Assembly: GCA_011050085.1 (NCBI GenBank)
Contig: DRGL01000070.1
Coordinates: forward strand, 1 to 54,524
Direction: 5' to 3'
Source: Pricia antarctica
GTDB lineage: Bacteria > Bacteroidota > Bacteroidia > Flavobacteriales > Flavobacteriaceae
Length of the DNA stretch: 54,524 bases
In this document: piece after piece, positions 1 to 54,524 of the stretch
Layout of the letters: each line of letters begins with the position of its first letter
Position numbering within the stretch: position 1 is the stretch's first letter
The notes under the pieces: generated by a model
Seen by the model: the letters and a program-made list of their open reading frames with translations, nothing else
What the model was told of the DNA's origin: nothing
Databases searched by the model: none
Made by a program: the position numbers and the translations under genes

Positions 1-659
1 GGCTTCCATTGGCCCTTGGCAATTTTTTGTTTTAGGCGCTTGCCTTCAACACCCCTCAAGTATTCGCCGAACGCCCTCTCAAGGCCAACACCGGAATAGT
101 AGCCGTTGTCATCGACATTTTCATAGCCCACGCTACGTTCGGCAATTTTTCCCAACGGATGTTCCCGCACCGTTTTTTGCTCTATGATTAAACCGCCCTT
201 ATACGGACCGCGATTGAAAAGCGGAAAATCTTTAACCGCCATATACTCTGAGTAGTCTAAATTTCTGGCAATCAGCGCGTACCGGTTCTTATTGGCCTTT
301 GCCTTGCGCAACACTTGTTGATAATGCGATGAAGAACTTCCCAACATATCGGAAAGCGCATCGGAGAGGGGAACGATGTATTTTTTAAAATCGGCATCAC
401 TTACCGTTACCGCATCAAATCGGATGGTATATCGGGATACCGAAGTAGCCAGGAGACTTCCATCATCGGAATACAGATTTCCACGGTTCGGGGCGATCGT
501 AAACATTTTTTCGGTAAGCTGTAAGGCTAGTTCCTTATACTTGTCGCCTTGTACTACCTGTATGTTCACCAATTTGAACAGCACAGCAGCCGCGAACAGG
601 AACATGCATGCCGAGACGGCATACAGGCGGGTCATAATATTTTTGTCATTAGTAGGCAT
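1..659 (-). CDS. ftsI: Penicillin-binding protein transpeptidase FtsI (PBP3-like), N-terminal part
   Basis: Septal peptidoglycan transpeptidase. The gene runs off the left edge, so only about the first 219 residues are present and the catalytic domain is outside the window. Reading the minus strand from the ATG at 659 gives a short cytoplasmic N-terminus, one membrane segment at about residues 10-28 (FLFAAAVLFKLVNIQVV), then the class B PBP dimerisation region with APNRGNLYSDDGSLLATS and a GVGLERAFGEYLRG segment, both typical of FtsI/PBP2 proteins. The start overlaps the ftsL stop by one base (TGATG), which implies translational coupling. Position in mraZ-rsmH-ftsL-ftsI supports FtsI rather than an elongation PBP. 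Confidence 0.93.
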   Translation of the reverse strand, partial: MPTNDKNIMTRLYAVSACMFLFAAAVLFKLVNIQVVQGDKYKELALQLTEKMFTIAPNRGNLYSDDGSLLATSVSRYTIRFDAVTVSDADFKKYIVPLSDALSDMLGSSSSHYQQVLRKAKANKNRYALIARNLDYSEYMAVKDFPLFNRGPYKGGLIIEQKTVREHPLGKIAERSVGYENVDDNGYYSGVGLERAFGEYLRGVEGKRLKQKIAKGQWK

Positions 660-1018
660 CAGTCTTTAGATTTGGGGATTACTGTTGATTTGGGGTTTTG
701 ATTAATTTGGGATTTTACTTTAATTTGTTTTGGTGGCACCTGCGATGGGAATAATCCATTTACTTCGACGATGTGCATAACCGTGGATTCTAATTTCAGC
801 TGCTGCATATCACTGCGAACATCTACAAATTCACTTCGCAATTCTTTTACCTCTTCGTTGAGGGCGGCAATTTGGTGTACCTTTTTATCGGCACTGTGCG
901 AACTGCCAATCATTATTGTCGCTAAAAAAGATGTGAATATGATAAACAACCAATTCTTCGGTGCGTCTCCGCTAATCAGGAATGTTCCTTTTAATATGTT
1001 TAATAATCCTGTTTTCAC
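659..1018 (-). CDS. ftsL: Cell division protein FtsL-like
   Basis: A 119-residue bitopic membrane protein between rsmH and ftsI, the normal position of ftsL. It has a cytoplasmic N-terminus with an ILKGTFLISGDAPKNW segment, one membrane helix at about residues 22-40, then a heptad-rich coiled coil (IAALNEEVKELRSEFVDVRSDMQQLKLES) and a basic tail rich in Lys and Pro. The start is GTG at 1018: a stop codon lies just upstream in frame and the next Met falls inside the membrane helix. In known divisomes FtsL pairs with FtsB and activates FtsW/FtsI. Sequence conservation in this family is low, so the call rests on topology and position as much as on residues. Confidence 0.85.
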   Translation of the reverse strand: MKTGLLNILKGTFLISGDAPKNWLFIIFTSFLATIMIGSSHSADKKVHQIAALNEEVKELRSEFVDVRSDMQQLKLESTVMHIVEVNGLFPSQVPPKQIKVKSQINQNPKSTVIPKSKD

Positions 1019-1135
1019 GATGCTTGATTACTTTGGTAAGCTCTGGGTCTACTTTCTATACCCTTCGCTATTAATTTGTTTTGCACTCTGTATTTTAAAC
1101 TACCTCTACATGCTAACGGTAGCATTCTTTCTCTT

Positions 1136-2035
1136 TCATATTCTTGCCGCAATTCTCAGCTTGGCACTTCTGGCTCGGTTGTTTTGCTTTATCTCTTCCT
1201 TTGTTGGCACTATCAATCCTCCGACCTTTTTAAATGGCACATCAATATTTCCGTAAAAATCCTTTTCAGGCTCGCCCTCAAATTGGCCCGCGCGGATATA
1301 GCGTTTTACCAATCGGTCTTCTAGCGAATGATAGCTGATGACACTTAACCTTCCGCTGTCTTCCAATAAATCGGGCATCTGAAGAAGAAATTCCTTAATT
1401 GCCAATATTTCTTGGTTCACCTCTATACGAATAGCCTGATAAATCTGTGCTAGTATTTTATGCTCCCTTCCATTGGGTAAAAATTGCTGAAGCACTTCTT
1501 TCAATTTCTCAGTTGTCTTTATCGGGGCGTGCTCTCGCTGCGCCAATATTTGCTTTGCCATGGTATTGGCGTTACGCAGGTCACCATACTCAAAAAGTAC
1601 CTTTCGCAAGGCGTCATAATCATATGTATTGACCACCTCATAGGCCGATAGCGCATTGCGCTTGCTCATGCGCATATCAAGACTTGCGGCGAATCGAGTC
1701 GAAAATCCTCGCTCGGCAGTGTCAAACTGATGTGACGAAACGCCAAAATCGGCCAAAACACCATCCACTTTCCGTATGCCATAGAACTTCAAAAACTGAG
1801 TAACGAATCTGAAATTCTCGTTAATCAGCGTAAAACGTTGATCGTCGATGCTATTCTCAAGAGCATCTTCATCTTGATCAAATGCCAACAATCTACCTTC
1901 AGTACCCAACCTTTTCAATATTTCCCGGGAATGACCTCCACCACCAAAAGTGACATCTACATACGTACCATCCTTTCTGATATTAAGGCCGTCAACGGAC
2001 TCCTTTAAGAGAACTGGATTATGATACATCGCCAT
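1136..2035 (-). CDS. rsmH: 16S rRNA (cytosine-1402-N4)-methyltransferase RsmH
   Basis: SAM-dependent methyltransferase that modifies C1402 in the ribosomal P site. The N-terminal MYHNPVLLKESVDGL and the SAM-binding VDVTFGGGGHSREIL are diagnostic, as are VLADFGVSSHQFD and the C-terminal ISYHSLEDRLVKR and RARSAKLRIAARI. Length about 299 residues is normal. Several Met codons lie close together (2047, 2044, 2035, 2029); I chose 2035 because homologues begin just before YHNPVLLKE. The gene overlaps the end of mraZ by 17 bases. About 117 bases separate it from ftsL. Confidence 0.96.
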   Translation of the reverse strand: MAMYHNPVLLKESVDGLNIRKDGTYVDVTFGGGGHSREILKRLGTEGRLLAFDQDEDALENSIDDQRFTLINENFRFVTQFLKFYGIRKVDGVLADFGVSSHQFDTAERGFSTRFAASLDMRMSKRNALSAYEVVNTYDYDALRKVLFEYGDLRNANTMAKQILAQREHAPIKTTEKLKEVLQQFLPNGREHKILAQIYQAIRIEVNQEILAIKEFLLQMPDLLEDSGRLSVISYHSLEDRLVKRYIRAGQFEGEPEKDFYGNIDVPFKKVGGLIVPTKEEIKQNNRARSAKLRIAARI

Positions 2036-2489
2036 CGTCTCCATCATCACCCATTACTTCTTCGGCCAACGCGGCAAAATCTTCAGCCGTGTCTTCTAGT
2101 ACTTTTTCATAGCTATCCTTATCCCATAACTCTATAATATTTATGGCCGAACTTAGCACTACTTCCTTGTTGATATTTGCAAAATCCACCAAATTTTTAG
2201 GAATCAACAATCTTCCGGTGCCATCAATTTCGACTTCTTTCACACCAGCCGAAAAACGTCGGATAAAATCATTGTTCTTTTTCTTGAACTTGTTTTTCTT
2301 GTTCACCTTCGACATCAAGGCATCCCATTCCTCCCTTGGATAAAGTTCCAAACAAGGTTGAAAGACCGACCTCTTAATAATAAAACCCTTACTCGAAATT
2401 GGCAACATCTGATTTTTTAGGGCAACCGGAATCATTATCCTACCTTTGGAATCAGCCTTGCAATCGTATGTGCCAATGAAATTGATCAC
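2019..2489 (-). CDS. mraZ: Division/cell wall cluster transcriptional repressor MraZ
   Basis: First gene of the dcw cluster. It encodes a DNA-binding protein made of two AbrB-like SpoVT/MraZ half-domains. The first half carries GTYDCKADSKGRIMIPVALK (about residues 6-25), the second EIDGTGRLLIPKNLVDFA (about 87-104); the repeated DxKGRxxIP / DGTGRLLIP pattern is the family hallmark. Length 156 residues is typical. The start is GTG at 2489. The tail is acidic (GDDGDDGD) and overlaps rsmH. MraZ proteins bind direct repeats near their own promoter; a matching repeat array lies 90-120 bases upstream. Confidence 0.96.
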   Translation of the reverse strand: MINFIGTYDCKADSKGRIMIPVALKNQMLPISSKGFIIKRSVFQPCLELYPREEWDALMSKVNKKNKFKKKNNDFIRRFSAGVKEVEIDGTGRLLIPKNLVDFANINKEVVLSSAINIIELWDKDSYEKVLEDTAEDFAALAEEVMGDDGDDGDVS

Positions 2490-2566
2490 GTTATGGTTTT
2501 TGTTATTTTAAATCCTTTTTTTAGACCCAAACGGCAACCAAATCAAGGATTTACAGTACTATAACT

Positions 2567-2574
2567 CAAAAATA
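2567..2574 (-). promoter_or_regulatory. Predicted mraZ promoter -7 element
   Basis: The minus strand reads TATTTTTG, a perfect match to the Bacteroidetes -7 consensus TAnnTTTG. It predicts transcription starting near 2560 and a leader of about 70 bases before the mraZ GTG. The -33 region falls inside the MraZ box array immediately upstream. Confidence 0.6.
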
Positions 2575-2580
2575 CACATT

Positions 2581-2612
2581 TTATTACCACATTTTACCAC
2601 AAATTACCACAT
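2581..2612 (-). promoter_or_regulatory. Putative MraZ operator: three direct repeats at exactly 10-base spacing
   Basis: On the minus strand three copies of TGTGGTAA follow each other with a 10-base period (TGTGGTAATT, TGTGGTAAAA, TGTGGTAATA), followed by a degenerate AATGTG. MraZ of other bacteria binds GTGG-type boxes repeated with about one helical turn between them in front of mraZ. Here the array covers the -33 region of the predicted promoter, as expected for autorepression. The repeat is seen directly; the binding role is inference from the family. Confidence 0.8.
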
Positions 2613-2771
2613 TGTTGATAAGTAGTGGTGTCTTGTGTTATGTTTTGCTTTCCCTATTGCTGAAATGCGCAAGTTCTTTTTCCATCACGATTTGTCTTGC
2701 GAATTTTTATACGATTCACCGACGTTACTTTGAATTGCCTATATTTGGCCCAACCACCGTAACCATTTTAT

Positions 2772-3536
2772 ATGGAAGAAAAAATTATCGAGGAAGGGAA
2801 ATATCGGTATATCGAAAAGGGAGAAGGCTCCCCTATCATTATACTACACGGCCTAATGGGCGGGCTCAGCAACTTTCAAGGAGTCACCGATCATTTCCCG
2901 GAAAAGGGGTATAAGATATTATTGCCCGAGCTACCTATATACGGTATGCCCATGCTTAAGACCAATGTAAAACAGTTCGCAAAATTTGTTGAGGATTTTA
3001 TCAAATTCAAGAAATTACAGGATGTCATTTTACTGGGCAATTCCTTAGGTGGTCATATCGGATTGCTACATACCAAAATGTATCCAGATAAAGTGAAGGC
3101 TTTGATTATTACGGGAAGCTCTGGTCTATATGAAAGTGCTATGGGCGACGGATACCCCAGACGTGGTGATTATGATTTTATTCAGAAGAAAGCGGAGAAC
3201 GTCTTTTACGATTCAAAGGTAGCTACCAAAGAAATTGTTGACGAAGTATTTGCGACCGTAAACGACCGAAACAAGATTTTAAAAACTTTGGCCATTGCTA
3301 AAAGTGCAATTCGTCATAATATGGCCGACGATTTGCCGGCAATGAAAACCCCTACTTGTATCATTTGGGGTAAGAACGATACCGTAACCCCACCAGACGT
3401 AGCCGAACTATTCAATGAATTACTGCCGGATTCCGAGCTTTTTTGGATTGATAAGTGTGGCCATGCGCCCATGATGGAACATCCTGAAGAATTCAATACC
3501 ATTTTAGATGCTTGGTTGGAGAAGCGCGGTTTTTAA
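2772..3536 (+). CDS. Alpha/beta-fold hydrolase
   Basis: A 254-residue alpha/beta hydrolase. The oxyanion-hole motif HGLMGG is at about residues 26-31. The nucleophile elbow is GNSLGG (Ser91), the acid is Asp203 in WGKNDTVTPP, and the catalytic His231 lies in CGHAPMMEHPEEF. The order and spacing are those of the esterase / lipid hydrolase group; the substrate cannot be read from sequence. There is no signal peptide, so it is probably cytoplasmic. It is divergent from mraZ and lies 17 bases ahead of engB, so the two are probably cotranscribed. Confidence 0.88.
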   Translation: MEEKIIEEGKYRYIEKGEGSPIIILHGLMGGLSNFQGVTDHFPEKGYKILLPELPIYGMPMLKTNVKQFAKFVEDFIKFKKLQDVILLGNSLGGHIGLLHTKMYPDKVKALIITGSSGLYESAMGDGYPRRGDYDFIQKKAENVFYDSKVATKEIVDEVFATVNDRNKILKTLAIAKSAIRHNMADDLPAMKTPTCIIWGKNDTVTPPDVAELFNELLPDSELFWIDKCGHAPMMEHPEEFNTILDAWLEKRGF

Positions 3537-3553
3537 TTTGAACCTCCCTACCT

Positions 3554-4171
3554 ATGCATATTAAAACGGCAACTTTTATCATAAGCAATACAGACGTGGC
3601 TAAATGCCCTAACGAGCCCCTGCCGGAGTATGCATTTATCGGTCGGTCTAACGTTGGCAAATCGTCCTTGATCAATATGCTTACGGAGCGAAAGAGTTTG
3701 GCAAAAATCTCCGGTAGGCCTGGAAAGACCCAATTGATTAACCATTTCAAGATCAATGGCAATTGGTTTTTGGTAGATTTACCTGGATACGGATACGCAC
3801 GCGTTTCCAAAAAAAGCAAAAAAACCTTTCAAAAATATATCACCGACTATTTTGCGAAACGCGAACAACTAGTCTGTGCATTTGTTCTCGTTGATATTCG
3901 ACACGAACCGCAAAAAATAGATATGGAATTTATGGAATGGTTAGGCCAAAACGCCATTCCGTTCTGTATTATTTTTACTAAAGCCGATAAGTTGAAACCC
4001 AAAGCAATCGAACGGGCCATAAATGCGTATTTGGCTGAGCTGATTGCAGGGGTTTGGGAAGAAGCACCGCAGTATTTCGTTACCTCGTCTTCTAAAAAAA
4101 TGGGACGCGATGACGTTCTTGGGTATATTGATGCAATCAATGATGAATTTTTCAAGAAAACGCTTAGGTAA
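3554..4171 (+). CDS. engB: Ribosome biogenesis GTP-binding protein EngB (YihA/YsxC)
   Basis: Small GTPase (205 residues) of the TrmE-Era-EngA-EngB family, needed for late assembly of the large ribosomal subunit. The G1 loop is GRSNVGKSS (about residues 30-38), followed by the switch region with SGRPGKTQLINHF, G3 is DLPGYG, and G4 is TKADK (about 138-142). The SSKK near the C-terminus corresponds to G5. Length and motif order are normal. It follows the hydrolase gene closely on the same strand. Confidence 0.96.
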   Translation: MHIKTATFIISNTDVAKCPNEPLPEYAFIGRSNVGKSSLINMLTERKSLAKISGRPGKTQLINHFKINGNWFLVDLPGYGYARVSKKSKKTFQKYITDYFAKREQLVCAFVLVDIRHEPQKIDMEFMEWLGQNAIPFCIIFTKADKLKPKAIERAINAYLAELIAGVWEEAPQYFVTSSSKKMGRDDVLGYIDAINDEFFKKTLR

Positions 4172-4657
4172 AGTACTACTGGCAGTCAAAATCACCAACC
4201 TAACCCTTAACACTTCTATACGTTAAGACCTCAAATTTACTTCCATGCTATATTTTAAGTGAGCGGTTTCTATAAACGAAACGCAGAGATACTTATATAC
4301 CATCACTTTTTCTACAAATTAAATACCTTAACCTTTTCTAAATGTGGACCGATATCCAAGCCAATTACGGTTCAATTGTGGAGCAATCTGTCAGATCGGT
4401 ACGGAACTGAATATACTATTTCCATTTCGTAAACCCCATGTTCATATTTTTTACATCCCCTTAATCATCAATTTCAGGCCTCCATTACGAAACTCCTATT
4501 TTAAACACCTTTAAAATTCTATTTTAATTATAATCCCAGTCCCCAAACGTTAAATTATCAATAAAATACCTAATACAAAGTCGATTCCATTTTCAAGATG
4601 GTTGTTTATGTAGTAACTTAATCTTCTTAAGAAACGTTAATTTAAACTTCATATACC
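4172..4657 (+). other. Intergenic region without a recognisable gene
   Basis: 486 AT-rich bases between engB and the aldehyde dehydrogenase gene. Short open frames here have no recognisable protein character. The region presumably carries the dehydrogenase promoter, but I could not identify a convincing one. Confidence 0.6.
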
Positions 4658-6181
4658 ATGGAAACACTAGAACAAGAACACACGGCCGTAAAGAGACCGG
4701 AGTTCAAAGAAAAGTATGATCATTTTATTGGTGGTGAATGGGTAAAACCTAGCGGCGGCGAATATTTTGATAATATTAGTCCCATCGATGGCAAACCTTT
4801 TACCAAGGCTGCAAGAGGAAACAAAAAACATGTAGATTTAGCTTTAGATGCCGCTCATGCCGCATTTAAAACTTGGTCGGTAACACCCGCAGCCGAGCGA
4901 AGCAATGTATTGCTTAAGATTGCAGATATCATCGAAGAAAATCTAGAGTATCTGGCCAAGGTCGAAACTGTAGATAATGGTAAAGCACTTCGAGAAACTC
5001 GCGCGGCTGACTTGCCTTTGTGCGTAGACCATTTTCGATATTTCGCCGGGGCTATACGCGCCGATGAAAGCACTATGTCAGAACACGATGCCAATACGGT
5101 GAGTATAAATTTACAAGAACCGCTAGGTGTAGTTGGTCAGATAATTCCCTGGAATTTCCCGCTTTTAATGGCTACATGGAAAATCGCCCCAGCCTTGGCG
5201 GCGGGATGTTGTACCGTTGTAAAACCTGCAGAACAAACGCCTACAAGCATAATGGTCTTGATGGACCTCATTAAAGATGTACTTCCAAAAGGTGTGTTGA
5301 ACGTGGTAACCGGATTTGGGCCCGAAGCAGGTAAACCATTGGCTTCTTCTCCTAGAATTGCAAAGGTCGCCTTCACGGGAGAAACTACGACAGGGCGGTT
5401 AATTATGCAATATGCCTCCGAAAACCTTATTCCTGTTACCATGGAATTGGGCGGCAAAAGCCCCAATATCTTCATGAAGAGTATAGCTGACGCCGATGAT
5501 GCTTTTTTCGATAAATGTATTGAAGGTGCCGTTATGTTCGCCTTGAACCAGGGTGAGGTGTGTACCTGTCCGTCGAGAATCTTAGTTGACGAGTCTATCT
5601 ACGATAAATTTATGGATAGAGTGGTAGAACGCACCAAAGCTATCAAAATGGGACATCCGCTTGCAGAAGATACGATGATGGGCGCTCAAGCCTCGAACGA
5701 TCAGTACGAGAAAATTCTTTCGTATTTTGATATTGGCAAACAAGAAGGCGCAGAGATTCTATGCGGAGGAAAAGCAGCGAATCTCAACTCAGGTCTTGAA
5801 AACGGTTATTATATAGAACCAACCATATTTAAGGGAAATAACAATATGCGTGTTTTTCAAGAGGAAATATTCGGCCCAGTGACCTCTGTCACCACTTTCA
5901 AGAATGCAGAGGAAGCAATTGAAATCGCAAACGACACTTTATACGGTTTGGGAGCAGGACTTTGGACGCGGGACGCTCATGAAATCTACCAGATTCCAAG
6001 AGCGGTGAAAGCGGGTCGTGTTTGGGTGAACTGCTATCACGCTTACCCTGCTCACGCGCCCTTCGGCGGATACAAAAAATCCGGGTTTGGCCGTGAGAAC
6101 CATAAGATGATGTTGAATCACTATAGAAATACCAAAAACATGCTTATTTCCTACAGTAAGGATAAGTTGGGCTTCTTTTAG
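4658..6181 (+). CDS. exaC: NAD(P)-dependent aldehyde dehydrogenase, AldB/ExaC (acetaldehyde dehydrogenase) type
   Basis: 507-residue aldehyde dehydrogenase that oxidises an aldehyde, probably acetaldehyde or another short one, to the acid. The cofactor-binding segment is [10 protein letters not shown] (about 162-171) and KPAEQTP (189-195). The general-base Glu263 is in [10 protein letters not shown], and the catalytic Cys302 is in [11 protein letters not shown]. The C-terminal [23 protein letters not shown] region is typical of the AldB/ExaC subgroup. It is followed after 80 bases by a DUF779 gene, a pairing common for this subgroup. Class is certain; the physiological substrate is inferred. 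Confidence 0.93.
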
Positions 6182-6211
6182 GACTGGTCATTCAATTAAT
6201 TAATTTTTAGG

Positions 6212-6227
6212 GAAGGCTTCGGCCTTC
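6212..6227 (+). terminator. UUCG-tetraloop hairpin between the dehydrogenase and DUF779 genes
   Basis: GAAGGC-TTCG-GCCTTC forms a 6-bp stem with a very stable UUCG loop, followed only by TCTTTG. The weak T tract suggests a partial terminator or an mRNA stability/processing element that lowers expression of the downstream gene. Confidence 0.5.
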
Positions 6228-6261
6228 TCTTTGATTTATATTAGAATAAAAATAAGACACA

Positions 6262-6648
6262 ATGATTACAAAAATAGAAAGAGTTTCAGCGACCGAAGAA
6301 GCGCTTAAAGTTATCGAAACCCTGAAAAAGCGTTTTGGTCCGCTTATGTTTCATCAAAGTGGAGGCTGTTGCGATGGCTCTACTCCCATGTGTTTCGAAA
6401 AAGGCGAGTTCAAGACAGGCGACAGCGACGTGCTGCTGGGGGAAATAGCAGACAGCGAGTTTTACATGTCTCGCGATCAATATGAATACTGGAAACATAC
6501 CCACCTAACCATCGATGTAACGGAAGGTCGTGGTTCAAGTTTCTCTTTAGAAATACCCATGGGCGTTCGCTTTATTATTCGTTCTCGGGTTTTTACCAAT
6601 GAGGAGTATGAAAGATTGAAAAAGGAGGATGCTATTGATATGAACTAA
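6262..6648 (+). CDS. DUF779 domain-containing protein
   Basis: 128-residue protein of the DUF779 family, whose members usually sit next to acetaldehyde-type dehydrogenases as here. It contains MFHQSGGCCDGSTPMCF at about residues 29-45, a Cys-rich motif (adjacent Cys pair plus a third Cys) that could bind metal or be redox active, and a C-terminal SFSLEIPMGVRFIIRSR segment. There is no signal peptide. The biochemical role of the family is unknown to me; an accessory role to the dehydrogenase is inferred only from gene pairing. Confidence 0.85.
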   Translation: MITKIERVSATEEALKVIETLKKRFGPLMFHQSGGCCDGSTPMCFEKGEFKTGDSDVLLGEIADSEFYMSRDQYEYWKHTHLTIDVTEGRGSSFSLEIPMGVRFIIRSRVFTNEEYERLKKEDAIDMN

Positions 6649-7005
6649 TATACTGGCAAATCATTCCTTTGACTAAAGACACTTAGCGATTCAATTATTG
6701 ATAAGGCAATCTCATATATATCGAAGGCTAAAGCCCATGTTCGCAGGCAAACCATTACTTTCGTTAGCTCTGTTCGTTTACAAAAGTGAAATACCTGATG
6801 AAATTGCCAACAAAATATTTTCGAAATTGCATACGGCTAGGTTTTGCTGGTTCTCTTAGTTCAGTAGGTACTTTAATAGGGTTTTACGTTTTCTCCGAAC
6901 AAAATTAAACCCTAATATCGAGTTGCAATAAATTGTCCGCCAGCAACATCCTAATATTATTTTCTTAATTTAAGGCTTTCCCCTGGAAAATAATTAAGCA
7001 ATGTA
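6649..7005 (+). other. Intergenic region without a recognisable gene
   Basis: 357 bases between the DUF779 gene and the AraC-type regulator. I see no open frame with protein character and no clear hairpin with a T tract. Confidence 0.6.
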
Positions 7006-8964
7006 ATGGGTACGGGTGATAATTTATCTAAAGGATCTCAGAAAAAAGGCTCTCATGACGGCTTGGTCGAAAAATTGATGAATGAAATTGCTTCGAATCT
7101 AAACAACGAACAGTTCGGTGTCGATAGGCTCGCCCAAACGGTAGGAATGAGCCGGTCAAGTCTGCACCGGAAGCTGCAAAAACGCCTCGGTATCTCTACA
7201 AGTCAATTTATCAGGGAATACAGATTAAAAAGAGCTTTAGAAATTTTAAGGCAAGAAGACGTTACTGCTTCAGAAGTGGCATACCGTGTTGGGTTTAGCA
7301 GCTCCACTTATTTCAGTACCTCTTTTCTTAAGCTCTACGGCTATACCCCAGGGGAGGTTAAGAACAGAATTGAGATATCAGCATCTTCCATTACTGCAAA
7401 TTCTAATACTGAGAATAAAACATTGTGGTTGGCCAAGCCATCACCTAGAAAGTTTATTTTATTAGTATTGGTAATATTGGGATTGCTTCCTATCGGTTTC
7501 TATATTGTAAATGCCTTTTCAAAAGCTAATTACCGAGATGAAATAGATATAATGGAAAAAAGTTCAACTTCCATTGCCATACTCCCATTCAAAAACCTGA
7601 GCAATAATAAAGAAAGTGAATACTTCGCAGCTGGCGTTGCACAAATCATACAGATCCACTTAAATAAAATTACAGGTATTAAGTTAATCTCGGATACCAG
7701 CATGGCCCAATATGCGGAAACAACCAAAACTAGTCCAGAAATAGCTTCAGAAATTAATGTTTCCCATTTATTGGAGGCCAGTGTCCAAGAATATGATGAT
7801 CGGGTGAGGGTAATCGTAAAACTAATCGATGCAAAAAAGGATGAACAAATTTGGTCAGATACCTATGACCGGAATCTTGTCGATATTTTTAATATCCAAT
7901 CCGAAATATCAAAACAGATTGCCTCAGAATTAGAGCTTGTTCTATCCCCTAACCAAATAAGGCAAATTGAAAGAATACCTACAAAAGATATAGAAGCCTA
8001 TAACCTTTACCAAAAAGGAAAACATTTCTTTAATCTGAAAGACCACTCCCATGGTAAAGGTGAAAAAAGTATACAATATTTTAAACAGGCAATCGAAAAA
8101 GACCCGGAATTTGCATTGGCCTATGCAGCGCTGGCAACAGCATACCTTTTTTCTGGCGAAAACCTATATAAAGACGATTCGGTAAAACTAGTTGAAGAAT
8201 TGGCACTCAAGGCCATTGCGTTGGACAACACTATTTCAGAGGCGCATGTAGCCTTGGGAACCTTGGCGTACATGTACGAATGGGATATGGCAAAAGCACA
8301 AAAAGAATATCAACATGCCATTCAACTCAACCCAAATAACTCAAATGCTTATATCTATTATTCTCAATTTTTATTTAGCGTGAGAGGTGAATCTTATGAA
8401 GCTAGAGAACATATAGATAAGGCACTTCGCCTTGACCCATTGTCATATGTAGCCAATCTAAAGAGTGCACAATATTATTTTTACGAAGGCAAATACGACA
8501 AGGCCTTTGAGGAAACTTCAAAATTGAAGGAAATAAACGGGCATAATATGTTTTCCTATTGGATAAATGTACAACTATATAATTCCCAAGGATTTAACGA
8601 TAAGGGTATAGCAGAATTGGTAGATTATTTTGAAAGGGTACCTCCCCATTTTTTATCCATTGATACCCTAAAAATTTCATATAAAAATAAAGGATTGAAT
8701 GGTGTATATAGATATTACATAGATAGTGATTTACGCGCAGTTGGAGCGCCTTCTAATTTAGGTGAATTCGGCTTGTATGCTGATGCACAAACCTTAGGAT
8801 ATATTGGTGATACTGAGAAAGCATTGGAATATCTTGAAATAGCCTTTGAAAGACACTCTATATATCTTTGCGAAATTAAATACGACCCATACTTTATAAA
8901 CCTCCGAAGCGAATGTCGATTTTTGTCCATTCTGGATAAAATGAACTTAGGCGGTTACAATTAA
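7006..8964 (+). CDS. Membrane-anchored AraC-type regulator with TolB/FlgO-like and TPR domains
   Basis: 652 residues in four parts. Residues about 18-122 are an AraC-family double helix-turn-helix (DRLAQTVGMSRSSLHRKLQKR, then ASEVAYRVGFSSSTYFSTSFLKLYGYTPGEVKN). A single membrane helix is at about 150-170. Residues about 188-310 resemble the TolB-N/FlgO-like module of adenylate-cyclase-type regulators (SIAILPFKNLSNNKESEYFAAGVA). From about 325 on there are tetratricopeptide repeats (FALAYAALATAYLFSGE, SEAHVALGTLAYMYEWDMAKA). The DNA-binding part lies in the cytoplasm with the sensor part across the membrane, a one-component layout known in Bacteroidetes. It lies near the dehydrogenase/DUF779 pair and may control it, but that is inference. 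Confidence 0.88.
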   Translation: MGTGDNLSKGSQKKGSHDGLVEKLMNEIASNLNNEQFGVDRLAQTVGMSRSSLHRKLQKRLGISTSQFIREYRLKRALEILRQEDVTASEVAYRVGFSSSTYFSTSFLKLYGYTPGEVKNRIEISASSITANSNTENKTLWLAKPSPRKFILLVLVILGLLPIGFYIVNAFSKANYRDEIDIMEKSSTSIAILPFKNLSNNKESEYFAAGVAQIIQIHLNKITGIKLISDTSMAQYAETTKTSPEIASEINVSHLLEASVQEYDDRVRVIVKLIDAKKDEQIWSDTYDRNLVDIFNIQSEISKQIASELELVLSPNQIRQIERIPTKDIEAYNLYQKGKHFFNLKDHSHGKGEKSIQYFKQAIEKDPEFALAYAALATAYLFSGENLYKDDSVKLVEELALKAIALDNTISEAHVALGTLAYMYEWDMAKAQKEYQHAIQLNPNNSNAYIYYSQFLFSVRGESYEAREHIDKALRLDPLSYVANLKSAQYYFYEGKYDKAFEETSKLKEINGHNMFSYWINVQLYNSQGFNDKGIAELVDYFERVPPHFLSIDTLKISYKNKGLNGVYRYYIDSDLRAVGAPSNLGEFGLYADAQTLGYIGDTEKALEYLEIAFERHSIYLCEIKYDPYFINLRSECRFLSILDKMNLGGYN

Positions 8965-9339
8965 GAAGTGACGCCCGATACAGAGAACTTTGAGGAAAAA
9001 TCTGATTTTTCAAAATAGCATTGCTCATTAAAACTACTTCAAAAAAGCCATATCAAAAACTGGTATACCAACATAATTTAAAGTTTCTGCACCATAAGTT
9101 AAACCTCGGCTTTAAAATTTAACAACACTGCAACATGTCCGTTATACGGTACTTTAAGCTTTTTCCCATCTTTGGCACTAATGAATTTGAGGTCAGTTTA
9201 TAAGACTTTATTTTACAGAAATATTGCGAAGTTTTAATGAAATAGCGAAAGCCCTTTCATCCCAGCTGCCCTAAGCTTGTCGTAAAAATTAGTTCCCCCA
9301 GCTCAAGAAAAATTAATTATTCAAATAAATAGTAGCATC
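8965..9339 (+). other. Intergenic region without a recognisable gene
   Basis: 375 bases between the AraC-type regulator and the methyltransferase. No open frame with protein character. A promoter for the methyltransferase is expected near the right end but is not clear. Confidence 0.6.
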
Positions 9340-10395
9340 ATGGAATTAAATGAAGAAAAATTAAATCAACTGTTAGGAAAAGTAGTAACGGAAATGGGCG
9401 CTGCGGCCAACGGACCTTTGGTTATGCTGGGCGATAAACTGGGACTTTACAAATGCTTGGCACAATCAGGACCGATGAATTCTACCGAATTGGCCGATGA
9501 AACCAATACTGCCGAGAGATACGTGCGCGAATGGTTGTCCGCTCAAGCCGCTTCAGGCTATGTCACTTATCATGCGGAAAGTAAAAGCTTTTCAATGACC
9601 CCGGAACAGGCCGCTGTATTTGGTAATCCAGAAAGTCCAGTATTCATGGGCGGGGCTTTTTATTCCGTTACGTCCGTCTATCAAGATGCACCCAAAATGG
9701 AAACAGCTTTTAAAACTGGTGAAGGTGTTGCGTGGGGCGACCATAGCAACTGCCTGTTCTGCGGAACCGAAAAATTCTTTAGTCCTTCGTACGAAGCGAA
9801 TTTAATTTCACAATGGATTCCATCTTTGGAGGGGGTCGAGGAAAAACTAAAAACTGGGGCCAAAGTAGCGGATATCGGTTGTGGATATGCGGCTTCCACC
9901 ATCATAATGGCAAAGGCCTATCCCAACTCTACCTTTATTGGGTACGATTATCACGACAAATCCATAGAACACGCCAAGCAAAAAGCCAAAGCTGAAGGTT
10001 TAAACAATGTTTCTTTTGAGGTATCGACCGCAAAGTCATTTCCTGGTGAAAACTATGACCTTATTATGTTTTTTGACTGCCTGCACGATATGGGTGATCC
10101 CGTAGGCGCCTGTGCACATGTAAAGCAAGCCCTAAAACCTGATGGCACCTGTATGATAGTAGAACCTTTTGCCAATGATGCCCTAGAGGAAAATTTAAAC
10201 CCTGTAGGTAGAGCATTCTATGCCTTTTCCACTACACTTTGTACGCCCTGTTCCCTAAATCAGGAAGTAGGTTTGGCCCTTGGTGCCCAAGCAGGTGAAA
10301 AACGTTTGCGTGAAGTGGCAACTTCTGGTGGGTTTTCGCGCTTTCGAAGAGCTACTGAAACACCTTTTAATTTAATATTGGAAGCTAGGGCCTAA
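9340..10395 (+). CDS. Class I SAM-dependent methyltransferase with N-terminal winged helix
   Basis: 351 residues. The N-terminal third (about 20-100) is a winged-helix dimerisation domain with MNSTELADETNTAERYVREWLSAQAASGYV, as in O-methyltransferases and the Rv2258c-like group. The Rossmann methyltransferase domain follows: motif I is KVADIGCGYAAS (about 175-186), the acidic residue after strand 2 is in FIGYDYHDKSI, and FFDCLHDMGDP is the post-motif loop. A Cys-containing CLFCGTEKFF segment links the domains. No substrate can be assigned. The next 560 bases hold the remains of a second, unrelated methyltransferase gene. Confidence 0.85.
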   Translation: MELNEEKLNQLLGKVVTEMGAAANGPLVMLGDKLGLYKCLAQSGPMNSTELADETNTAERYVREWLSAQAASGYVTYHAESKSFSMTPEQAAVFGNPESPVFMGGAFYSVTSVYQDAPKMETAFKTGEGVAWGDHSNCLFCGTEKFFSPSYEANLISQWIPSLEGVEEKLKTGAKVADIGCGYAASTIIMAKAYPNSTFIGYDYHDKSIEHAKQKAKAEGLNNVSFEVSTAKSFPGENYDLIMFFDCLHDMGDPVGACAHVKQALKPDGTCMIVEPFANDALEENLNPVGRAFYAFSTTLCTPCSLNQEVGLALGAQAGEKRLREVATSGGFSRFRRATETPFNLILEARA

Positions 10396-10455
10396 AAATT
10401 TAGTTTCAAGTTCAGATACCACTTAAAAGTGAGCTTCAAAATTTAACCTAAGCTC

Positions 10456-10960
10456 ATGAAAAAAGTATCTATGCTTGTACAATATAAAAAATCACAGGAG
10501 AAAATTGGCAAAAAGCGGCAGAGGCTTGGGATCGTATGTATCCTATATTAAAAACTTGCTTAGGTACTGCACCTAATCTCATGCTTGAAATGGAACAAGA
10601 GAAAGCAGGTAATTTAATTTTGAAAATCAAAGCTGCCGCAGAAAAGCAATACATGATCGCTACAGAAAGGCTTTGCTTTCGGATTTATGTATTAGCAACA
10701 GATTTAGCTGTGAAAATACTAGAATTTGCTTTCGAACTTACCCAGGTAAATGGGTTGGATAGTATAGAAATCCCAGAAATGGATGGTGAAAATTTAATAC
10801 TACTTGATGGCTCACTTGACACTCTTATTTCACGGGAAGGATTGAATTTTTCAGACCAAAAATACACGCTAAAAGAAATTTAACCCGTCGTTAAACCAGT
10901 CGGCTTTGTTGCAGCAATAGTTTGGTTTACAGTATATAGAATTAAGTTCTTTTCTTCGTA
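10456..10960 (+). pseudogene. Decayed class I SAM-dependent methyltransferase gene
   Basis: Reading from the ATG at 10456 gives MKKVSMLVQYKKSQE. A one-base shift near 10500 continues as NWQKAAEAWDRMYPILKTCLG and runs to 10883, with the methyltransferase-like LGTAPNLMLEM, YVLATDLAVKILEFAFEL, MDGENLILLDGS and LDTLISREGL segments. The glycine-rich SAM motif expected after the first of these is ruined: KIKAAAEKQ stands where DxAAGxGEQ is normal. After the TAA at 10881-10883 the same frame continues with VVKPVGFVAAIVWFTVYR, matching the KPGGxVAAIV strand of the family, so the stop is a nonsense mutation. The C-terminal third is missing. No functional product is expected. Confidence 0.8.
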
Positions 10961-10988
10961 TTCTTATATAGTTAGAAGACGTAGAAAC

Positions 10989-11321
10989 TTATTCCAGCTC
11001 CATCTTCTCCGCAAAATAAGCACAGAAATCTTTCATTGTGGCGGTCATTTTCTCATCTTGGGTCGCCTTCATAAAGGTATCCGTTAAGGAAACCAAGGTT
11101 TGATGAAAGAAAGTTTTCATTTCGTCAACAGGCATATCCTTGGTCCAAAGATCGATTTTTAGCGATTCTTGATTTTTGCTATCCCAAACCGATAGCAACA
11201 TGGCTTTGGCCTCTTCATTTACGATGCCACCGTCTTCGGCAGACCATGTGAGTTTCTCAGGAACGCGGTTTTCGTCAAGACCGACTTTTAACTTAATTTC
11301 AGAGGTGTGCAACTTTGCCAT
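10989..11321 (-). CDS. gldC: Gliding motility protein GldC
   Basis: 110-residue cytoplasmic protein found next to gldB in gliding flavobacteria. Recognised by SEIKLKVGLDENRVPEKLTW near the start and by LLSVWDSKNQESLKIDLWTKDMP and TMKDFCAYFAEKMELE. The ATG at 11321 starts MAKLHTSEIK; a longer frame upstream overlaps gldB and is not conserved in character, so it was rejected. The gldB stop lies one base upstream, which suggests coupled translation. GldC improves gliding but is not strictly essential in Flavobacterium johnsoniae; its molecular role is not well defined. Confidence 0.95.
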   Translation of the reverse strand: MAKLHTSEIKLKVGLDENRVPEKLTWSAEDGGIVNEEAKAMLLSVWDSKNQESLKIDLWTKDMPVDEMKTFFHQTLVSLTDTFMKATQDEKMTATMKDFCAYFAEKMELE

Positions 11322-11322
11322 T

Positions 11323-12306
11323 CTATTTATTTGGTTTGTATTTCGATTTTGTAAATATTTCTTCCGCAGAAAGCGATAGCATTTGCTGAAGGCTGACTTC
11401 ATTATTGTCCATAAATGCTTTCACAATTTGCCAACCCATATATCGGCCAATGCGGCCAGGGGATGCATTGTCAAGCTCGAGTCCGAACTTGGAAAACGGA
11501 GCGAGATCTAAAAAACGCTGACCTAATCTGTTATCGGTACTATACAGGTATTCGCTTTCTATAAAATTACGCCAAATCTGCTGTTCGTTAGCGTCTGCCC
11601 AAGCCAACTGATCACCGGAGTAGTTAATTTTTTGGGCATCGGATATAAATGGAAGCAACTTATCTTTTAAAACTAATTCCTTACCATAATAGACCATTTG
11701 AGCTAAAAAATTACGGTCTTTAGGCTTTGGTACTACTTGATTCGCAAAAGCGTTTGCCACATCACTTATCAAAAATTGTTTGTCCAATCCCTCGGAAATA
11801 TAATTTGGAAAACTTTGGTAAAACTTATGCTGCGGTCCTAAATAATTGTCTAGACCTATTAACAAAAGGCTATCTGTTAAGATGATGCGACTATTATAGC
11901 TTACATCTGAAGTTACGGTTATTACTTTCGGAATCTCATAACCAGGAAAATAATACCTAATGTGCTTGAATAGTAGAGTTAGGTCTTCCGTTTCCTTTGA
12001 AAAATCATCGAAATTCTTATCAACCTCTGATAAAAGTTCAATTTGTAGGGAATCTTTCAATTTAGCAATCCAAACACTGTCATTATATTGAGTAGGAAAT
12101 AAATACGGATATGTTTTTTGAAGAGCGGGAATATTCGCAGGGTTAGCACTTGCGAATTCACGGTCGAAACGCGCAATTTCCAAATCAACCTGAATTTTTT
12201 CAATGTCATCGGCTACCTTATCACTATCGGCACATCCCATAATGATGATGAAAATTACTGATATGGTAAAAATCGTCTTAGCACTGTAAAGTAATTCCCT
12301 ATACAT
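11323..12306 (-). CDS. gldB: Gliding motility lipoprotein GldB
   Basis: 327-residue lipoprotein required for gliding and type IX secretion-linked motility in flavobacteria. The N-terminus from the ATG at 12306 is MYRELLYSAK, a hydrophobic stretch, and a lipobox ending IIIMGC, so the mature protein begins at about Cys25. The body contains the conserved FDREFASANPANIPALQKTYPYLFP start and the C-terminal SPGRIGRYMGWQIVKAF segment. An in-frame TTG at 12324 lies further upstream, but the ATG gives a more usual signal peptide. Operon with gldC, divergent from nadE. Confidence 0.95.
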   Translation of the reverse strand: MYRELLYSAKTIFTISVIFIIIMGCADSDKVADDIEKIQVDLEIARFDREFASANPANIPALQKTYPYLFPTQYNDSVWIAKLKDSLQIELLSEVDKNFDDFSKETEDLTLLFKHIRYYFPGYEIPKVITVTSDVSYNSRIILTDSLLLIGLDNYLGPQHKFYQSFPNYISEGLDKQFLISDVANAFANQVVPKPKDRNFLAQMVYYGKELVLKDKLLPFISDAQKINYSGDQLAWADANEQQIWRNFIESEYLYSTDNRLGQRFLDLAPFSKFGLELDNASPGRIGRYMGWQIVKAFMDNNEVSLQQMLSLSAEEIFTKSKYKPNK

Positions 12307-12376
12307 TTTAGTATTTAAGGTCAAGGCGTTATTTTTAGCCTACAAAGTTAATTGATTTAGACATAAAGAAAAGGCT

Positions 12377-13159
12377 ATGCAAACAGAAAAGGTAACCGCG
12401 TATATTGTAAACTGGCTGAAATCGTATGCTGAAAAGGCAAAAATGAAGGGATTTGTCATTGGGGTGTCAGGAGGCATTGACTCGGCAGTCACGTCTACGT
12501 TATGTGCAAAGACCGGTTTAGATCTACTCGTCTTAGAGATGCCTATCCATCAAGCAGAAAGTCAAGTAGGCAGAGCTTCTAGACATATTGATTGGCTACA
12601 GCAAAATTTTGTTAATGTAAAAAGAGTACCTGTTGATCTCACCCCTGTTTTCGATACCCTTGTAAATGTATTGCCGCCCGTACTAAATGAAGATGACCGT
12701 TTCATGTCATTGGCCAACACGCGCGCAAGGCTACGTATGACGATCCTATACTATTTTGCAGCATTAGATTCTCTATTAGTAGCCGGAACAGGAAACAAGG
12801 TAGAGGATTTTGGTGTAGGATTTTACACAAAATATGGTGACGGCGGAGTAGATCTTAGCCCAATTGCCGATTTGTTGAAAACCGAAGTATACGAAGTTGC
12901 GAAGTTTTTAAAAATTAACGAAGAAATTATAGAAGCTGCACCGACCGACGGTCTTTGGGGAGATGACAGAACCGATGAAGACCAAATTGGAGCATCATAC
13001 CCAGAACTTGAATGGGCCATGCGGATGCAGGAAGAAGGAAAAACTGACTTTTCAGGCAGGGAAAAGGAAGTTTTCGACATTTATAATAAATTTAATACCG
13101 CCAACCGCCATAAGATGATTCCGATTCCGGTTTGTGAGATTCCCGATAGTTTAAATTAG
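12377..13159 (+). CDS. nadE: NAD+ synthetase (NadE)
   Basis: Last step of NAD synthesis, from deamido-NAD and ammonia. The ATP-binding P-loop GVSGGIDSAVTSTL is at about residues 29-42, and VAGTGNKVEDFGVGFYTKYGDGGVD with DLSPIADLLKTEVYEVAKFL follow in the normal order. ATDGLWG and DDRTDEDQIGASYPELE are also recognisable. At 260 residues there is no glutaminase domain, so it uses free ammonia. It is divergent from gldB, with only 70 bases between the two starts; the gldC-gldB-nadE neighbourhood is common in flavobacteria. Confidence 0.95.
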   Translation: MQTEKVTAYIVNWLKSYAEKAKMKGFVIGVSGGIDSAVTSTLCAKTGLDLLVLEMPIHQAESQVGRASRHIDWLQQNFVNVKRVPVDLTPVFDTLVNVLPPVLNEDDRFMSLANTRARLRMTILYYFAALDSLLVAGTGNKVEDFGVGFYTKYGDGGVDLSPIADLLKTEVYEVAKFLKINEEIIEAAPTDGLWGDDRTDEDQIGASYPELEWAMRMQEEGKTDFSGREKEVFDIYNKFNTANRHKMIPIPVCEIPDSLN

Positions 13160-13202
13160 TAATTTGACCTAAAAGTTTGTTATCTAATCGAATAAATGTC
13201 AG

Positions 13203-13236
13203 AAATTGCTTCTGTTTAATAAAAAAAAAGCAATTT
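13203..13236 (+). terminator. Possible weak terminator after nadE
   Basis: AAATTGCTT and AAGCAATTT form a 9-bp inverted repeat with a 16-base A-rich loop about 45 bases after the nadE stop. Only a short T run follows, so this is a weak candidate. Confidence 0.4.
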
Positions 13237-13302
13237 TGAAGAACAAATTAGATTTTAAAGCCTTACATTGCATGTCAGTATTTTTACACGTGCTACTAGT
13301 GT

Positions 13303-13320
13303 TTTTTATCTAGATAAAAA
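13303..13320 (+). promoter_or_regulatory. Perfect 18-base palindrome just before the response regulator start
   Basis: TTTTTATCTAGATAAAAA is a perfect palindrome ending 8 bases before the ATG at 13329. It overlaps the place where a ribosome would bind, so it could be a protein operator or an mRNA element. Function is unknown. Confidence 0.55.
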
Positions 13321-13328
13321 CTATCAAA

Positions 13329-13958
13329 ATGATCAAAGTATTAATTGCGGACAATCATCCGATTATTAGGATGGGCGTTACAAAAGTGTTATCGGATGCG
13401 AAAGGCTTTGAAGTAATTGAGGCTGCTTCAACTACCTCAGAACTCTTCGAGAAACTGGAAAAAGTAACTCCAGATGTAGTAATGTTAGAAATGGATATTC
13501 CAGAAATTAACGGTATCGCTACGTTACGAAAACTTAAAAAAGAGTATCCTGAAATCAAAGTATTGATGTATAGCGGACAATCTGAAGATGTGTATGCCTT
13601 AAGTACAATTCGTGCAGGTGCCTTTGGTTATCTTTCAAAAGCTTCCGACATTGATTACATAATTTCTGCGGTTAAGAAAGTGAGTGAAGGAAATATGTTC
13701 ATCACCAACGAACTTGCACAGCGCTTAGCTTTCGATGAAGGCACTCAAAAACCGAGAAGATTCTTCCGAAAATTGTCAACCCGAGAAGTAGAAGTATTGA
13801 AATTATTGGCCAGTGGCAAACGAAATAAAGATGTTGCCATCGGACTTAATCTGAACGAAAAGACGGTTAGTACTTACAAGGCTCGTCTAATGAAAAAGTT
13901 GAATGTCGATAATATGGTCGACTTATTGCAGCAAGCAAAGGCATTGGAACTTTACTAA
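13329..13958 (+). CDS. Atypical NarL/LuxR-family response regulator
   Basis: 209 residues: receiver domain (about 1-120) and LuxR-type HTH (about 146-208, LSTREVEVLKLLASGKRNKDVA ... LNEKTVSTYKARLMKKL). Two acidic receiver positions are altered. The first pocket reads IADNHP (Asp8, Asn9 instead of two acids). The phosphoacceptor position in VVMLEMDIPEINGI aligns to Glu54 where Asp is normal; Glu there often mimics phosphorylation. The conserved switch Ser (MYSGQS) and Lys (YLSKAS) remain. No histidine kinase is adjacent. It may therefore act without phosphorylation. A strong terminator follows. Confidence 0.9.
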   Translation: MIKVLIADNHPIIRMGVTKVLSDAKGFEVIEAASTTSELFEKLEKVTPDVVMLEMDIPEINGIATLRKLKKEYPEIKVLMYSGQSEDVYALSTIRAGAFGYLSKASDIDYIISAVKKVSEGNMFITNELAQRLAFDEGTQKPRRFFRKLSTREVEVLKLLASGKRNKDVAIGLNLNEKTVSTYKARLMKKLNVDNMVDLLQQAKALELY

Positions 13959-13978
13959 CAGCCTGTATAAAATGCATG

Positions 13979-14010
13979 CCCCAAAATCTACGTGACTTTG
14001 GGGTTTTTTT
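13979..14010 (+). terminator. Intrinsic terminator of the response regulator gene
   Basis: CCCCAAA and TTTGGGG pair around an 11-base loop and are followed by a run of seven T. It lies 20 bases after the stop codon and is a textbook Rho-independent terminator. Confidence 0.9.
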
Positions 14011-14185
14011 ATGTTTTGTCGGGAATGATGTTGTTAAACGATTAAATTCAGCGACACATGACCCAGGCCAATTACAACATGCTATTCTTTTCGATGGATA
14101 AAACTATCAACTTTCATTCGGGCGGCAGAATCTACAAATACCAAGGTCTATTTGAATTACTGAAATGATGAAAAATCACTTCTAA

Positions 14186-16165
14186 TTAAGAGAGCACTCT
14201 ATTCAACTTCTGGTTTAAAAGCTTATTTAGATTTAAATAATTCATAATTTCTTCAAGCGTTTCTCGATGATCATCAGTACTCTCTTGTGTGTCGTTTTGT
14301 AAGGCCAACATTCTTTTCTTAATTAAAAAGCAGCGTAAGGTTAAGATAGTCTCACTTACCAATTGTGCTACACCAGCCCCCTTTTCTTTCGGATAAATGT
14401 CTTTCCTGCCCCAATCATGCAGAACATATTTTTCTTCCTCCATTAAAATAGAGGAAATTTCTGATACCAACTCTTGATCCAAATCCGAAAGGAAAGAGTT
14501 TATAGAAAAGTCATCGCTTTCATTCAGAGCCTCAATCAGTTTATAATAAATACCTCTGAAATGTTCATTGGCAAGCTCAATCTCATCCTCTTGAAGATCT
14601 AAATAAATTTTTTCATAGACCTTAGATTCCAAAGAAAGAGGTTCTAAAATCAAATCACCTGCATCATTTTCCTTTAAAACCAAGTCTTCAAAATTTTGCA
14701 CCTCTTTACCATAGAGCAATAATAACTCTATAATCTTTCGTTCGAGTTCATATTGAACGTCAACCTTTTCGACCGTAGATTCATTTTTAACCACATCGAA
14801 TGCCTTCTGCTTCTGTTCCGTATTCTTAGTAGAATCAGCTACAGTTTTTTTATTCATTTGGGCCAATGTGCTGAACAACACCCCTTCTGAGACGTTCATG
14901 ATTTGAGCACATTCCTGAATGTAGATCTCACGTTTTATAGCATCCGGAATCTTGGCGATACTATTAACGATATCACGTACCGTTTCGGCTCGCTTTATCG
15001 GATCGTTTGCAGCCTCCTTGGCTAAAAGGTTCGCTTTAAACTGAATAAAATCTTTCGCATTGTCAACAAGATAAGCTTCAAGCACTTCAAGCTCATTATT
15101 TTTCGCAAAACTATCAGGATCCTCACCTTCTGGAAATGTACAGACCTTTACGTTCATCCCCTGCTCCAAAATCAGGTCGATGCCTCGAACCGAGGCTCGT
15201 AGACCGGCTGCATCGCCATCGAAAAGAACCGTTATATTTTTGGTGAGGCGATTGATTAATCTGATTTGCTCAGAGGTTAGTGCGGTACCACTCGAGGAAA
15301 CTACATTTTCGATTCCTCGTTGGTAAAATTGGATTACATCGGTGTAGCCTTCAACAAGAAAACAGTTGTCTTCTTTAGCAATGGCCTGCTTGGCATAATA
15401 GATACCGTATAACACCTTACTCTTATGGTAAATATCGCTTTCAGGGGAATTGAGATATTTTGCAGCTTTTTTATCGGCCTTAAGAATTCGTCCTCCAAAG
15501 CCTAGAACACGACCGCTCATAGAATGAATCGGAAACATTACCCGACCCTTGAACCGATCAAATGTTCGGGGAGCATTGGAGTTCTGGCTATCTTCCTTTA
15601 CAATGGTAAGTCCGGTTTTTTCAAGATACTTGAGTTGATATCCTTTTTCCAAGGCAGCCTTCGTAAAAGCGTCCCATTGATCGAGACAATAGCCGAGTTG
15701 AAACTTATTTATAATCTCATCCGTAAAACCACGTTCCTTAAAATAGCTTAGCCCGATTGCTTTACCCAATTCAGAATCCCATAGCATTTCTGAAAAGTGT
15801 TTTTGGGCATATTCAGATACCAGATACATGCTTTCACGTTCGTTGGCCTCCTGTTTTTGCTCATCGGAGCGTTCCGTTTCCTCTACTTCAATATTGTATT
15901 TTTTAGCAACGTATTTAATGGCCTCAGGATAGGTAAAATGCTCATGTTCCATCAAGAACGCCATGACATTTCCGCCTTTGCCACTACTGAAATCTTTCCA
16001 TATTTGTTTGACCGGGGAAACCATAAAGCTTGGTGAGCGCTCATCTGTAAAAGGACTCAACCCCTTGAAATTGGCGCCTGACTTTTTCAGTTGTACGAAA
16101 TCGCCGATGACTTCCTCCAACCGGGCAGTTTCGTATACTTGATCTATGGTGGATTTTGATATCAA
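14186..16165 (-). CDS. dnaG: DNA primase DnaG lacking zinc-binding cysteines
   Basis: Synthesises RNA primers at the replication fork. The 659-residue order is normal: N-terminal CHC2-like domain (about 1-100), core with GFGGRIL and the TOPRIM motifs VEGYTDVIQFYQRG and LFDGDAAGLRAS, then a helicase-interacting C-terminal part. The zinc ligands are absent: GLSPFTDERSPSF and WKDFSSGKGG have Ser37, Thr40, Asp58 and Ser61 where Cys, His, Cys, Cys are normal, while surrounding residues are kept. I recall the same pattern in flavobacterial primases, so it looks like a lineage trait. The start is TTG at 16165; no ATG lies upstream in frame and the protein homology begins here (ISKSTIDQVYETARLEEVIG). 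Confidence 0.95.
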   Translation of the reverse strand: MISKSTIDQVYETARLEEVIGDFVQLKKSGANFKGLSPFTDERSPSFMVSPVKQIWKDFSSGKGGNVMAFLMEHEHFTYPEAIKYVAKKYNIEVEETERSDEQKQEANERESMYLVSEYAQKHFSEMLWDSELGKAIGLSYFKERGFTDEIINKFQLGYCLDQWDAFTKAALEKGYQLKYLEKTGLTIVKEDSQNSNAPRTFDRFKGRVMFPIHSMSGRVLGFGGRILKADKKAAKYLNSPESDIYHKSKVLYGIYYAKQAIAKEDNCFLVEGYTDVIQFYQRGIENVVSSSGTALTSEQIRLINRLTKNITVLFDGDAAGLRASVRGIDLILEQGMNVKVCTFPEGEDPDSFAKNNELEVLEAYLVDNAKDFIQFKANLLAKEAANDPIKRAETVRDIVNSIAKIPDAIKREIYIQECAQIMNVSEGVLFSTLAQMNKKTVADSTKNTEQKQKAFDVVKNESTVEKVDVQYELERKIIELLLLYGKEVQNFEDLVLKENDAGDLILEPLSLESKVYEKIYLDLQEDEIELANEHFRGIYYKLIEALNESDDFSINSFLSDLDQELVSEISSILMEEEKYVLHDWGRKDIYPKEKGAGVAQLVSETILTLRCFLIKKRMLALQNDTQESTDDHRETLEEIMNYLNLNKLLNQKLNRVLS

Positions 16166-16177
16166 AATTGACGGTTC

Positions 16178-16212
16178 TAAAAAAAGAATAGAGCCTAAAG
16201 ATAAGGCTCTAT
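16178..16212 (-). terminator. Intrinsic terminator after the dehydrogenase-like lipoprotein gene
   Basis: On the minus strand ATAGAGCC and GGCTCTAT pair around a 9-base loop, followed by TCTTTTTTTAG. It lies 30-65 bases past the stop at 16244 and just before dnaG, so it separates the two genes. Confidence 0.8.
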
Positions 16213-16243
16213 TTTCATTTTAATGTGGTAAAAAAAAGTAGTA

Positions 16244-17515
16244 TTATTTTGCAGCTACCTTCCAAATAATACCGCTATCATCATCGTTTACTAAAAGTGA
16301 TCCATCTGGGGCCACGGCCACACCAACAGGACGACCATATACTTTACCTGCCTCTTCATCGGCTATAAAACCGGTTAGAAAATCTTCGGGCTGCTGGGGG
16401 GTTCCATTTTCGAAAGGAACGAACATAACTTTATATCCCGCAAATTCTGCCCGGTTCCAAGAACCGTGCTGACCGACAAATGCACCATTTTTGTATGTAC
16501 TAGGAAACGTATCGGCCGTATAAAACGTTAGACCTAGAGATGCCGTGTGGCTTCCCATTGGCACATCGGGTACAATCGATTTATCAACTAAATCTTGATG
16601 CGGTTCGTCTTTCCACCTAGGATCATTAATGTTGCCATAATAACTATAAGGCCATCCGTACCAGCCTCCTTTTTTTACACTTGTAATATAATCGGGAACC
16701 AAATTGTTACCCAACTTATCCCGTTCGTTCACAGCGGTCCATAAATCTCCCGTTACAGGATTCCAATCCATTCCAACGGGATTCCGAAGTCCGTTAGCGT
16801 ATACAATTTCGCCACTACCATCAGGGTTGACTTCTAAAATATTGGCACGGCGTTCTTCCTTTTCCATGCCTTGATCACCTACATTACTTGCTGAACCGAC
16901 CGAAATATATACTTTGTTTCGTTCTTTATTGGTTATGATATTTCGAGTCCAGTGATTATTATAACCACTGGCAGAGAGTTCAACTATTTTTTCGCCTTCG
17001 CCTTCCAACTTCGTCTGTCCCTCTTTGTAAGGATATCGGTAAAGACCATCTGTATTGGCGATATAAAAGAAATTATCTAAAACCAACATACCAAAGTTTT
17101 GATTTAGGCCCTCGATAAAAATGTGTCGCTCGTCAACCTCCCCATCATTATTCGCATCCCTTAACATTGTAATTCTGTCAGCACTGTTTTTAGTATTGGC
17201 TTCTGCAACGAAAATATCCTTATTAGGTGCAACGTAGGTCCACCTTGGATGTTCGAACCCATCTGCGAACCTCGAAACCGTAAAACCTTCAGGCGCTATG
17301 GGCATCTTATCCTCGGGCCATTCAATAACCTCACTATTTTTGGTTACCGATTCCGAGGCAAATGGGGCCACCAATTCCATTGGACCGATAGCAGTCTCTA
17401 CTGTAGTTAATCCATTGTCCGCTAATTCTTCCTTGGTGTCTTCCGAAACACTTTTCTCATTTTTACAACCCAAAATGAGACCGGAAAACATTGCTATATA
17501 AAGTATTTTTTTCAT
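16244..17515 (-). CDS. PQQ-type sorbosone/glucose dehydrogenase-like lipoprotein
   Basis: 423-residue lipoprotein with a six-bladed beta-propeller of the glucose/sorbosone dehydrogenase family. The chosen ATG at 17515 gives MKKILYIAMFSGLILGCKN, a lipobox ending at Cys17; the longer frame upstream lacks a signal. Propeller motifs include GFTVSRFADGFEHPRWTYVA, RNIITNKERNKVYISVGSASN, ANGLRNPVGMDWNP, VGQHGSWNR and the C-terminal GVAVAPDGSLLVNDDDSGIIWKV. These match soluble PQQ sugar dehydrogenase relatives (YliI type). Location is the periplasmic or outer leaflet; the substrate and true PQQ use are not provable from the sequence. Confidence 0.85.
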   Translation of the reverse strand: MKKILYIAMFSGLILGCKNEKSVSEDTKEELADNGLTTVETAIGPMELVAPFASESVTKNSEVIEWPEDKMPIAPEGFTVSRFADGFEHPRWTYVAPNKDIFVAEANTKNSADRITMLRDANNDGEVDERHIFIEGLNQNFGMLVLDNFFYIANTDGLYRYPYKEGQTKLEGEGEKIVELSASGYNNHWTRNIITNKERNKVYISVGSASNVGDQGMEKEERRANILEVNPDGSGEIVYANGLRNPVGMDWNPVTGDLWTAVNERDKLGNNLVPDYITSVKKGGWYGWPYSYYGNINDPRWKDEPHQDLVDKSIVPDVPMGSHTASLGLTFYTADTFPSTYKNGAFVGQHGSWNRAEFAGYKVMFVPFENGTPQQPEDFLTGFIADEEAGKVYGRPVGVAVAPDGSLLVNDDDSGIIWKVAAK

Positions 17516-18084
17516 AATTATCTTTTCAGGAAAGTTAAGCCATAGCCTTACATATCTCAAAGTTTAGGTAGCGTTTAGCGTTTTTTTAACAATGACTCAA
17601 AAAGATAGTATCTACGCCACATTCACCAAAGGTTTTGACCAAGTTTTTAAATGGAGAAATGGTCAACGGAAATGTATCATGGAAAATAAGGTGCGTCTTA
17701 AATCTGGTATTACGGTATCTCCCTCGTATATTGATTTCTGGAAATATCTTAAAATAGTCTTTAAGTATTTGGACTTTGCATTTCCAGAAAAACAATTAAC
17801 TTCTATATACATCTAGAAAAAATGGATTGCGATATCGTTATTTAAGCGGAATTTTCGGACCAAGCGGTCATTGTTGTAAATTTGGTAGTACCACTAAAAA
17901 TTAAAAGTTATTTCTTTTGGCTCAGAGTTATACGTGTAGCTAAAAAGTTCAAATCCTAAAAAATCAGAATAAGTCCAATTCAAGTTTTTGTACATTCTTT
18001 CACAAATGGAAAGTGAACTTTGCACTCCACAATATAATTTTTGGGTCAGGATACCTCATAAGTTTTAATCTAAAATTCAACGCA
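17516..18084 (+). other. Intergenic region without a supported gene
   Basis: About 570 AT-rich bases between the divergent starts of the dehydrogenase-like lipoprotein and the zinc-ribbon protein. A 74-codon open frame at 17592-17816 has a plausible composition but matches no family I recognise and has a competing open frame on the other strand. Confidence 0.5.
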
Positions 18085-18321
18085 ATGATTCTTTTCTTTG
18101 GAACCCGCCCCGGTAAAGCTGAAAATATTCATCTTGATGATGTTCCCTGCCCGTTTTGCGGACAGATAGACACGCTGACCCTATCGAGAACCAGTAACTG
18201 GTTCCACTTATTTTGGATTAGGATTTTCAGGATATCCTCGAATGTTTTCGCGGAATGTTCCCATTGTAAGCGGGTTTATTATGAAGAAGAGTTTACGGAA
18301 CCCATGCAGAAGGCGCTTTAG
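18085..18321 (+). CDS. Small zinc-ribbon protein
   Basis: 78-residue protein starting at the ATG at 18085 (MILFFGTRPGKAENIHL). It has two zinc knuckles, CPFCGQ and CSHCKR, on either side of a hydrophobic WFHLFWIRIFRIS stretch, and ends with an acidic YYEEEFTEPM. This is the form of small Bacteroidetes zinc-ribbon proteins of unknown function. An upstream in-frame Met at 18013 would add 24 residues of unconvincing sequence. Function unknown. Confidence 0.7.
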   Translation: MILFFGTRPGKAENIHLDDVPCPFCGQIDTLTLSRTSNWFHLFWIRIFRISSNVFAECSHCKRVYYEEEFTEPMQKAL

Positions 18322-18349
18322 AAAAACTAACATAGTAAAGACATTTCAA

Positions 18350-19423
18350 TCAATTGAGGTCGAACCTCAACCCTAAGGAAACATTATGCTGTTCAACTGA
18401 AGCATCTTGAAAAATAGGGTTCAAATCATACTTTACATACAGCAGAACACTATCGAACCCGGCATATGCACTAAGACCGTAAATCAAATTACTGGTGTTG
18501 TAATCCCTTTTCAGTTTATCTTTCACTTTGTCACCATCAATCTTATACTTCAATTTTTGACGCGTACCCAAGTTTAGTCCACCATAGCCACCGATACCAA
18601 ATCGAAATTGATTGCTAATAGAATATCGGAAGTTATCTTCATTTTCTTTCAATTTTGAGGGACCAAATTCAAAGTGAATCGGGAAGACCAAATTATCCAT
18701 ACGGAGCTTCGATTTATCAAGGTCAAAAGTAAATTCCTGCAGCACTGCTTGGCCATCGTTCATCACGAAATATCGATTCCCTTCGGGTTTAAGCCCGTTG
18801 AACTGTAGCGATACACCATAGTGTAATCGAAGTATATTTGTATTTTTAAACACCCTGGTATTCCATGCCCATCCCACTTCAAAAAAACGGCTACCTCCTA
18901 TTTTATAGGGGGAATCATTTATCGATTGTCCATCAATAATTGCATTGTTAAGCCCAAAAGCAATATTGGGGTCTCCGTAAGTGCGTCGATCATAAGCCAC
19001 TTTTTTCTGATTTCCAGAGTTGTACTTGACTCCAAAAAGCACATCGCCCTCAGGGTCATCAGACCCAAAACCGATTTCAATATTGTTGGTATTCGTATTC
19101 AGGTCTACTTCTCCTTTTCGTTTTAAAAGGGCAATGGTATTTTCTATAATTGCCAATTTATTCTCAATATTTTTTGCCCGTTTTTCGGCGGCCTCTTTTT
19201 TCAATTCCTGTGCGGTTTCCTTTGATATTTCTCCCGCTTCTAAACGACTGTTGATAATTTCCACTTCATTCTTTAACGCTTCCCGCTCTATTTGGGTAAC
19301 GGTCTGCTTTTTTGATTCTAACTGTTCAACCTTGAATTTCAAGGTCTCATCGTCTTGCGCCGATAATTTTTGTGTTAGCAATACAAATACTACAAGAAGC
19401 AAATAAATGATTCTAGTTCTCAT
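18350..19423 (-). CDS. Outer-membrane beta-barrel protein with N-terminal coiled coil
   Basis: 357 residues from the ATG at 19423. Signal peptide MRTRIIYLLLVVFVLLTQKLSAQ, then a charged coiled coil (about 25-105: QLESKKQTVTQIEREALKNEV through ENKLAIIENTIALLKR), then an antiparallel barrel of alternating residues (FEVGWAWNTRVFKNTNILRLHYGVSLQ) ending with the aromatic-poor LGLRFDLN. No ligand can be assigned. It follows the ECF sigma factor and its membrane partner and is likely regulated with them. The longer open frame to 19612 overlaps the upstream gene and has no signal, so it was not used. Confidence 0.78.
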   Translation of the reverse strand: MRTRIIYLLLVVFVLLTQKLSAQDDETLKFKVEQLESKKQTVTQIEREALKNEVEIINSRLEAGEISKETAQELKKEAAEKRAKNIENKLAIIENTIALLKRKGEVDLNTNTNNIEIGFGSDDPEGDVLFGVKYNSGNQKKVAYDRRTYGDPNIAFGLNNAIIDGQSINDSPYKIGGSRFFEVGWAWNTRVFKNTNILRLHYGVSLQFNGLKPEGNRYFVMNDGQAVLQEFTFDLDKSKLRMDNLVFPIHFEFGPSKLKENEDNFRYSISNQFRFGIGGYGGLNLGTRQKLKYKIDGDKVKDKLKRDYNTSNLIYGLSAYAGFDSVLLYVKYDLNPIFQDASVEQHNVSLGLRFDLN

Positions 19424-19592
19424 GACTTTAGATTTTAGCAGTCTCTCTTTCCATCCTTCCCAACAAAACTTAACGGGAAGAATTTTTTTGAAACTTGATT
19501 GATATTGATTGATGAATTCTGATTGATGAATAAACTCCTCTTTGTTGCACAGCGGATGAGACTGTGTAAAATTCCGTTTTTTGATGACCTTA

Positions 19593-20330
19593 CTACCTAT
19601 CTCGGTCAGCAACAGCTGTTCTCACTTTTACAAAACCGTCTTTAAGGGCATCGAAGATTCGGTCGCGAAAAGATTGATCGAGTTCATCTTCTACATCGGC
19701 TAAGAGTGCCGTGGCATCGACCGATGCATTTTTTTTGAAAATTTTCCCGTTCAATATTTCGCGCTGCGCTTCTCTTAATAAGGAATCGATTTCAGCCTCT
19801 GTTACCGTATCATTCCGATTTTCTAAAACAGAAACTCGGGCAACGATTTCAGCTATCTTTGCATCTATAAGTTCTTTGGATGATTGAACCTTGACCGGTA
19901 TTTTTTCCACTTTGGTTTCCTCAATTTTCGAACTTGCAAAGGCATTATTATTTATTTTATTTGCGCTGCGTTTGATGTCACTTTGGGTAGATTTGTCTTC
20001 TTGAGCCATACCATCTAGCACAAGTGTTTCCTTCTTTATAATTTTGTCCTTATTGGTTTCCATTGCGGGATTCGCTGTGTTTGAATCCACTTTGACATTG
20101 GTAATTTGAATGCTATCTGGATAAACCTCAACCTTTGTCAGATACAGTACAGAAATAAAGGCAACTCCGATAAAGCCCGCGGCTATAGCGTACCAATAAT
20201 AGTTTGTTGCTTTGGGAGGTTTGGAAACATCCAGTTCATGTGAAATTCTTTCCCATGCGCTTTTTGAAGGAGCTATCTCGCGCTGTTGCAACTGTTCTTT
20301 CAGTTGTTTTTCAAGTTTATTCCGTCCCAT
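19593..20330 (-). CDS. Putative anti-sigma factor, single membrane helix
   Basis: 245 residues: a cytoplasmic N-terminus (about 1-43, LEKQLKEQLQQREIAPSKSAWERISHELD), one membrane helix at about 45-65 (YAIAAGFIGVAFISVLYL), then a charged periplasmic region. The APSKSAWERISxxLD pattern followed by one helix is typical of proteins encoded behind ECF sigma factors in flavobacteria. The start overlaps the end of the sigma gene by 14 bases, so the two are made together. It has no HxxxCxxC zinc motif. The anti-sigma role is inferred from position and topology. Confidence 0.72.
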   Translation of the reverse strand: MGRNKLEKQLKEQLQQREIAPSKSAWERISHELDVSKPPKATNYYWYAIAAGFIGVAFISVLYLTKVEVYPDSIQITNVKVDSNTANPAMETNKDKIIKKETLVLDGMAQEDKSTQSDIKRSANKINNNAFASSKIEETKVEKIPVKVQSSKELIDAKIAEIVARVSVLENRNDTVTEAEIDSLLREAQREILNGKIFKKNASVDATALLADVEDELDQSFRDRIFDALKDGFVKVRTAVADRDR

Positions 20331-20880
20331 ATCCTATACTATTTTGTCTCTTAAGCTGTTCCTGTAATAGGCGTCTTGCCTTGAACAATTGTGATTTTGA
20401 AGTACTTTCTGAAATATCCAATTCCTTGGCGATTTCCTGGTGCCTATATCCATCTATCGCATACAGGACGAAAACGGTTCGATACCCATCCGGTAGTGCA
20501 TCGATCAAGGATTGGATACGTTCGGTATCCCAATCAAAACTATCGACCGTAGACTGTGGATGTACTTTTTCGAGGACTGTTTCATCGAACACAACGAATT
20601 GATTTTTTCGCAAGTGCGTAATACTTTCCCTGACCATGATTTGCCGTATCCATCCTTCGAAACTGCCCTCGTGGCGAAACGTTTCCAGATTTTTAAAGAC
20701 CTTTACAAAACCCGATACCATCACATCTTCAGCAAATTGCAAGTCCTTAATATATCTTCTGCATACACCCAGCATTTTTGGCGCGAACTTTTCATACAAA
20801 CGCCGCTGCGCTTCCCGATTGCCGGATGCCGATTTTTTAATCAGCTGCTTTTCGTTTTTGTAAAAGGGTATGATTTTCAA
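20317..20880 (-). CDS. ECF-type RNA polymerase sigma factor
   Basis: 187 residues of the sigma-70 ECF family. Region 2 is EAQRRLYEKFAPKMLGVCRRYIKDLQFAEDVMVSGFVKVFKNL, including the -10 recognition helix in SFEGWIRQIMVRESITHLRK. Region 4 is ALPDGYRTVFVLYAIDGYRHQEIAKELDISESTSKSQLFKARRLL. The start is TTG at 20880: the family N-terminus (KIIPFYKNEKQLIKKSASGN) begins there and no ATG precedes it. It heads a three-gene unit with a membrane partner and an outer-membrane barrel, the usual layout for envelope signalling. Confidence 0.93.
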   Translation of the reverse strand: MKIIPFYKNEKQLIKKSASGNREAQRRLYEKFAPKMLGVCRRYIKDLQFAEDVMVSGFVKVFKNLETFRHEGSFEGWIRQIMVRESITHLRKNQFVVFDETVLEKVHPQSTVDSFDWDTERIQSLIDALPDGYRTVFVLYAIDGYRHQEIAKELDISESTSKSQLFKARRLLQEQLKRQNSIGYGTE

Positions 20881-21169
20881 GATCTTTAAAGTTATCTTCT
20901 ATATAATAGACGCGGGGAAGTTTAAAATAGTTGCCTGAAGTACTATATTATTTCAGATTTTGCTAATAGCTTAAAATTGTTAGCAAATAGGAAAGGCTTC
21001 GAACGGTCGAAAATAAGGAATGAACCGATATTTGTATTTGCGATTTTCTTTGAAAAAACTAAGCGTTTTATACTAAGGAATTACATATTCAAATTATGTT
21101 ATGACATACCTAAGGTGGGTACATCCTATTATAAGTTCAAAATCCAATGGGTTCAAATAAGAAATCAGG

Positions 21170-22147
21170 TTACTTCTTTCTGTCAACTACATAGTTCACC
21201 ATCAATTCTAGCGCACTTTTGTAATCTGATGATGGATAGAGCGCCAGTAATTCTAAAGCCTCCTGCTTAAAAGAAAGCATTTTCTGAACCGCATAGTCAA
21301 GTCCGCCATTTTCTTTTACGAATGAGATGACTTCCTTTACCCTTGCCTTGTCTTTGTTATGGTTTTTTACGGAATTGATAAGCCACTTTTTTTCGGAGAC
21401 CGAACAGTTATTCAGTACATAAATTAAGGGGAGAGTCATTTTTTGCTCCTTGATATCGATACCGGTAGGTTTACCGATACTTTTTGTACCATAATCAAAG
21501 AGGTCATCTTTAATCTGAAAGGCCATACCACAGAGCTCCCCGAATTTTCGGAATATTTCTACATCAGGGGAATCCGGTTTTACAGAGCAGGCTCCTAGGC
21601 TGCAACAAGCGGCGATAAGAGTAGCCGTTTTTTGTCGAATGATCTCATAATAGACTTCTTCGTTTATATCTAACTTTCTCGCCTTTTCAATTTGTAGAAG
21701 TTCACCTTCGCTCATTTCGCGAACGGCCACGGATATAATCCGCAAAAGATCAAAATCGCTATTATCAATAGATAACAACAATCCTTTTGACAATAAATAA
21801 TCTCCTACGAGAACGGCAATTTTATTTTTCCATAGGGCATTGATAGAGAAGAACCCTCTGCGTTTATTGCTTTCATCAACCACATCGTCATGAACCAAGG
21901 TAGCCGTATGAATCAGCTCGATGACCGAAGCCCCTCTGTAGGTTCTCTCATTCACTGCTCCCTCATTTAGTAGCTTTGCAGTTAAAAAAACGAACATAGG
22001 TCGCATTTGTTTACCTTTTCGATTCACTATGTAATAGGTGATTCGATTTAGTAATGCCACTTGTGAAGACATGGCATCCCTGAACTTTGTCTCGAAAAGC
22101 TCCATCTCCTGCTCAACAGGCTGTTTTATTTTGGATACGATTTTCAA
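21170..22147 (-). CDS. ispB: Polyprenyl (octaprenyl-type) diphosphate synthase
   Basis: Trans-isoprenyl diphosphate synthase that makes the isoprenoid tail of menaquinone. The first Asp-rich motif is LVHDDVVDESNKRRG, the second is QIKDDLFDYG, and GKQMRPMFVFLTAKLL and GKPTGIDIKEQKMTLPLIY are also diagnostic. About 325 residues is the normal length. I placed the start at TTG 22147, giving (M)KIVSKIKQPVEQEM, because this is where homologous sequence begins. An in-frame GTG at 22219 would add 24 unrelated residues, and the first ATG would remove the conserved N-terminus. Chain length is inferred. Confidence 0.9.
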   Translation of the reverse strand: MKIVSKIKQPVEQEMELFETKFRDAMSSQVALLNRITYYIVNRKGKQMRPMFVFLTAKLLNEGAVNERTYRGASVIELIHTATLVHDDVVDESNKRRGFFSINALWKNKIAVLVGDYLLSKGLLLSIDNSDFDLLRIISVAVREMSEGELLQIEKARKLDINEEVYYEIIRQKTATLIAACCSLGACSVKPDSPDVEIFRKFGELCGMAFQIKDDLFDYGTKSIGKPTGIDIKEQKMTLPLIYVLNNCSVSEKKWLINSVKNHNKDKARVKEVISFVKENGGLDYAVQKMLSFKQEALELLALYPSSDYKSALELMVNYVVDRKK

Positions 22148-22247
22148 GGATGAAGTTTCAAAGTTCGGTACTGTAAAATTAGGTAAAATTATATGGATAG
22201 AGACCGTTGCGTTTGCCACTACCGTCTAAACATGGTGTATTGAATTC

Positions 22248-23294
22248 TTATTGTTTATTGGCCAGTTGCCCGCAAGCGGCATCGATATCCTTTCCACGAG
22301 AACGGCGAACGGTAACTATTATACCGTTACGCTCTAAAGTATTGACATACATATCTAAGGTCGAACTGGAAGCTTGGCGAAACTCCCCATCATCAATGGG
22401 GTTATATTCTATCAAATTGACTTTCGAAGGAGCAAAGCGACAGAAATCTACCAAAGCGTCAACATCATTTTGGGTATCGTTTATACCCTCCCAGACAACA
22501 TATTCATAGGTTATTCGACTATTGGTCTTGGCGTACCAGTATTCAAGGGATTCCCTTAGGTCGGCCAAGGTAAAGGTGGCATTAAAAGGCATAATGGAGG
22601 TGCGAATCTCATCAATGGCAGAATGCAATGAAACCGCTAACTTAAAGCGTACGGCATCGTCGGCCATTTTTTTAATCATCTTCGGAACACCGCTCGTCGA
22701 TACCGTAATCCGCTTAGGTGACATACCTAAGCCTTCGGGAGATGTAATTTTATCAATAGCCTTAAGCACATTATTATAATTCATTAACGGCTCCCCCATC
22801 CCCATAAAGACGATGTTTGTCAATGGCCGTTCAAAGTATAACCTACTCTCGTTATCGATAGCAACCACTTGATCATAGATTTCATCGGGATTCAGGTTTC
22901 GCATGCGTTTTAAACGGGAGGTGGCACAAAAGCGGCAGTCTAAACTGCAGCCCACTTGACTTGATACGCAGGCAGTAGTACGAGTTTTCGTTGGAATCAG
23001 TACGGACTCTACAATTAAGTCATCGTGTAAGCGAACCGCATTCTTAATGGTGCCGTCACTGCTACGTTGCATCTGGTCGACCTTGATATGGTTAATGACA
23101 AAGTTCGCTTCAAGCATATCACGCGTTTCCTTTGAAATATTGGTCATTCCTTCAAACGAATGGGCCGATTTTTGCCATAACCATTCATATACCTGATTGC
23201 CCCGAAAAGCCTTATCGCCTTCCGCAACAAAGAAATTACGAAGCTGTTCTTTGGTAAGGGCCCGGATGTCTTTTTTTTTGGTCTGATTCACCAT
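22248..23294 (-). CDS. rlmN: Dual-specificity RNA (adenine-C2) methyltransferase RlmN
   Basis: Radical-SAM enzyme that methylates C2 of A2503 in 23S rRNA and A37 in some tRNAs. The 4Fe-4S cluster motif is CSLDCRFC (Cys116, Cys120, Cys123), with TACVSSQVGC before it. NIVFMGMGEPLMNYNNVLKA and GLGMSPKRITVSTSGVPKMI are signature segments. The C-terminal Cys that carries the methyl group is in GKDIDAACGQLANK. At 348 residues it is full length. A terminator-like hairpin lies between it and queA. Confidence 0.96.
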   Translation of the reverse strand: MVNQTKKKDIRALTKEQLRNFFVAEGDKAFRGNQVYEWLWQKSAHSFEGMTNISKETRDMLEANFVINHIKVDQMQRSSDGTIKNAVRLHDDLIVESVLIPTKTRTTACVSSQVGCSLDCRFCATSRLKRMRNLNPDEIYDQVVAIDNESRLYFERPLTNIVFMGMGEPLMNYNNVLKAIDKITSPEGLGMSPKRITVSTSGVPKMIKKMADDAVRFKLAVSLHSAIDEIRTSIMPFNATFTLADLRESLEYWYAKTNSRITYEYVVWEGINDTQNDVDALVDFCRFAPSKVNLIEYNPIDDGEFRQASSSTLDMYVNTLERNGIIVTVRRSRGKDIDAACGQLANKQ

Positions 23295-23310
23295 AATTTC
23301 ATAGATAGAA

Positions 23311-23356
23311 AATCAAAAATCCCGATAAACATACATTTAGTTTACACGGGATTTTA
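23311..23356 (-). terminator. Hairpin terminator between queA and rlmN
   Basis: On the minus strand AAAATCCCG and CGGGATTTT pair, with an inner GTAAAC/GTTTA stem, followed by TTTGATTTTC. It lies after the queA stop and 20 bases before the rlmN start, so it ends the queA transcript or attenuates rlmN. Confidence 0.7.
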
Positions 23357-23425
23357 GATACTATTCGTAAGATTACTGCGTAACTCTAATAGTCTAGAGC
23401 TTCGTGCAGAAATAAAAGATACGTG

Positions 23426-24475
23426 CTAGATAATTAGCATGGCATCACCATACGAGTAGAATTTATACTGCTCTAAAATAGCTTCCTTGTACGCTTTTTT
23501 CATTAGGTCATGTCCCATAAATGCTGAAACCATCATCAATAGTGTCGATTTGGGCAGGTGAAAGTTAGTAATCATTGCATCGGCAATACTAAATTCATAG
23601 GGTGGAAATATAAACTTGTTCGTCCAACCGTCGTGAACGTTTAGTAAATGATCCGATGAAACAGCACTTTCAAGTCCGCGCATCGCGGTGGTACCGATAG
23701 CGCATATTTTTTTCTTTTTAGCTTTTGCCTTATTTACAACTTCGGTCGCTTTTTCGTCGATGATAAGCTCTTCACTATCCATTTTATGCTTAGAAAGATC
23801 TTCTACTTCAACTGGATTAAAAGTACCAAGACCCACATGTAATGTAACCTCGGCAAAATCAATTCCCTTAATCTCTAAACGCTTTAACAGGTGCTTTGAA
23901 AAATGCAAACCTGCTGTCGGAGCCGCTACAGCGCCTTCATGCTTTGCATAAATGGTCTGGTAACGAGCTTCATCTTCGGGTTCAACGTCTCTCTTTATAT
24001 ATTTTGGAAGAGGTGTTTGCCCTAGCTCCCTCAATTTTCGTCTGAAATCGATGTATGATCCGTCGTATAGAAAACGTAAGGTTCTACCTCTTGAAGTTGT
24101 ATTGTCGATTACCTCAGCTACCAAATCTTCATCGTCTCCGAAATAAAGTTTGTTACCGATACGAATCTTACGGGCAGGGTCTACTAAAACGTCCCATAAT
24201 CTTTGTTCTTCATTGAGTTCTCGCAGTAAGAATACCTCGATTCTCGCTCCTGTTTTTTCCTTGTTCCCGTATAGACGAGCCGGAAAAACTTTGGTATTAT
24301 TCAAGACCATAACATCACCTTCATCGAAATAATCGATCATGTCCTTGAACATTTTATGCTCGATTTTTCCCGTTTCACGATGAATAACCATCAGTTTTGA
24401 TTCGTCACGATTCTCCGAGGGATATTCAGCCAGCAAATTATCGGGTAATTCAAAACTGAAATGCGATAATTTCAT
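23426..24475 (-). CDS. queA: S-adenosylmethionine:tRNA ribosyltransferase-isomerase QueA
   Basis: Penultimate step of queuosine synthesis on tRNA. The ATG at 24475 gives [19 protein letters not shown], the standard family start, for 349 residues. Signature segments are [39 protein letters not shown]-like ...[26 protein letters not shown] and [20 protein letters not shown] near the end. An earlier ATG at 24538 would add 21 residues with no family resemblance. A promoter with a perfect -7 element lies at 24556-24587. Confidence 0.96.
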
Positions 24476-24555
24476 CTTTTGGTACTTGTTCGGTTTTATA
24501 GGCATAGTTCGAATTTGTTGAATAAATGATGTTCGCATACTATTTTTTGCGGCTG

Positions 24556-24587
24556 CAAATATACGACCTGCAGACAGGGGATGTCAA
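24556..24587 (-). promoter_or_regulatory. Predicted queA promoter
   Basis: The minus strand has TTG at 24587-24585, a 21-base spacer, and TATATTTG at 24563-24556, a perfect match to TAnnTTTG. It predicts a start near 24550 and a leader of about 75 bases before queA. Confidence 0.6.
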
Positions 24588-24726
24588 GTAAAAGGATGAT
24601 TATATTCAACTTCCCTTCAAATTGATGTGTGTAAGGTAATGCTATCCTTGAATTAAAAGTCTTTAATTCGCCTTGGGTAGCAAGATTAATCAATGAAGAC
24701 CTGGTATTGTTGCTACGGAAAAGTCA

Positions 24727-25956
24727 CTACATTTCTTTTACGTGAAAATGAATAGTCTCTAAATCTTTCCAGAAATCGGGATACGATTTAGATACTACCT
24801 CGGCATCATTTATAAACAAGGATGTTTTTAGGGCCAAAGGTGCAAATGCCATAGCCATTCTATGATCGTTGTAGGTGTCGATGGCAACCTCTTCCCTGAT
24901 GTGGGTCGAGGGTTTAAGTTGTAGACTTTTATCCGTTACCGAAATATCGGCGTTCAATTTAGTAAGTTCGGCATAAAGTGCTTCCAATCTATCGGTTTCC
25001 TTAATTTTTAGGGTATGCAAACCCGTCAATTGGCAACCAATTCCCAAGCCAAAACAAGTTACCGCAATGGTCTGCGCTATATCGGGTGCATTAGACAGGT
25101 CAAGATCTACTGACTCAAGCTGACAATCGGTAGTCTTATTTAATAGAATATGATTTTCAAAAAATCGGGTTTCTACACCAAAATTCCTATACATATCAGA
25201 GAGCACACTATCGCCCTGAAGACTATTATTCTTGTAGGCCGACAATTTTATTTCACTCCCAATAGTACTAAGGGCCATAATACTATAAAAATAGGATGCC
25301 GAACTCCAATCCGATTCTACGGTCAAAACGGTGGGGGTCACTGCGGACTTGGGCTGAACCTTGATAATATTATCTTCGAAAGAACTTTCTACTCCAATTT
25401 GAGCTAAAAGACCTAACGTCATTTCTATATAAGGTACCGATGTTATTTTACCGATCAGCTCAATTTCAAGTCCATTCTCAAGCGTTGGGGCAATCAATAA
25501 AAGCGAAGAAATATATTGACTACTAATATTGGCCGGTAGGCTTACCTGATTTTTGACCAAATGTTTTCCATGTATCCGAATCGGCGGATAGCCTTCATTT
25601 TTTTCGTAAATAATGTCCGCTCCTAAGCTACGCAGTGCTTCCACCAAAATTTTAATAGGACGTTCAGTCATGCGTTGCGAGCCAGTGAGCGTTACGTCTT
25701 TTCCTTTTTGAGATGCGAAATAGCCGGTTAAAAAACGCATAGCGGTACCGGCGTGATGAATATCAACCGTACCATTTTCGATTTGAAGGCCCTTTTCCAT
25801 GACTTCGGCATCATCGGAGTTCGATAGGTTTTCAATGGTGATTTCCGGGTAAAGTGCTCGAAGCAGTAAGGAACGGTTAGACTCGCTTTTTGATCCGGTA
25901 ATCTCGATTTGTGCCGTAATATGATTGCTTGGAGGTACTGAGAGATGTAGTTTCAA
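24727..25956 (-). CDS. aroA: 3-phosphoshikimate 1-carboxyvinyltransferase (EPSP synthase)
   Basis: Sixth step of the shikimate pathway, making EPSP from shikimate-3-phosphate and PEP. The active-site loop near the N-terminus is ITGSKSESNRSLLLRAL (about 18-34). HHAGTAMRFLTGYFA is the second signature, and KIKETDRLEALYAEL with DTYNDHRMAMAFAPLAL complete the site. 409 residues, slightly short for the family but with all motifs. The start is TTG at 25956 (KLHLSVPP); no in-frame ATG precedes it. It is the last gene of the Phe/Tyr operon, 22 bases behind the MazG-like gene. Confidence 0.95.
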   Translation of the reverse strand: MKLHLSVPPSNHITAQIEITGSKSESNRSLLLRALYPEITIENLSNSDDAEVMEKGLQIENGTVDIHHAGTAMRFLTGYFASQKGKDVTLTGSQRMTERPIKILVEALRSLGADIIYEKNEGYPPIRIHGKHLVKNQVSLPANISSQYISSLLLIAPTLENGLEIELIGKITSVPYIEMTLGLLAQIGVESSFEDNIIKVQPKSAVTPTVLTVESDWSSASYFYSIMALSTIGSEIKLSAYKNNSLQGDSVLSDMYRNFGVETRFFENHILLNKTTDCQLESVDLDLSNAPDIAQTIAVTCFGLGIGCQLTGLHTLKIKETDRLEALYAELTKLNADISVTDKSLQLKPSTHIREEVAIDTYNDHRMAMAFAPLALKTSLFINDAEVVSKSYPDFWKDLETIHFHVKEM

Positions 25957-25978
25957 TTTATAATGCCTTAAGGTACTG

Positions 25979-26305
25979 TTATTTTAGTTTTTCGTTCATA
26001 TGGTGACGGTCATGGTCGCGTTTGGACTTAACATCCAATTTTTTAGCAAAAGCTTCTTGTAAATCGATTCCTGTTTGATTGGCAAGGCATAATACTACAA
26101 ACAGCACATCGGCCAATTCTTCGCCCAAATCTTTTTCTTTGTCCGATTCCTTTTCACTTTGTTCTCCGTAACGTCGCGCAATTATACGGGCAACTTCACC
26201 TACCTCTTCCGTAAGTTGAGCCATATTGGTAAGTTCGTTAAAATAGCGTACGCCGTGGTCTTTAATCCAATTATCTACTTCCTGCTGTGCTTTCGTTATA
26301 CTCAT
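25979..26305 (-). CDS. MazG-like nucleotide pyrophosphohydrolase
   Basis: 108-residue all-alpha NTP pyrophosphohydrolase of the MazG/iMazG type. The metal-binding pattern is visible as LTEEVGEVARII (EExxE-type, about 31-42) and LGEELADVLFVVLCLANQTGIDL (ExxD, about 61-83). A basic/His-rich tail (KRDHDRHHMNEKLK) follows. Such enzymes clear non-canonical nucleotides. The start overlaps the end of dtd by one base. Its presence in an aromatic amino-acid operon is unexplained by function. Confidence 0.88.
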   Translation of the reverse strand: MSITKAQQEVDNWIKDHGVRYFNELTNMAQLTEEVGEVARIIARRYGEQSEKESDKEKDLGEELADVLFVVLCLANQTGIDLQEAFAKKLDVKSKRDHDRHHMNEKLK

Positions 26306-26757
26306 TATTCTTTGTTCTTTGTATCCATAAGTATTGTAACCGGACCATCGTTCAGCAAATCAACTTTCATATCGGCACCAAAAATACCAACACCTACATT
26401 TTTGTTCAAATCTTTCTCCAATTGAATAATAAAATTTTCGTAAAGGGGGATAGCAACCTCTGGTTTGGCAGCCTTTATATACGATGGACGATTTCCTTTT
26501 TTGGTAGCAGCATGAAGTGTAAACTGGCTTACTACAATCGCATCACCACCAGTATCTAAAAGAGATTCGTTCATTATTCCCTGGGCATCGTTGATGATTC
26601 GAAGATTGACGATTTTTCGAGACAGCCATTCAATATCTTCTCCTCCGTCCGCATTTTCAATGCCTAATAGTATCAATAGTCCGTTACCTATTTTCGAAAC
26701 GATTTCACCATCTACGGTTACGCTTGCTCTCTTTACCCTTTGAATTACGGCTTTCAT
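26305..26757 (-). CDS. dtd: D-aminoacyl-tRNA deacylase Dtd
   Basis: Removes D-amino acids (classically D-Tyr, and glycine) from tRNAs. The 150-residue protein begins MKAVIQRVKRASVTVDGEIVSKIGNGLLILLGI, the standard Dtd start. The catalytic/specificity motif SQFTLHAATKKGNRPSY (about 78-94) and the cross-subunit Gly-cisPro-like region GVFGADMKVDLLNDGPVTI are present. Its location in a Tyr/Phe biosynthetic operon is noteworthy since D-Tyr-tRNA is a known substrate. Confidence 0.95.
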   Translation of the reverse strand: MKAVIQRVKRASVTVDGEIVSKIGNGLLILLGIENADGGEDIEWLSRKIVNLRIINDAQGIMNESLLDTGGDAIVVSQFTLHAATKKGNRPSYIKAAKPEVAIPLYENFIIQLEKDLNKNVGVGIFGADMKVDLLNDGPVTILMDTKNKE

Positions 26758-26897
26758 ACAATGGTACTATTTTCTCCAAAGAACCGATTCATAACTAAAC
26801 TTTTGCTAATTGAAACACATCTACTAAAAGAGCTGGCAATCAAGTAGGATTAGGATTATGCAATTTTGAATTGCGTAAGTATTACTTTCATTCATCC

Positions 26898-27848
26898 TCA
26901 TTTTTGCCCATGAACATCGATTCTATAGTTTTCATCTTCGCCAGTTACCATTTGAACATAACTGCGGTAGCGGCTCCAAGAAACTTTTTCTGCATCCAAC
27001 GCGTCTTTGACGGCACATTGCGGCTCGTTCAAATGCAGGCAATTGTTGAATTTACAATCCTCCTTGAGCAAAAAGAATTCTGGAAAATAATCTCCAATTT
27101 CTTCCTTATCCATATCCACTACCCCGAAACCTTTAATCCCTGGGGTATCGATAATACGGCCTCCGAAGCTTAAATCATACATTTCTGCAAAGGTAGTAGT
27201 ATGCTGGCCCTGCAAATGTTGTTCAGATATAGCCGCAGTCTTCAAATCCAATCCCGATTCCAACGCATTGACCAAAGTAGATTTACCGGCCCCTGAATGC
27301 CCGGCAAACATGCTGGTATTTTCCTTCATTAAATCCCTGACCTTTTCGATATTCTTACCGGTCAAGGCTGATATCCTGATGCAGGTATAGCCAATTTCGC
27401 GATACAGGGCGGCCAAAAATTTGATTTCGCCAAGCTCTTCTTCGTTATAGGTATCGATTTTATTAAACAGCAGAACGACGGGAATATCGTACGCTTCTGC
27501 GGTCGCCAAAAAACGATCGATAAACAGCGTATACGTAGTCGGATTATTGAGCGTAACCAATAGAAATACTTGATCGAGATTTGCGGCGATAATATGGGTC
27601 TGTTTTGAAAGGTTCACCGATTTCCGGATGATATAATTCTTGCGGTCTTCAATCGCCGATATGGTACCTACCTCTGCATCTCCCAATTGCTCTATCTCAA
27701 ATTCGACTACATCGCCAACAGCAATCGGGTTGGTACTTTTAATGCCTTGAATACGAAATTTACCCTTGATTCGGCATTCGATAAAACTACCGTTCCCGTT
27801 TTTCACACTGTACCAACTTCCGGTCGATTTATAGACAGTACCCTTCAT
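26898..27848 (-). CDS. rsgA: Small ribosomal subunit biogenesis GTPase RsgA
   Basis: Circularly permuted GTPase that aids 30S subunit maturation. N-terminal OB fold (about 1-75, GTVYKSTGSWYSVKNGNG ... VGDVVEFE). G motifs appear in permuted order: G4 LFNKIDTY (about 128-135), G1 GHSGAGKSTLVNAL (about 179-192), G3 DTPGIKGFGV. The C-terminal zinc site is C-X4-C-X-H type: CKFNNCLHLNEPQCAVK. Length 316 is normal. Separated from DAHP synthase by 18 bases, so in the same operon. Confidence 0.96.
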   Translation of the reverse strand: MKGTVYKSTGSWYSVKNGNGSFIECRIKGKFRIQGIKSTNPIAVGDVVEFEIEQLGDAEVGTISAIEDRKNYIIRKSVNLSKQTHIIAANLDQVFLLVTLNNPTTYTLFIDRFLATAEAYDIPVVLLFNKIDTYNEEELGEIKFLAALYREIGYTCIRISALTGKNIEKVRDLMKENTSMFAGHSGAGKSTLVNALESGLDLKTAAISEQHLQGQHTTTFAEMYDLSFGGRIIDTPGIKGFGVVDMDKEEIGDYFPEFFLLKEDCKFNNCLHLNEPQCAVKDALDAEKVSWSRYRSYVQMVTGEDENYRIDVHGQK

Positions 27849-27866
27849 GCAATACGCTATTTGAAA

Positions 27867-28949
27867 CTATCCATTTATGACCTTTTCCTGATGGTTGATC
27901 GATTCTTGGTGAATGGCCTTAAAGAGTTTCAAAATAAATTCTTCGCTCAGACCCTTTGATTCTCCTTCTAAAATCATCGCGCCTAATATTTCGTTCCATC
28001 TGGTGGATTGTAAGACGGCAACGTTTCTTGTCTTTTTCAATGTGCCGATTCCGTCGGAAATTTTCATGCGTTTTCCCATTGTCTCGATAATCTGGTTATC
28101 CAATACATCGATCTGGGCGCGTAGGTTGCTCAATTTCGTATTGTATTCCGTTTCGGGCGAACTTTCCTTACGTATGCGCAAATCACGCATTATCTGTTTT
28201 AATCTATCGGGAGTTACTTGCTGGGCGGCGTCACTCCACGCATTGTCGGGATCGTGATGCGTTTCGATCATGAGACCATCAAAATTGAGATCCAATGCTG
28301 TTTGGGAAACGTCAAAAATCATATCCCGCTTTCCGGTAATATGCGAAGGATCGTTAATAATGGGCAAATCTGGATAACGGGTCTGTAAATCAATGGCCAC
28401 TTGCCATTCTGGAATGTTTCGGTATTTAGATTTCTCATAAGTAGAAAACCCTCTATGAATGACCCCTAACTTTTTTATGTTTGCGGTATGCAGGCGTTCA
28501 ACAGCCCCAAGCCACAATGATAAATCTGGGTTTACCGGATTTTTTATGAGCACCACCTTGTCTGTACCTTCCAAGGCATCTGCGATTTCCTGTACGATAA
28601 ATGGGCTCACGGTTGATCGAGCACCAATCCATAGCAAATCGATATCGTGCTCCAGGGCTAGCTCTACATGGGCTCGATTGGCTACCTCCGTAGCTGTCTT
28701 CATTCCCGTTTCTTTTTTGACTCTTTGTAACCATTTTAGTCCCAAAGCCCCCACACCCTCAAAATTTCCAGGTCGCGTACGTGGTTTCCAAATACCGGCG
28801 CGATAATAATTTACATCGGTATCTTTCAAACTGTTGGCGATGCCCATTACCTGTTCTTCGGTCTCCGCACTACAAGGTCCTGCGATTACCAGTGGATGGT
28901 CAAGCTTCATATCGTCTAGCCAAGACCTCATTTGTTTCGTATTTTCCAT
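27867..28949 (-). CDS. Bifunctional DAHP synthase / chorismate mutase
   Basis: Two domains. Residues about 1-260 are a DAHP synthase of the AroA-beta/KDO8P-like class (PLVIAGPCSAETEEQV, YRAGIWKPRTRPGNFEGVG, INDPSHITGKRDM, DGLMIETHHDPDNAWSDA), which makes the first shikimate intermediate from PEP and erythrose-4-phosphate. Residues about 270-355 are an AroQ-type chorismate mutase (LSNLRAQIDVLDNQIIETMGKRMKI). The fusion is common in Bacteroidetes, with the mutase domain thought to give feedback control by prephenate. It sits between tyrA and rsgA in the operon. Confidence 0.95.
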   Translation of the reverse strand: MENTKQMRSWLDDMKLDHPLVIAGPCSAETEEQVMGIANSLKDTDVNYYRAGIWKPRTRPGNFEGVGALGLKWLQRVKKETGMKTATEVANRAHVELALEHDIDLLWIGARSTVSPFIVQEIADALEGTDKVVLIKNPVNPDLSLWLGAVERLHTANIKKLGVIHRGFSTYEKSKYRNIPEWQVAIDLQTRYPDLPIINDPSHITGKRDMIFDVSQTALDLNFDGLMIETHHDPDNAWSDAAQQVTPDRLKQIMRDLRIRKESSPETEYNTKLSNLRAQIDVLDNQIIETMGKRMKISDGIGTLKKTRNVAVLQSTRWNEILGAMILEGESKGLSEEFILKLFKAIHQESINHQEKVING

Positions 28950-29066
28950 AAAACTCTACTTTTATTTTCAATTCCTATTGCGGCAGGAATATCGGGTTTG
29001 TATTTAAATTTCGTAAACAGGCAAGAAGTACTATCTCTATGTTTTGCCTCTTTTTTTCTATATCAG

Positions 29067-29936
29067 TTATATTTTATTCGGTTTGTTCAAAGGTATTCCT
29101 TTCAGAATTTCCCGAATCCTATTCGTGTCGTTCATTTCATTATAAATGCCTTCATAATCATCATTTTCCAGCAATTGCTTGAATTTTTGTAGGTTCTGAA
29201 TGTATTCGTTCAGAGTGTCCAAAACATTCTCCTTATTGTGCTTGAAAATGGGTGTCCACATAGCTGGCGAACTTTTAGCCAATCGTACGGTGCTCTCGAA
29301 ACCACTGCCTGCCATGTCAAAAATATCGCGTTCGTTCTTCTCTTTTTCGATAACGGTCTTTCCCAACATAAAAGCGCTAATGTGTGACAAATGCGACACA
29401 TAAGCAATGTGTTTGTCGTGCGCCTCGGGATTCATATAACTTATTCGCATGCCCATTTCCTGAAAAAGATTCAAGGCTCTTTCCTGTAATTTAAAAGCCG
29501 TTTTTTCTACTTCACAGATAATGTTCGTTTTACCTGAATATAAGTGTTCAATAGCTGCGGATGGACCAGAAAACTCAGTTCCGGCAATAGGATGGGCCGA
29601 TAGATAGTTTCTTCTTTTAGGATGGTCAGCCACTGTTTTACACACCAAGCTTTTGGTCGATCCCCCATCAAATACCACACAATCATCGCTTACGGCATCC
29701 AAAATTTTGGGAAGCGCCACGACCATAGCATCCACAGGTACCATAACGATTACCATGTCTGCGCTGCCCAGTGCGTCATAACTTGACCGTGCATCGATAA
29801 TACCCAATGCCAATGCCTCCTCCTCATGCTTTGGATTGGTATCTATACCATATATCTTAGATTCTGGGCGTAGGCGTTTAATGTCTTTTGCAAAAGAACC
29901 TCCTATTAAACCGATGCCAATGATAAAAATGTTCAT
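29067..29936 (-). CDS. tyrA: Prephenate dehydrogenase
   Basis: Converts prephenate to 4-hydroxyphenylpyruvate for tyrosine. NAD-binding motif GIGLIGGSFAKDIK at about residues 6-19, VIVMVPVDAMV, then the family motif SAHPIAGTEFSGPSAA (about 110-125) and HDKHIAYVSHLSHISAF (about 176-192) with the substrate-binding His. 289 residues with no fused mutase or ACT domain. The gene is 118 bases ahead of the DAHP synthase/mutase, which would supply its prephenate. Confidence 0.95.
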   Translation of the reverse strand: MNIFIIGIGLIGGSFAKDIKRLRPESKIYGIDTNPKHEEEALALGIIDARSSYDALGSADMVIVMVPVDAMVVALPKILDAVSDDCVVFDGGSTKSLVCKTVADHPKRRNYLSAHPIAGTEFSGPSAAIEHLYSGKTNIICEVEKTAFKLQERALNLFQEMGMRISYMNPEAHDKHIAYVSHLSHISAFMLGKTVIEKEKNERDIFDMAGSGFESTVRLAKSSPAMWTPIFKHNKENVLDTLNEYIQNLQKFKQLLENDDYEGIYNEMNDTNRIREILKGIPLNKPNKI

Positions 29937-29987
29937 TTTATTTGATGTTGCTTGTTTTGAATTTATCGTTTGGTTTTAGCCACTCAA

Positions 29988-31145
29988 TTAAAATCTGTCA
30001 ATTGCCTCGCGAATCTTGCCCTCGGTAACACAAAGTGAAAATCGGATGTAGCCTTCCCCGTTTTTTCCGAAAATGGTGCCTGGGGTGATGAATATATTTT
30101 TATCATATAAAATCTCATCGATAAAGGTTTCGGCGTTTTTGCTTCCTTCGGGCAACTTCGCCCAGACAAACATTCCCACGGCATTTCTATCGTACGTACA
30201 TTGCAAGCTATCGGCGAGCTCAAAAATCAGTTCCCTTCTTTTGTTATACACCGTGTTCAGTCCATCGAACCAATCCTCAGCGCTATATAAGGCCGTAATT
30301 GCCCCTTTTTGAATGCCATAGAACATTCCGGAATCCATATTACTTTTCACTTTAAGTACAGCTTCTAGATATTCTTTGTTTCCTAAGACCATTCCTACGC
30401 GCCATCCTGCCATATTAAAAGTTTTGCTCAAGGAATTAAGCTCTAAAGCAACTTCCTTTGCACCATCAACGGACAAAATACTCTTTGGAGACGAATTGAG
30501 GACAAAACTATAAGGGTTATCGTTGATCAATAAAATACCGTTCTTTTTGGCAAAGGCAATCAAATTTTCAAACTGTTCGGTACTGGCGGTTGCTCCGGTA
30601 GGCATATGCGGATAACCGACCCACATAATCTTTACCTTTGATAGGTCTTGTTGCTGAAGTGCCTTCAAATCAGGAAACCAGCCATTATGCTCCGATAAAT
30701 TATAATACCTGGGTATGGCACCCACCAATTTCGTTACCGATGTGTAGGTAGGATAACCCGGATCTGGAATCAAAGCTTCGTCACCTGGGTTAAGAAAGGC
30801 CAAGCTGATATGCATGATACCCTCTTTAGAACCCATCAACGGTAATATTTCATTCGCAGGATTTGCGTCAACGGAAAATTTACTCTTATAGAATGTTGAG
30901 ATGGCTTCCCGTAATTCAGGAAGGCCTTGATAGCTCTGGTATTGGTGTGCACCATTATCAAGCACGGCATTTTGAATGCTTTCTAAAATACTTTTTGCAG
31001 GTGCCAGATCAGGGCTACCGATGCCCATGTTGATGATTGGCCTGCCTTCTGCCATAAGACCGCGAACTTCCCGTAGCTTCTTTGAAAAGTAATATTCCTC
31101 GACGGTCTGTAACCTTTCTGCCGTTTTAATTTTAGAAACTGTCAT
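29988..31145 (-). CDS. PLP-dependent class I/II aminotransferase (probable aromatic/prephenate aminotransferase)
   Basis: 385-residue fold-type I aminotransferase. The PLP-binding Lys lies in SLSKTFNMAGWRVG (about 237-250), with YPTYTSVTKLVGA, PHMPTGATAS and NDNPYSF also typical. N-terminal INMGIGSPDLAP and C-terminal FITPGTIFGKNGEGYIRFSLC fit the aspartate/aromatic aminotransferase group. Its start overlaps the pheA stop (ATGA) and it lies ahead of tyrA, so the last transamination to Phe or Tyr is the likely role. A DAP-aminotransferase-like role cannot be ruled out by sequence alone. Confidence 0.9.
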   Translation of the reverse strand: MTVSKIKTAERLQTVEEYYFSKKLREVRGLMAEGRPIINMGIGSPDLAPAKSILESIQNAVLDNGAHQYQSYQGLPELREAISTFYKSKFSVDANPANEILPLMGSKEGIMHISLAFLNPGDEALIPDPGYPTYTSVTKLVGAIPRYYNLSEHNGWFPDLKALQQQDLSKVKIMWVGYPHMPTGATASTEQFENLIAFAKKNGILLINDNPYSFVLNSSPKSILSVDGAKEVALELNSLSKTFNMAGWRVGMVLGNKEYLEAVLKVKSNMDSGMFYGIQKGAITALYSAEDWFDGLNTVYNKRRELIFELADSLQCTYDRNAVGMFVWAKLPEGSKNAETFIDEILYDKNIFITPGTIFGKNGEGYIRFSLCVTEGKIREAIDRF

Positions 31146-31990
31146 AACCTTACGTTTTTATATTCGCCCAAAAGGGTAAAGTCTTCCGACATGATATCCA
31201 ACAGGACTTTTGCCTTTTCAAAATGGCCATATTCCTCAAAAGTAACATCGACAAAAAACGCATATTTCCAAGGTTTCTCAATAATAGGTAACGACTGTAT
31301 CTTGGTCAAGTTCAGATTGCAATCGCTCATAACATTAAGTATTGCGGCCAAACTTCCTCGTTTATGGTCGGTCACAAAACGTACGGACGCCTTTGTGATA
31401 TGATTATTGGCAATCAACTTTTCGCCCTCGTCGATGGATAATTGTTTTGTACTTACAATGATAAAGCGGGTCGCGTTATTTTTTATAGTCTGAATACGTT
31501 CCGCTACGATGTCCAAATCATAAAGTACTGCAGCCACATTTGGAGCAATGGCTGCAATATGTCTTAATTGCTGATTTTGTATACGCTTGGCAGTTTCGGC
31601 CGTATCCACATCCTCGACCAATTTAATATTTGGATAATCGCGAAAAAATTCTTTGCATTGTAGCAAGGCCATAGGATGTGAACGTACTTCTTGGATATCA
31701 GCAATTGTTTGCCCCTTTAACACCATCAAATTGTGGTTGATGTTGAGGTAATGTTCTCCAATAATTTGCAGATCGTTGTGATATATTAAAGCATAGTTGG
31801 GAATAATAGATCCAGCAATGGAATTTTCTATGGCCATTACGCCTAGGTCGGCCTTCTTATCTAAAAGTCGGTCAACCAAGTAATCGAATGACATACTTTC
31901 AACCAAATCGGTGTCTTCGCCGAAATATTCAAGCGCCACTTGATGATGGTTAGAACCTCTTATACCTTGTATGGCTATTCTTTTTTTCAT
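31142..31990 (-). CDS. pheA: Prephenate dehydratase with C-terminal ACT domain
   Basis: Makes phenylpyruvate from prephenate. 282 residues from the ATG at 31990 (MKKRIAIQGIRGSNHHQVAL). The catalytic domain covers about 1-180, with GVMAIENSIAGSI and the NATRFIIVS motif containing the catalytic Thr. A C-terminal ACT domain (about 195-280, GSLAAILNVMSDCNLNLTKIQSLPI) normally mediates feedback inhibition by Phe. First gene of the operon and directly downstream of the leader peptide/attenuator. There is no fused chorismate mutase; that activity is in the DAHP synthase gene. Confidence 0.95.
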   Translation of the reverse strand: MKKRIAIQGIRGSNHHQVALEYFGEDTDLVESMSFDYLVDRLLDKKADLGVMAIENSIAGSIIPNYALIYHNDLQIIGEHYLNINHNLMVLKGQTIADIQEVRSHPMALLQCKEFFRDYPNIKLVEDVDTAETAKRIQNQQLRHIAAIAPNVAAVLYDLDIVAERIQTIKNNATRFIIVSTKQLSIDEGEKLIANNHITKASVRFVTDHKRGSLAAILNVMSDCNLNLTKIQSLPIIEKPWKYAFFVDVTFEEYGHFEKAKVLLDIMSEDFTLLGEYKNVRL

Positions 31991-32087
31991 TATTCTACTA
32001 TTGGTCACTTACCGAAAGGTGATTTTGTGCTTTCGTAAATTGATTGGTTCAGCGCTTTTTCGATGTATTGGTTTCTTGTATCGCAAT

Positions 32088-32117
32088 AAAAAAAAAGTCC
32101 CGCTTTCGGCGGGACTT
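32088..32117 (-). terminator. Attenuator terminator of the Phe/Tyr operon
   Basis: On the minus strand AGTCCCGC and GCGGGACT pair around a CGAAA loop (extended by an A-T pair) and are followed by a run of at least eight T. It lies about 100 bases before pheA, inside the operon leader, so it can abort transcription before the structural genes. Its first arm can also pair with an identical GCGGGACT copy at 32149-32156 in the leader peptide, which would prevent termination. Confidence 0.88.
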
Positions 32118-32141
32118 CAATTGTCTATATGTTCGAATATA

Positions 32142-32213
32142 TCACAACAGTCCCGCTTCTCTTTTAAAAAAGAAGTAAAAATAGAAACCGTTGTAAAAAG
32201 ATTGTGTTGACAT
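32142..32213 (-). CDS. Leader peptide rich in Phe and Tyr (attenuation of the pheA operon)
   Basis: A 23-codon open frame from ATG (32213) to TGA (32142), too short for usual gene finding. After MSTQS it reads FYNGFYFYFFF and ends KREAGLL. Nine of eleven consecutive residues are Phe (6) or Tyr (3). It sits 25 bases before the attenuator terminator and upstream of genes that make exactly these two amino acids. Its last codons (GAA GCG GGA CTG) contain GCGGGACT, the same sequence as the 3' arm of the terminator. A ribosome stalled on Phe/Tyr codons would free this copy to pair with the terminator's 5' arm; one that finishes would cover it. This is the pheL/trpL logic. Confidence 0.88.
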   Translation of the reverse strand: MSTQSFYNGFYFYFFFKREAGLL

Positions 32214-32659
32214 TATTATCTTAAACTTACGCTAAAGTAATAATTTTATTTAAAAAACAAATTATTTGGATAATTTTTTTTGGCTACCCTGCTAATTAGA
32301 TAGCTATTTTGAATACGTTAACTTTGAGCTATAATTAAAAAATTAGACTGATGTAATGACCACAATTCAAAATTGGAATCAGAAAAAGGATTTAGTATAC
32401 TCGGCATTTAAAAGTTTTATACAAAGGCCGTTATAAATTCGATAGAATCACAGCTTAAAATTGATAGGAGAGTGAATAAACTGGTTTGCATGTATTTTAA
32501 GCCATATTTTGGATAAGTGTTCAGAGTTGAGAACCAACTTTTTTTAAAACCATTACAATTTAAAAATAATGACTTCAAAAGGCGAACCCTTCTGAACGGT
32601 TACAATATGAATGTTGCCGAACTTACCCATCTCAAAATTAAACTACAAGTCAAATAGAT
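32214..32659. other. Divergent intergenic region between the leader peptide and the GldA-like gene
   Basis: About 446 very AT-rich bases. The left end carries the predicted promoter of the Phe/Tyr leader. The rest has no open frame with protein character; it should hold the promoter of the GldA-like gene, which I could not pinpoint. Confidence 0.6.
32232..32261 (-). promoter_or_regulatory. Predicted promoter of the Phe/Tyr operon leader
   Basis: The minus strand has TTTG at 32261-32258, an 18-base spacer, and TACTTTAG at 32239-32232, matching TAnnTTTG at all but one informative position. It would start RNA a few bases before the leader ATG at 32213, giving a short leader as in classical attenuators. 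Confidence 0.55.
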
Positions 32660-33553
32660 ATGCCGATATCCGTCCAGAATATCACGAAATCTTTCGGTAA
32701 CCTTAACGTACTTCAAAATATATCCTTTGAATTGGGAAAAGGAGAAATAGTTGGATTATTAGGACTAAGCGGGTCTGGCAAGTCCACCCTAATGAAGATA
32801 TTGGCGAAGAGTCTTCAGGCCGATTTAGGGGAAGCCAGTATCAATGGATGCGACCTGCGGACCGAGAAACAGAATGTTCAAGAAAACATAGGATACCTTC
32901 CAGAGCACGAAAACTTAGATGTAAACATCTCTATAAAAGAATATCTCACCTTTACATTGGACGTAGATAAAACAATTGAAAGTCGTATTGCAGCAGTCAT
33001 TGAACAAACTGAATTGAGCCCTGTAATCGATACTAAAATCGGACAATTATCCAAAATTTATCGGCAACGTCTAGGCTTAGCAAGAGCGCTTTTGAACGAC
33101 CCCGCTGTACTACTACTGGACGAACCTACCAAAGGCCTCGATTTTAATCAACAACTAGAAATCAGAAAACTCATTCGTATAATCAGTAAAGAAAAGACCA
33201 TACTGCTTTCGACTTCTATCATTCAAGAGGTCAAAGCCATCTGTGACCGCGTACTTATTCTTAAAGATGGAATTTTGGTCGCCGACAAAACCCTTTCTCA
33301 CTTACAAGATAATCAAGAGCAGATTATAGAGGTTGAATTCGATTATCGGGTAGAAAAGGTTTTTCTCAATCAACTGGAATACGCGACCCATGTTAAAAAC
33401 TTGGCCGGGTTTTTATATGAAATCACTTTTCATACTTCAAAAGATATGAGACCCACAGTTTTTGATTTTGCGCATGATAACAGTCTCAAAATACTACAGC
33501 TTAGCAGAAAGAACACTAGTTTAGAACACTTATTTGCTGAGTTGACAGCATGA
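32660..33553 (+). CDS. gldA: GldA-like ABC transporter ATP-binding protein with degenerate motifs
   Basis: 297 residues, the length and layout of GldA, the ATPase of the flavobacterial gliding ABC transporter: ATPase domain (about 1-215) and a C-terminal GldA-type extension (about 225-297). Walker A is GLSGSGKST (35-43), where GPNGAGKST is usual. Walker B LLLDEPTKGLD (151-161) is intact. The signature reads QLSKIYRQR (129-137), with Ile133 where Gly is normal, and the H-loop reads LSTSIIQEV, with Ser186 in place of the switch His. It may be a slow or structural ATPase, or a diverged paralogue. No gldF/gldG permease is adjacent. Confidence 0.82.
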   Translation: MPISVQNITKSFGNLNVLQNISFELGKGEIVGLLGLSGSGKSTLMKILAKSLQADLGEASINGCDLRTEKQNVQENIGYLPEHENLDVNISIKEYLTFTLDVDKTIESRIAAVIEQTELSPVIDTKIGQLSKIYRQRLGLARALLNDPAVLLLDEPTKGLDFNQQLEIRKLIRIISKEKTILLSTSIIQEVKAICDRVLILKDGILVADKTLSHLQDNQEQIIEVEFDYRVEKVFLNQLEYATHVKNLAGFLYEITFHTSKDMRPTVFDFAHDNSLKILQLSRKNTSLEHLFAELTA

Positions 33554-33575
33554 AATAGAAACCGAATAACCAAAA

Positions 33576-33613
33576 ATAAAAGGCAGATACTCATCAAAGT
33601 ACCTGCCTTTTAT
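33576..33613. terminator. Bidirectional terminator between convergent genes
   Basis: AAAAGGCAG and CTGCCTTTT pair around a loop of about 16 bases, with T-rich sequence after the stem on the plus strand and after the stem on the minus strand. It lies between the GldA-like stop and the stop of the convergent gene at 33639. Confidence 0.8.
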
Positions 33614-33638
33614 TTAAGATTTAATTAGCAATTGTTAT

Positions 33639-34106
33639 TTAGAATTTCAAGGCTACTCCTGTTCCATTCTGATTATTGACCGGCACCAAATGAAATGAGG
33701 TGCCACCGCCAAGACCATCGTTATAACTTAAAATAGCGCGTCTTTTATTGTCTCCAGATGCCTTAAAGAATATCATACCTATTATGCCAGTACCAGCAGC
33801 GGCTATTATCGGTCCCGTAAGAGGTTTGTTCTGATCTAAATTGCTGACCAGCCAAACGGTAGATCCTAAATTGGCAAGCGCGAATCCGATTCCTCCCAAG
33901 GCGAGTTTTTTCGACTTTTGCCACTCCTGCTGGGCCACTTGACTTTCCATCATTATTTCGTTGACCTCTTTCCAAGTCAGTTTTTCTTTATCTTGATAGA
34001 ATTGCTCTCCCCAGCTACCTGGAAAGACAGTAATCTCTTGGGCAGATACATTTGAGGAAATAAGTGTGATAATACCTACGGCTAATATTGTCTTTAAAAT
34101 TTTCAT
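33639..34106 (-). CDS. Exported hypothetical protein with hydrophobic hairpin
   Basis: 155 residues. Signal peptide MKILKTILAVGIITLISSNVSAQ, a polar stretch with TWKEVNEIMMESQVAQQEWQKSK, then two hydrophobic segments (about 70-90 LALGGIGFALANLGSTVWLV and about 97-115 GPIIAAAGTGIIGMIFF), and a C-terminus that could add one or two outer-membrane strands (SFHLVPVNNQNGTGVALKF). I do not recognise the family; the layout resembles small flavobacterial envelope proteins. Likely a membrane or periplasmic protein of unknown role. Confidence 0.7.
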   Translation of the reverse strand: MKILKTILAVGIITLISSNVSAQEITVFPGSWGEQFYQDKEKLTWKEVNEIMMESQVAQQEWQKSKKLALGGIGFALANLGSTVWLVSNLDQNKPLTGPIIAAAGTGIIGMIFFKASGDNKRRAILSYNDGLGGGTSFHLVPVNNQNGTGVALKF

Positions 34107-34271
34107 AGTATTTTTTATATTTGTTGAACTAAATTACTGAAAACCTTAGACAATTTTGACTGTTTAAGAACTGATTTTAATCTAAGTGAAAAATTATCAG
34201 CTTTGATTTGAAGTTCACGAACAGCTGAATGAAAATAAAAGGTTGGTCGTATTTAGGTGCTAGTACCGGTG

Positions 34272-35243
34272 CTAATTTTCAAATCGCTTTACCAACTCAC
34301 GCCGATTTGAAACTTTCAATTTACTGTAAATATTAGTAATATGAGTCTTTACTGTACTGAGGCTTATAAAAAGTTCGTTAGCAATCTCCTTATTGGTCTT
34401 ACCTTCTAGAATAAGCGTTTGAATGTTCCGTTCCTGTCTACTCAAATCATCGACTGTGTTGTGGGGTTTTTTTCTAAGGATTAAAAGCGTTCCCAGCCCA
34501 ACTACTAGAAGACCAAGTATAAAGTTGAGTGACGTGCTCCACGCAAATTTTTGTTCGATAGATGCCTGGGTAAGATAGGCGAGTCTCTTTTCTAAAAATA
34601 AGTAGTGCGTTGCTGGCATATCGCTGTCCTCCAGTTCGGTCAATAATGCTAAATAATAGTTCGGATTCTTGGCAATGTCCAATTCCAAAAGTTTCTTTTC
34701 TTCTAGTTGCCATACCCCAATGAGTTTGACCATTAGTATACGAAGCGAATCTTTAGCGTAATTAGTTAATTCGGATGTTTCTACCTTTTTGTTCAGCTGA
34801 GATTGAAATAATTGTTGCTCAAATTTCCGTAGATGCTGCCATTCTTTGTCCGCTGCACTACTACTTAGATAATTTTCTAGATTACCATGCCCTTTCTGAA
34901 AATGGATGCTATCCGACTTAGATAAAAGGAAAGGATTACTCTGGGCGATTGTGTCTGTTATGGCATCTTCCACACGTTCAACATATAGGTTATAGATTGC
35001 ATCTTTAGTGGATACATGTTTGCGATCAAAAGAAAAAGAACCGTCTTCGGCAACGGGCGACCATGCAATCTCTTTTAGGTATCTTAAATTTCCTATTTGA
35101 TCTACATTTAGTTTTGTAAGGTGAATTTTTACATCCGCGTTCTTAACGTCATTAAAATCAATCTGACCGGAAATAATCGTTTGCCCATTACAATATGCTC
35201 CTAAAAATAGCAAGAGCACTAAACTATATCTCGTAATCTTCAT
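34272..35243 (-). CDS. Membrane-tethered LuxR-type regulator with periplasmic sensor region
   Basis: 323 residues. N-terminal signal (SLVLLLFLGAYCNGQ), a periplasmic region with a short beta-rich start (TIISGQIDF...) and a helical part (about 125-225), a membrane helix at about 238-257 (LNFILGLLVVGLGTLLIL), and a cytoplasmic LuxR-type HTH at about 266-321 (LSRQERNIQTLILEGKTNKEIANELFISLSTVKTHITNIYSKL). The periplasmic start resembles the DUF4369-like domain of thioredoxin-family lipoproteins, which is tentative. One-component sensing across the membrane is the likely mode. Targets unknown; it lies 87 bases beyond the amidohydrolase gene. Confidence 0.82.
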   Translation of the reverse strand: MKITRYSLVLLLFLGAYCNGQTIISGQIDFNDVKNADVKIHLTKLNVDQIGNLRYLKEIAWSPVAEDGSFSFDRKHVSTKDAIYNLYVERVEDAITDTIAQSNPFLLSKSDSIHFQKGHGNLENYLSSSAADKEWQHLRKFEQQLFQSQLNKKVETSELTNYAKDSLRILMVKLIGVWQLEEKKLLELDIAKNPNYYLALLTELEDSDMPATHYLFLEKRLAYLTQASIEQKFAWSTSLNFILGLLVVGLGTLLILRKKPHNTVDDLSRQERNIQTLILEGKTNKEIANELFISLSTVKTHITNIYSKLKVSNRRELVKRFEN

Positions 35244-35330
35244 TGCAAATCGGAATTTGATGTCAGCCTTGTGTTTTATAATTATTTTTTTAGAACCTAC
35301 TTACTAGCTTTACCTTTCTATTTTAAACTA

Positions 35331-36419
35331 TTACAACGCTAAGAAATCAATTGCATTTTGATAATAGACCTTGGTCAAAATAGATTCTGGGAGTTCTAGG
35401 CCAACGTTGCTCTGACCTCTTATCGAAATGGAATCAGTCGTACCTAAATACTTCCACAAGGTTTGATAGCTTTCCTCCAAATCTTCTTTTTCCGCCTCGA
35501 TATCATTTGCCGATACATCCTTTTGCATGGTATCGTTGCCAAAATCCGTACCGAACAATATCCGGTCTTGGTACTTTTCAAAAAAAGCTTTTACCTTTTT
35601 CGAATCTTGACCGGCCATATCACCGAAACGTGCCGCAGTTTCTACATACATGTTCGGAAATTTATCCAATCGCTCGGCAATCATATCAACGTCGTGAGAC
35701 ATGCTTCCGAAATGGGCACATAGTATTTTTAAATCCGGATTTTTTTCTATCCATCGGTCACGGGCGGTAATTATGGTTTCATAAGATGGAATATCCGGTA
35801 ATTTGTAAGCATGATATTCAGGATGTTCACTATAGTAGCCGTAATGTGGATTATTAGGGTCGTCAAGCGGTCGCCACGCCTGTACCGGTTCACCGATATG
35901 TGCCATCACGGGAATTTCCTCTTCCTTGAGAAAGTCCCATATCGGCTGTAATCTTGAATCATCAATCTGTATGAATTTCCCAGATTCGTCTTTGGTCACC
36001 ATGCCGAAGTTCTTCCAAACTTTGACCATTCTAGCACCAGAATCGATTTCACGCCGCAAACGCGCTATGTTATCCTTTGCAAAATTTGGATTGTCGATGC
36101 CTACTCCTATCAAAGACGAACACAGCCAAAAGATTTCCGGATGTAATTTTGCATTTTCAACGTATTCGTCCCAGCTTCGATCAATTCCGCTAGAATCTGC
36201 CTTGGCGACATCCACAAGCATGGCCTGCATATTATGCTTCTTAAAAAATTCGGGGAAATAATCTCGAGAATATCGATAATGCGCGTGCACATCAATTTTT
36301 TTTAGGCTATCCGTTGCAACTATATCGGCCATCTTGCTAGCCGTGGATTTTTCCTGGGATGTAAAACCGCATCCCGATAAAAACATTACACATACTAAAA
36401 TGAGCATACCATTTTTCAT
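35331..36419 (-). CDS. Amidohydrolase-family lipoprotein (TIM barrel)
   Basis: 362 residues. Lipoprotein signal MKNGMLILVCVMFLSGCG (lipobox Cys17). Metal-binding residues of the amidohydrolase-2 group are visible: DVHAHYRY (HxH), VMAHIGEP, LCAHFGSMSHDVD and LFGTDFGND. This resembles amidohydrolase_2 (decarboxylase/lactonase-like) enzymes, here exported. Substrate is unknown. It follows the serine hydrolase with a gap of 110 bases. Confidence 0.85.
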   Translation of the reverse strand: MKNGMLILVCVMFLSGCGFTSQEKSTASKMADIVATDSLKKIDVHAHYRYSRDYFPEFFKKHNMQAMLVDVAKADSSGIDRSWDEYVENAKLHPEIFWLCSSLIGVGIDNPNFAKDNIARLRREIDSGARMVKVWKNFGMVTKDESGKFIQIDDSRLQPIWDFLKEEEIPVMAHIGEPVQAWRPLDDPNNPHYGYYSEHPEYHAYKLPDIPSYETIITARDRWIEKNPDLKILCAHFGSMSHDVDMIAERLDKFPNMYVETAARFGDMAGQDSKKVKAFFEKYQDRILFGTDFGNDTMQKDVSANDIEAEKEDLEESYQTLWKYLGTTDSISIRGQSNVGLELPESILTKVYYQNAIDFLAL

Positions 36420-36529
36420 AGGACTTTTAAATTTTACGATTTAGTCTTAAAGATATCGATAAGCTTGGAAAAATCGGACAGCCAAACTGTAAAAATTAAG
36501 TAAAGATGATTTGATGCAAAAAGCTATTA

Positions 36530-37609
36530 CTAAATATCATCCAACAGCCAACCTATCATTTCGTCTAAATTTGATTGCACCTTAGGATCCGTACAATTTA
36601 TTAAAATAGCAAACACCATCTGCTTATCGGGATATATAAAAAAATTGGAATAGCCCCCTACTCCGTTACCGATGTGACCGAAATACTTTCTTCCCATGCT
36701 ATCTTCACTGACTTGCCAACCAAGGCCATAAAAAGTAGGCTTCCCTTTTACGATTTTCGAGGTTAAAAATTGAGAGCGTATTTCTTTTGGAAGCGCCGCT
36801 TCTTCCAAATACCACTGACCCAATTTGGCGATATCCGCTGATGTGGAAAGGTAACCGCCGCCAGCAAGTTTATAATGGTTGTTTACTTGTATAGCGGTGC
36901 GGAATCCAAGACGATTCTTAGTGTAAAAAGTCGCTAGATTAGTGGTATGCTCATCCCTTTCAGTTACCGAAGGAGCCCTTGTATTTTTCATGCCAATGGG
37001 CACTAATACCTTTTGCCGCACAATTTCGTCGAAAGGGATGCCACTTGCCTCCTGCATCGCCAACGAAATCAAAACCCAATCAAAACTATAGTAGAGATAG
37101 CCTCCGCCCGGCTCAAAAATTAGGTCATCATCTTTGAAAATACGTATACTTTCCTTGATAGTATACGGATGGTTCAGTCCGTATTCCATGCCTTTATAGC
37201 AACGGATACCAGCTGTATGGCTTGCGAGTTGGCGGATTGTAAAATCCCACTTTTTCTTTGGATAATAAGGAACATAAGTATAAAAGGAAGCATCTAAATC
37301 GATTATTCCATCAGCGACCATATAGGCCAATGCGGTCGCGGCGATAGGTTTGGACACGCTTGCGATACGAAATTTTGTTTTCGTAAAATTTACAGGCGTT
37401 CCACTTTGTATATCGGAATATCCATACCCCTTTTCAAAAAGCGTTTTTCCATCTTTTAAAACTGTTATTGACAGCCCCGGAACTTTTTTTTGCCTTACCA
37501 AATTGCCTAAAAGCATATCCGTTTTGGGCAATACATTTAAGGTAGGGTCACTGCCCAAGACTCTCCTATTAGCAAAGAAATTTTCAACATATTTTTTGAT
37601 AGGTTTCAT
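36530..37609 (-). CDS. Serine hydrolase of the beta-lactamase/transpeptidase-like family
   Basis: About 359 residues from the ATG at 37609 (MKPIKKYVENFF). The SxxK nucleophile motif is in RIASVSKPIAATAL. The second motif, usually YxN, reads YSF in YLYYSFDWVLIS. The third (KTG-like) is HIGNGVGGYSNFF. This is the class C / LACTB-like group of serine hydrolases, not necessarily a beta-lactamase. No obvious signal peptide from this start. It starts 7 bases after the stop of the head-GIN lipoprotein gene, so they are cotranscribed. The YSF variant makes its catalytic competence uncertain. Confidence 0.85.
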   Translation of the reverse strand: MKPIKKYVENFFANRRVLGSDPTLNVLPKTDMLLGNLVRQKKVPGLSITVLKDGKTLFEKGYGYSDIQSGTPVNFTKTKFRIASVSKPIAATALAYMVADGIIDLDASFYTYVPYYPKKKWDFTIRQLASHTAGIRCYKGMEYGLNHPYTIKESIRIFKDDDLIFEPGGGYLYYSFDWVLISLAMQEASGIPFDEIVRQKVLVPIGMKNTRAPSVTERDEHTTNLATFYTKNRLGFRTAIQVNNHYKLAGGGYLSTSADIAKLGQWYLEEAALPKEIRSQFLTSKIVKGKPTFYGLGWQVSEDSMGRKYFGHIGNGVGGYSNFFIYPDKQMVFAILINCTDPKVQSNLDEMIGWLLDDI

Positions 37610-37616
37610 AACGCTA

Positions 37617-38525
37617 TCATTGAAACAGTAGCCGCCCCTTGTACAACTCCTCAACAGCTATATTTTCAGGTCGATTAACGCTTATAACATCTCCGGTGGC
37701 ACGAATAGAACCACTTATCGCTACTTGTGGGTTCACAACTATATCGTTTGATCCACGATGGTTGAACGTCACACTTTGCGCCGTTAAATTCTGCGCTTCG
37801 ATTCGCGAATCGCCTGCAGGAATCGATAGATTAAGGACTTCCGTATTTCCGGTCAATCTAAAATACGCGATGCCATTCGATACCACGCTTAGCATCTGGG
37901 TACCTACTTCTAAATCGAACTCACCGTCGGTAGTTTCAGATTCGGGATTATTGAAGCTTTCGGATAAAAGCGTCAAGCTATCATAGGCCAATATACCATC
38001 GCTTTTTACCGGCCAACCCGTACTACTTCGAATTTCGTTGATATCAGGCGATGTTACATAAACAGTGGTCAGACCGTATTCACGAAAGTAATTACAGTCA
38101 TTTGTATCCCGCAACAATAAACGATCCCCATCTACGGTTGCTGAAACCTCATCACGTAGGTATTCACCTGTTGCAATTTCTATCTTTTGAACATCACCCT
38201 GTTTTAGCACCATTGTTATATTCTCGAAAACCGTGATTTTTGTAAAACTGGGCAAGGCGATTTCTTCACGGATAAGCTTACCCGAATCTTGTAGGCAGTC
38301 GGGGGCGGATTCCGAGCTGCAAGAAGAGCATAATACCAAAGATATAATGCAAATAGCCGGCCCTAATATATAGGATATTTTAGTAGAACGAAAGTCACCA
38401 AACGTGGCACTGTTTCGTTGTTTTTTATGCTTAAGTCTCTCGTGGTGTACCACTGCAAAGAAAGGAAAAATCCGTTTCAAGAAATCTCCAACCGCATATA
38501 CATAGTAGTGCCTACTGTCACCCAT
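37617..38525 (-). CDS. Head-GIN domain (DUF2807) lipoprotein
   Basis: Up to 302 residues. After a long N-terminus come a hydrophobic stretch and lipobox (YILGPAICIISLVLCSSC), then a beta-helix-like head-GIN domain (FTKITVFENITMVLKQGDVQKIEIATGE ... SVTFNHRGSNDIVVNP). The annotated ATG at 38525 leaves about 50 residues before the signal, so the true start is probably a non-ATG codon nearer the lipobox. Head-GIN proteins are outer-surface or periplasmic proteins of unknown function in Bacteroidetes. Placed between the PagL-like and serine hydrolase genes in one operon. Confidence 0.75.
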   Translation of the reverse strand: MGDSRHYYVYAVGDFLKRIFPFFAVVHHERLKHKKQRNSATFGDFRSTKISYILGPAICIISLVLCSSCSSESAPDCLQDSGKLIREEIALPSFTKITVFENITMVLKQGDVQKIEIATGEYLRDEVSATVDGDRLLLRDTNDCNYFREYGLTTVYVTSPDINEIRSSTGWPVKSDGILAYDSLTLLSESFNNPESETTDGEFDLEVGTQMLSVVSNGIAYFRLTGNTEVLNLSIPAGDSRIEAQNLTAQSVTFNHRGSNDIVVNPQVAISGSIRATGDVISVNRPENIAVEELYKGRLLFQ

Positions 38526-38536
38526 AACTACAAACT

Positions 38537-39631
38537 TTATAACCGAACCCCAATCCCGAATTCCACGGCCTCCGCAGCGGCACCGTGCGACTTCAGGCTA
38601 ATAACACCGAATAGCTTTTCCCCAAAATAGCGCTTGATACCAAGCCGATTATACACCCTCCCTTCAAAATCGAAGGGGTAGTACACATAATAGCCCAGTT
38701 CGGTCTCGATCGATAATTTATTTATAAACAGCTCGTGACCAATGAAAAGTCCGGCGCGTCTATAATCCGTATCAGCGGCGATAGCATTCTCCGGAAACGA
38801 AACGGATTGGAATTCGATCAGCTCTTTGAGAAAATTACTAAAAAACACGTCTGCACCGGCCTGAATAGCACTTTTTCTGCTCAAGCGTTTATCAGCATAG
38901 CCCGAAAGTATATAAAAAGGGTACTGGCCATGACCGATATTATCACTGGCATTTATACCGCTCCTGAAAACCGCATTTAGTTTAATGGGTTCGGTAATTT
39001 TCAGTTTTTCTTTTCGAATATATTCTGTTTCTGCTTGCTCTAAGGTATAAACAAGACCCAAGTTGAAGGCTGCGGTATTGGTCGATGTATTTGGTGCCTT
39101 AACATTCGCGTTAGAATAGTGAATGATTGAAATACCTGCTTTTATACCCAAATTTTTATAGATGTTCTCTTTTTGATAATTGAACATCAAGAAGGTGGAA
39201 CTTAAGAAACGTGACCCGTACGCATTGTTCCGAAAATTATCGTTGCGGTCATATGGATTTGTAGTGTAAGCGATGCCTTGACCTATACGAAACTGAAGGT
39301 TACGCTTGAAAAAATAAAAATTGAAATGGGCGTACAGGCTGTAATTTTTACCCAATGTAGGGTTGACCATATCCTGATATATAAAGGAGGCTCCCAAGTC
39401 GGGATAATTATAGCCCTCTTGCCAATCTTCATAGCCGTACGTTTTTCGATTGTATCCTAAAATAATTCCGGCCGGATGCTCGGTAATTAAATGGGAAATA
39501 TCGGGATTATGTAACAGTATAGAACCATAGAAAGCACTAGCATCGAAGCTAAAATTATCTTTTGGCGCATCCTCCTGTGCGAAGCTAGATACCGTTGTAA
39601 GTAAGAAGAAGAGAAATACCCTTAGATTCAT
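38537..39631 (-). CDS. PagL-like lipid A 3-O-deacylase (acyloxyacyl hydrolase)
   Basis: 364 residues with signal peptide MNLRVFLFFLLTTVSSFAQ and an outer-membrane beta-barrel (alternating strands, C-terminal AVEFGIGVRL). The catalytic pair of PagL, His and Ser in an HxSN motif, is present as IIHYSNANVKAPN (His171, Ser173, Asn174). PagL removes an acyl chain from lipid A in the outer leaflet. At 364 residues it is longer than enterobacterial PagL (about 170-180), matching the larger Bacteroidetes form. It starts 40 bases after metF and probably shares its transcript. Confidence 0.85.
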   Translation of the reverse strand: MNLRVFLFFLLTTVSSFAQEDAPKDNFSFDASAFYGSILLHNPDISHLITEHPAGIILGYNRKTYGYEDWQEGYNYPDLGASFIYQDMVNPTLGKNYSLYAHFNFYFFKRNLQFRIGQGIAYTTNPYDRNDNFRNNAYGSRFLSSTFLMFNYQKENIYKNLGIKAGISIIHYSNANVKAPNTSTNTAAFNLGLVYTLEQAETEYIRKEKLKITEPIKLNAVFRSGINASDNIGHGQYPFYILSGYADKRLSRKSAIQAGADVFFSNFLKELIEFQSVSFPENAIAADTDYRRAGLFIGHELFINKLSIETELGYYVYYPFDFEGRVYNRLGIKRYFGEKLFGVISLKSHGAAAEAVEFGIGVRL

Positions 39632-39671
39632 AGGGCGTAAAGGTAAGTTTGAATTTTGAGATAAACGCTTT

Positions 39672-40625
39672 TCAAAATAGCTTCTCCGCTATAGCCTTTA
39701 TATTGTCAGATTTTCCCATAGAGTAATAATGCAACACGGGAACCCCAGCCTCTTTTAATTCTTTAGATTGCTCAATACACCACTCGACCCCTACTTGTCG
39801 CACGGCCTTGTTATCTTTACAATCATCAACAGCGTCAATCAAGTCTTGTGGAATATCAATACGAAAAACCTGTGGCAGTAACTGCAAATGGCGTTTTACG
39901 GCAATAGGCTTAATTCCGGGAATAATTGGAACGTTGATACCCATATTTCTGGCAGCATCTACGAACTCGAAATATTTTTGGTTGTCGAAAAACATTTGAG
40001 TTACCACGTAATGCGCTCCGGCGTCCACTTTTTCCTTCAAGCGTTTTAAATCTGATTTTAGGGATGGAGCTTCAAGATGTTTCTCAGGATAGCCCGCCAC
40101 GCCTACACAGAAATCCGCACAATGATCACTCTCGACCGTATCATGCAAATAATTTCCACAATTCAAATTATGCAATTGTTCAACCAGGCCAATGGCATAT
40201 TCATGACCACCCTTGGTCGGCTTGAAATATTTTTCTTCTTTCATGGCATCACCACGCAACGCCATCACATTATCGATGCCTAAATAATGACAGTCGACCA
40301 GCACATATTCAGTTTCCTCTTTCGAAAATCCGCCACATAGTAAATGTGGTACGGTATCGACATCATATTTATGCTTTATGGATGCGCAAATTCCGACAGT
40401 GCCCGGTCGCATACGGGTCATTTTTTTGTCTAGTAGTCCATCACGGTCAATATAAACATACTCTTCACGGGAGGTGGTCACATCGATGAATGGAGGTTTG
40501 AATTCCATTAATGGATCTATGTTGTCGTAAAGTTCTTGAATTCTATGTCCCTTTACTGGTGGTATGATTTCAAAAGAAAATAAGGTTTCGCCTTTGGCCT
40601 TTGCTATGTGTTCAGTAATTTTCAT
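39672..40625 (-). CDS. metF: 5,10-methylenetetrahydrofolate reductase MetF
   Basis: Flavin-dependent reductase that supplies 5-methyl-THF to methionine synthase. 317 residues. Motifs include FSFEIIPPVKGHRIQELYDNI near the N-terminus, PPFIDVTTSREEYVY, CASIKHKYDVDTVPHLLCGGFS, LGIDNVMALRGDAMKEE, FCVGVAGYPEKHLEAPS, VVTQMFFDN and PIIPGIKPIAVKRHLQLLPQVFRIDIPQ. All are typical of MetF. A gap of 253 bases separates it from the downstream half of metH; I found no second riboswitch there. Confidence 0.95.
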   Translation of the reverse strand: MKITEHIAKAKGETLFSFEIIPPVKGHRIQELYDNIDPLMEFKPPFIDVTTSREEYVYIDRDGLLDKKMTRMRPGTVGICASIKHKYDVDTVPHLLCGGFSKEETEYVLVDCHYLGIDNVMALRGDAMKEEKYFKPTKGGHEYAIGLVEQLHNLNCGNYLHDTVESDHCADFCVGVAGYPEKHLEAPSLKSDLKRLKEKVDAGAHYVVTQMFFDNQKYFEFVDAARNMGINVPIIPGIKPIAVKRHLQLLPQVFRIDIPQDLIDAVDDCKDNKAVRQVGVEWCIEQSKELKEAGVPVLHYYSMGKSDNIKAIAEKLF

Positions 40626-40878
40626 TTGTATACGACTTGTTTTTGTATCTCAGTTGATACCTAATTTTGGTTTTTCATTTCCACATTCCTATTGCTGACA
40701 CCTCCTTGGTTGGATAAAATACAAACACCAAAAAACAATATTTTTTTGCACATAACATTAATTCTGTCAATAAATTTCCTGCAAACTAATCTTGCCTTTT
40801 TTCCTTAAAACCAATTACGTTGGACAGGCCAAATACCTACCTTGAAACTTGTCGAAGTAGGCTATCGATTATATAGTA

Positions 40879-43650
40879 TCAATCATCGGCTATGTTAGGC
40901 GCGAGCCATTTTGTGGCCTTTTCCAGAGATATCCCTTTTCGTTCGGCAAAATCTGCAACTTGGTCCTCCTTTATTTTTCCGAGTCCGAAATACTTGGCTT
41001 CGGGATTGGCGAAATAATAGCCGCTTACCGATGAGGCAGGCCACATGGCGAGACTATCGGTGAGTTTTACACCGATACGCTCTTCTACTTCTAGCATCTC
41101 CCAAATCGTTAATTTTTCTAGATGATCGGGACAAGCCGGATAACCTGGCGCTGGCCTTATACCTTTGTAATTTTCATTGATAAGTGCTTCATTGGTCAAA
41201 TCTTCGTTGGCGGCATACCCCCAATGTTTCATTCGGACTTGCTTGTGCAAATATTCCGCAAAGGCTTCTGCCAAACGGTCGGCCAGTGCTTTAACCATAA
41301 TAGAACTGTAATCATCAAGGTCTTCGCGGTATTTATCCGAAAGTTCATCGGTGCCGAAGCCGGTAGTGACACAAAAGCAGCCGATGTAATCTTGTATACC
41401 CGTTTTTTTGGGTGCGATAAAATCGGAAAGGGCATAATCGGGTACGCCATCGCGACGTTTTAATTGTTGCCGGAGGCTTCTAAACCTATAGGTTTTTGTC
41501 TCCACTGCAGCGCTGTCTTGTCCTAAATCGGTTGCCTGATCGGTAGGTGAACTCTGGCGACTATCGTGTATATCGGTCTGGCGGTGGACTTCAATATCAT
41601 CGTGATTCTCCAATGTATTGGCAGGAAATAATCCGAAAATACCCTTACCGCGCAATTTCTTACCGGTCAAAATTTCGTTCAGCATTTTCTGGGCATCCGC
41701 AAATAGGTCCGTAGCTTGGTCGCCAACCACCTTATCCGTTAATATATCGGGATATTTGCCATGTAATTCCCAGCTTCGAAAAAAGGGAGTCCAATCTATA
41801 AAAGGAACCAATTTCTCCAAATCCATATCGGTTATGACCTGAATACCGAGTTCGTTGGGCTTAACAATTTCAGATGATTCCCAGTCAATTTTAAACCGGT
41901 TGGCTCGGGCCGTCTCCAAAGGTCTATATTCTTTGTGTTGGGATCGGTTCTTAAACTTTTCCCGAAAAATCTCGTAATCATCCTTAATGGACTTTTTATA
42001 TGCCTTGGATGTTTCCTTTTGCAATAAATCCCCAACCACCGTTACCGCTCGCGATGCGTCGTTGACATGTACGACGGATTGACTATACTGTGGGTCGATC
42101 TTTACAGCCGTATGCGCTTTGCTCGTCGTCGCACCCCCTATCAATAAGGGTACGGTGAAGTTCTTTCGTTGCATCTCCTTGGCAAGATGTACCATTTCAT
42201 CGAGCGATGGCGTAATCAGACCACTGAGGCCGATGACATCTACATTATGTTCGATGGCCTTGGCAATAATCTTTTCAGGAGGGACCATTACGCCCAAATC
42301 TATTATTTCGTAATTATTACAGGCTAAAACGACACTTACTATATTCTTTCCAATATCGTGAACATCGCCTTTTACAGTAGCCATTAGAATCTTACCGTTA
42401 CCCTCCGTATCACCTTCTTGGGGATTTGCAAGTTTTTCCTCCTCAATGTAGGGCAGTAAATACGCTACCGCCTTTTTCATCACACGTGCAGATTTTACGA
42501 CTTGTGGCAAGAACATTTTACCGCTGCCAAAAAGGTCGCCTACTACATTCATACCGGTCATTAGATTCACTTCAATGACCATAATAGGTTTATCAGCGGC
42601 CTGACGGGCTTCCTCTACATCCTCTATTATATACTGATCAATTCCCTTAACCAAGGCCCTGGTAATTCTGTTCTGAAGGGGTTCTTCCCGCCAAGATAAA
42701 TCAACCTTACTTTCCTTGACCTTTCCAACAACAGATTCTGCAAAATCTAAAAGCCTTTCCGTTGCGTCATCCCTACGATTGAGAATAACATCTTCGACAC
42801 GATCCAATAAATCTTTTGGAATATCATCATAAATCTCCAACATCGTTGGATTCACGATACCTATGTTCATACCTGCTTTGATGGCATGGTACAGAAAGAC
42901 AGAATGCATTGCCTCACGCACGGGATTGTTACCCCGAAAGCTAAAGGATACATTACTGACCCCACCACTCACATGGCAATGCGGTAGATTCGACTTAACC
43001 CATTTCGTAGCCTTGATAAAATCGAGTGCATTCAACTTATGCTCGTCCATTCCGGTGGCTACTGGGAATATATTTAGGTCGAAAATAATATCCTCTGGTG
43101 GGAAACCAACTTGATTGACAAGAATATCGTAAGATCGCTTTGAAATTTCTATCCTACGGTCAAAATTATCCGCTTGTCCCACTTCATCGAAAGCCATTAC
43201 AATCACTGCCGCGCCATAGCGTTTTATTAATGTGGCGTGGTGAATAAATTCTTTTTCACCTTCCTTTAAACTGATGGAATTTACGACACACTTACCCTGT
43301 ACCACCTGCAATCCGGCTTCAATTATCTCCCATTTAGAGCTATCGATCATAATGGGCACCCTTGCGATGTCGGGTTCGGCGATGACCAGGTTTAGAAATT
43401 TGACCATGGCCTCCTTGCCATCGATTAGGCCATCATCCATATTTATATCAATGATTTGCGCGCCACCCTCTACTTGATCTCGGGCGACATTCAAAGCCTC
43501 TTCGAACTTTTCATCTTTTATAAGACGTAAAAATTTCTTGGAACCCGCCACATTGGTACGCTCTCCAACGTTCACGAAATTACTTTCCGGAGTTATGATC
43601 AGCGGTTCTAATCCGCTCAATTTTAGGTATTTTAATTTCGAATCACTCAT
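40879..43650 (-). CDS. metH: Cobalamin-dependent methionine synthase, methyl-THF/B12/activation domains
   Basis: Carries three of the four MetH modules in 923 residues. Pterin-binding domain about 20-290 ([42 protein letters not shown]). Cobalamin cap and B12-binding domain about 330-560, with the axial ligand His431 in [11 protein letters not shown] and [13 protein letters not shown]-dependent reactivation domain near the C-terminus ([15 protein letters not shown]). The homocysteine domain is on a separate gene upstream (43928). In between lies a frameshifted monooxygenase gene. A split MetH is known in Bacteroidetes, so both halves should form one enzyme. Confidence 0.95.
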
Positions 43651-43931
43651 TTATCTGTAGTGCAGCACGGTTGGGATAGGTTCATAAAAATGATAAAGTA
43701 AAATTTTCCATTTTTGATATTTGGGTGAACTTCTAAAACCTACCTCATGATGCTCTATAGTTTCCCATTTAACTAAAAGTAAGTTTTGATAATCAATCTT
43801 GATGCAAGCTCTCAAATTATGGAAGATGTACCAGGTCATCGAAGAATAATATCAGATGCCATCTTGAAATTATTTTTAAATTCCGTTGTTGCTCCATCTT
43901 TAATTGTCAACGTCGCCGCTTCTAAAATCAT
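43651..43931 (-). pseudogene. Frameshifted antibiotic biosynthesis monooxygenase (ABM) family gene between the metH halves
   Basis: Two frames join into one ABM-like protein. From ATG 43931, overlapping the upstream stop as ATGA, frame one reads [20 protein letters not shown] and ends at TGA 43836-43838. The next frame continues WYIFHNLRACIKIDYQNLLL, LVKWETIEHHEVGFRSSPKY, QKWKILLYHFYEPIPTVLHY and stops at 43651, one base before the downstream metH start. The order matches ABM-fold proteins of about 95 residues (start MILExAxLTI, core LLLVxWET, VGFRxSPxYQxW, end FYxPxPxVxHY). A single missing base near 43840-43856 explains the break. It may be a true loss or a sequencing error. Confidence 0.82.
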
Positions 43932-44932
43932 AGGGAAACAGTTTCAAGAAAAACGCCTCGGGGTTCGAACTTTTGAACCAATTCAGCAATAGCCTTGATG
44001 TGTTCAGGGGTCGTACCACAGCATCCGCCGACAATATTGACCAATCCTTTTTCTACATATTCCTGAATCTGTGCTGCCATTTGTGCCGGAGTTTCATCAT
44101 ATTCCCCAAAGGCGTTGGGCAGACCAGCATTAGGATGTGCCGAAACAAAGTGTGATGATTTATTGGCTAAAACTTCCAAATGAGGTACCAACTGGTCAGC
44201 CCCTAGGGCGCAGTTGAATCCTACCGACAATATCGGAATATGCGAAATGGAGATCAGGAATGCCTCCGCCGTTTGCCCCGACAAAGTTCTTCCAGAAGCA
44301 TCGGTAATCGTGCCGCTAACCATAATTGGGGGGTCGATTTTACGTTCTTCCTTGACTTCCTCAATGGCAAAAAGCGCCGCCTTGGCGTTGAGCGTATCAA
44401 ATATGGTCTCTACCAAGAGCAAATCGGCTCCGCCATCTAACAAAGCTTCAACCTGTTGTTTGTAAGCAATACGCAATTCGTCGAAAGAGATGGCCCGAAA
44501 ACCCGGATCGTTGACATCAGGTGACATACTAGCCGTTTTGTTTGTCGGACCGATACTTCCCGCAACAAATCTTGGCTTATTAGGTTCTTTGGCAGTGAAT
44601 TCATCCGCTACTTTTTTGGCAATACGGGCAGACTCATAATTGAGTTCATAGACCAAATCTTGCATGTAATAATCGGCCATAGCAATCGTTGTTCCCGAAA
44701 ACGTATTGGTTTCAACGATATCGGCCCCAGCAGCAAAATATTTGCGATGAACCTCGGCAATGGCCTCAGGTTGCGTAAGTGACAACAGGTCGTTGTTGCC
44801 TTGAAGTGGATGTTCCCATGCTGCAAAACGCTCACCCCGAAAATCTTCCTCGGTGAACTTATAACGCTGAAGCATCGTACCCATGGCACCGTCAAGTACC
44901 AAAATCCGCTTTTGTAGTAAATCTTTAATCAT
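43928..44932 (-). CDS. metH: Methionine synthase homocysteine-binding subunit (N-terminal half of MetH)
   Basis: 334 residues: the homocysteine S-methyltransferase module of MetH as a separate protein. It starts at ATG 44932 ([26 protein letters not shown]). Features: [34 protein letters not shown]-like [24 protein letters not shown], and the zinc-binding Cys residues in [10 protein letters not shown] and [15 protein letters not shown]. It pairs with the 923-residue downstream gene. Its stop overlaps the start of the monooxygenase pseudogene (ATGA). A SAM-I riboswitch lies 95 bases upstream. Confidence 0.94.
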
Positions 44933-44997
44933 ATAGCTGTACTTTATTAAAACCCATTGCAATGCAAAGGTTTATCTAAAGTTTTAATTATCAAGAG

Positions 44998-45024
44998 AAA
45001 AAAATAGATGGAAGGTTCCTATTT
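44998..45024 (-). terminator. Riboswitch expression-platform terminator
   Basis: Just after the aptamer, the minus strand has AAAATA and TATTTTTTT as outer arms and GGAA/TTCC as inner arms, followed by the T run. It is a plausible intrinsic terminator used when SAM is bound. Weak outer pairs make the exact fold uncertain. Confidence 0.6.
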
Positions 45025-45026
45025 TG

Positions 45027-45147
45027 GTTATCTGTCACGCCGTAACATGATAGAATGTAGCACCTTCTTAAATCCCGAAGGTTATTCGGTCAATTAAGGG
45101 TTGCCAAGGTTTCGCAGGGTCTAGTCCCTCCACCTTTCTCGATAACG
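45027..45147 (-). promoter_or_regulatory. SAM-I (S-box) riboswitch of the methionine operon
   Basis: On the minus strand the core is GTTATC...AAAGGTGGAGGGACTAG, ACCCTGCGAAACCTTGGCAACC, a variable P3 arm (AACCTTCGGGATT), AAGGTGCTAC and a closing GATAAC. These are the conserved parts of the S-box aptamer: the P1 arms GTTATC and GATAAC pair, and the GGTGGAGGGACT, GAAACC and GGTGCTA junctions are nearly canonical. It lies 95 bases before the homocysteine half of metH, consistent with repression of methionine synthesis when SAM is high. Confidence 0.95.
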
Positions 45148-45173
45148 TTTCAAATTTAGATATGAACTGACTA

Positions 45174-45204
45174 CAAAGTAACGGTACAGATGTATGAAAA
45201 ACAA
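45174..45204 (-). promoter_or_regulatory. Predicted promoter of the riboswitch-metH operon
   Basis: The minus strand has TTG at 45204-45202, a 20-base spacer and TTACTTTG at 45181-45174 (TAnnTTTG with one mismatch). It lies just upstream of the aptamer, as expected for a riboswitch leader. Confidence 0.5.
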
Positions 45205-45294
45205 GGAAACCGATGCTTTTTAAGCTTACGGATAAAGACCTGTAACCAATGAACCCTGTACGGGCAATCCGTGTAGCTTGGGTTGAAATAATCC

Positions 45295-45349
45295 CAAAAA
45301 ATAAGACCTACGGGGTGAACGCCATCGTGGCACTACCAAGTAGGTCTAA
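45295..45349 (-). terminator. Long hairpin terminator after the ferredoxin/NADP reductase gene
   Basis: AGACCTAC (45304-45311) pairs with GTAGGTCT (45340-45347), with an inner GCCA-TCG-TGGC hairpin and GGT/ACC pairs between. On the minus strand the stem is followed by TATTTTTT. It lies 20-65 bases past the stop at 45369, ending the sulfate-reduction operon before the riboswitch promoter. Confidence 0.8.
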
Positions 45350-45368
45350 TCTTCTAATAAAGTTATTA

Positions 45369-46430
45369 TTATGCGATACTTTGAACTACTTCTTTTTTGG
45401 CTTCCTTAATCGACCCGTCAAAACCGGTAACCCCACCAACTGTCGTATATTTCATAACGTAGCGTTTTCCTGGGTTGATAATCTGATAGGCAAACTGGCA
45501 CATGACCGCAGCCTCATGAAAACCCGATAGAATCAATTTCAGTTTGCCTTCATATGTGTTAACATCACCAATAGCGAAAACGCCGGGAATGTTGGTCTGA
45601 TAGTCTTTGGCATTATTGACCTTGATTGCATTACGTTCTATTTCAAGTCCCCAATCCCCTATAGGCCCCAGTTTGGGCGATAAGCCAAACAAAGGAATAA
45701 AGTTATCGACTTCAACATAGGTCTCCCCTTTTTCGGAATCATTGTGCTTGACAACTACAGCCTCAAGATGCTCGTCGCCATATAGCTTTTTAACTTCGGC
45801 TTCAGTGAAAAGTTTTATTTTCCCGATTTTAGCTAGCGCAGCCGCTTTTTCCACAGAATCTAAGGCTCCTCTAAATTCTTTTCTGCGGTGTACCAGCGAT
45901 ACTTCAGAGGCCACATCGGCTAAAAAGATAGCCCAATCTAAAGCGGAATCACCGCCACCAGCGATTACCACTTTCTTATTTCGATACACTTCAGGGTCTT
46001 TGATCATGTACGCAACTCCCTTATCCTCAAATTCGAGAATGTTCTCGATGGGCGGTTTACGGGGTTCGAAAGACCCTAAACCACCGGCGATGACCACTAC
46101 GGGGGCATGGTGCTTGGTACCCTTATTGGTCGTTACGATATACGAGCCATCTTCTTGCTTATCTAGTGTTTCTGCACGTTCGCCCAAGGTAAATCCAGGT
46201 TCGAAGGGCTTTATTTGCTCCATCAAATTGGTTACCAAATCGCCCGCCAAAATTTCAGGAAAGGCTGGAATATCGTAAATGGGTTTTTTTGGATATATCT
46301 CCGAGCATTGACCACCGGGCTGCGTTAAGGCATCGATAAGATGGCATTTCAATTTCAACAATCCAGCTTCGAATACTGTGAAAAGTCCGGTCGGGCCGGC
46401 GCCTATAACTATTAAATCTGTTTCTATCAT
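45369..46430 (-). CDS. Ferredoxin/flavodoxin-NADP+ reductase (thioredoxin-reductase-like)
   Basis: 353-residue FAD protein of the YumC-like FNR family. FAD-binding motif IVIGAGPTGLFTVFEAGLL at about 6-24, PGGQCSEIYPKKPIYDIPAF, NADPH-binding motif VVIAGGGDSALDWAIFLADVA (about 150-170), and the C-terminal GVFAIGDVNTYEGKLKLILSGFHEAA. It lacks the CxxC of thioredoxin reductase, so ferredoxin reduction is likely. Last gene of the sulfate operon, where it could feed electrons to the sulfite reductase; this is inferred from position. Confidence 0.9.
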   Translation of the reverse strand: MIETDLIVIGAGPTGLFTVFEAGLLKLKCHLIDALTQPGGQCSEIYPKKPIYDIPAFPEILAGDLVTNLMEQIKPFEPGFTLGERAETLDKQEDGSYIVTTNKGTKHHAPVVVIAGGLGSFEPRKPPIENILEFEDKGVAYMIKDPEVYRNKKVVIAGGGDSALDWAIFLADVASEVSLVHRRKEFRGALDSVEKAAALAKIGKIKLFTEAEVKKLYGDEHLEAVVVKHNDSEKGETYVEVDNFIPLFGLSPKLGPIGDWGLEIERNAIKVNNAKDYQTNIPGVFAIGDVNTYEGKLKLILSGFHEAAVMCQFAYQIINPGKRYVMKYTTVGGVTGFDGSIKEAKKEVVQSIA

Positions 46431-46493
46431 TTTATAAAATTTTGTACTGTATATATAGTACTACCATATCAATAGGAAGTAAAAAAAGACCTC

Positions 46494-47309
46494 TTATGCG
46501 ATACTGGCTATTGTAATCTCTTTTTGAATCTCTTTTATTTGCTCGCGATGTCGAACCACTTCGCCGATTACAATGATTGCCGGATTGGCCAACTCTTGGC
46601 GTTCAACTTCAAGCTCTATGGATGCTATCGTACCTACCCCGACCTTTTCGTCGCTTCGCGTACCGTTTTGGATGATGGCTATGGGTAATTCCGATTTGCC
46701 TGCATCCTTAAAAAGCTCCACGATTTGCGGCAGTTTTGACATACCCATCAAAATCACGACGGTGGCACTACTCTTTGCTGCCAGCGCGACGTCAGCGGAT
46801 AGTTTATGTTCTTTGGTAGTTCCGGTAATGACCCAAAAACTTTCTGCGGACCCCCTTTTGGTGACCGGAATATTCTGAATCGCCGGAACGGACAAACACG
46901 AAGAGATACCAGGAACCATAGCCACTTCAATACCGTGCTTGGCCACATACTCCATTTCTTCTGCACCGCGACCAAATACAAAAGGATCGCCACCTTTTAG
47001 ACGGACTACATGCCCGTTCGATTTTGCCCGGTTCACGATTAATTCATTTATCTGCTCCTGTTGATAGGAGTAACAGCCTTTACGTTTGCCGACAAAAATA
47101 TGCTCGGCATTCGGGGCGAATTCAAGCAACTCTATATTGACCAAGGCATCGTACAGAACCACGTCTGCATTTCCCAATACTTTTATCGCTTTTAAGGTGA
47201 TAAGTTCAATATCACCAGGTCCCGCCCCGATAACGGTCAACAACCCCTTGCGGCTTTCGGTATGAGCTTTTATAGTATCTTTTTCTAATGTATATCGATT
47301 GTAATCCAT
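46494..47309 (-). CDS. cobA: Uroporphyrinogen-III C-methyltransferase
   Basis: Makes precorrin-2 for siroheme, the sulfite reductase cofactor. 271 residues. Motifs VIGAGPGDIELITLKAIKVL, VLYDALVNIELL, RLKGGDPFVFGRGAEE, VPGISSCLSVPAIQNIPVTKRG and TVVILMGMSKL. No precorrin-2 dehydrogenase/ferrochelatase domain is fused (full CysG would be about 460 residues), so those steps must be encoded elsewhere. It lies 6 bases after the sulfite reductase gene. Confidence 0.95.
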   Translation of the reverse strand: MDYNRYTLEKDTIKAHTESRKGLLTVIGAGPGDIELITLKAIKVLGNADVVLYDALVNIELLEFAPNAEHIFVGKRKGCYSYQQEQINELIVNRAKSNGHVVRLKGGDPFVFGRGAEEMEYVAKHGIEVAMVPGISSCLSVPAIQNIPVTKRGSAESFWVITGTTKEHKLSADVALAAKSSATVVILMGMSKLPQIVELFKDAGKSELPIAIIQNGTRSDEKVGVGTIASIELEVERQELANPAIIVIGEVVRHREQIKEIQKEITIASIA

Positions 47310-47314
47310 AATTA

Positions 47315-49405
47315 TTAAGCTTCTGCCAATTCTTGTTCCCTATACTGTTCTACAGCTTTTAAAAAGACTTTAGCATCGGTCAAATAGTCCTTTGCAAAAG
47401 CCTCGGAAGGCTCGTTCGATTTCAAACGGAGTACTAAGGATTCAAAACCGCCTTCCACCAGAATTCTTCCGTTGGCTACAAACTTTTCATCAAAATCTTT
47501 AATTATACTGGCATGTGTATTGACCTTTACTTTTTCGGAGGTCAACAAAGCCTTTGCCGAATTTACCATCGAAGAATAGGAATGATAAATACTTGCCGCC
47601 CATTTTCCCGCTTCAAAACTTTCTTGTGCATTTTCAATTTTCTCTTCACTTTCAAAGAGCAAGGTTGCGATCAAATCAATGACAACGCCTGCACATTCAC
47701 CGACGCCTATAGCCTTTTCGTATCTCTCGGTATTTCCCCAATCAATAAAGTCATCGGCCGTAAGGTTGTCAGTATCGGATAAGGGCGTCAGAAAATCGTA
47801 GAAATACATCTGTCCTTTTTCAGCGTAATAGTCGGCGTAAGACAGTCCATTACCATTTTCATCGAAATCGTCAAGAATCAAACGCAAGGCTTCTGGGCCA
47901 CGCTTACTGGGCACCTTTACTACTTTATCGGCAAAACGACCTTCACCGTTTCCGATATTGCCGCCGCCCAATAAAACTTGAAGTGCAGGGGCTACCAATT
48001 TATCCTTGGTTCTGACGGACATCCCTTGAAAACCGATGTTCGCCATATTGTGCTGACCGCAGGCATTCATACATCCACTTATTTTTATGACCACATCGGG
48101 ATTTGAGATGTATCGCGGATAATCTTCTTTAATAATCCGTTCGAGTTCCGCCGCAATACCGGTACTACTGGCGATACCTAAATTACAGGTATCCGTACCT
48201 GGGCAGGCAGTGATATCTAAAGCTGTATTGTAGCCGATTTCCGCAAACCCAAGTTTTTCCAATTCGGTGTAGAAGAAAGCAATCGCTTCTTCCTTAATAT
48301 AAGGGATTAAAATATTCTGTCGTAAGGATAGCCGGATTTCACCAGCGGCATATGTATCGACCAAATCGGCTAATAATCGTGCCTTATCCGTGTAAAAATC
48401 GCCTAACAAGACTTTAATACCAATAGCTACAAAACCTTTCTGTTTTTGGGGAACGATATTGGTGGATTTCCATTTTTGGAATGCTTCCTGATCAGTAACC
48501 GTTACCTCAGGAATTGGCGTAGAGGCAATTTTAATTTTCGGATAAGCATCCGCTTCTATAGGATAGGTCTGATGCGGTACGGCCTTTTGCTCATCTTCAA
48601 GTAATTCCTTAAATCCGTCAAGACCGACATCCTTTATCAAAAACTTCATGCGCGCCTTTGCCCGGCTCTTGCGTTCACCGTAGCGATCAAAAACACGGAT
48701 GACGCCATCCATTAAAGGGATAATCTTATCGGCAGCAAGAAATTCAAAAAGCACATCGGCATGGCGGGGCTGCGACCCCAATCCACCACCAAGCATAACT
48801 TTGAATCCTCTTATGCCATCTTTGATTTTAGCGATAAAACCAAGGTCGTGCATATACGATAATCCAGTATCTGCATCGCTGGAAGAGAAAGAAACCTTAA
48901 ACTTTCGGCCCATTTCCTGACTGATAGGGTTTCTCAAAAAATAGTTGAACAAGGCATCTGCATAAGGAGAAACGTCGAAGGGCTCATCTGGATCGATGCC
49001 TGCGGTTTCACTGGCCGTTACATTTCGTACGGTGTTGCCACAAGCTTCGCGAAGCGTGACATCGTCTTTTTCCAATTCCGCCCAAAGTTCAGGAGTGCGA
49101 TCAAGGTCTACGTAATGAATCTGAATATCTTGTCGCGTCGTAATATGGAGGCGGCCTCTGGAATATTCATCGGAAACGTCGCTGATTCTATGCAACTGCC
49201 TCGAGGTAACTTTACCATAGGGAAGCTTAATCCGTATCATCTGTACGCCTTCTTGCCGTTGGCCATAAACACCACGGGCCAAACGTAGACTTCGGAATTT
49301 TTCTTCGTCTAATTTGCCTTCCTTGAACTGGTGAATTTTCTTTTCGAGATCTAAAATATCCTTTTCAACTATAGGATTCTCTATTTCGGTTCGGAAACTT
49401 TGCAT
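47315..49405 (-). CDS. Siroheme sulfite/nitrite reductase with C-terminal HEPN domain
   Basis: 696 residues, reducing sulfite to sulfide. Two ferredoxin-like repeats surround the siroheme-4Fe4S site; the cluster Cys are in TACPGTDTCNLG (Cys401, Cys407) and GCMNACGQH (Cys445, Cys449). RLHITTRQDIQIHYV and ACGNTVRNVTASETAGID fit the substrate side. A C-terminal helical region (about 570-690: ERYEKAIGVGECAGVVIDLI, SFEAGKWAASIYHSYSSMVNSAKALLTS) is HEPN-like and is an addition to the normal enzyme. The fusion occurs in other Bacteroidetes. Role of the extra domain unknown. Position among cys genes favours sulfite over nitrite. Confidence 0.9.
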   Translation of the reverse strand: MQSFRTEIENPIVEKDILDLEKKIHQFKEGKLDEEKFRSLRLARGVYGQRQEGVQMIRIKLPYGKVTSRQLHRISDVSDEYSRGRLHITTRQDIQIHYVDLDRTPELWAELEKDDVTLREACGNTVRNVTASETAGIDPDEPFDVSPYADALFNYFLRNPISQEMGRKFKVSFSSSDADTGLSYMHDLGFIAKIKDGIRGFKVMLGGGLGSQPRHADVLFEFLAADKIIPLMDGVIRVFDRYGERKSRAKARMKFLIKDVGLDGFKELLEDEQKAVPHQTYPIEADAYPKIKIASTPIPEVTVTDQEAFQKWKSTNIVPQKQKGFVAIGIKVLLGDFYTDKARLLADLVDTYAAGEIRLSLRQNILIPYIKEEAIAFFYTELEKLGFAEIGYNTALDITACPGTDTCNLGIASSTGIAAELERIIKEDYPRYISNPDVVIKISGCMNACGQHNMANIGFQGMSVRTKDKLVAPALQVLLGGGNIGNGEGRFADKVVKVPSKRGPEALRLILDDFDENGNGLSYADYYAEKGQMYFYDFLTPLSDTDNLTADDFIDWGNTERYEKAIGVGECAGVVIDLIATLLFESEEKIENAQESFEAGKWAASIYHSYSSMVNSAKALLTSEKVKVNTHASIIKDFDEKFVANGRILVEGGFESLVLRLKSNEPSEAFAKDYLTDAKVFLKAVEQYREQELAEA

Positions 49406-49560
49406 GTATTTATTTCTAGATATTACACCTACCAGTGGTAGGCTTGAAAAATTGATTTTTCGATCTGCCCTAGGAGATAAAAATGTTTTGCGACATTAAC
49501 CCTCTTTAAAAGTCAGTACTTCTTTCAATAGGCTATCGAGACAGGGTAATTACAGGAATA

Positions 49561-50808
49561 CTAATTAATAAATCCCGCTCCTACCGTACCGTTTGATTGC
49601 GTATCGATTAATATGAACGAGCCATTTGTACGGTGCTTCTTGAACTGATCGTAAAAAATCGGTTTGTTGAGCTTAAAGCTAACCTCGGCTATATCGTTCA
49701 TGCCAAGACTTTCGGCTTTTTCATCGATTCCCGAATAATCAGGATGTATTTTATGGTTTATACTTGCAACTTTGGCCATTACCTTATTTACACCATGTTG
49801 CACGATATATTTTTTCCCTGGAATTAGATGTTCGGAATCCATCCAAGATATAGTTGCAGTGAATTGTTTATCAATTGTCGGTAGATCACCTACCTTGACC
49901 AACATATCGCCGCGGCTGATATTAATTTCATCTTCCAAGGTTATCGTTACCGAAGAACGTCTTGAAGCGGTCTGGTATTTTTTATCGTGGAAATAAATTG
50001 CCTTTATTCTAGACCGTGTTTGTGATGGAAGTGCTACCACTTCATCGCCTACACTTAATTCACCACCATAAACTTTTCCGGCAAAACCCCTAAAATCATG
50101 ATGCTCATCGGTTTTCGGTCGGATAACATATTGTACGGGAAACCGCGGTGTACCTACATTGGAAACCGCTGCAAGGTCTAAACCTTCTAAATGCTCAAGT
50201 AAGGTTTCGCCTTTGTACCAAGTCATATTTTGAGATGGATTGACCACGTTGTCCCCTTTTAGGGCACTAACTGGAATGAAGGTGATTTTTTGATCCTCAT
50301 AATCGCGCTTCGCCATCAACTTTTCAAAATCTACTTTTATTTCGGTGTATCTCTCCTCAGAAAAATCAACGAGATCCATTTTATTTATGGCAACCACAAC
50401 TTCTTTAACCCGTAGCAGATTATTGATGAAAAAATGACGGTTGGTCTGTTCGATGACTCCCTTTCGGGCATCTATTAAAATAATGGCGGCTTGCGAGGTC
50501 GATGCCCCAGTAACCATATTCCGCGTATATTCAACATGACCGGGTGTGTCGGCGATGATATAGCTTTTTTTCTTAGTCGAAAAATAAATGTGCGCTACAT
50601 CTATTGTGATGCCTTGTTCACGTTCGGCTACCAGACCGTCGGTCGCCAAAGAGAAATCGAGATAATCATATCCATTTTTCTTACTTCGCTTTTCGATGGC
50701 CTCTAATTTATCGGTGGTCAACGATTTGGTATCGTAAAGCAATCTACCGATCAAGGTACTCTTGCCATCGTCTACACTACCTGCTGTTGCTATTTTTAAA
50801 ACTTCCAT
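49561..50808 (-). CDS. cysN: Sulfate adenylyltransferase subunit 1 (CysN), GTPase
   Basis: 415 residues from ATG 50808 (MEVLKIATAGSVDDGKSTLIGRLLYD), the regulatory GTPase of ATP sulfurylase. G1 GSVDDGKST, G2 region EREQGITIDVAHIYF, G3 DTPGHVEY, G4 NKMDL. There is no C-terminal APS kinase (CysC) domain, as the protein ends at VGAGFIN. An upstream in-frame Met at 50892 would add 28 unconserved residues. Downstream of cysD by 97 bases, so cotranscribed. Confidence 0.95.
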   Translation of the reverse strand: MEVLKIATAGSVDDGKSTLIGRLLYDTKSLTTDKLEAIEKRSKKNGYDYLDFSLATDGLVAEREQGITIDVAHIYFSTKKKSYIIADTPGHVEYTRNMVTGASTSQAAIILIDARKGVIEQTNRHFFINNLLRVKEVVVAINKMDLVDFSEERYTEIKVDFEKLMAKRDYEDQKITFIPVSALKGDNVVNPSQNMTWYKGETLLEHLEGLDLAAVSNVGTPRFPVQYVIRPKTDEHHDFRGFAGKVYGGELSVGDEVVALPSQTRSRIKAIYFHDKKYQTASRRSSVTITLEDEINISRGDMLVKVGDLPTIDKQFTATISWMDSEHLIPGKKYIVQHGVNKVMAKVASINHKIHPDYSGIDEKAESLGMNDIAEVSFKLNKPIFYDQFKKHRTNGSFILIDTQSNGTVGAGFIN

Positions 50809-50905
50809 TTTGTACGACTTTATATTGGGTGTACCATATTCAAAATTTCTTTTACTGGCTATCCCAAATTTTCGATGCTTTTTATCCTTCAATAGCGACT
50901 AGCCA

Positions 50906-51805
50906 TTAAAAATACCCCTGTTGTTTTCTTTTCTCCATTGCTGCTTCTGAACGCTTGTCATCGATTCGGGCTCCGCGTTCGGAGATAGTCGAATCACGGA
51001 TTTCGGCAACTACGGATTCGATATCGGATGCTTCCGAAAAAACAGCTGCGGTACAGCTCATATCGCCGACCGTTCGAAAACGCACCATTCGTTCCAAAAC
51101 TTCTTCATCTTCTTCTTGATATACATAATCGGAATGTGACCAAATCAATCCGTCCCTTAAGAATACCTTACGCTTATGGGCGAAATAGATTGAGGGAATT
51201 TCAATATTTTCTTCTTTTATATAAGACCAGACGTCGAGCTCCGTCCAATTTGAAATGGGAAATATGCGAACATTCTGTCCCAACTCGATTTGTCCATTTA
51301 ACATATCGAAGAGTTCAGGTCGCTGGTTTCGCTCATCCCATTGTCCGAAATCATCGCGGACTGAAAAAATACGCTCTTTAGCGCGGGCCTTCTCTTCGTC
51401 ACGCCTAGCACCACCGATACAGGCATCAAACTTGAATTCTTCAATGGCATCTAAAAGCGTAGTGGTCTGCAATGAATTTCTACTGGAATACCTTCCGGAT
51501 TCTTCTTTCACTTTTCCCTGATCGATAGAGTCTTGAACATTTCTAACGATAAGCTCAAGGCCTAATTCTTCAACAAGTCTATCTCGAAATTCAATGGTTT
51601 CCGGAAAATTATGCCCCGTATCGATATGCATCAAAGGAAAAGGGATTTTTGCCGGCCAAAATGCTTTTTGGGCAAGACGCACAAGCGTAATCGAATCTTT
51701 TCCACCGGAAAATAAAAGGACGGGGCGTTCAAACTGCGCCGCAACCTCACGGAAAATATAAACAGCCTCATTTTCTAGGGCATTGATGTGAGAAGTATCT
51801 TTCAT
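50906..51805 (-). CDS. cysD: Sulfate adenylyltransferase subunit 2 (CysD)
   Basis: 299 residues; PAPS-reductase-like ATP pyrophosphatase that makes APS with CysN. PP-motif FSGGKDSITLVRLAQKAF (about 34-51), PLMHIDTGHNFPETIEFRDRL, GGARRDEEKARAKERIFS and the C-terminal RGARIDDKRSEAAMEKRKQQGYF are all standard. I used ATG 51805 (MKDTSHINALENEA); an ATG 15 bases earlier gives MNFNFM. Confidence 0.96.
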   Translation of the reverse strand: MKDTSHINALENEAVYIFREVAAQFERPVLLFSGGKDSITLVRLAQKAFWPAKIPFPLMHIDTGHNFPETIEFRDRLVEELGLELIVRNVQDSIDQGKVKEESGRYSSRNSLQTTTLLDAIEEFKFDACIGGARRDEEKARAKERIFSVRDDFGQWDERNQRPELFDMLNGQIELGQNVRIFPISNWTELDVWSYIKEENIEIPSIYFAHKRKVFLRDGLIWSHSDYVYQEEDEEVLERMVRFRTVGDMSCTAAVFSEASDIESVVAEIRDSTISERGARIDDKRSEAAMEKRKQQGYF

Positions 51806-51911
51806 AAAATTAAAATTCAAATGTCAAACTCATGGTCAAATACAATTTTTGAAATCATATATAGCTCTGATTCAATACCGTATTTATGTTTGAATCCTGA
51901 GTCTGTATTTA

Positions 51912-52535
51912 TTAAGTATGCAATCCGCATTCGCGGTTTTCTAAAACTTTGGTCGGATCAAAATATTTGTGCTCATTGGGCAGTTTGCGTTGCTTCAAAT
52001 AGGCATCAAGCTGCGTGTCGCTCCAATAATAAAAGGGGCTTACTTTCAATACACCGTCTTTACTAAGGCTTAAGATGTCTAAAGAATCACGCAGTGCGGT
52101 CTGGCCTTTTCTCAAATTGGTAAACCAAACATCCGGTTTATGGGCATTCATTGCGCGCTGAAAAGGCTCTAATTTCACCTGTTTCGTAAATTCGGCATGC
52201 AGCGGGTCTTCGATTTGGGGAATTCCCATTATACTATCCCTATGTGCCGTGGTTTGCTGAGGTACGTACAAATCGATGTTTAGATGTAAACGCTCGATGA
52301 TTTCCTGTGCATGTTTATAGGTATTCGGAGTATTGTAGCCTGTATCGCACCAAATCACCGGTATATCATTTTTCACTTCGGAAACTGCATGCAAAATAGC
52401 TACTTCGTAAGGACGAAAATTCGTTGTAACTACTGGATTTTCTGCATTCTTTATGGCCCAAGAAATGATTTCTTCGGGCGGAATACCTTTGAACTGTCCA
52501 TTTAATCGCTTAATCGATTCTTGTGAAAAACCCAT
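51912..52535 (-). CDS. cysH: Phosphoadenosine/adenosine phosphosulfate reductase (CysH), without iron-sulfur ligands
   Basis: 207 residues from ATG 52535 (MGFSQESIKRLN). Reduces PAPS or APS to sulfite. The PP-loop region is VVTTNFRPYEVAILHAVSE; the catalytic Cys is in the C-terminal ECGLHT. The CC...CxxC cluster motif of APS reductases is absent, so by sequence it is the cluster-free type. No cysC is in the operon, which leaves open whether APS or PAPS is used. An earlier ATG at 52559 would overlap the DUF2061 gene; starting at 52535 leaves 11 bases between them. Confidence 0.93.
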   Translation of the reverse strand: MGFSQESIKRLNGQFKGIPPEEIISWAIKNAENPVVTTNFRPYEVAILHAVSEVKNDIPVIWCDTGYNTPNTYKHAQEIIERLHLNIDLYVPQQTTAHRDSIMGIPQIEDPLHAEFTKQVKLEPFQRAMNAHKPDVWFTNLRKGQTALRDSLDILSLSKDGVLKVSPFYYWSDTQLDAYLKQRKLPNEHKYFDPTKVLENRECGLHT

Positions 52536-52546
52536 AGTCTTATATT

Positions 52547-52810
52547 TTATCTTCCCCATCCTATCTTGTTCCAAATACGCTCGTGAAAGAAATATAGAAA
52601 CATTTTTGTTACAAAATCAACGGAGGCAATTGATGCTGCGATAGCAATCTCGCCGGTTAACAAATACGATATCAAAAGTGTGTCTAGCGTACCAATCACC
52701 CGCCAGCTTATAGCCTTGACAACACTGCGGACAGGTCTCTCAGAATTTTGGTCTTCGGCAAATTTTTTCTTGGATGTACCTTTATCTAGAATCAATCGGT
52801 CTACAATCAT
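52547..52810 (-). CDS. DUF2061 membrane protein
   Basis: 87 residues. Basic start, then RPVRSVVKAISWRVIGTLDTLLISYLLTGEIAIAASIASVDFVTKMFLYFFHERIW, with two membrane helices at about 38-53 and 56-70. DUF2061 proteins are commonly first in cys operons of Bacteroidetes and cyanobacteria; their function is not established, but a sulfate-related membrane role is often assumed. First gene of the operon and nearest to the palindromic operator. Confidence 0.88.
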   Translation of the reverse strand: MIVDRLILDKGTSKKKFAEDQNSERPVRSVVKAISWRVIGTLDTLLISYLLTGEIAIAASIASVDFVTKMFLYFFHERIWNKIGWGR

Positions 52811-52930
52811 TTTAATTCAATCTAATTATCCCATCAACTTAATAGAGTAAACAAAAATAATACATAATTATTGTTTTGAACAGAAAAACCGACCAAAATT
52901 GCTTTTTACTCTATGGATTTAGTAGATTAC

Positions 52931-52964
52931 CAAAAATATCCGTCCTAAATTACCGATTATTCAA
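52931..52964 (-). promoter_or_regulatory. Predicted promoter of the sulfate-reduction operon
   Basis: The minus strand has TATTTTTG at 52938-52931 (perfect TAnnTTTG) and TTG at 52964-52962 with a 23-base spacer, at the upper end of the known range. A second TATTTTTG lies at 52859-52852 but has no TTG at a suitable distance. The -33 part falls inside the palindrome at 52956-52979. Confidence 0.5.
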
Positions 52965-52979
52965 TACATATTGAGTAAT
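52956..52979. promoter_or_regulatory. Imperfect palindrome, probable operator at the cys promoter
   Basis: ATTATTCAATA and TATTGAGTAAT are inverted repeats of 11 bases with a 2-base centre (10 of 11 pairs match). It overlies the -33 region of the predicted cys promoter and lies between that operon and the Rrf2 gene. Rrf2 regulators bind AT-rich palindromes of this size, so the neighbouring gene product is the natural candidate. Confidence 0.7.
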
Positions 52980-53098
52980 TGTGATGTGGTAAGTGGTGCT
53001 ATTGAAATTAAGATTCAGTCAATCTAATGAAGAAAATAATATTTAAGACTTTCAAATCACCATTTCGAAATCTTTATGATGAGTTATGGTGCAGCGGT

Positions 53099-53509
53099 TT
53101 ATAAAATTAGATCGGCTAGCGTATTGTTGCGGTACACCTCAAGATTGGCATCCCGAATCTTTAGCATCAACTTATTTACCGAGCAGGAAGCTTCATCGGG
53201 ACAGTCATCGCATTTTTCATAAAAATTAAGGCTTACGCAGGGTACAAGTGATATGGGACCTTCGAGAATACGCATCACGTCGGTCATTAGTATTTCATTG
53301 GGGTCTTTGATTAGGTAGTACCCCCCGCCCTTTCCTTTTTTTGAACCTAGAAAGCCCGTCTTTCGAAGGGATAATAAAATGCTTTCTAGAAATTTTTGCG
53401 AGATATTCTCATGTTGTGCTATTTCGGCTATCTGCACCGGAATGTTTTCCTCTTGAGAAGCTAGATATGTAAGGGCCTTTAGGCCGTATTTCGTCTTTTT
53501 GGACAGCAT
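53099..53509 (-). CDS. Rrf2-family transcriptional regulator with four cysteines
   Basis: 136 residues. Winged-helix start MLSKKTKYGLKALTYLASQEE and recognition region ISQKFLESILLSLRKTGFLGSKKGKGGGYYL. The C-terminal part has Cys91, Cys100, Cys103 and Cys109 (VPCVSLNFYEKCDDCPDEASC), close to the three-Cys cluster site of IscR-like members, so a metal or iron-sulfur sensor is possible. Just upstream of and colinear with the cys operon, with the palindrome between them. Related regulators control cysteine metabolism (CymR) or iron-sulfur assembly (IscR); sulfur control is inferred from position. Confidence 0.88.
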   Translation of the reverse strand: MLSKKTKYGLKALTYLASQEENIPVQIAEIAQHENISQKFLESILLSLRKTGFLGSKKGKGGGYYLIKDPNEILMTDVMRILEGPISLVPCVSLNFYEKCDDCPDEASCSVNKLMLKIRDANLEVYRNNTLADLIL

Positions 53510-53845
53510 ATCGCTAATATAAACAAAAAGAGTTAGTAGATGCTATGCATCAAGACCCCGAACTTTCAAATTCTGATAAAAGTTCTTTGTAAAAGTAGTT
53601 CCATAATTGGATATGGATATATTTTATAACTTTATGTTGTCGTACTACAATTCTGAAAGGGACTTGCCAATTATAATTATCTGCACAAAGGTAATATAGT
53701 TCAAAACGCGCATTTTTTGTGATCATGTATTGTTATAAAATGGTAGATTTATAGTATTTAGATTTCCATTAAACCACCTGATTCTAAGCATCTTTAGATT
53801 TACCTAAGAATTCAATTCTACATTTATTCAAAATATTTTGGTAGT
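53510..53845. other. Divergent intergenic region without a gene
   Basis: 336 AT-rich bases between the starts of the Rrf2 gene and the response regulator. I see no open frame with protein character; it presumably contains both promoters. Confidence 0.6.
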
Positions 53846-54520
53846 ATGAAAATTCTAATCGCTGAAGACCAAAAAGAACTCCAAAAGTCTATGGCAACGT
53901 ATTTGGAGCGGGACGGTAATATCTGCGAAACGGCATCTGATTACACGGAAGCCCAATACAAAGTAGCCTTGTATGAGTATGATGTGCTGATTTTGGATAT
54001 CAATCTTGTTTCAGGGAGTGGTCTAGATGTGCTAAAAGAACTCAAAAAAAGCCAAAAAGAGACGGCGACGATAATAATTTCTGCAAACAATTCCTTGGAC
54101 GATAAGTTAGAAGGCCTTGATTTAGGTGCTGATGATTACCTGACCAAACCCTTTCATTTAGCGGAACTAAATTCCCGTATCAAAGCAGTATTGAGGCGGG
54201 GTAAATTCGGAGGGGATGAAACGATTTCGTTTAACGAAATTCGCATCGACACCCGTTCTCGAACGGCATATATCAACCAAAAAGCTTTGGGCCTTACCCG
54301 AAAAGAATACGATTTGCTATTGTTCTTTATAACTAATAAAGGAAGGGTACTTTCGAAAGAAATCATTGCTGAACATCTTTGGGGCGATAGTAGCGATATG
54401 GTCGACAACTTCGACTTTATTTACGTGCACATTAATAACCTTCGCAAGAAATTGACCGATTCCGGTGCCAAATACATAAAGACCGCGTATGGAAGTGGCT
54501 ACAAATTTAACGAGGTTTAG
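53846..54520 (+). CDS. OmpR/PhoB-family response regulator
   Basis: 224 residues, complete with its stop just before the window edge. Receiver domain about 1-118: Glu7-Asp8 acidic pair (IAEDQ), phosphoacceptor Asp52 in LILDINLVSGSGL, switch Ser in IIISANN, Lys in YLTKPF. Winged-helix effector domain about 127-224 (LTRKEYDLLLFFITNKGRVLSKEIIAEHLWGD ... VHINNLRKKLTDSGAKYIKTAYGSGYKF). A sensor kinase gene probably follows outside the window. All phosphorylation residues are present, unlike the response regulator at 13.3 kb. Confidence 0.94.
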   Translation: MKILIAEDQKELQKSMATYLERDGNICETASDYTEAQYKVALYEYDVLILDINLVSGSGLDVLKELKKSQKETATIIISANNSLDDKLEGLDLGADDYLTKPFHLAELNSRIKAVLRRGKFGGDETISFNEIRIDTRSRTAYINQKALGLTRKEYDLLLFFITNKGRVLSKEIIAEHLWGDSSDMVDNFDFIYVHINNLRKKLTDSGAKYIKTAYGSGYKFNEV

Positions 54521-54524
54521 CGAA

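Follow-up and report, generated by a model that had tools for sequence, protein, structure and literature searches.

Transcription attenuation by translated leader peptides is a textbook mechanism, and for pheA it is exemplified by pheL of Enterobacteria, a Phe-rich leader that is combined with an antiterminator and a terminator before the gene. A single leader can also contain codons for several end products, as is the case for thrL and ilvL of Escherichia coli. A comparative study of attenuators by Vitreschak and colleagues from 2004 is said to have covered the Bacteroidetes/Chlorobi group. According to the accessible text of a survey from 2010, no leader-peptide system had, to the knowledge of its authors, been shown outside the Proteobacteria and Actinobacteria, the atypical ermC aside (PMC2965389). 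For the Bacteroidetes, the available part of PMC2864571 lists Bacteroid-trp (RF01692) as a leader-peptide family, which has Trp codons, belongs to the trp operon and in this respect is unlike the pheA leaders presented here. In a transcript map of Bacteroides thetaiotaomicron, long 5′ UTRs were noted to contain short frames reminiscent of the leader peptides of attenuation systems; the example given in the available part is a hypothetical gene rather than pheA, and validation of the frames is stated to be necessary (PMC7366714). In Flavobacterium psychrophilum, excerpts of a study from 2021 report a structured 5′ element at pheA that is conserved in other genera and has no match in Rfam, together with "strong clues" that amino-acid operons are subject to attenuation by leader peptides (PMC9723704). 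This element is very probably the same as the one analyzed here. In these excerpts, neither codon content nor a mixed Phe/Tyr/Trp readout or a spread beyond the family is addressed (PMC9723704). The accessible portion of PMC4833913 contains nothing on pheA, and the open-licence literature, covered at the level of titles and abstract openings, yielded no report in which pheA of Bacteroidota is preceded by a mixed Phe/Tyr leader. An initial sequence-only reading of the locus had stated that no description of such a leader was known; within that literature this holds for the mixed Phe/Tyr leader, but a structured 5′ element at pheA and clues for leader peptides had already been published.

The window, i.e., the whole stretch of 54,524 nucleotides that was analyzed, contains the leader region on the minus strand upstream of pheA (Table 1). 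Its family, the Flavobacteriaceae, and its class, the Bacteroidia, were inferred from named relatives. Direct reading of the minus strand confirmed the frame, the terminator and the duplicated arm of the sequence-only reading along with their positions. The leader frame begins with an ATG (32213-32211), ends with a TGA (32144-32142) and specifies Phe or Tyr at nine of its 23 codons, namely 6, 7 and 10-16. No other frame in the window that is 15-40 codons long reaches 8/11 consecutive aromatic codons, and 20 dinucleotide shuffles of the window contained no frame at 9/11 and one at 8/11. In the terminator scan, positions 32118-32094 form a stem of ten pairs, six of them G-C, and the T run that follows ends at 32088, 97 nt 5′ of pheA, which starts with the ATG at 31990.

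Table 1. Features of the leader region and the adjoining genes. Positions refer to the window; leader-region features are predicted
Feature	Position	Strand	Basis or remark
GldA-like neighbor gene, upstream of the leader	32660-33553	+	
Putative promoter, -33 element TTTG, Bacteroidetes type	32258-32261	-	TTTG-N18-TAnnTTTG-like match
Putative promoter, -7 element TACTTTAG	32232-32239	-	one mismatch to TAnnTTTG
Leader peptide frame, 23 codons and stop, MSTQSFYNGFYFYFFFKREAGLL	32142-32213	-	read directly; kept in relatives
Arm 1	32184-32196	-	pairs with 32154-32142 (1:2 helix) in the full-length minimum-energy fold
Arm 2, antiterminator 5′ arm, GCGGGACT	32149-32156	-	within leader codons 20-22
Arm 3, common to antiterminator and terminator, AGTCCCGC	32109-32116	-	
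Arm 4, terminator 3′ arm, second copy of GCGGGACT	32096-32103	-	
Intrinsic terminator hairpin and T run	32088-32118	-	sequence only
pheA, prephenate dehydratase, 282 aa, first operon gene	31142-31990	-	NF008865, 180.5 bits, below cut-off 219
PLP-dependent aminotransferase	29988-31145	-	best NCBIfam match 410.1 bits, below cut-off 507
tyrA, prephenate dehydrogenase	29067-29936	-	NF006307, 390.8 bits, above cut-off 295
DAHP synthase fused to chorismate mutase	27867-28949	-	NF009239, 187.7 bits, below cut-off 279
rsgA GTPase, distal	26898-27848	-	TIGR00157, 216.2 bits, above cut-off
dtd-like gene	26305-26757	-	named by eye from the translation
MazG-like pyrophosphohydrolase	25979-26305	-	named by eye
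aroA, EPSP synthase, distal	24727-25956	-	TIGR01356, 290.7 bits, above cut-off

Position 32261, which the sequence-only reading had set as the upper limit of the region, is the first base of a match to TTTG and TAnnTTTG, which we take to be the Bacteroidetes promoter consensus. The two elements of this candidate promoter are separated by 18 nt, and the match ends another 18 nt before the leader ATG. When up to one mismatch was allowed per element, such a match was present in 86 of the 129 distinct upstream stretches, as opposed to 27.2 expected from base-shuffled stretches, the distance from the end of the match to the leader ATG being 16-19 nt in 56 of these 86. The base at position -3 of the leader start is an A in 88 of 129 cases. 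As stated in the available part of PMC6847099, an A at -3 is favorable in Flavobacterium johnsoniae, and mRNAs in this group are devoid of Shine-Dalgarno sequences.

Conservation was assessed at 149 pheA loci (110 plus 39, the window locus L001 included), at which the upstream DNA was read. A pheA gene had been found in 70 of 99 relatives, and a collection of species genomes provided 202 confirmed pheA stretches, of which 80 loci were kept. The set of 39 comprises all but two of the 41 relative matches without a locus, G082 (internal stops) and G094 (a weak second match) being left out. The locus sets overlap in species, and the number of distinct leader regions is 129. By one automatic rule, an aromatic frame and a terminator occur together at 136 of the 149 loci; the Phe/Tyr-rich frame and the duplicated arm, whose retention in relatives had been proposed as a check, are indeed kept. 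Among the 13 loci missed by the rule, L029 is cut by a contig end, L018 has a terminator at about -545, which would place the leader beyond the 600 nt read, L124 has a leader but the rule chose another frame, and L135 has a leader but no scored terminator. No leader was found upstream of pheA at L119, L127, L133, L142, L143, L146, L147, L148 and L149; the genomes containing L142 and L143 measure about 0.6 Mb, and the loci L146-L149 belong to one family whose pheA shows about 30% identity.

A control test was passed by all 80 pheA upstream regions of close relatives and by none of 1866 other 630-nt stretches, which were taken from the same loci (L031-L110) with the leaders left out. The leader element before pheA is, as these figures show, no chance occurrence. 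An earlier control had given 12 matches in 1390 windows, all 12 of them in L191-L228, where leaders were still unmasked. We also built a covariance model, R1, from 87 leaders, a subset of the 129 distinct regions that was picked for diversity and includes that of the window. At E 0.001 and counted per genome, not singly by position at pheA, the model matches 351 of 397 genomes and 216 of 237 genera of the family, some of the scanned genomes having supplied training sequences. Nearly all of these genomes have one match, while G051, G307 and G472 have two, and the window's own genome contains one strong copy (E 2.6e-15) next to four others at E 0.34-0.68. The remaining 46 family genomes have no R1 match at E 0.001; G026 and G038, in which pheA lacks a leader (L119 and L127, respectively), are also without an R1 match. 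The view that such a leader is unusual in a flavobacterium had to be abandoned in the face of the 351 matching genomes, and a putative Trp leader is present in the window's own genome as well (see below).

Spread beyond the family was judged for those genomes in which pheA was detected, in the class sample a minority of 40 out of 149. We read 29 new class-sample loci, three within the window's family and 26 outside; nine further pheA matches remained unread and a tenth (in G063) is L147, which had already been counted. A frame with at least 7/12 aromatic codons is present at 17 of the 29 loci (14 of the 26 outside the family), and 15 of the 17 frames are also accompanied by a terminator according to a strict rule. 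A weaker aromatic frame was seen at L162, L168 and L178, and no aromatic frame was detected at nine of the 29 loci. The phylum sample contains a pheA match in 102 of 118 genomes, most of them unread. Of the 18 further loci read, seven belong to the family, four more to the class and seven to neither. An aromatic frame is present at 13 of them, 12 of which have a close terminator and one, L241, only a distant one. Two loci from outside the class, L236 and L239, have the aromatic frame, and five others from outside the class, L242-L246, have no detectable aromatic leader. At L179, two aromatic leaders are arranged in series at distances of about 280 and 120 nt from pheA, with the frames MAYRSAYYFYFFCFFSSCRG and MNCMGYTYYYFFSLMDHRRLWVV and a terminator of its own behind each; judged from its sequence, this pair is a possible tandem attenuator.

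All 136 leaders with a terminator contain codons for both Phe and Tyr, and 86 of them, the window leader not being among these, additionally contain a Trp codon. The presence of this codon varies while close operons are alike, so that it does not seem to follow operon content. The Phe-plus-Tyr codon set of the sequence-only reading is therefore general, but the set is often wider and includes Trp. Phe, Tyr and Trp account for 27, 14 and 3% of leader codons, respectively, versus 3.5, 3.2 and 0.9% of those for the eight operon proteins. Of the 17 class-sample frames, all contain Phe and Tyr and four contain Trp. Within the aromatic block, single-base codon differences among 71 distinct sequences are synonymous in 3930 and non-synonymous in 1967 cases, the compared pairs not being independent of each other. 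This coding constraint bears on the explanation that the frame merely arose from T-rich DNA and that the hairpin marks where an upstream transcript stops or terminates transcription constitutively. The sequence is indeed rich in T, and terminator-like matches are no commoner than in shuffles (eight sites in the whole 8.2 kb region versus a shuffle mean of 7.6). Nevertheless, the frame is constrained as a coding sequence, the control stretches are free of such elements and the GldA-like upstream neighbor is encoded on the other strand, so that this explanation is hardly credible.

The distribution of Phe and Tyr codons also argues against a plain pheL-like leader by which only Phe would be sensed, with the Tyr codons being passengers one base away from Phe codons. 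Phe codons are about twice as frequent as Tyr codons, pheA is the first gene, and a Tyr-for-Phe swap is found at position 11 in 12 of the 83 leaders that have 23 codons. On the other hand, Tyr occupies position 5 in 76 and position 13 likewise in 76 of these 83 leaders, it is never absent from the terminator leaders or the class-sample frames, and tyrA follows in the gene row at 78 of 80 close loci. We therefore regard sensing of Phe alone as unlikely. Position 7 of the 83 leaders is more variable and is occupied by Trp (51), Tyr (21, the state in the window), Phe (9) or Asn (2). In the same set the motif F-Y-F-Y-F-F-F is strongly conserved, as would be expected if the leader were a nascent-chain arrest peptide that answered a small molecule and for which codon supply was not the signal. 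In known arrest peptides the order of residues matters, unlike in the aromatic leaders: the wider samples retain aromatic content, but Phe, Tyr and Trp follow one another in no fixed order. Kept composition with free order speaks for codon supply and against a sequence-specific arrest peptide, which we consider very unlikely.

Judging from the sequences, arms 2, 3 and 4 change together between lineages. For the terminator, 98.2% of alignment cells are paired and double changes occur at all seven pairs. For the antiterminator, the mixed alignment of 87 sequences gave 76.2% paired cells, a value reached by 87 of 500 shuffles; we think that this low value is caused by a one-column displacement of arm 2 in Flavobacterium-like rows. 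A clade alignment of 71 sequences gave 97.4%, which none of 500 shuffles reached, with only three antiterminator cells, at two of seven pairs, changed on both sides. In a comparison that needed no alignment, 108 of 124 distinct cases showed a better fit of arm 2 to the arm 3 of the same leader than to that of other leaders. With arms grouped into 27 classes, none of 20000 label permutations, a procedure that ignores kinship, reached the observed mean, and for three of the classes the own arm was a poorer match than foreign arms were on average. A shuffle test at individual loci yielded p <=0.05 in 108 and p <=0.01 in 68 of 136 cases. The 1:2 structure (21 pairs) has 78.7% paired cells, more than in any of 500 shuffles, and its number of pairs changed on both sides was reached in 103 of 500. 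At a number of mostly Maribacter-like loci (L044, L045, L047, L048, L052-L054, L056, L057, L063, L080 and L091), arm 3 now reads AGTTCCG and arm 4 has followed, while arm 2 is still CGGGACT and pairs via G-U; there, perfect matching of the terminator has been preserved at the expense of the antiterminator.

The leader of 156 nt folds with -39.5 kcal/mol (z -4.2), and none of 200 shuffles folded as well. For a fragment starting at 32162, just before arm 2, the minimum-energy fold is the antiterminator (z -2.15, 8 of 200 shuffles as good) and the ensemble centroid is the terminator. Ribosomes were modelled as covering 16 nt behind the A-site codon and 12 nt beyond it, a footprint that we assumed. 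With the ribosome stalled at the penultimate aromatic codon of the block, nascent RNA extending to arm 4 has an antiterminator probability above 0.5 in 131 of 136 leaders. The same holds for 3 of 136 with the ribosome at the stop codon, and without a ribosome the antiterminator (2:3) is favored at this probability in 86 of 136. Going by this last number, a result of the model, the ribosome at the stop codon may be more important for termination than a protector helix. In full-length RNA at equilibrium the terminator is preferred in 129 of 136 leaders even with the ribosome stalled, and the switch must therefore be kinetic.

A terminator plus an alternative helix in a structured leader would also fit a metabolite- or tRNA-binding RNA, i.e., a riboswitch or T-box, that acts in place of the ribosome. 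However, no Rfam family, riboswitch or T-box matches the leader at gathering thresholds, the only such match in the window being a SAM riboswitch elsewhere. Moreover, the conserved positions of the leader are mostly codons and arms, and the best among the weak Rfam matches is Phe_leader (RF01859), so that we judge a ligand-binding RNA to be highly improbable. The Phe_leader match is full-length and on the correct strand (30.8 bits, E 0.18). In the four pheA loci searched, the gathering threshold of 55 bits for RF01859 was not reached (L001, 30.8; L038, 29.7; L165, 26.5; L173, no match), and at L165 a MicC match on the other strand (27.4 bits) outranks it. The SAM riboswitch is located at 45025-45148 on the minus strand (RF00162, 66.5 bits), and the genes below it (44962-43928 and 43650-40879) look by eye like a split methionine synthase.

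Conserved frame, coevolving arms and modelled folding together support the ribosome-mediated attenuation proposed by the sequence-only reading, and we are confident that the leader is a transcription attenuator of this type that reads out Phe and Tyr, often joined by Trp in relatives, in the manner of an OR gate. RNA polymerase would start roughly a dozen nt before the leader, and a ribosome would follow and translate the 23 codons. When both amino acids are plentiful, the ribosome should reach the stop codon and cover arm 2, which lies a few nt upstream of it; arm 3 would then pair with arm 4, the terminator would form and transcription would end before pheA. When charged tRNA-Phe or tRNA-Tyr is short, the ribosome is expected to stall in the aromatic block (codons 6-16), leaving arm 2 free to pair with arm 3 while arm 4 has yet to be transcribed. 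With the antiterminator in place, the polymerase would continue into pheA and the genes for the aminotransferase, tyrA and DAHP synthase/chorismate mutase. The leader would thus act as an OR gate on shortage of Phe and Tyr, and on shortage of all three aromatic amino acids where it has a Trp codon.

The genes that would be governed by this gate were compared at the 80 close loci L031-L110, for which up to about 6 kb downstream were covered. At all 80, pheA is followed by the aminotransferase gene, then by tyrA at 78 and then by the DAHP synthase gene at 77; the three close loci with a shorter row have less than 5.5 kb of downstream DNA covered. In the window, the C terminus of the DAHP synthase fusion gave separate matches to chorismate mutase models. 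A row that continues through to aroA is visible at seven of the 80 loci within the about 6 kb covered at most, and in the window a gap of 140 nt precedes the dtd-like gene. With seven such rows within the covered DNA, control beyond DAHP synthase, including that of rsgA and aroA, is therefore something that we infer and predict. The original proposal that the whole pheA-aroA operon is controlled thus gains support for its conserved core from pheA to DAHP synthase/chorismate mutase (77 of 80) but not in the same way for its reach to aroA. At L219 (in G026), pheA lacks the other seven operon genes in the 8.3 kb downstream and is not preceded by an aromatic leader or terminator, i.e., operon and leader are missing together.

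Another putative leader resides in the same genome as the window. On contig 49 (L185, about 1309-1422), a Trp leader (MIKSNIQTWWWNNFRQAS) with a hairpin was recognized by eye before a trpE homologue. This leader, which has the codons TGG TGG TGG, is a weak match to RF01692 (39 bits, E 0.26, gathering threshold 49). RF01692 gave no match at E <=5 at the four pheA loci L001, L038, L165 and L173. The terminator scan found no terminator at two ilvD homologues.

The leaders described here differ from pheL in that Tyr and often Trp codons are added to those for Phe and that they stand before a joint row of genes for Phe and Tyr synthesis and DAHP synthase. They share their multivalent nature with thrL and ilvL, which respond to other amino acids at other operons. 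The kind of mechanism is already known, and what is new is mostly the mixed aromatic codon set, the coevolution of the arms and the occurrence outside the family. As a tentative extension, for which the odds are clearly against us, one leader shared by several families of the class may read all three aromatic amino acids, gate entry into the pathway via the co-operonic DAHP synthase and do so without a strong protector helix. If this were true, blocking leader translation would raise expression of the operon. This would be the reverse of trpL, where blocked leader translation lowers operon expression. The leader alignment could serve as the basis for an Rfam family. The analysis suggests that a single leader integrates more than one end product of a branched pathway, and it offers a concrete, testable mode of control for the whole Phe/Tyr branch in widespread but little studied bacteria.
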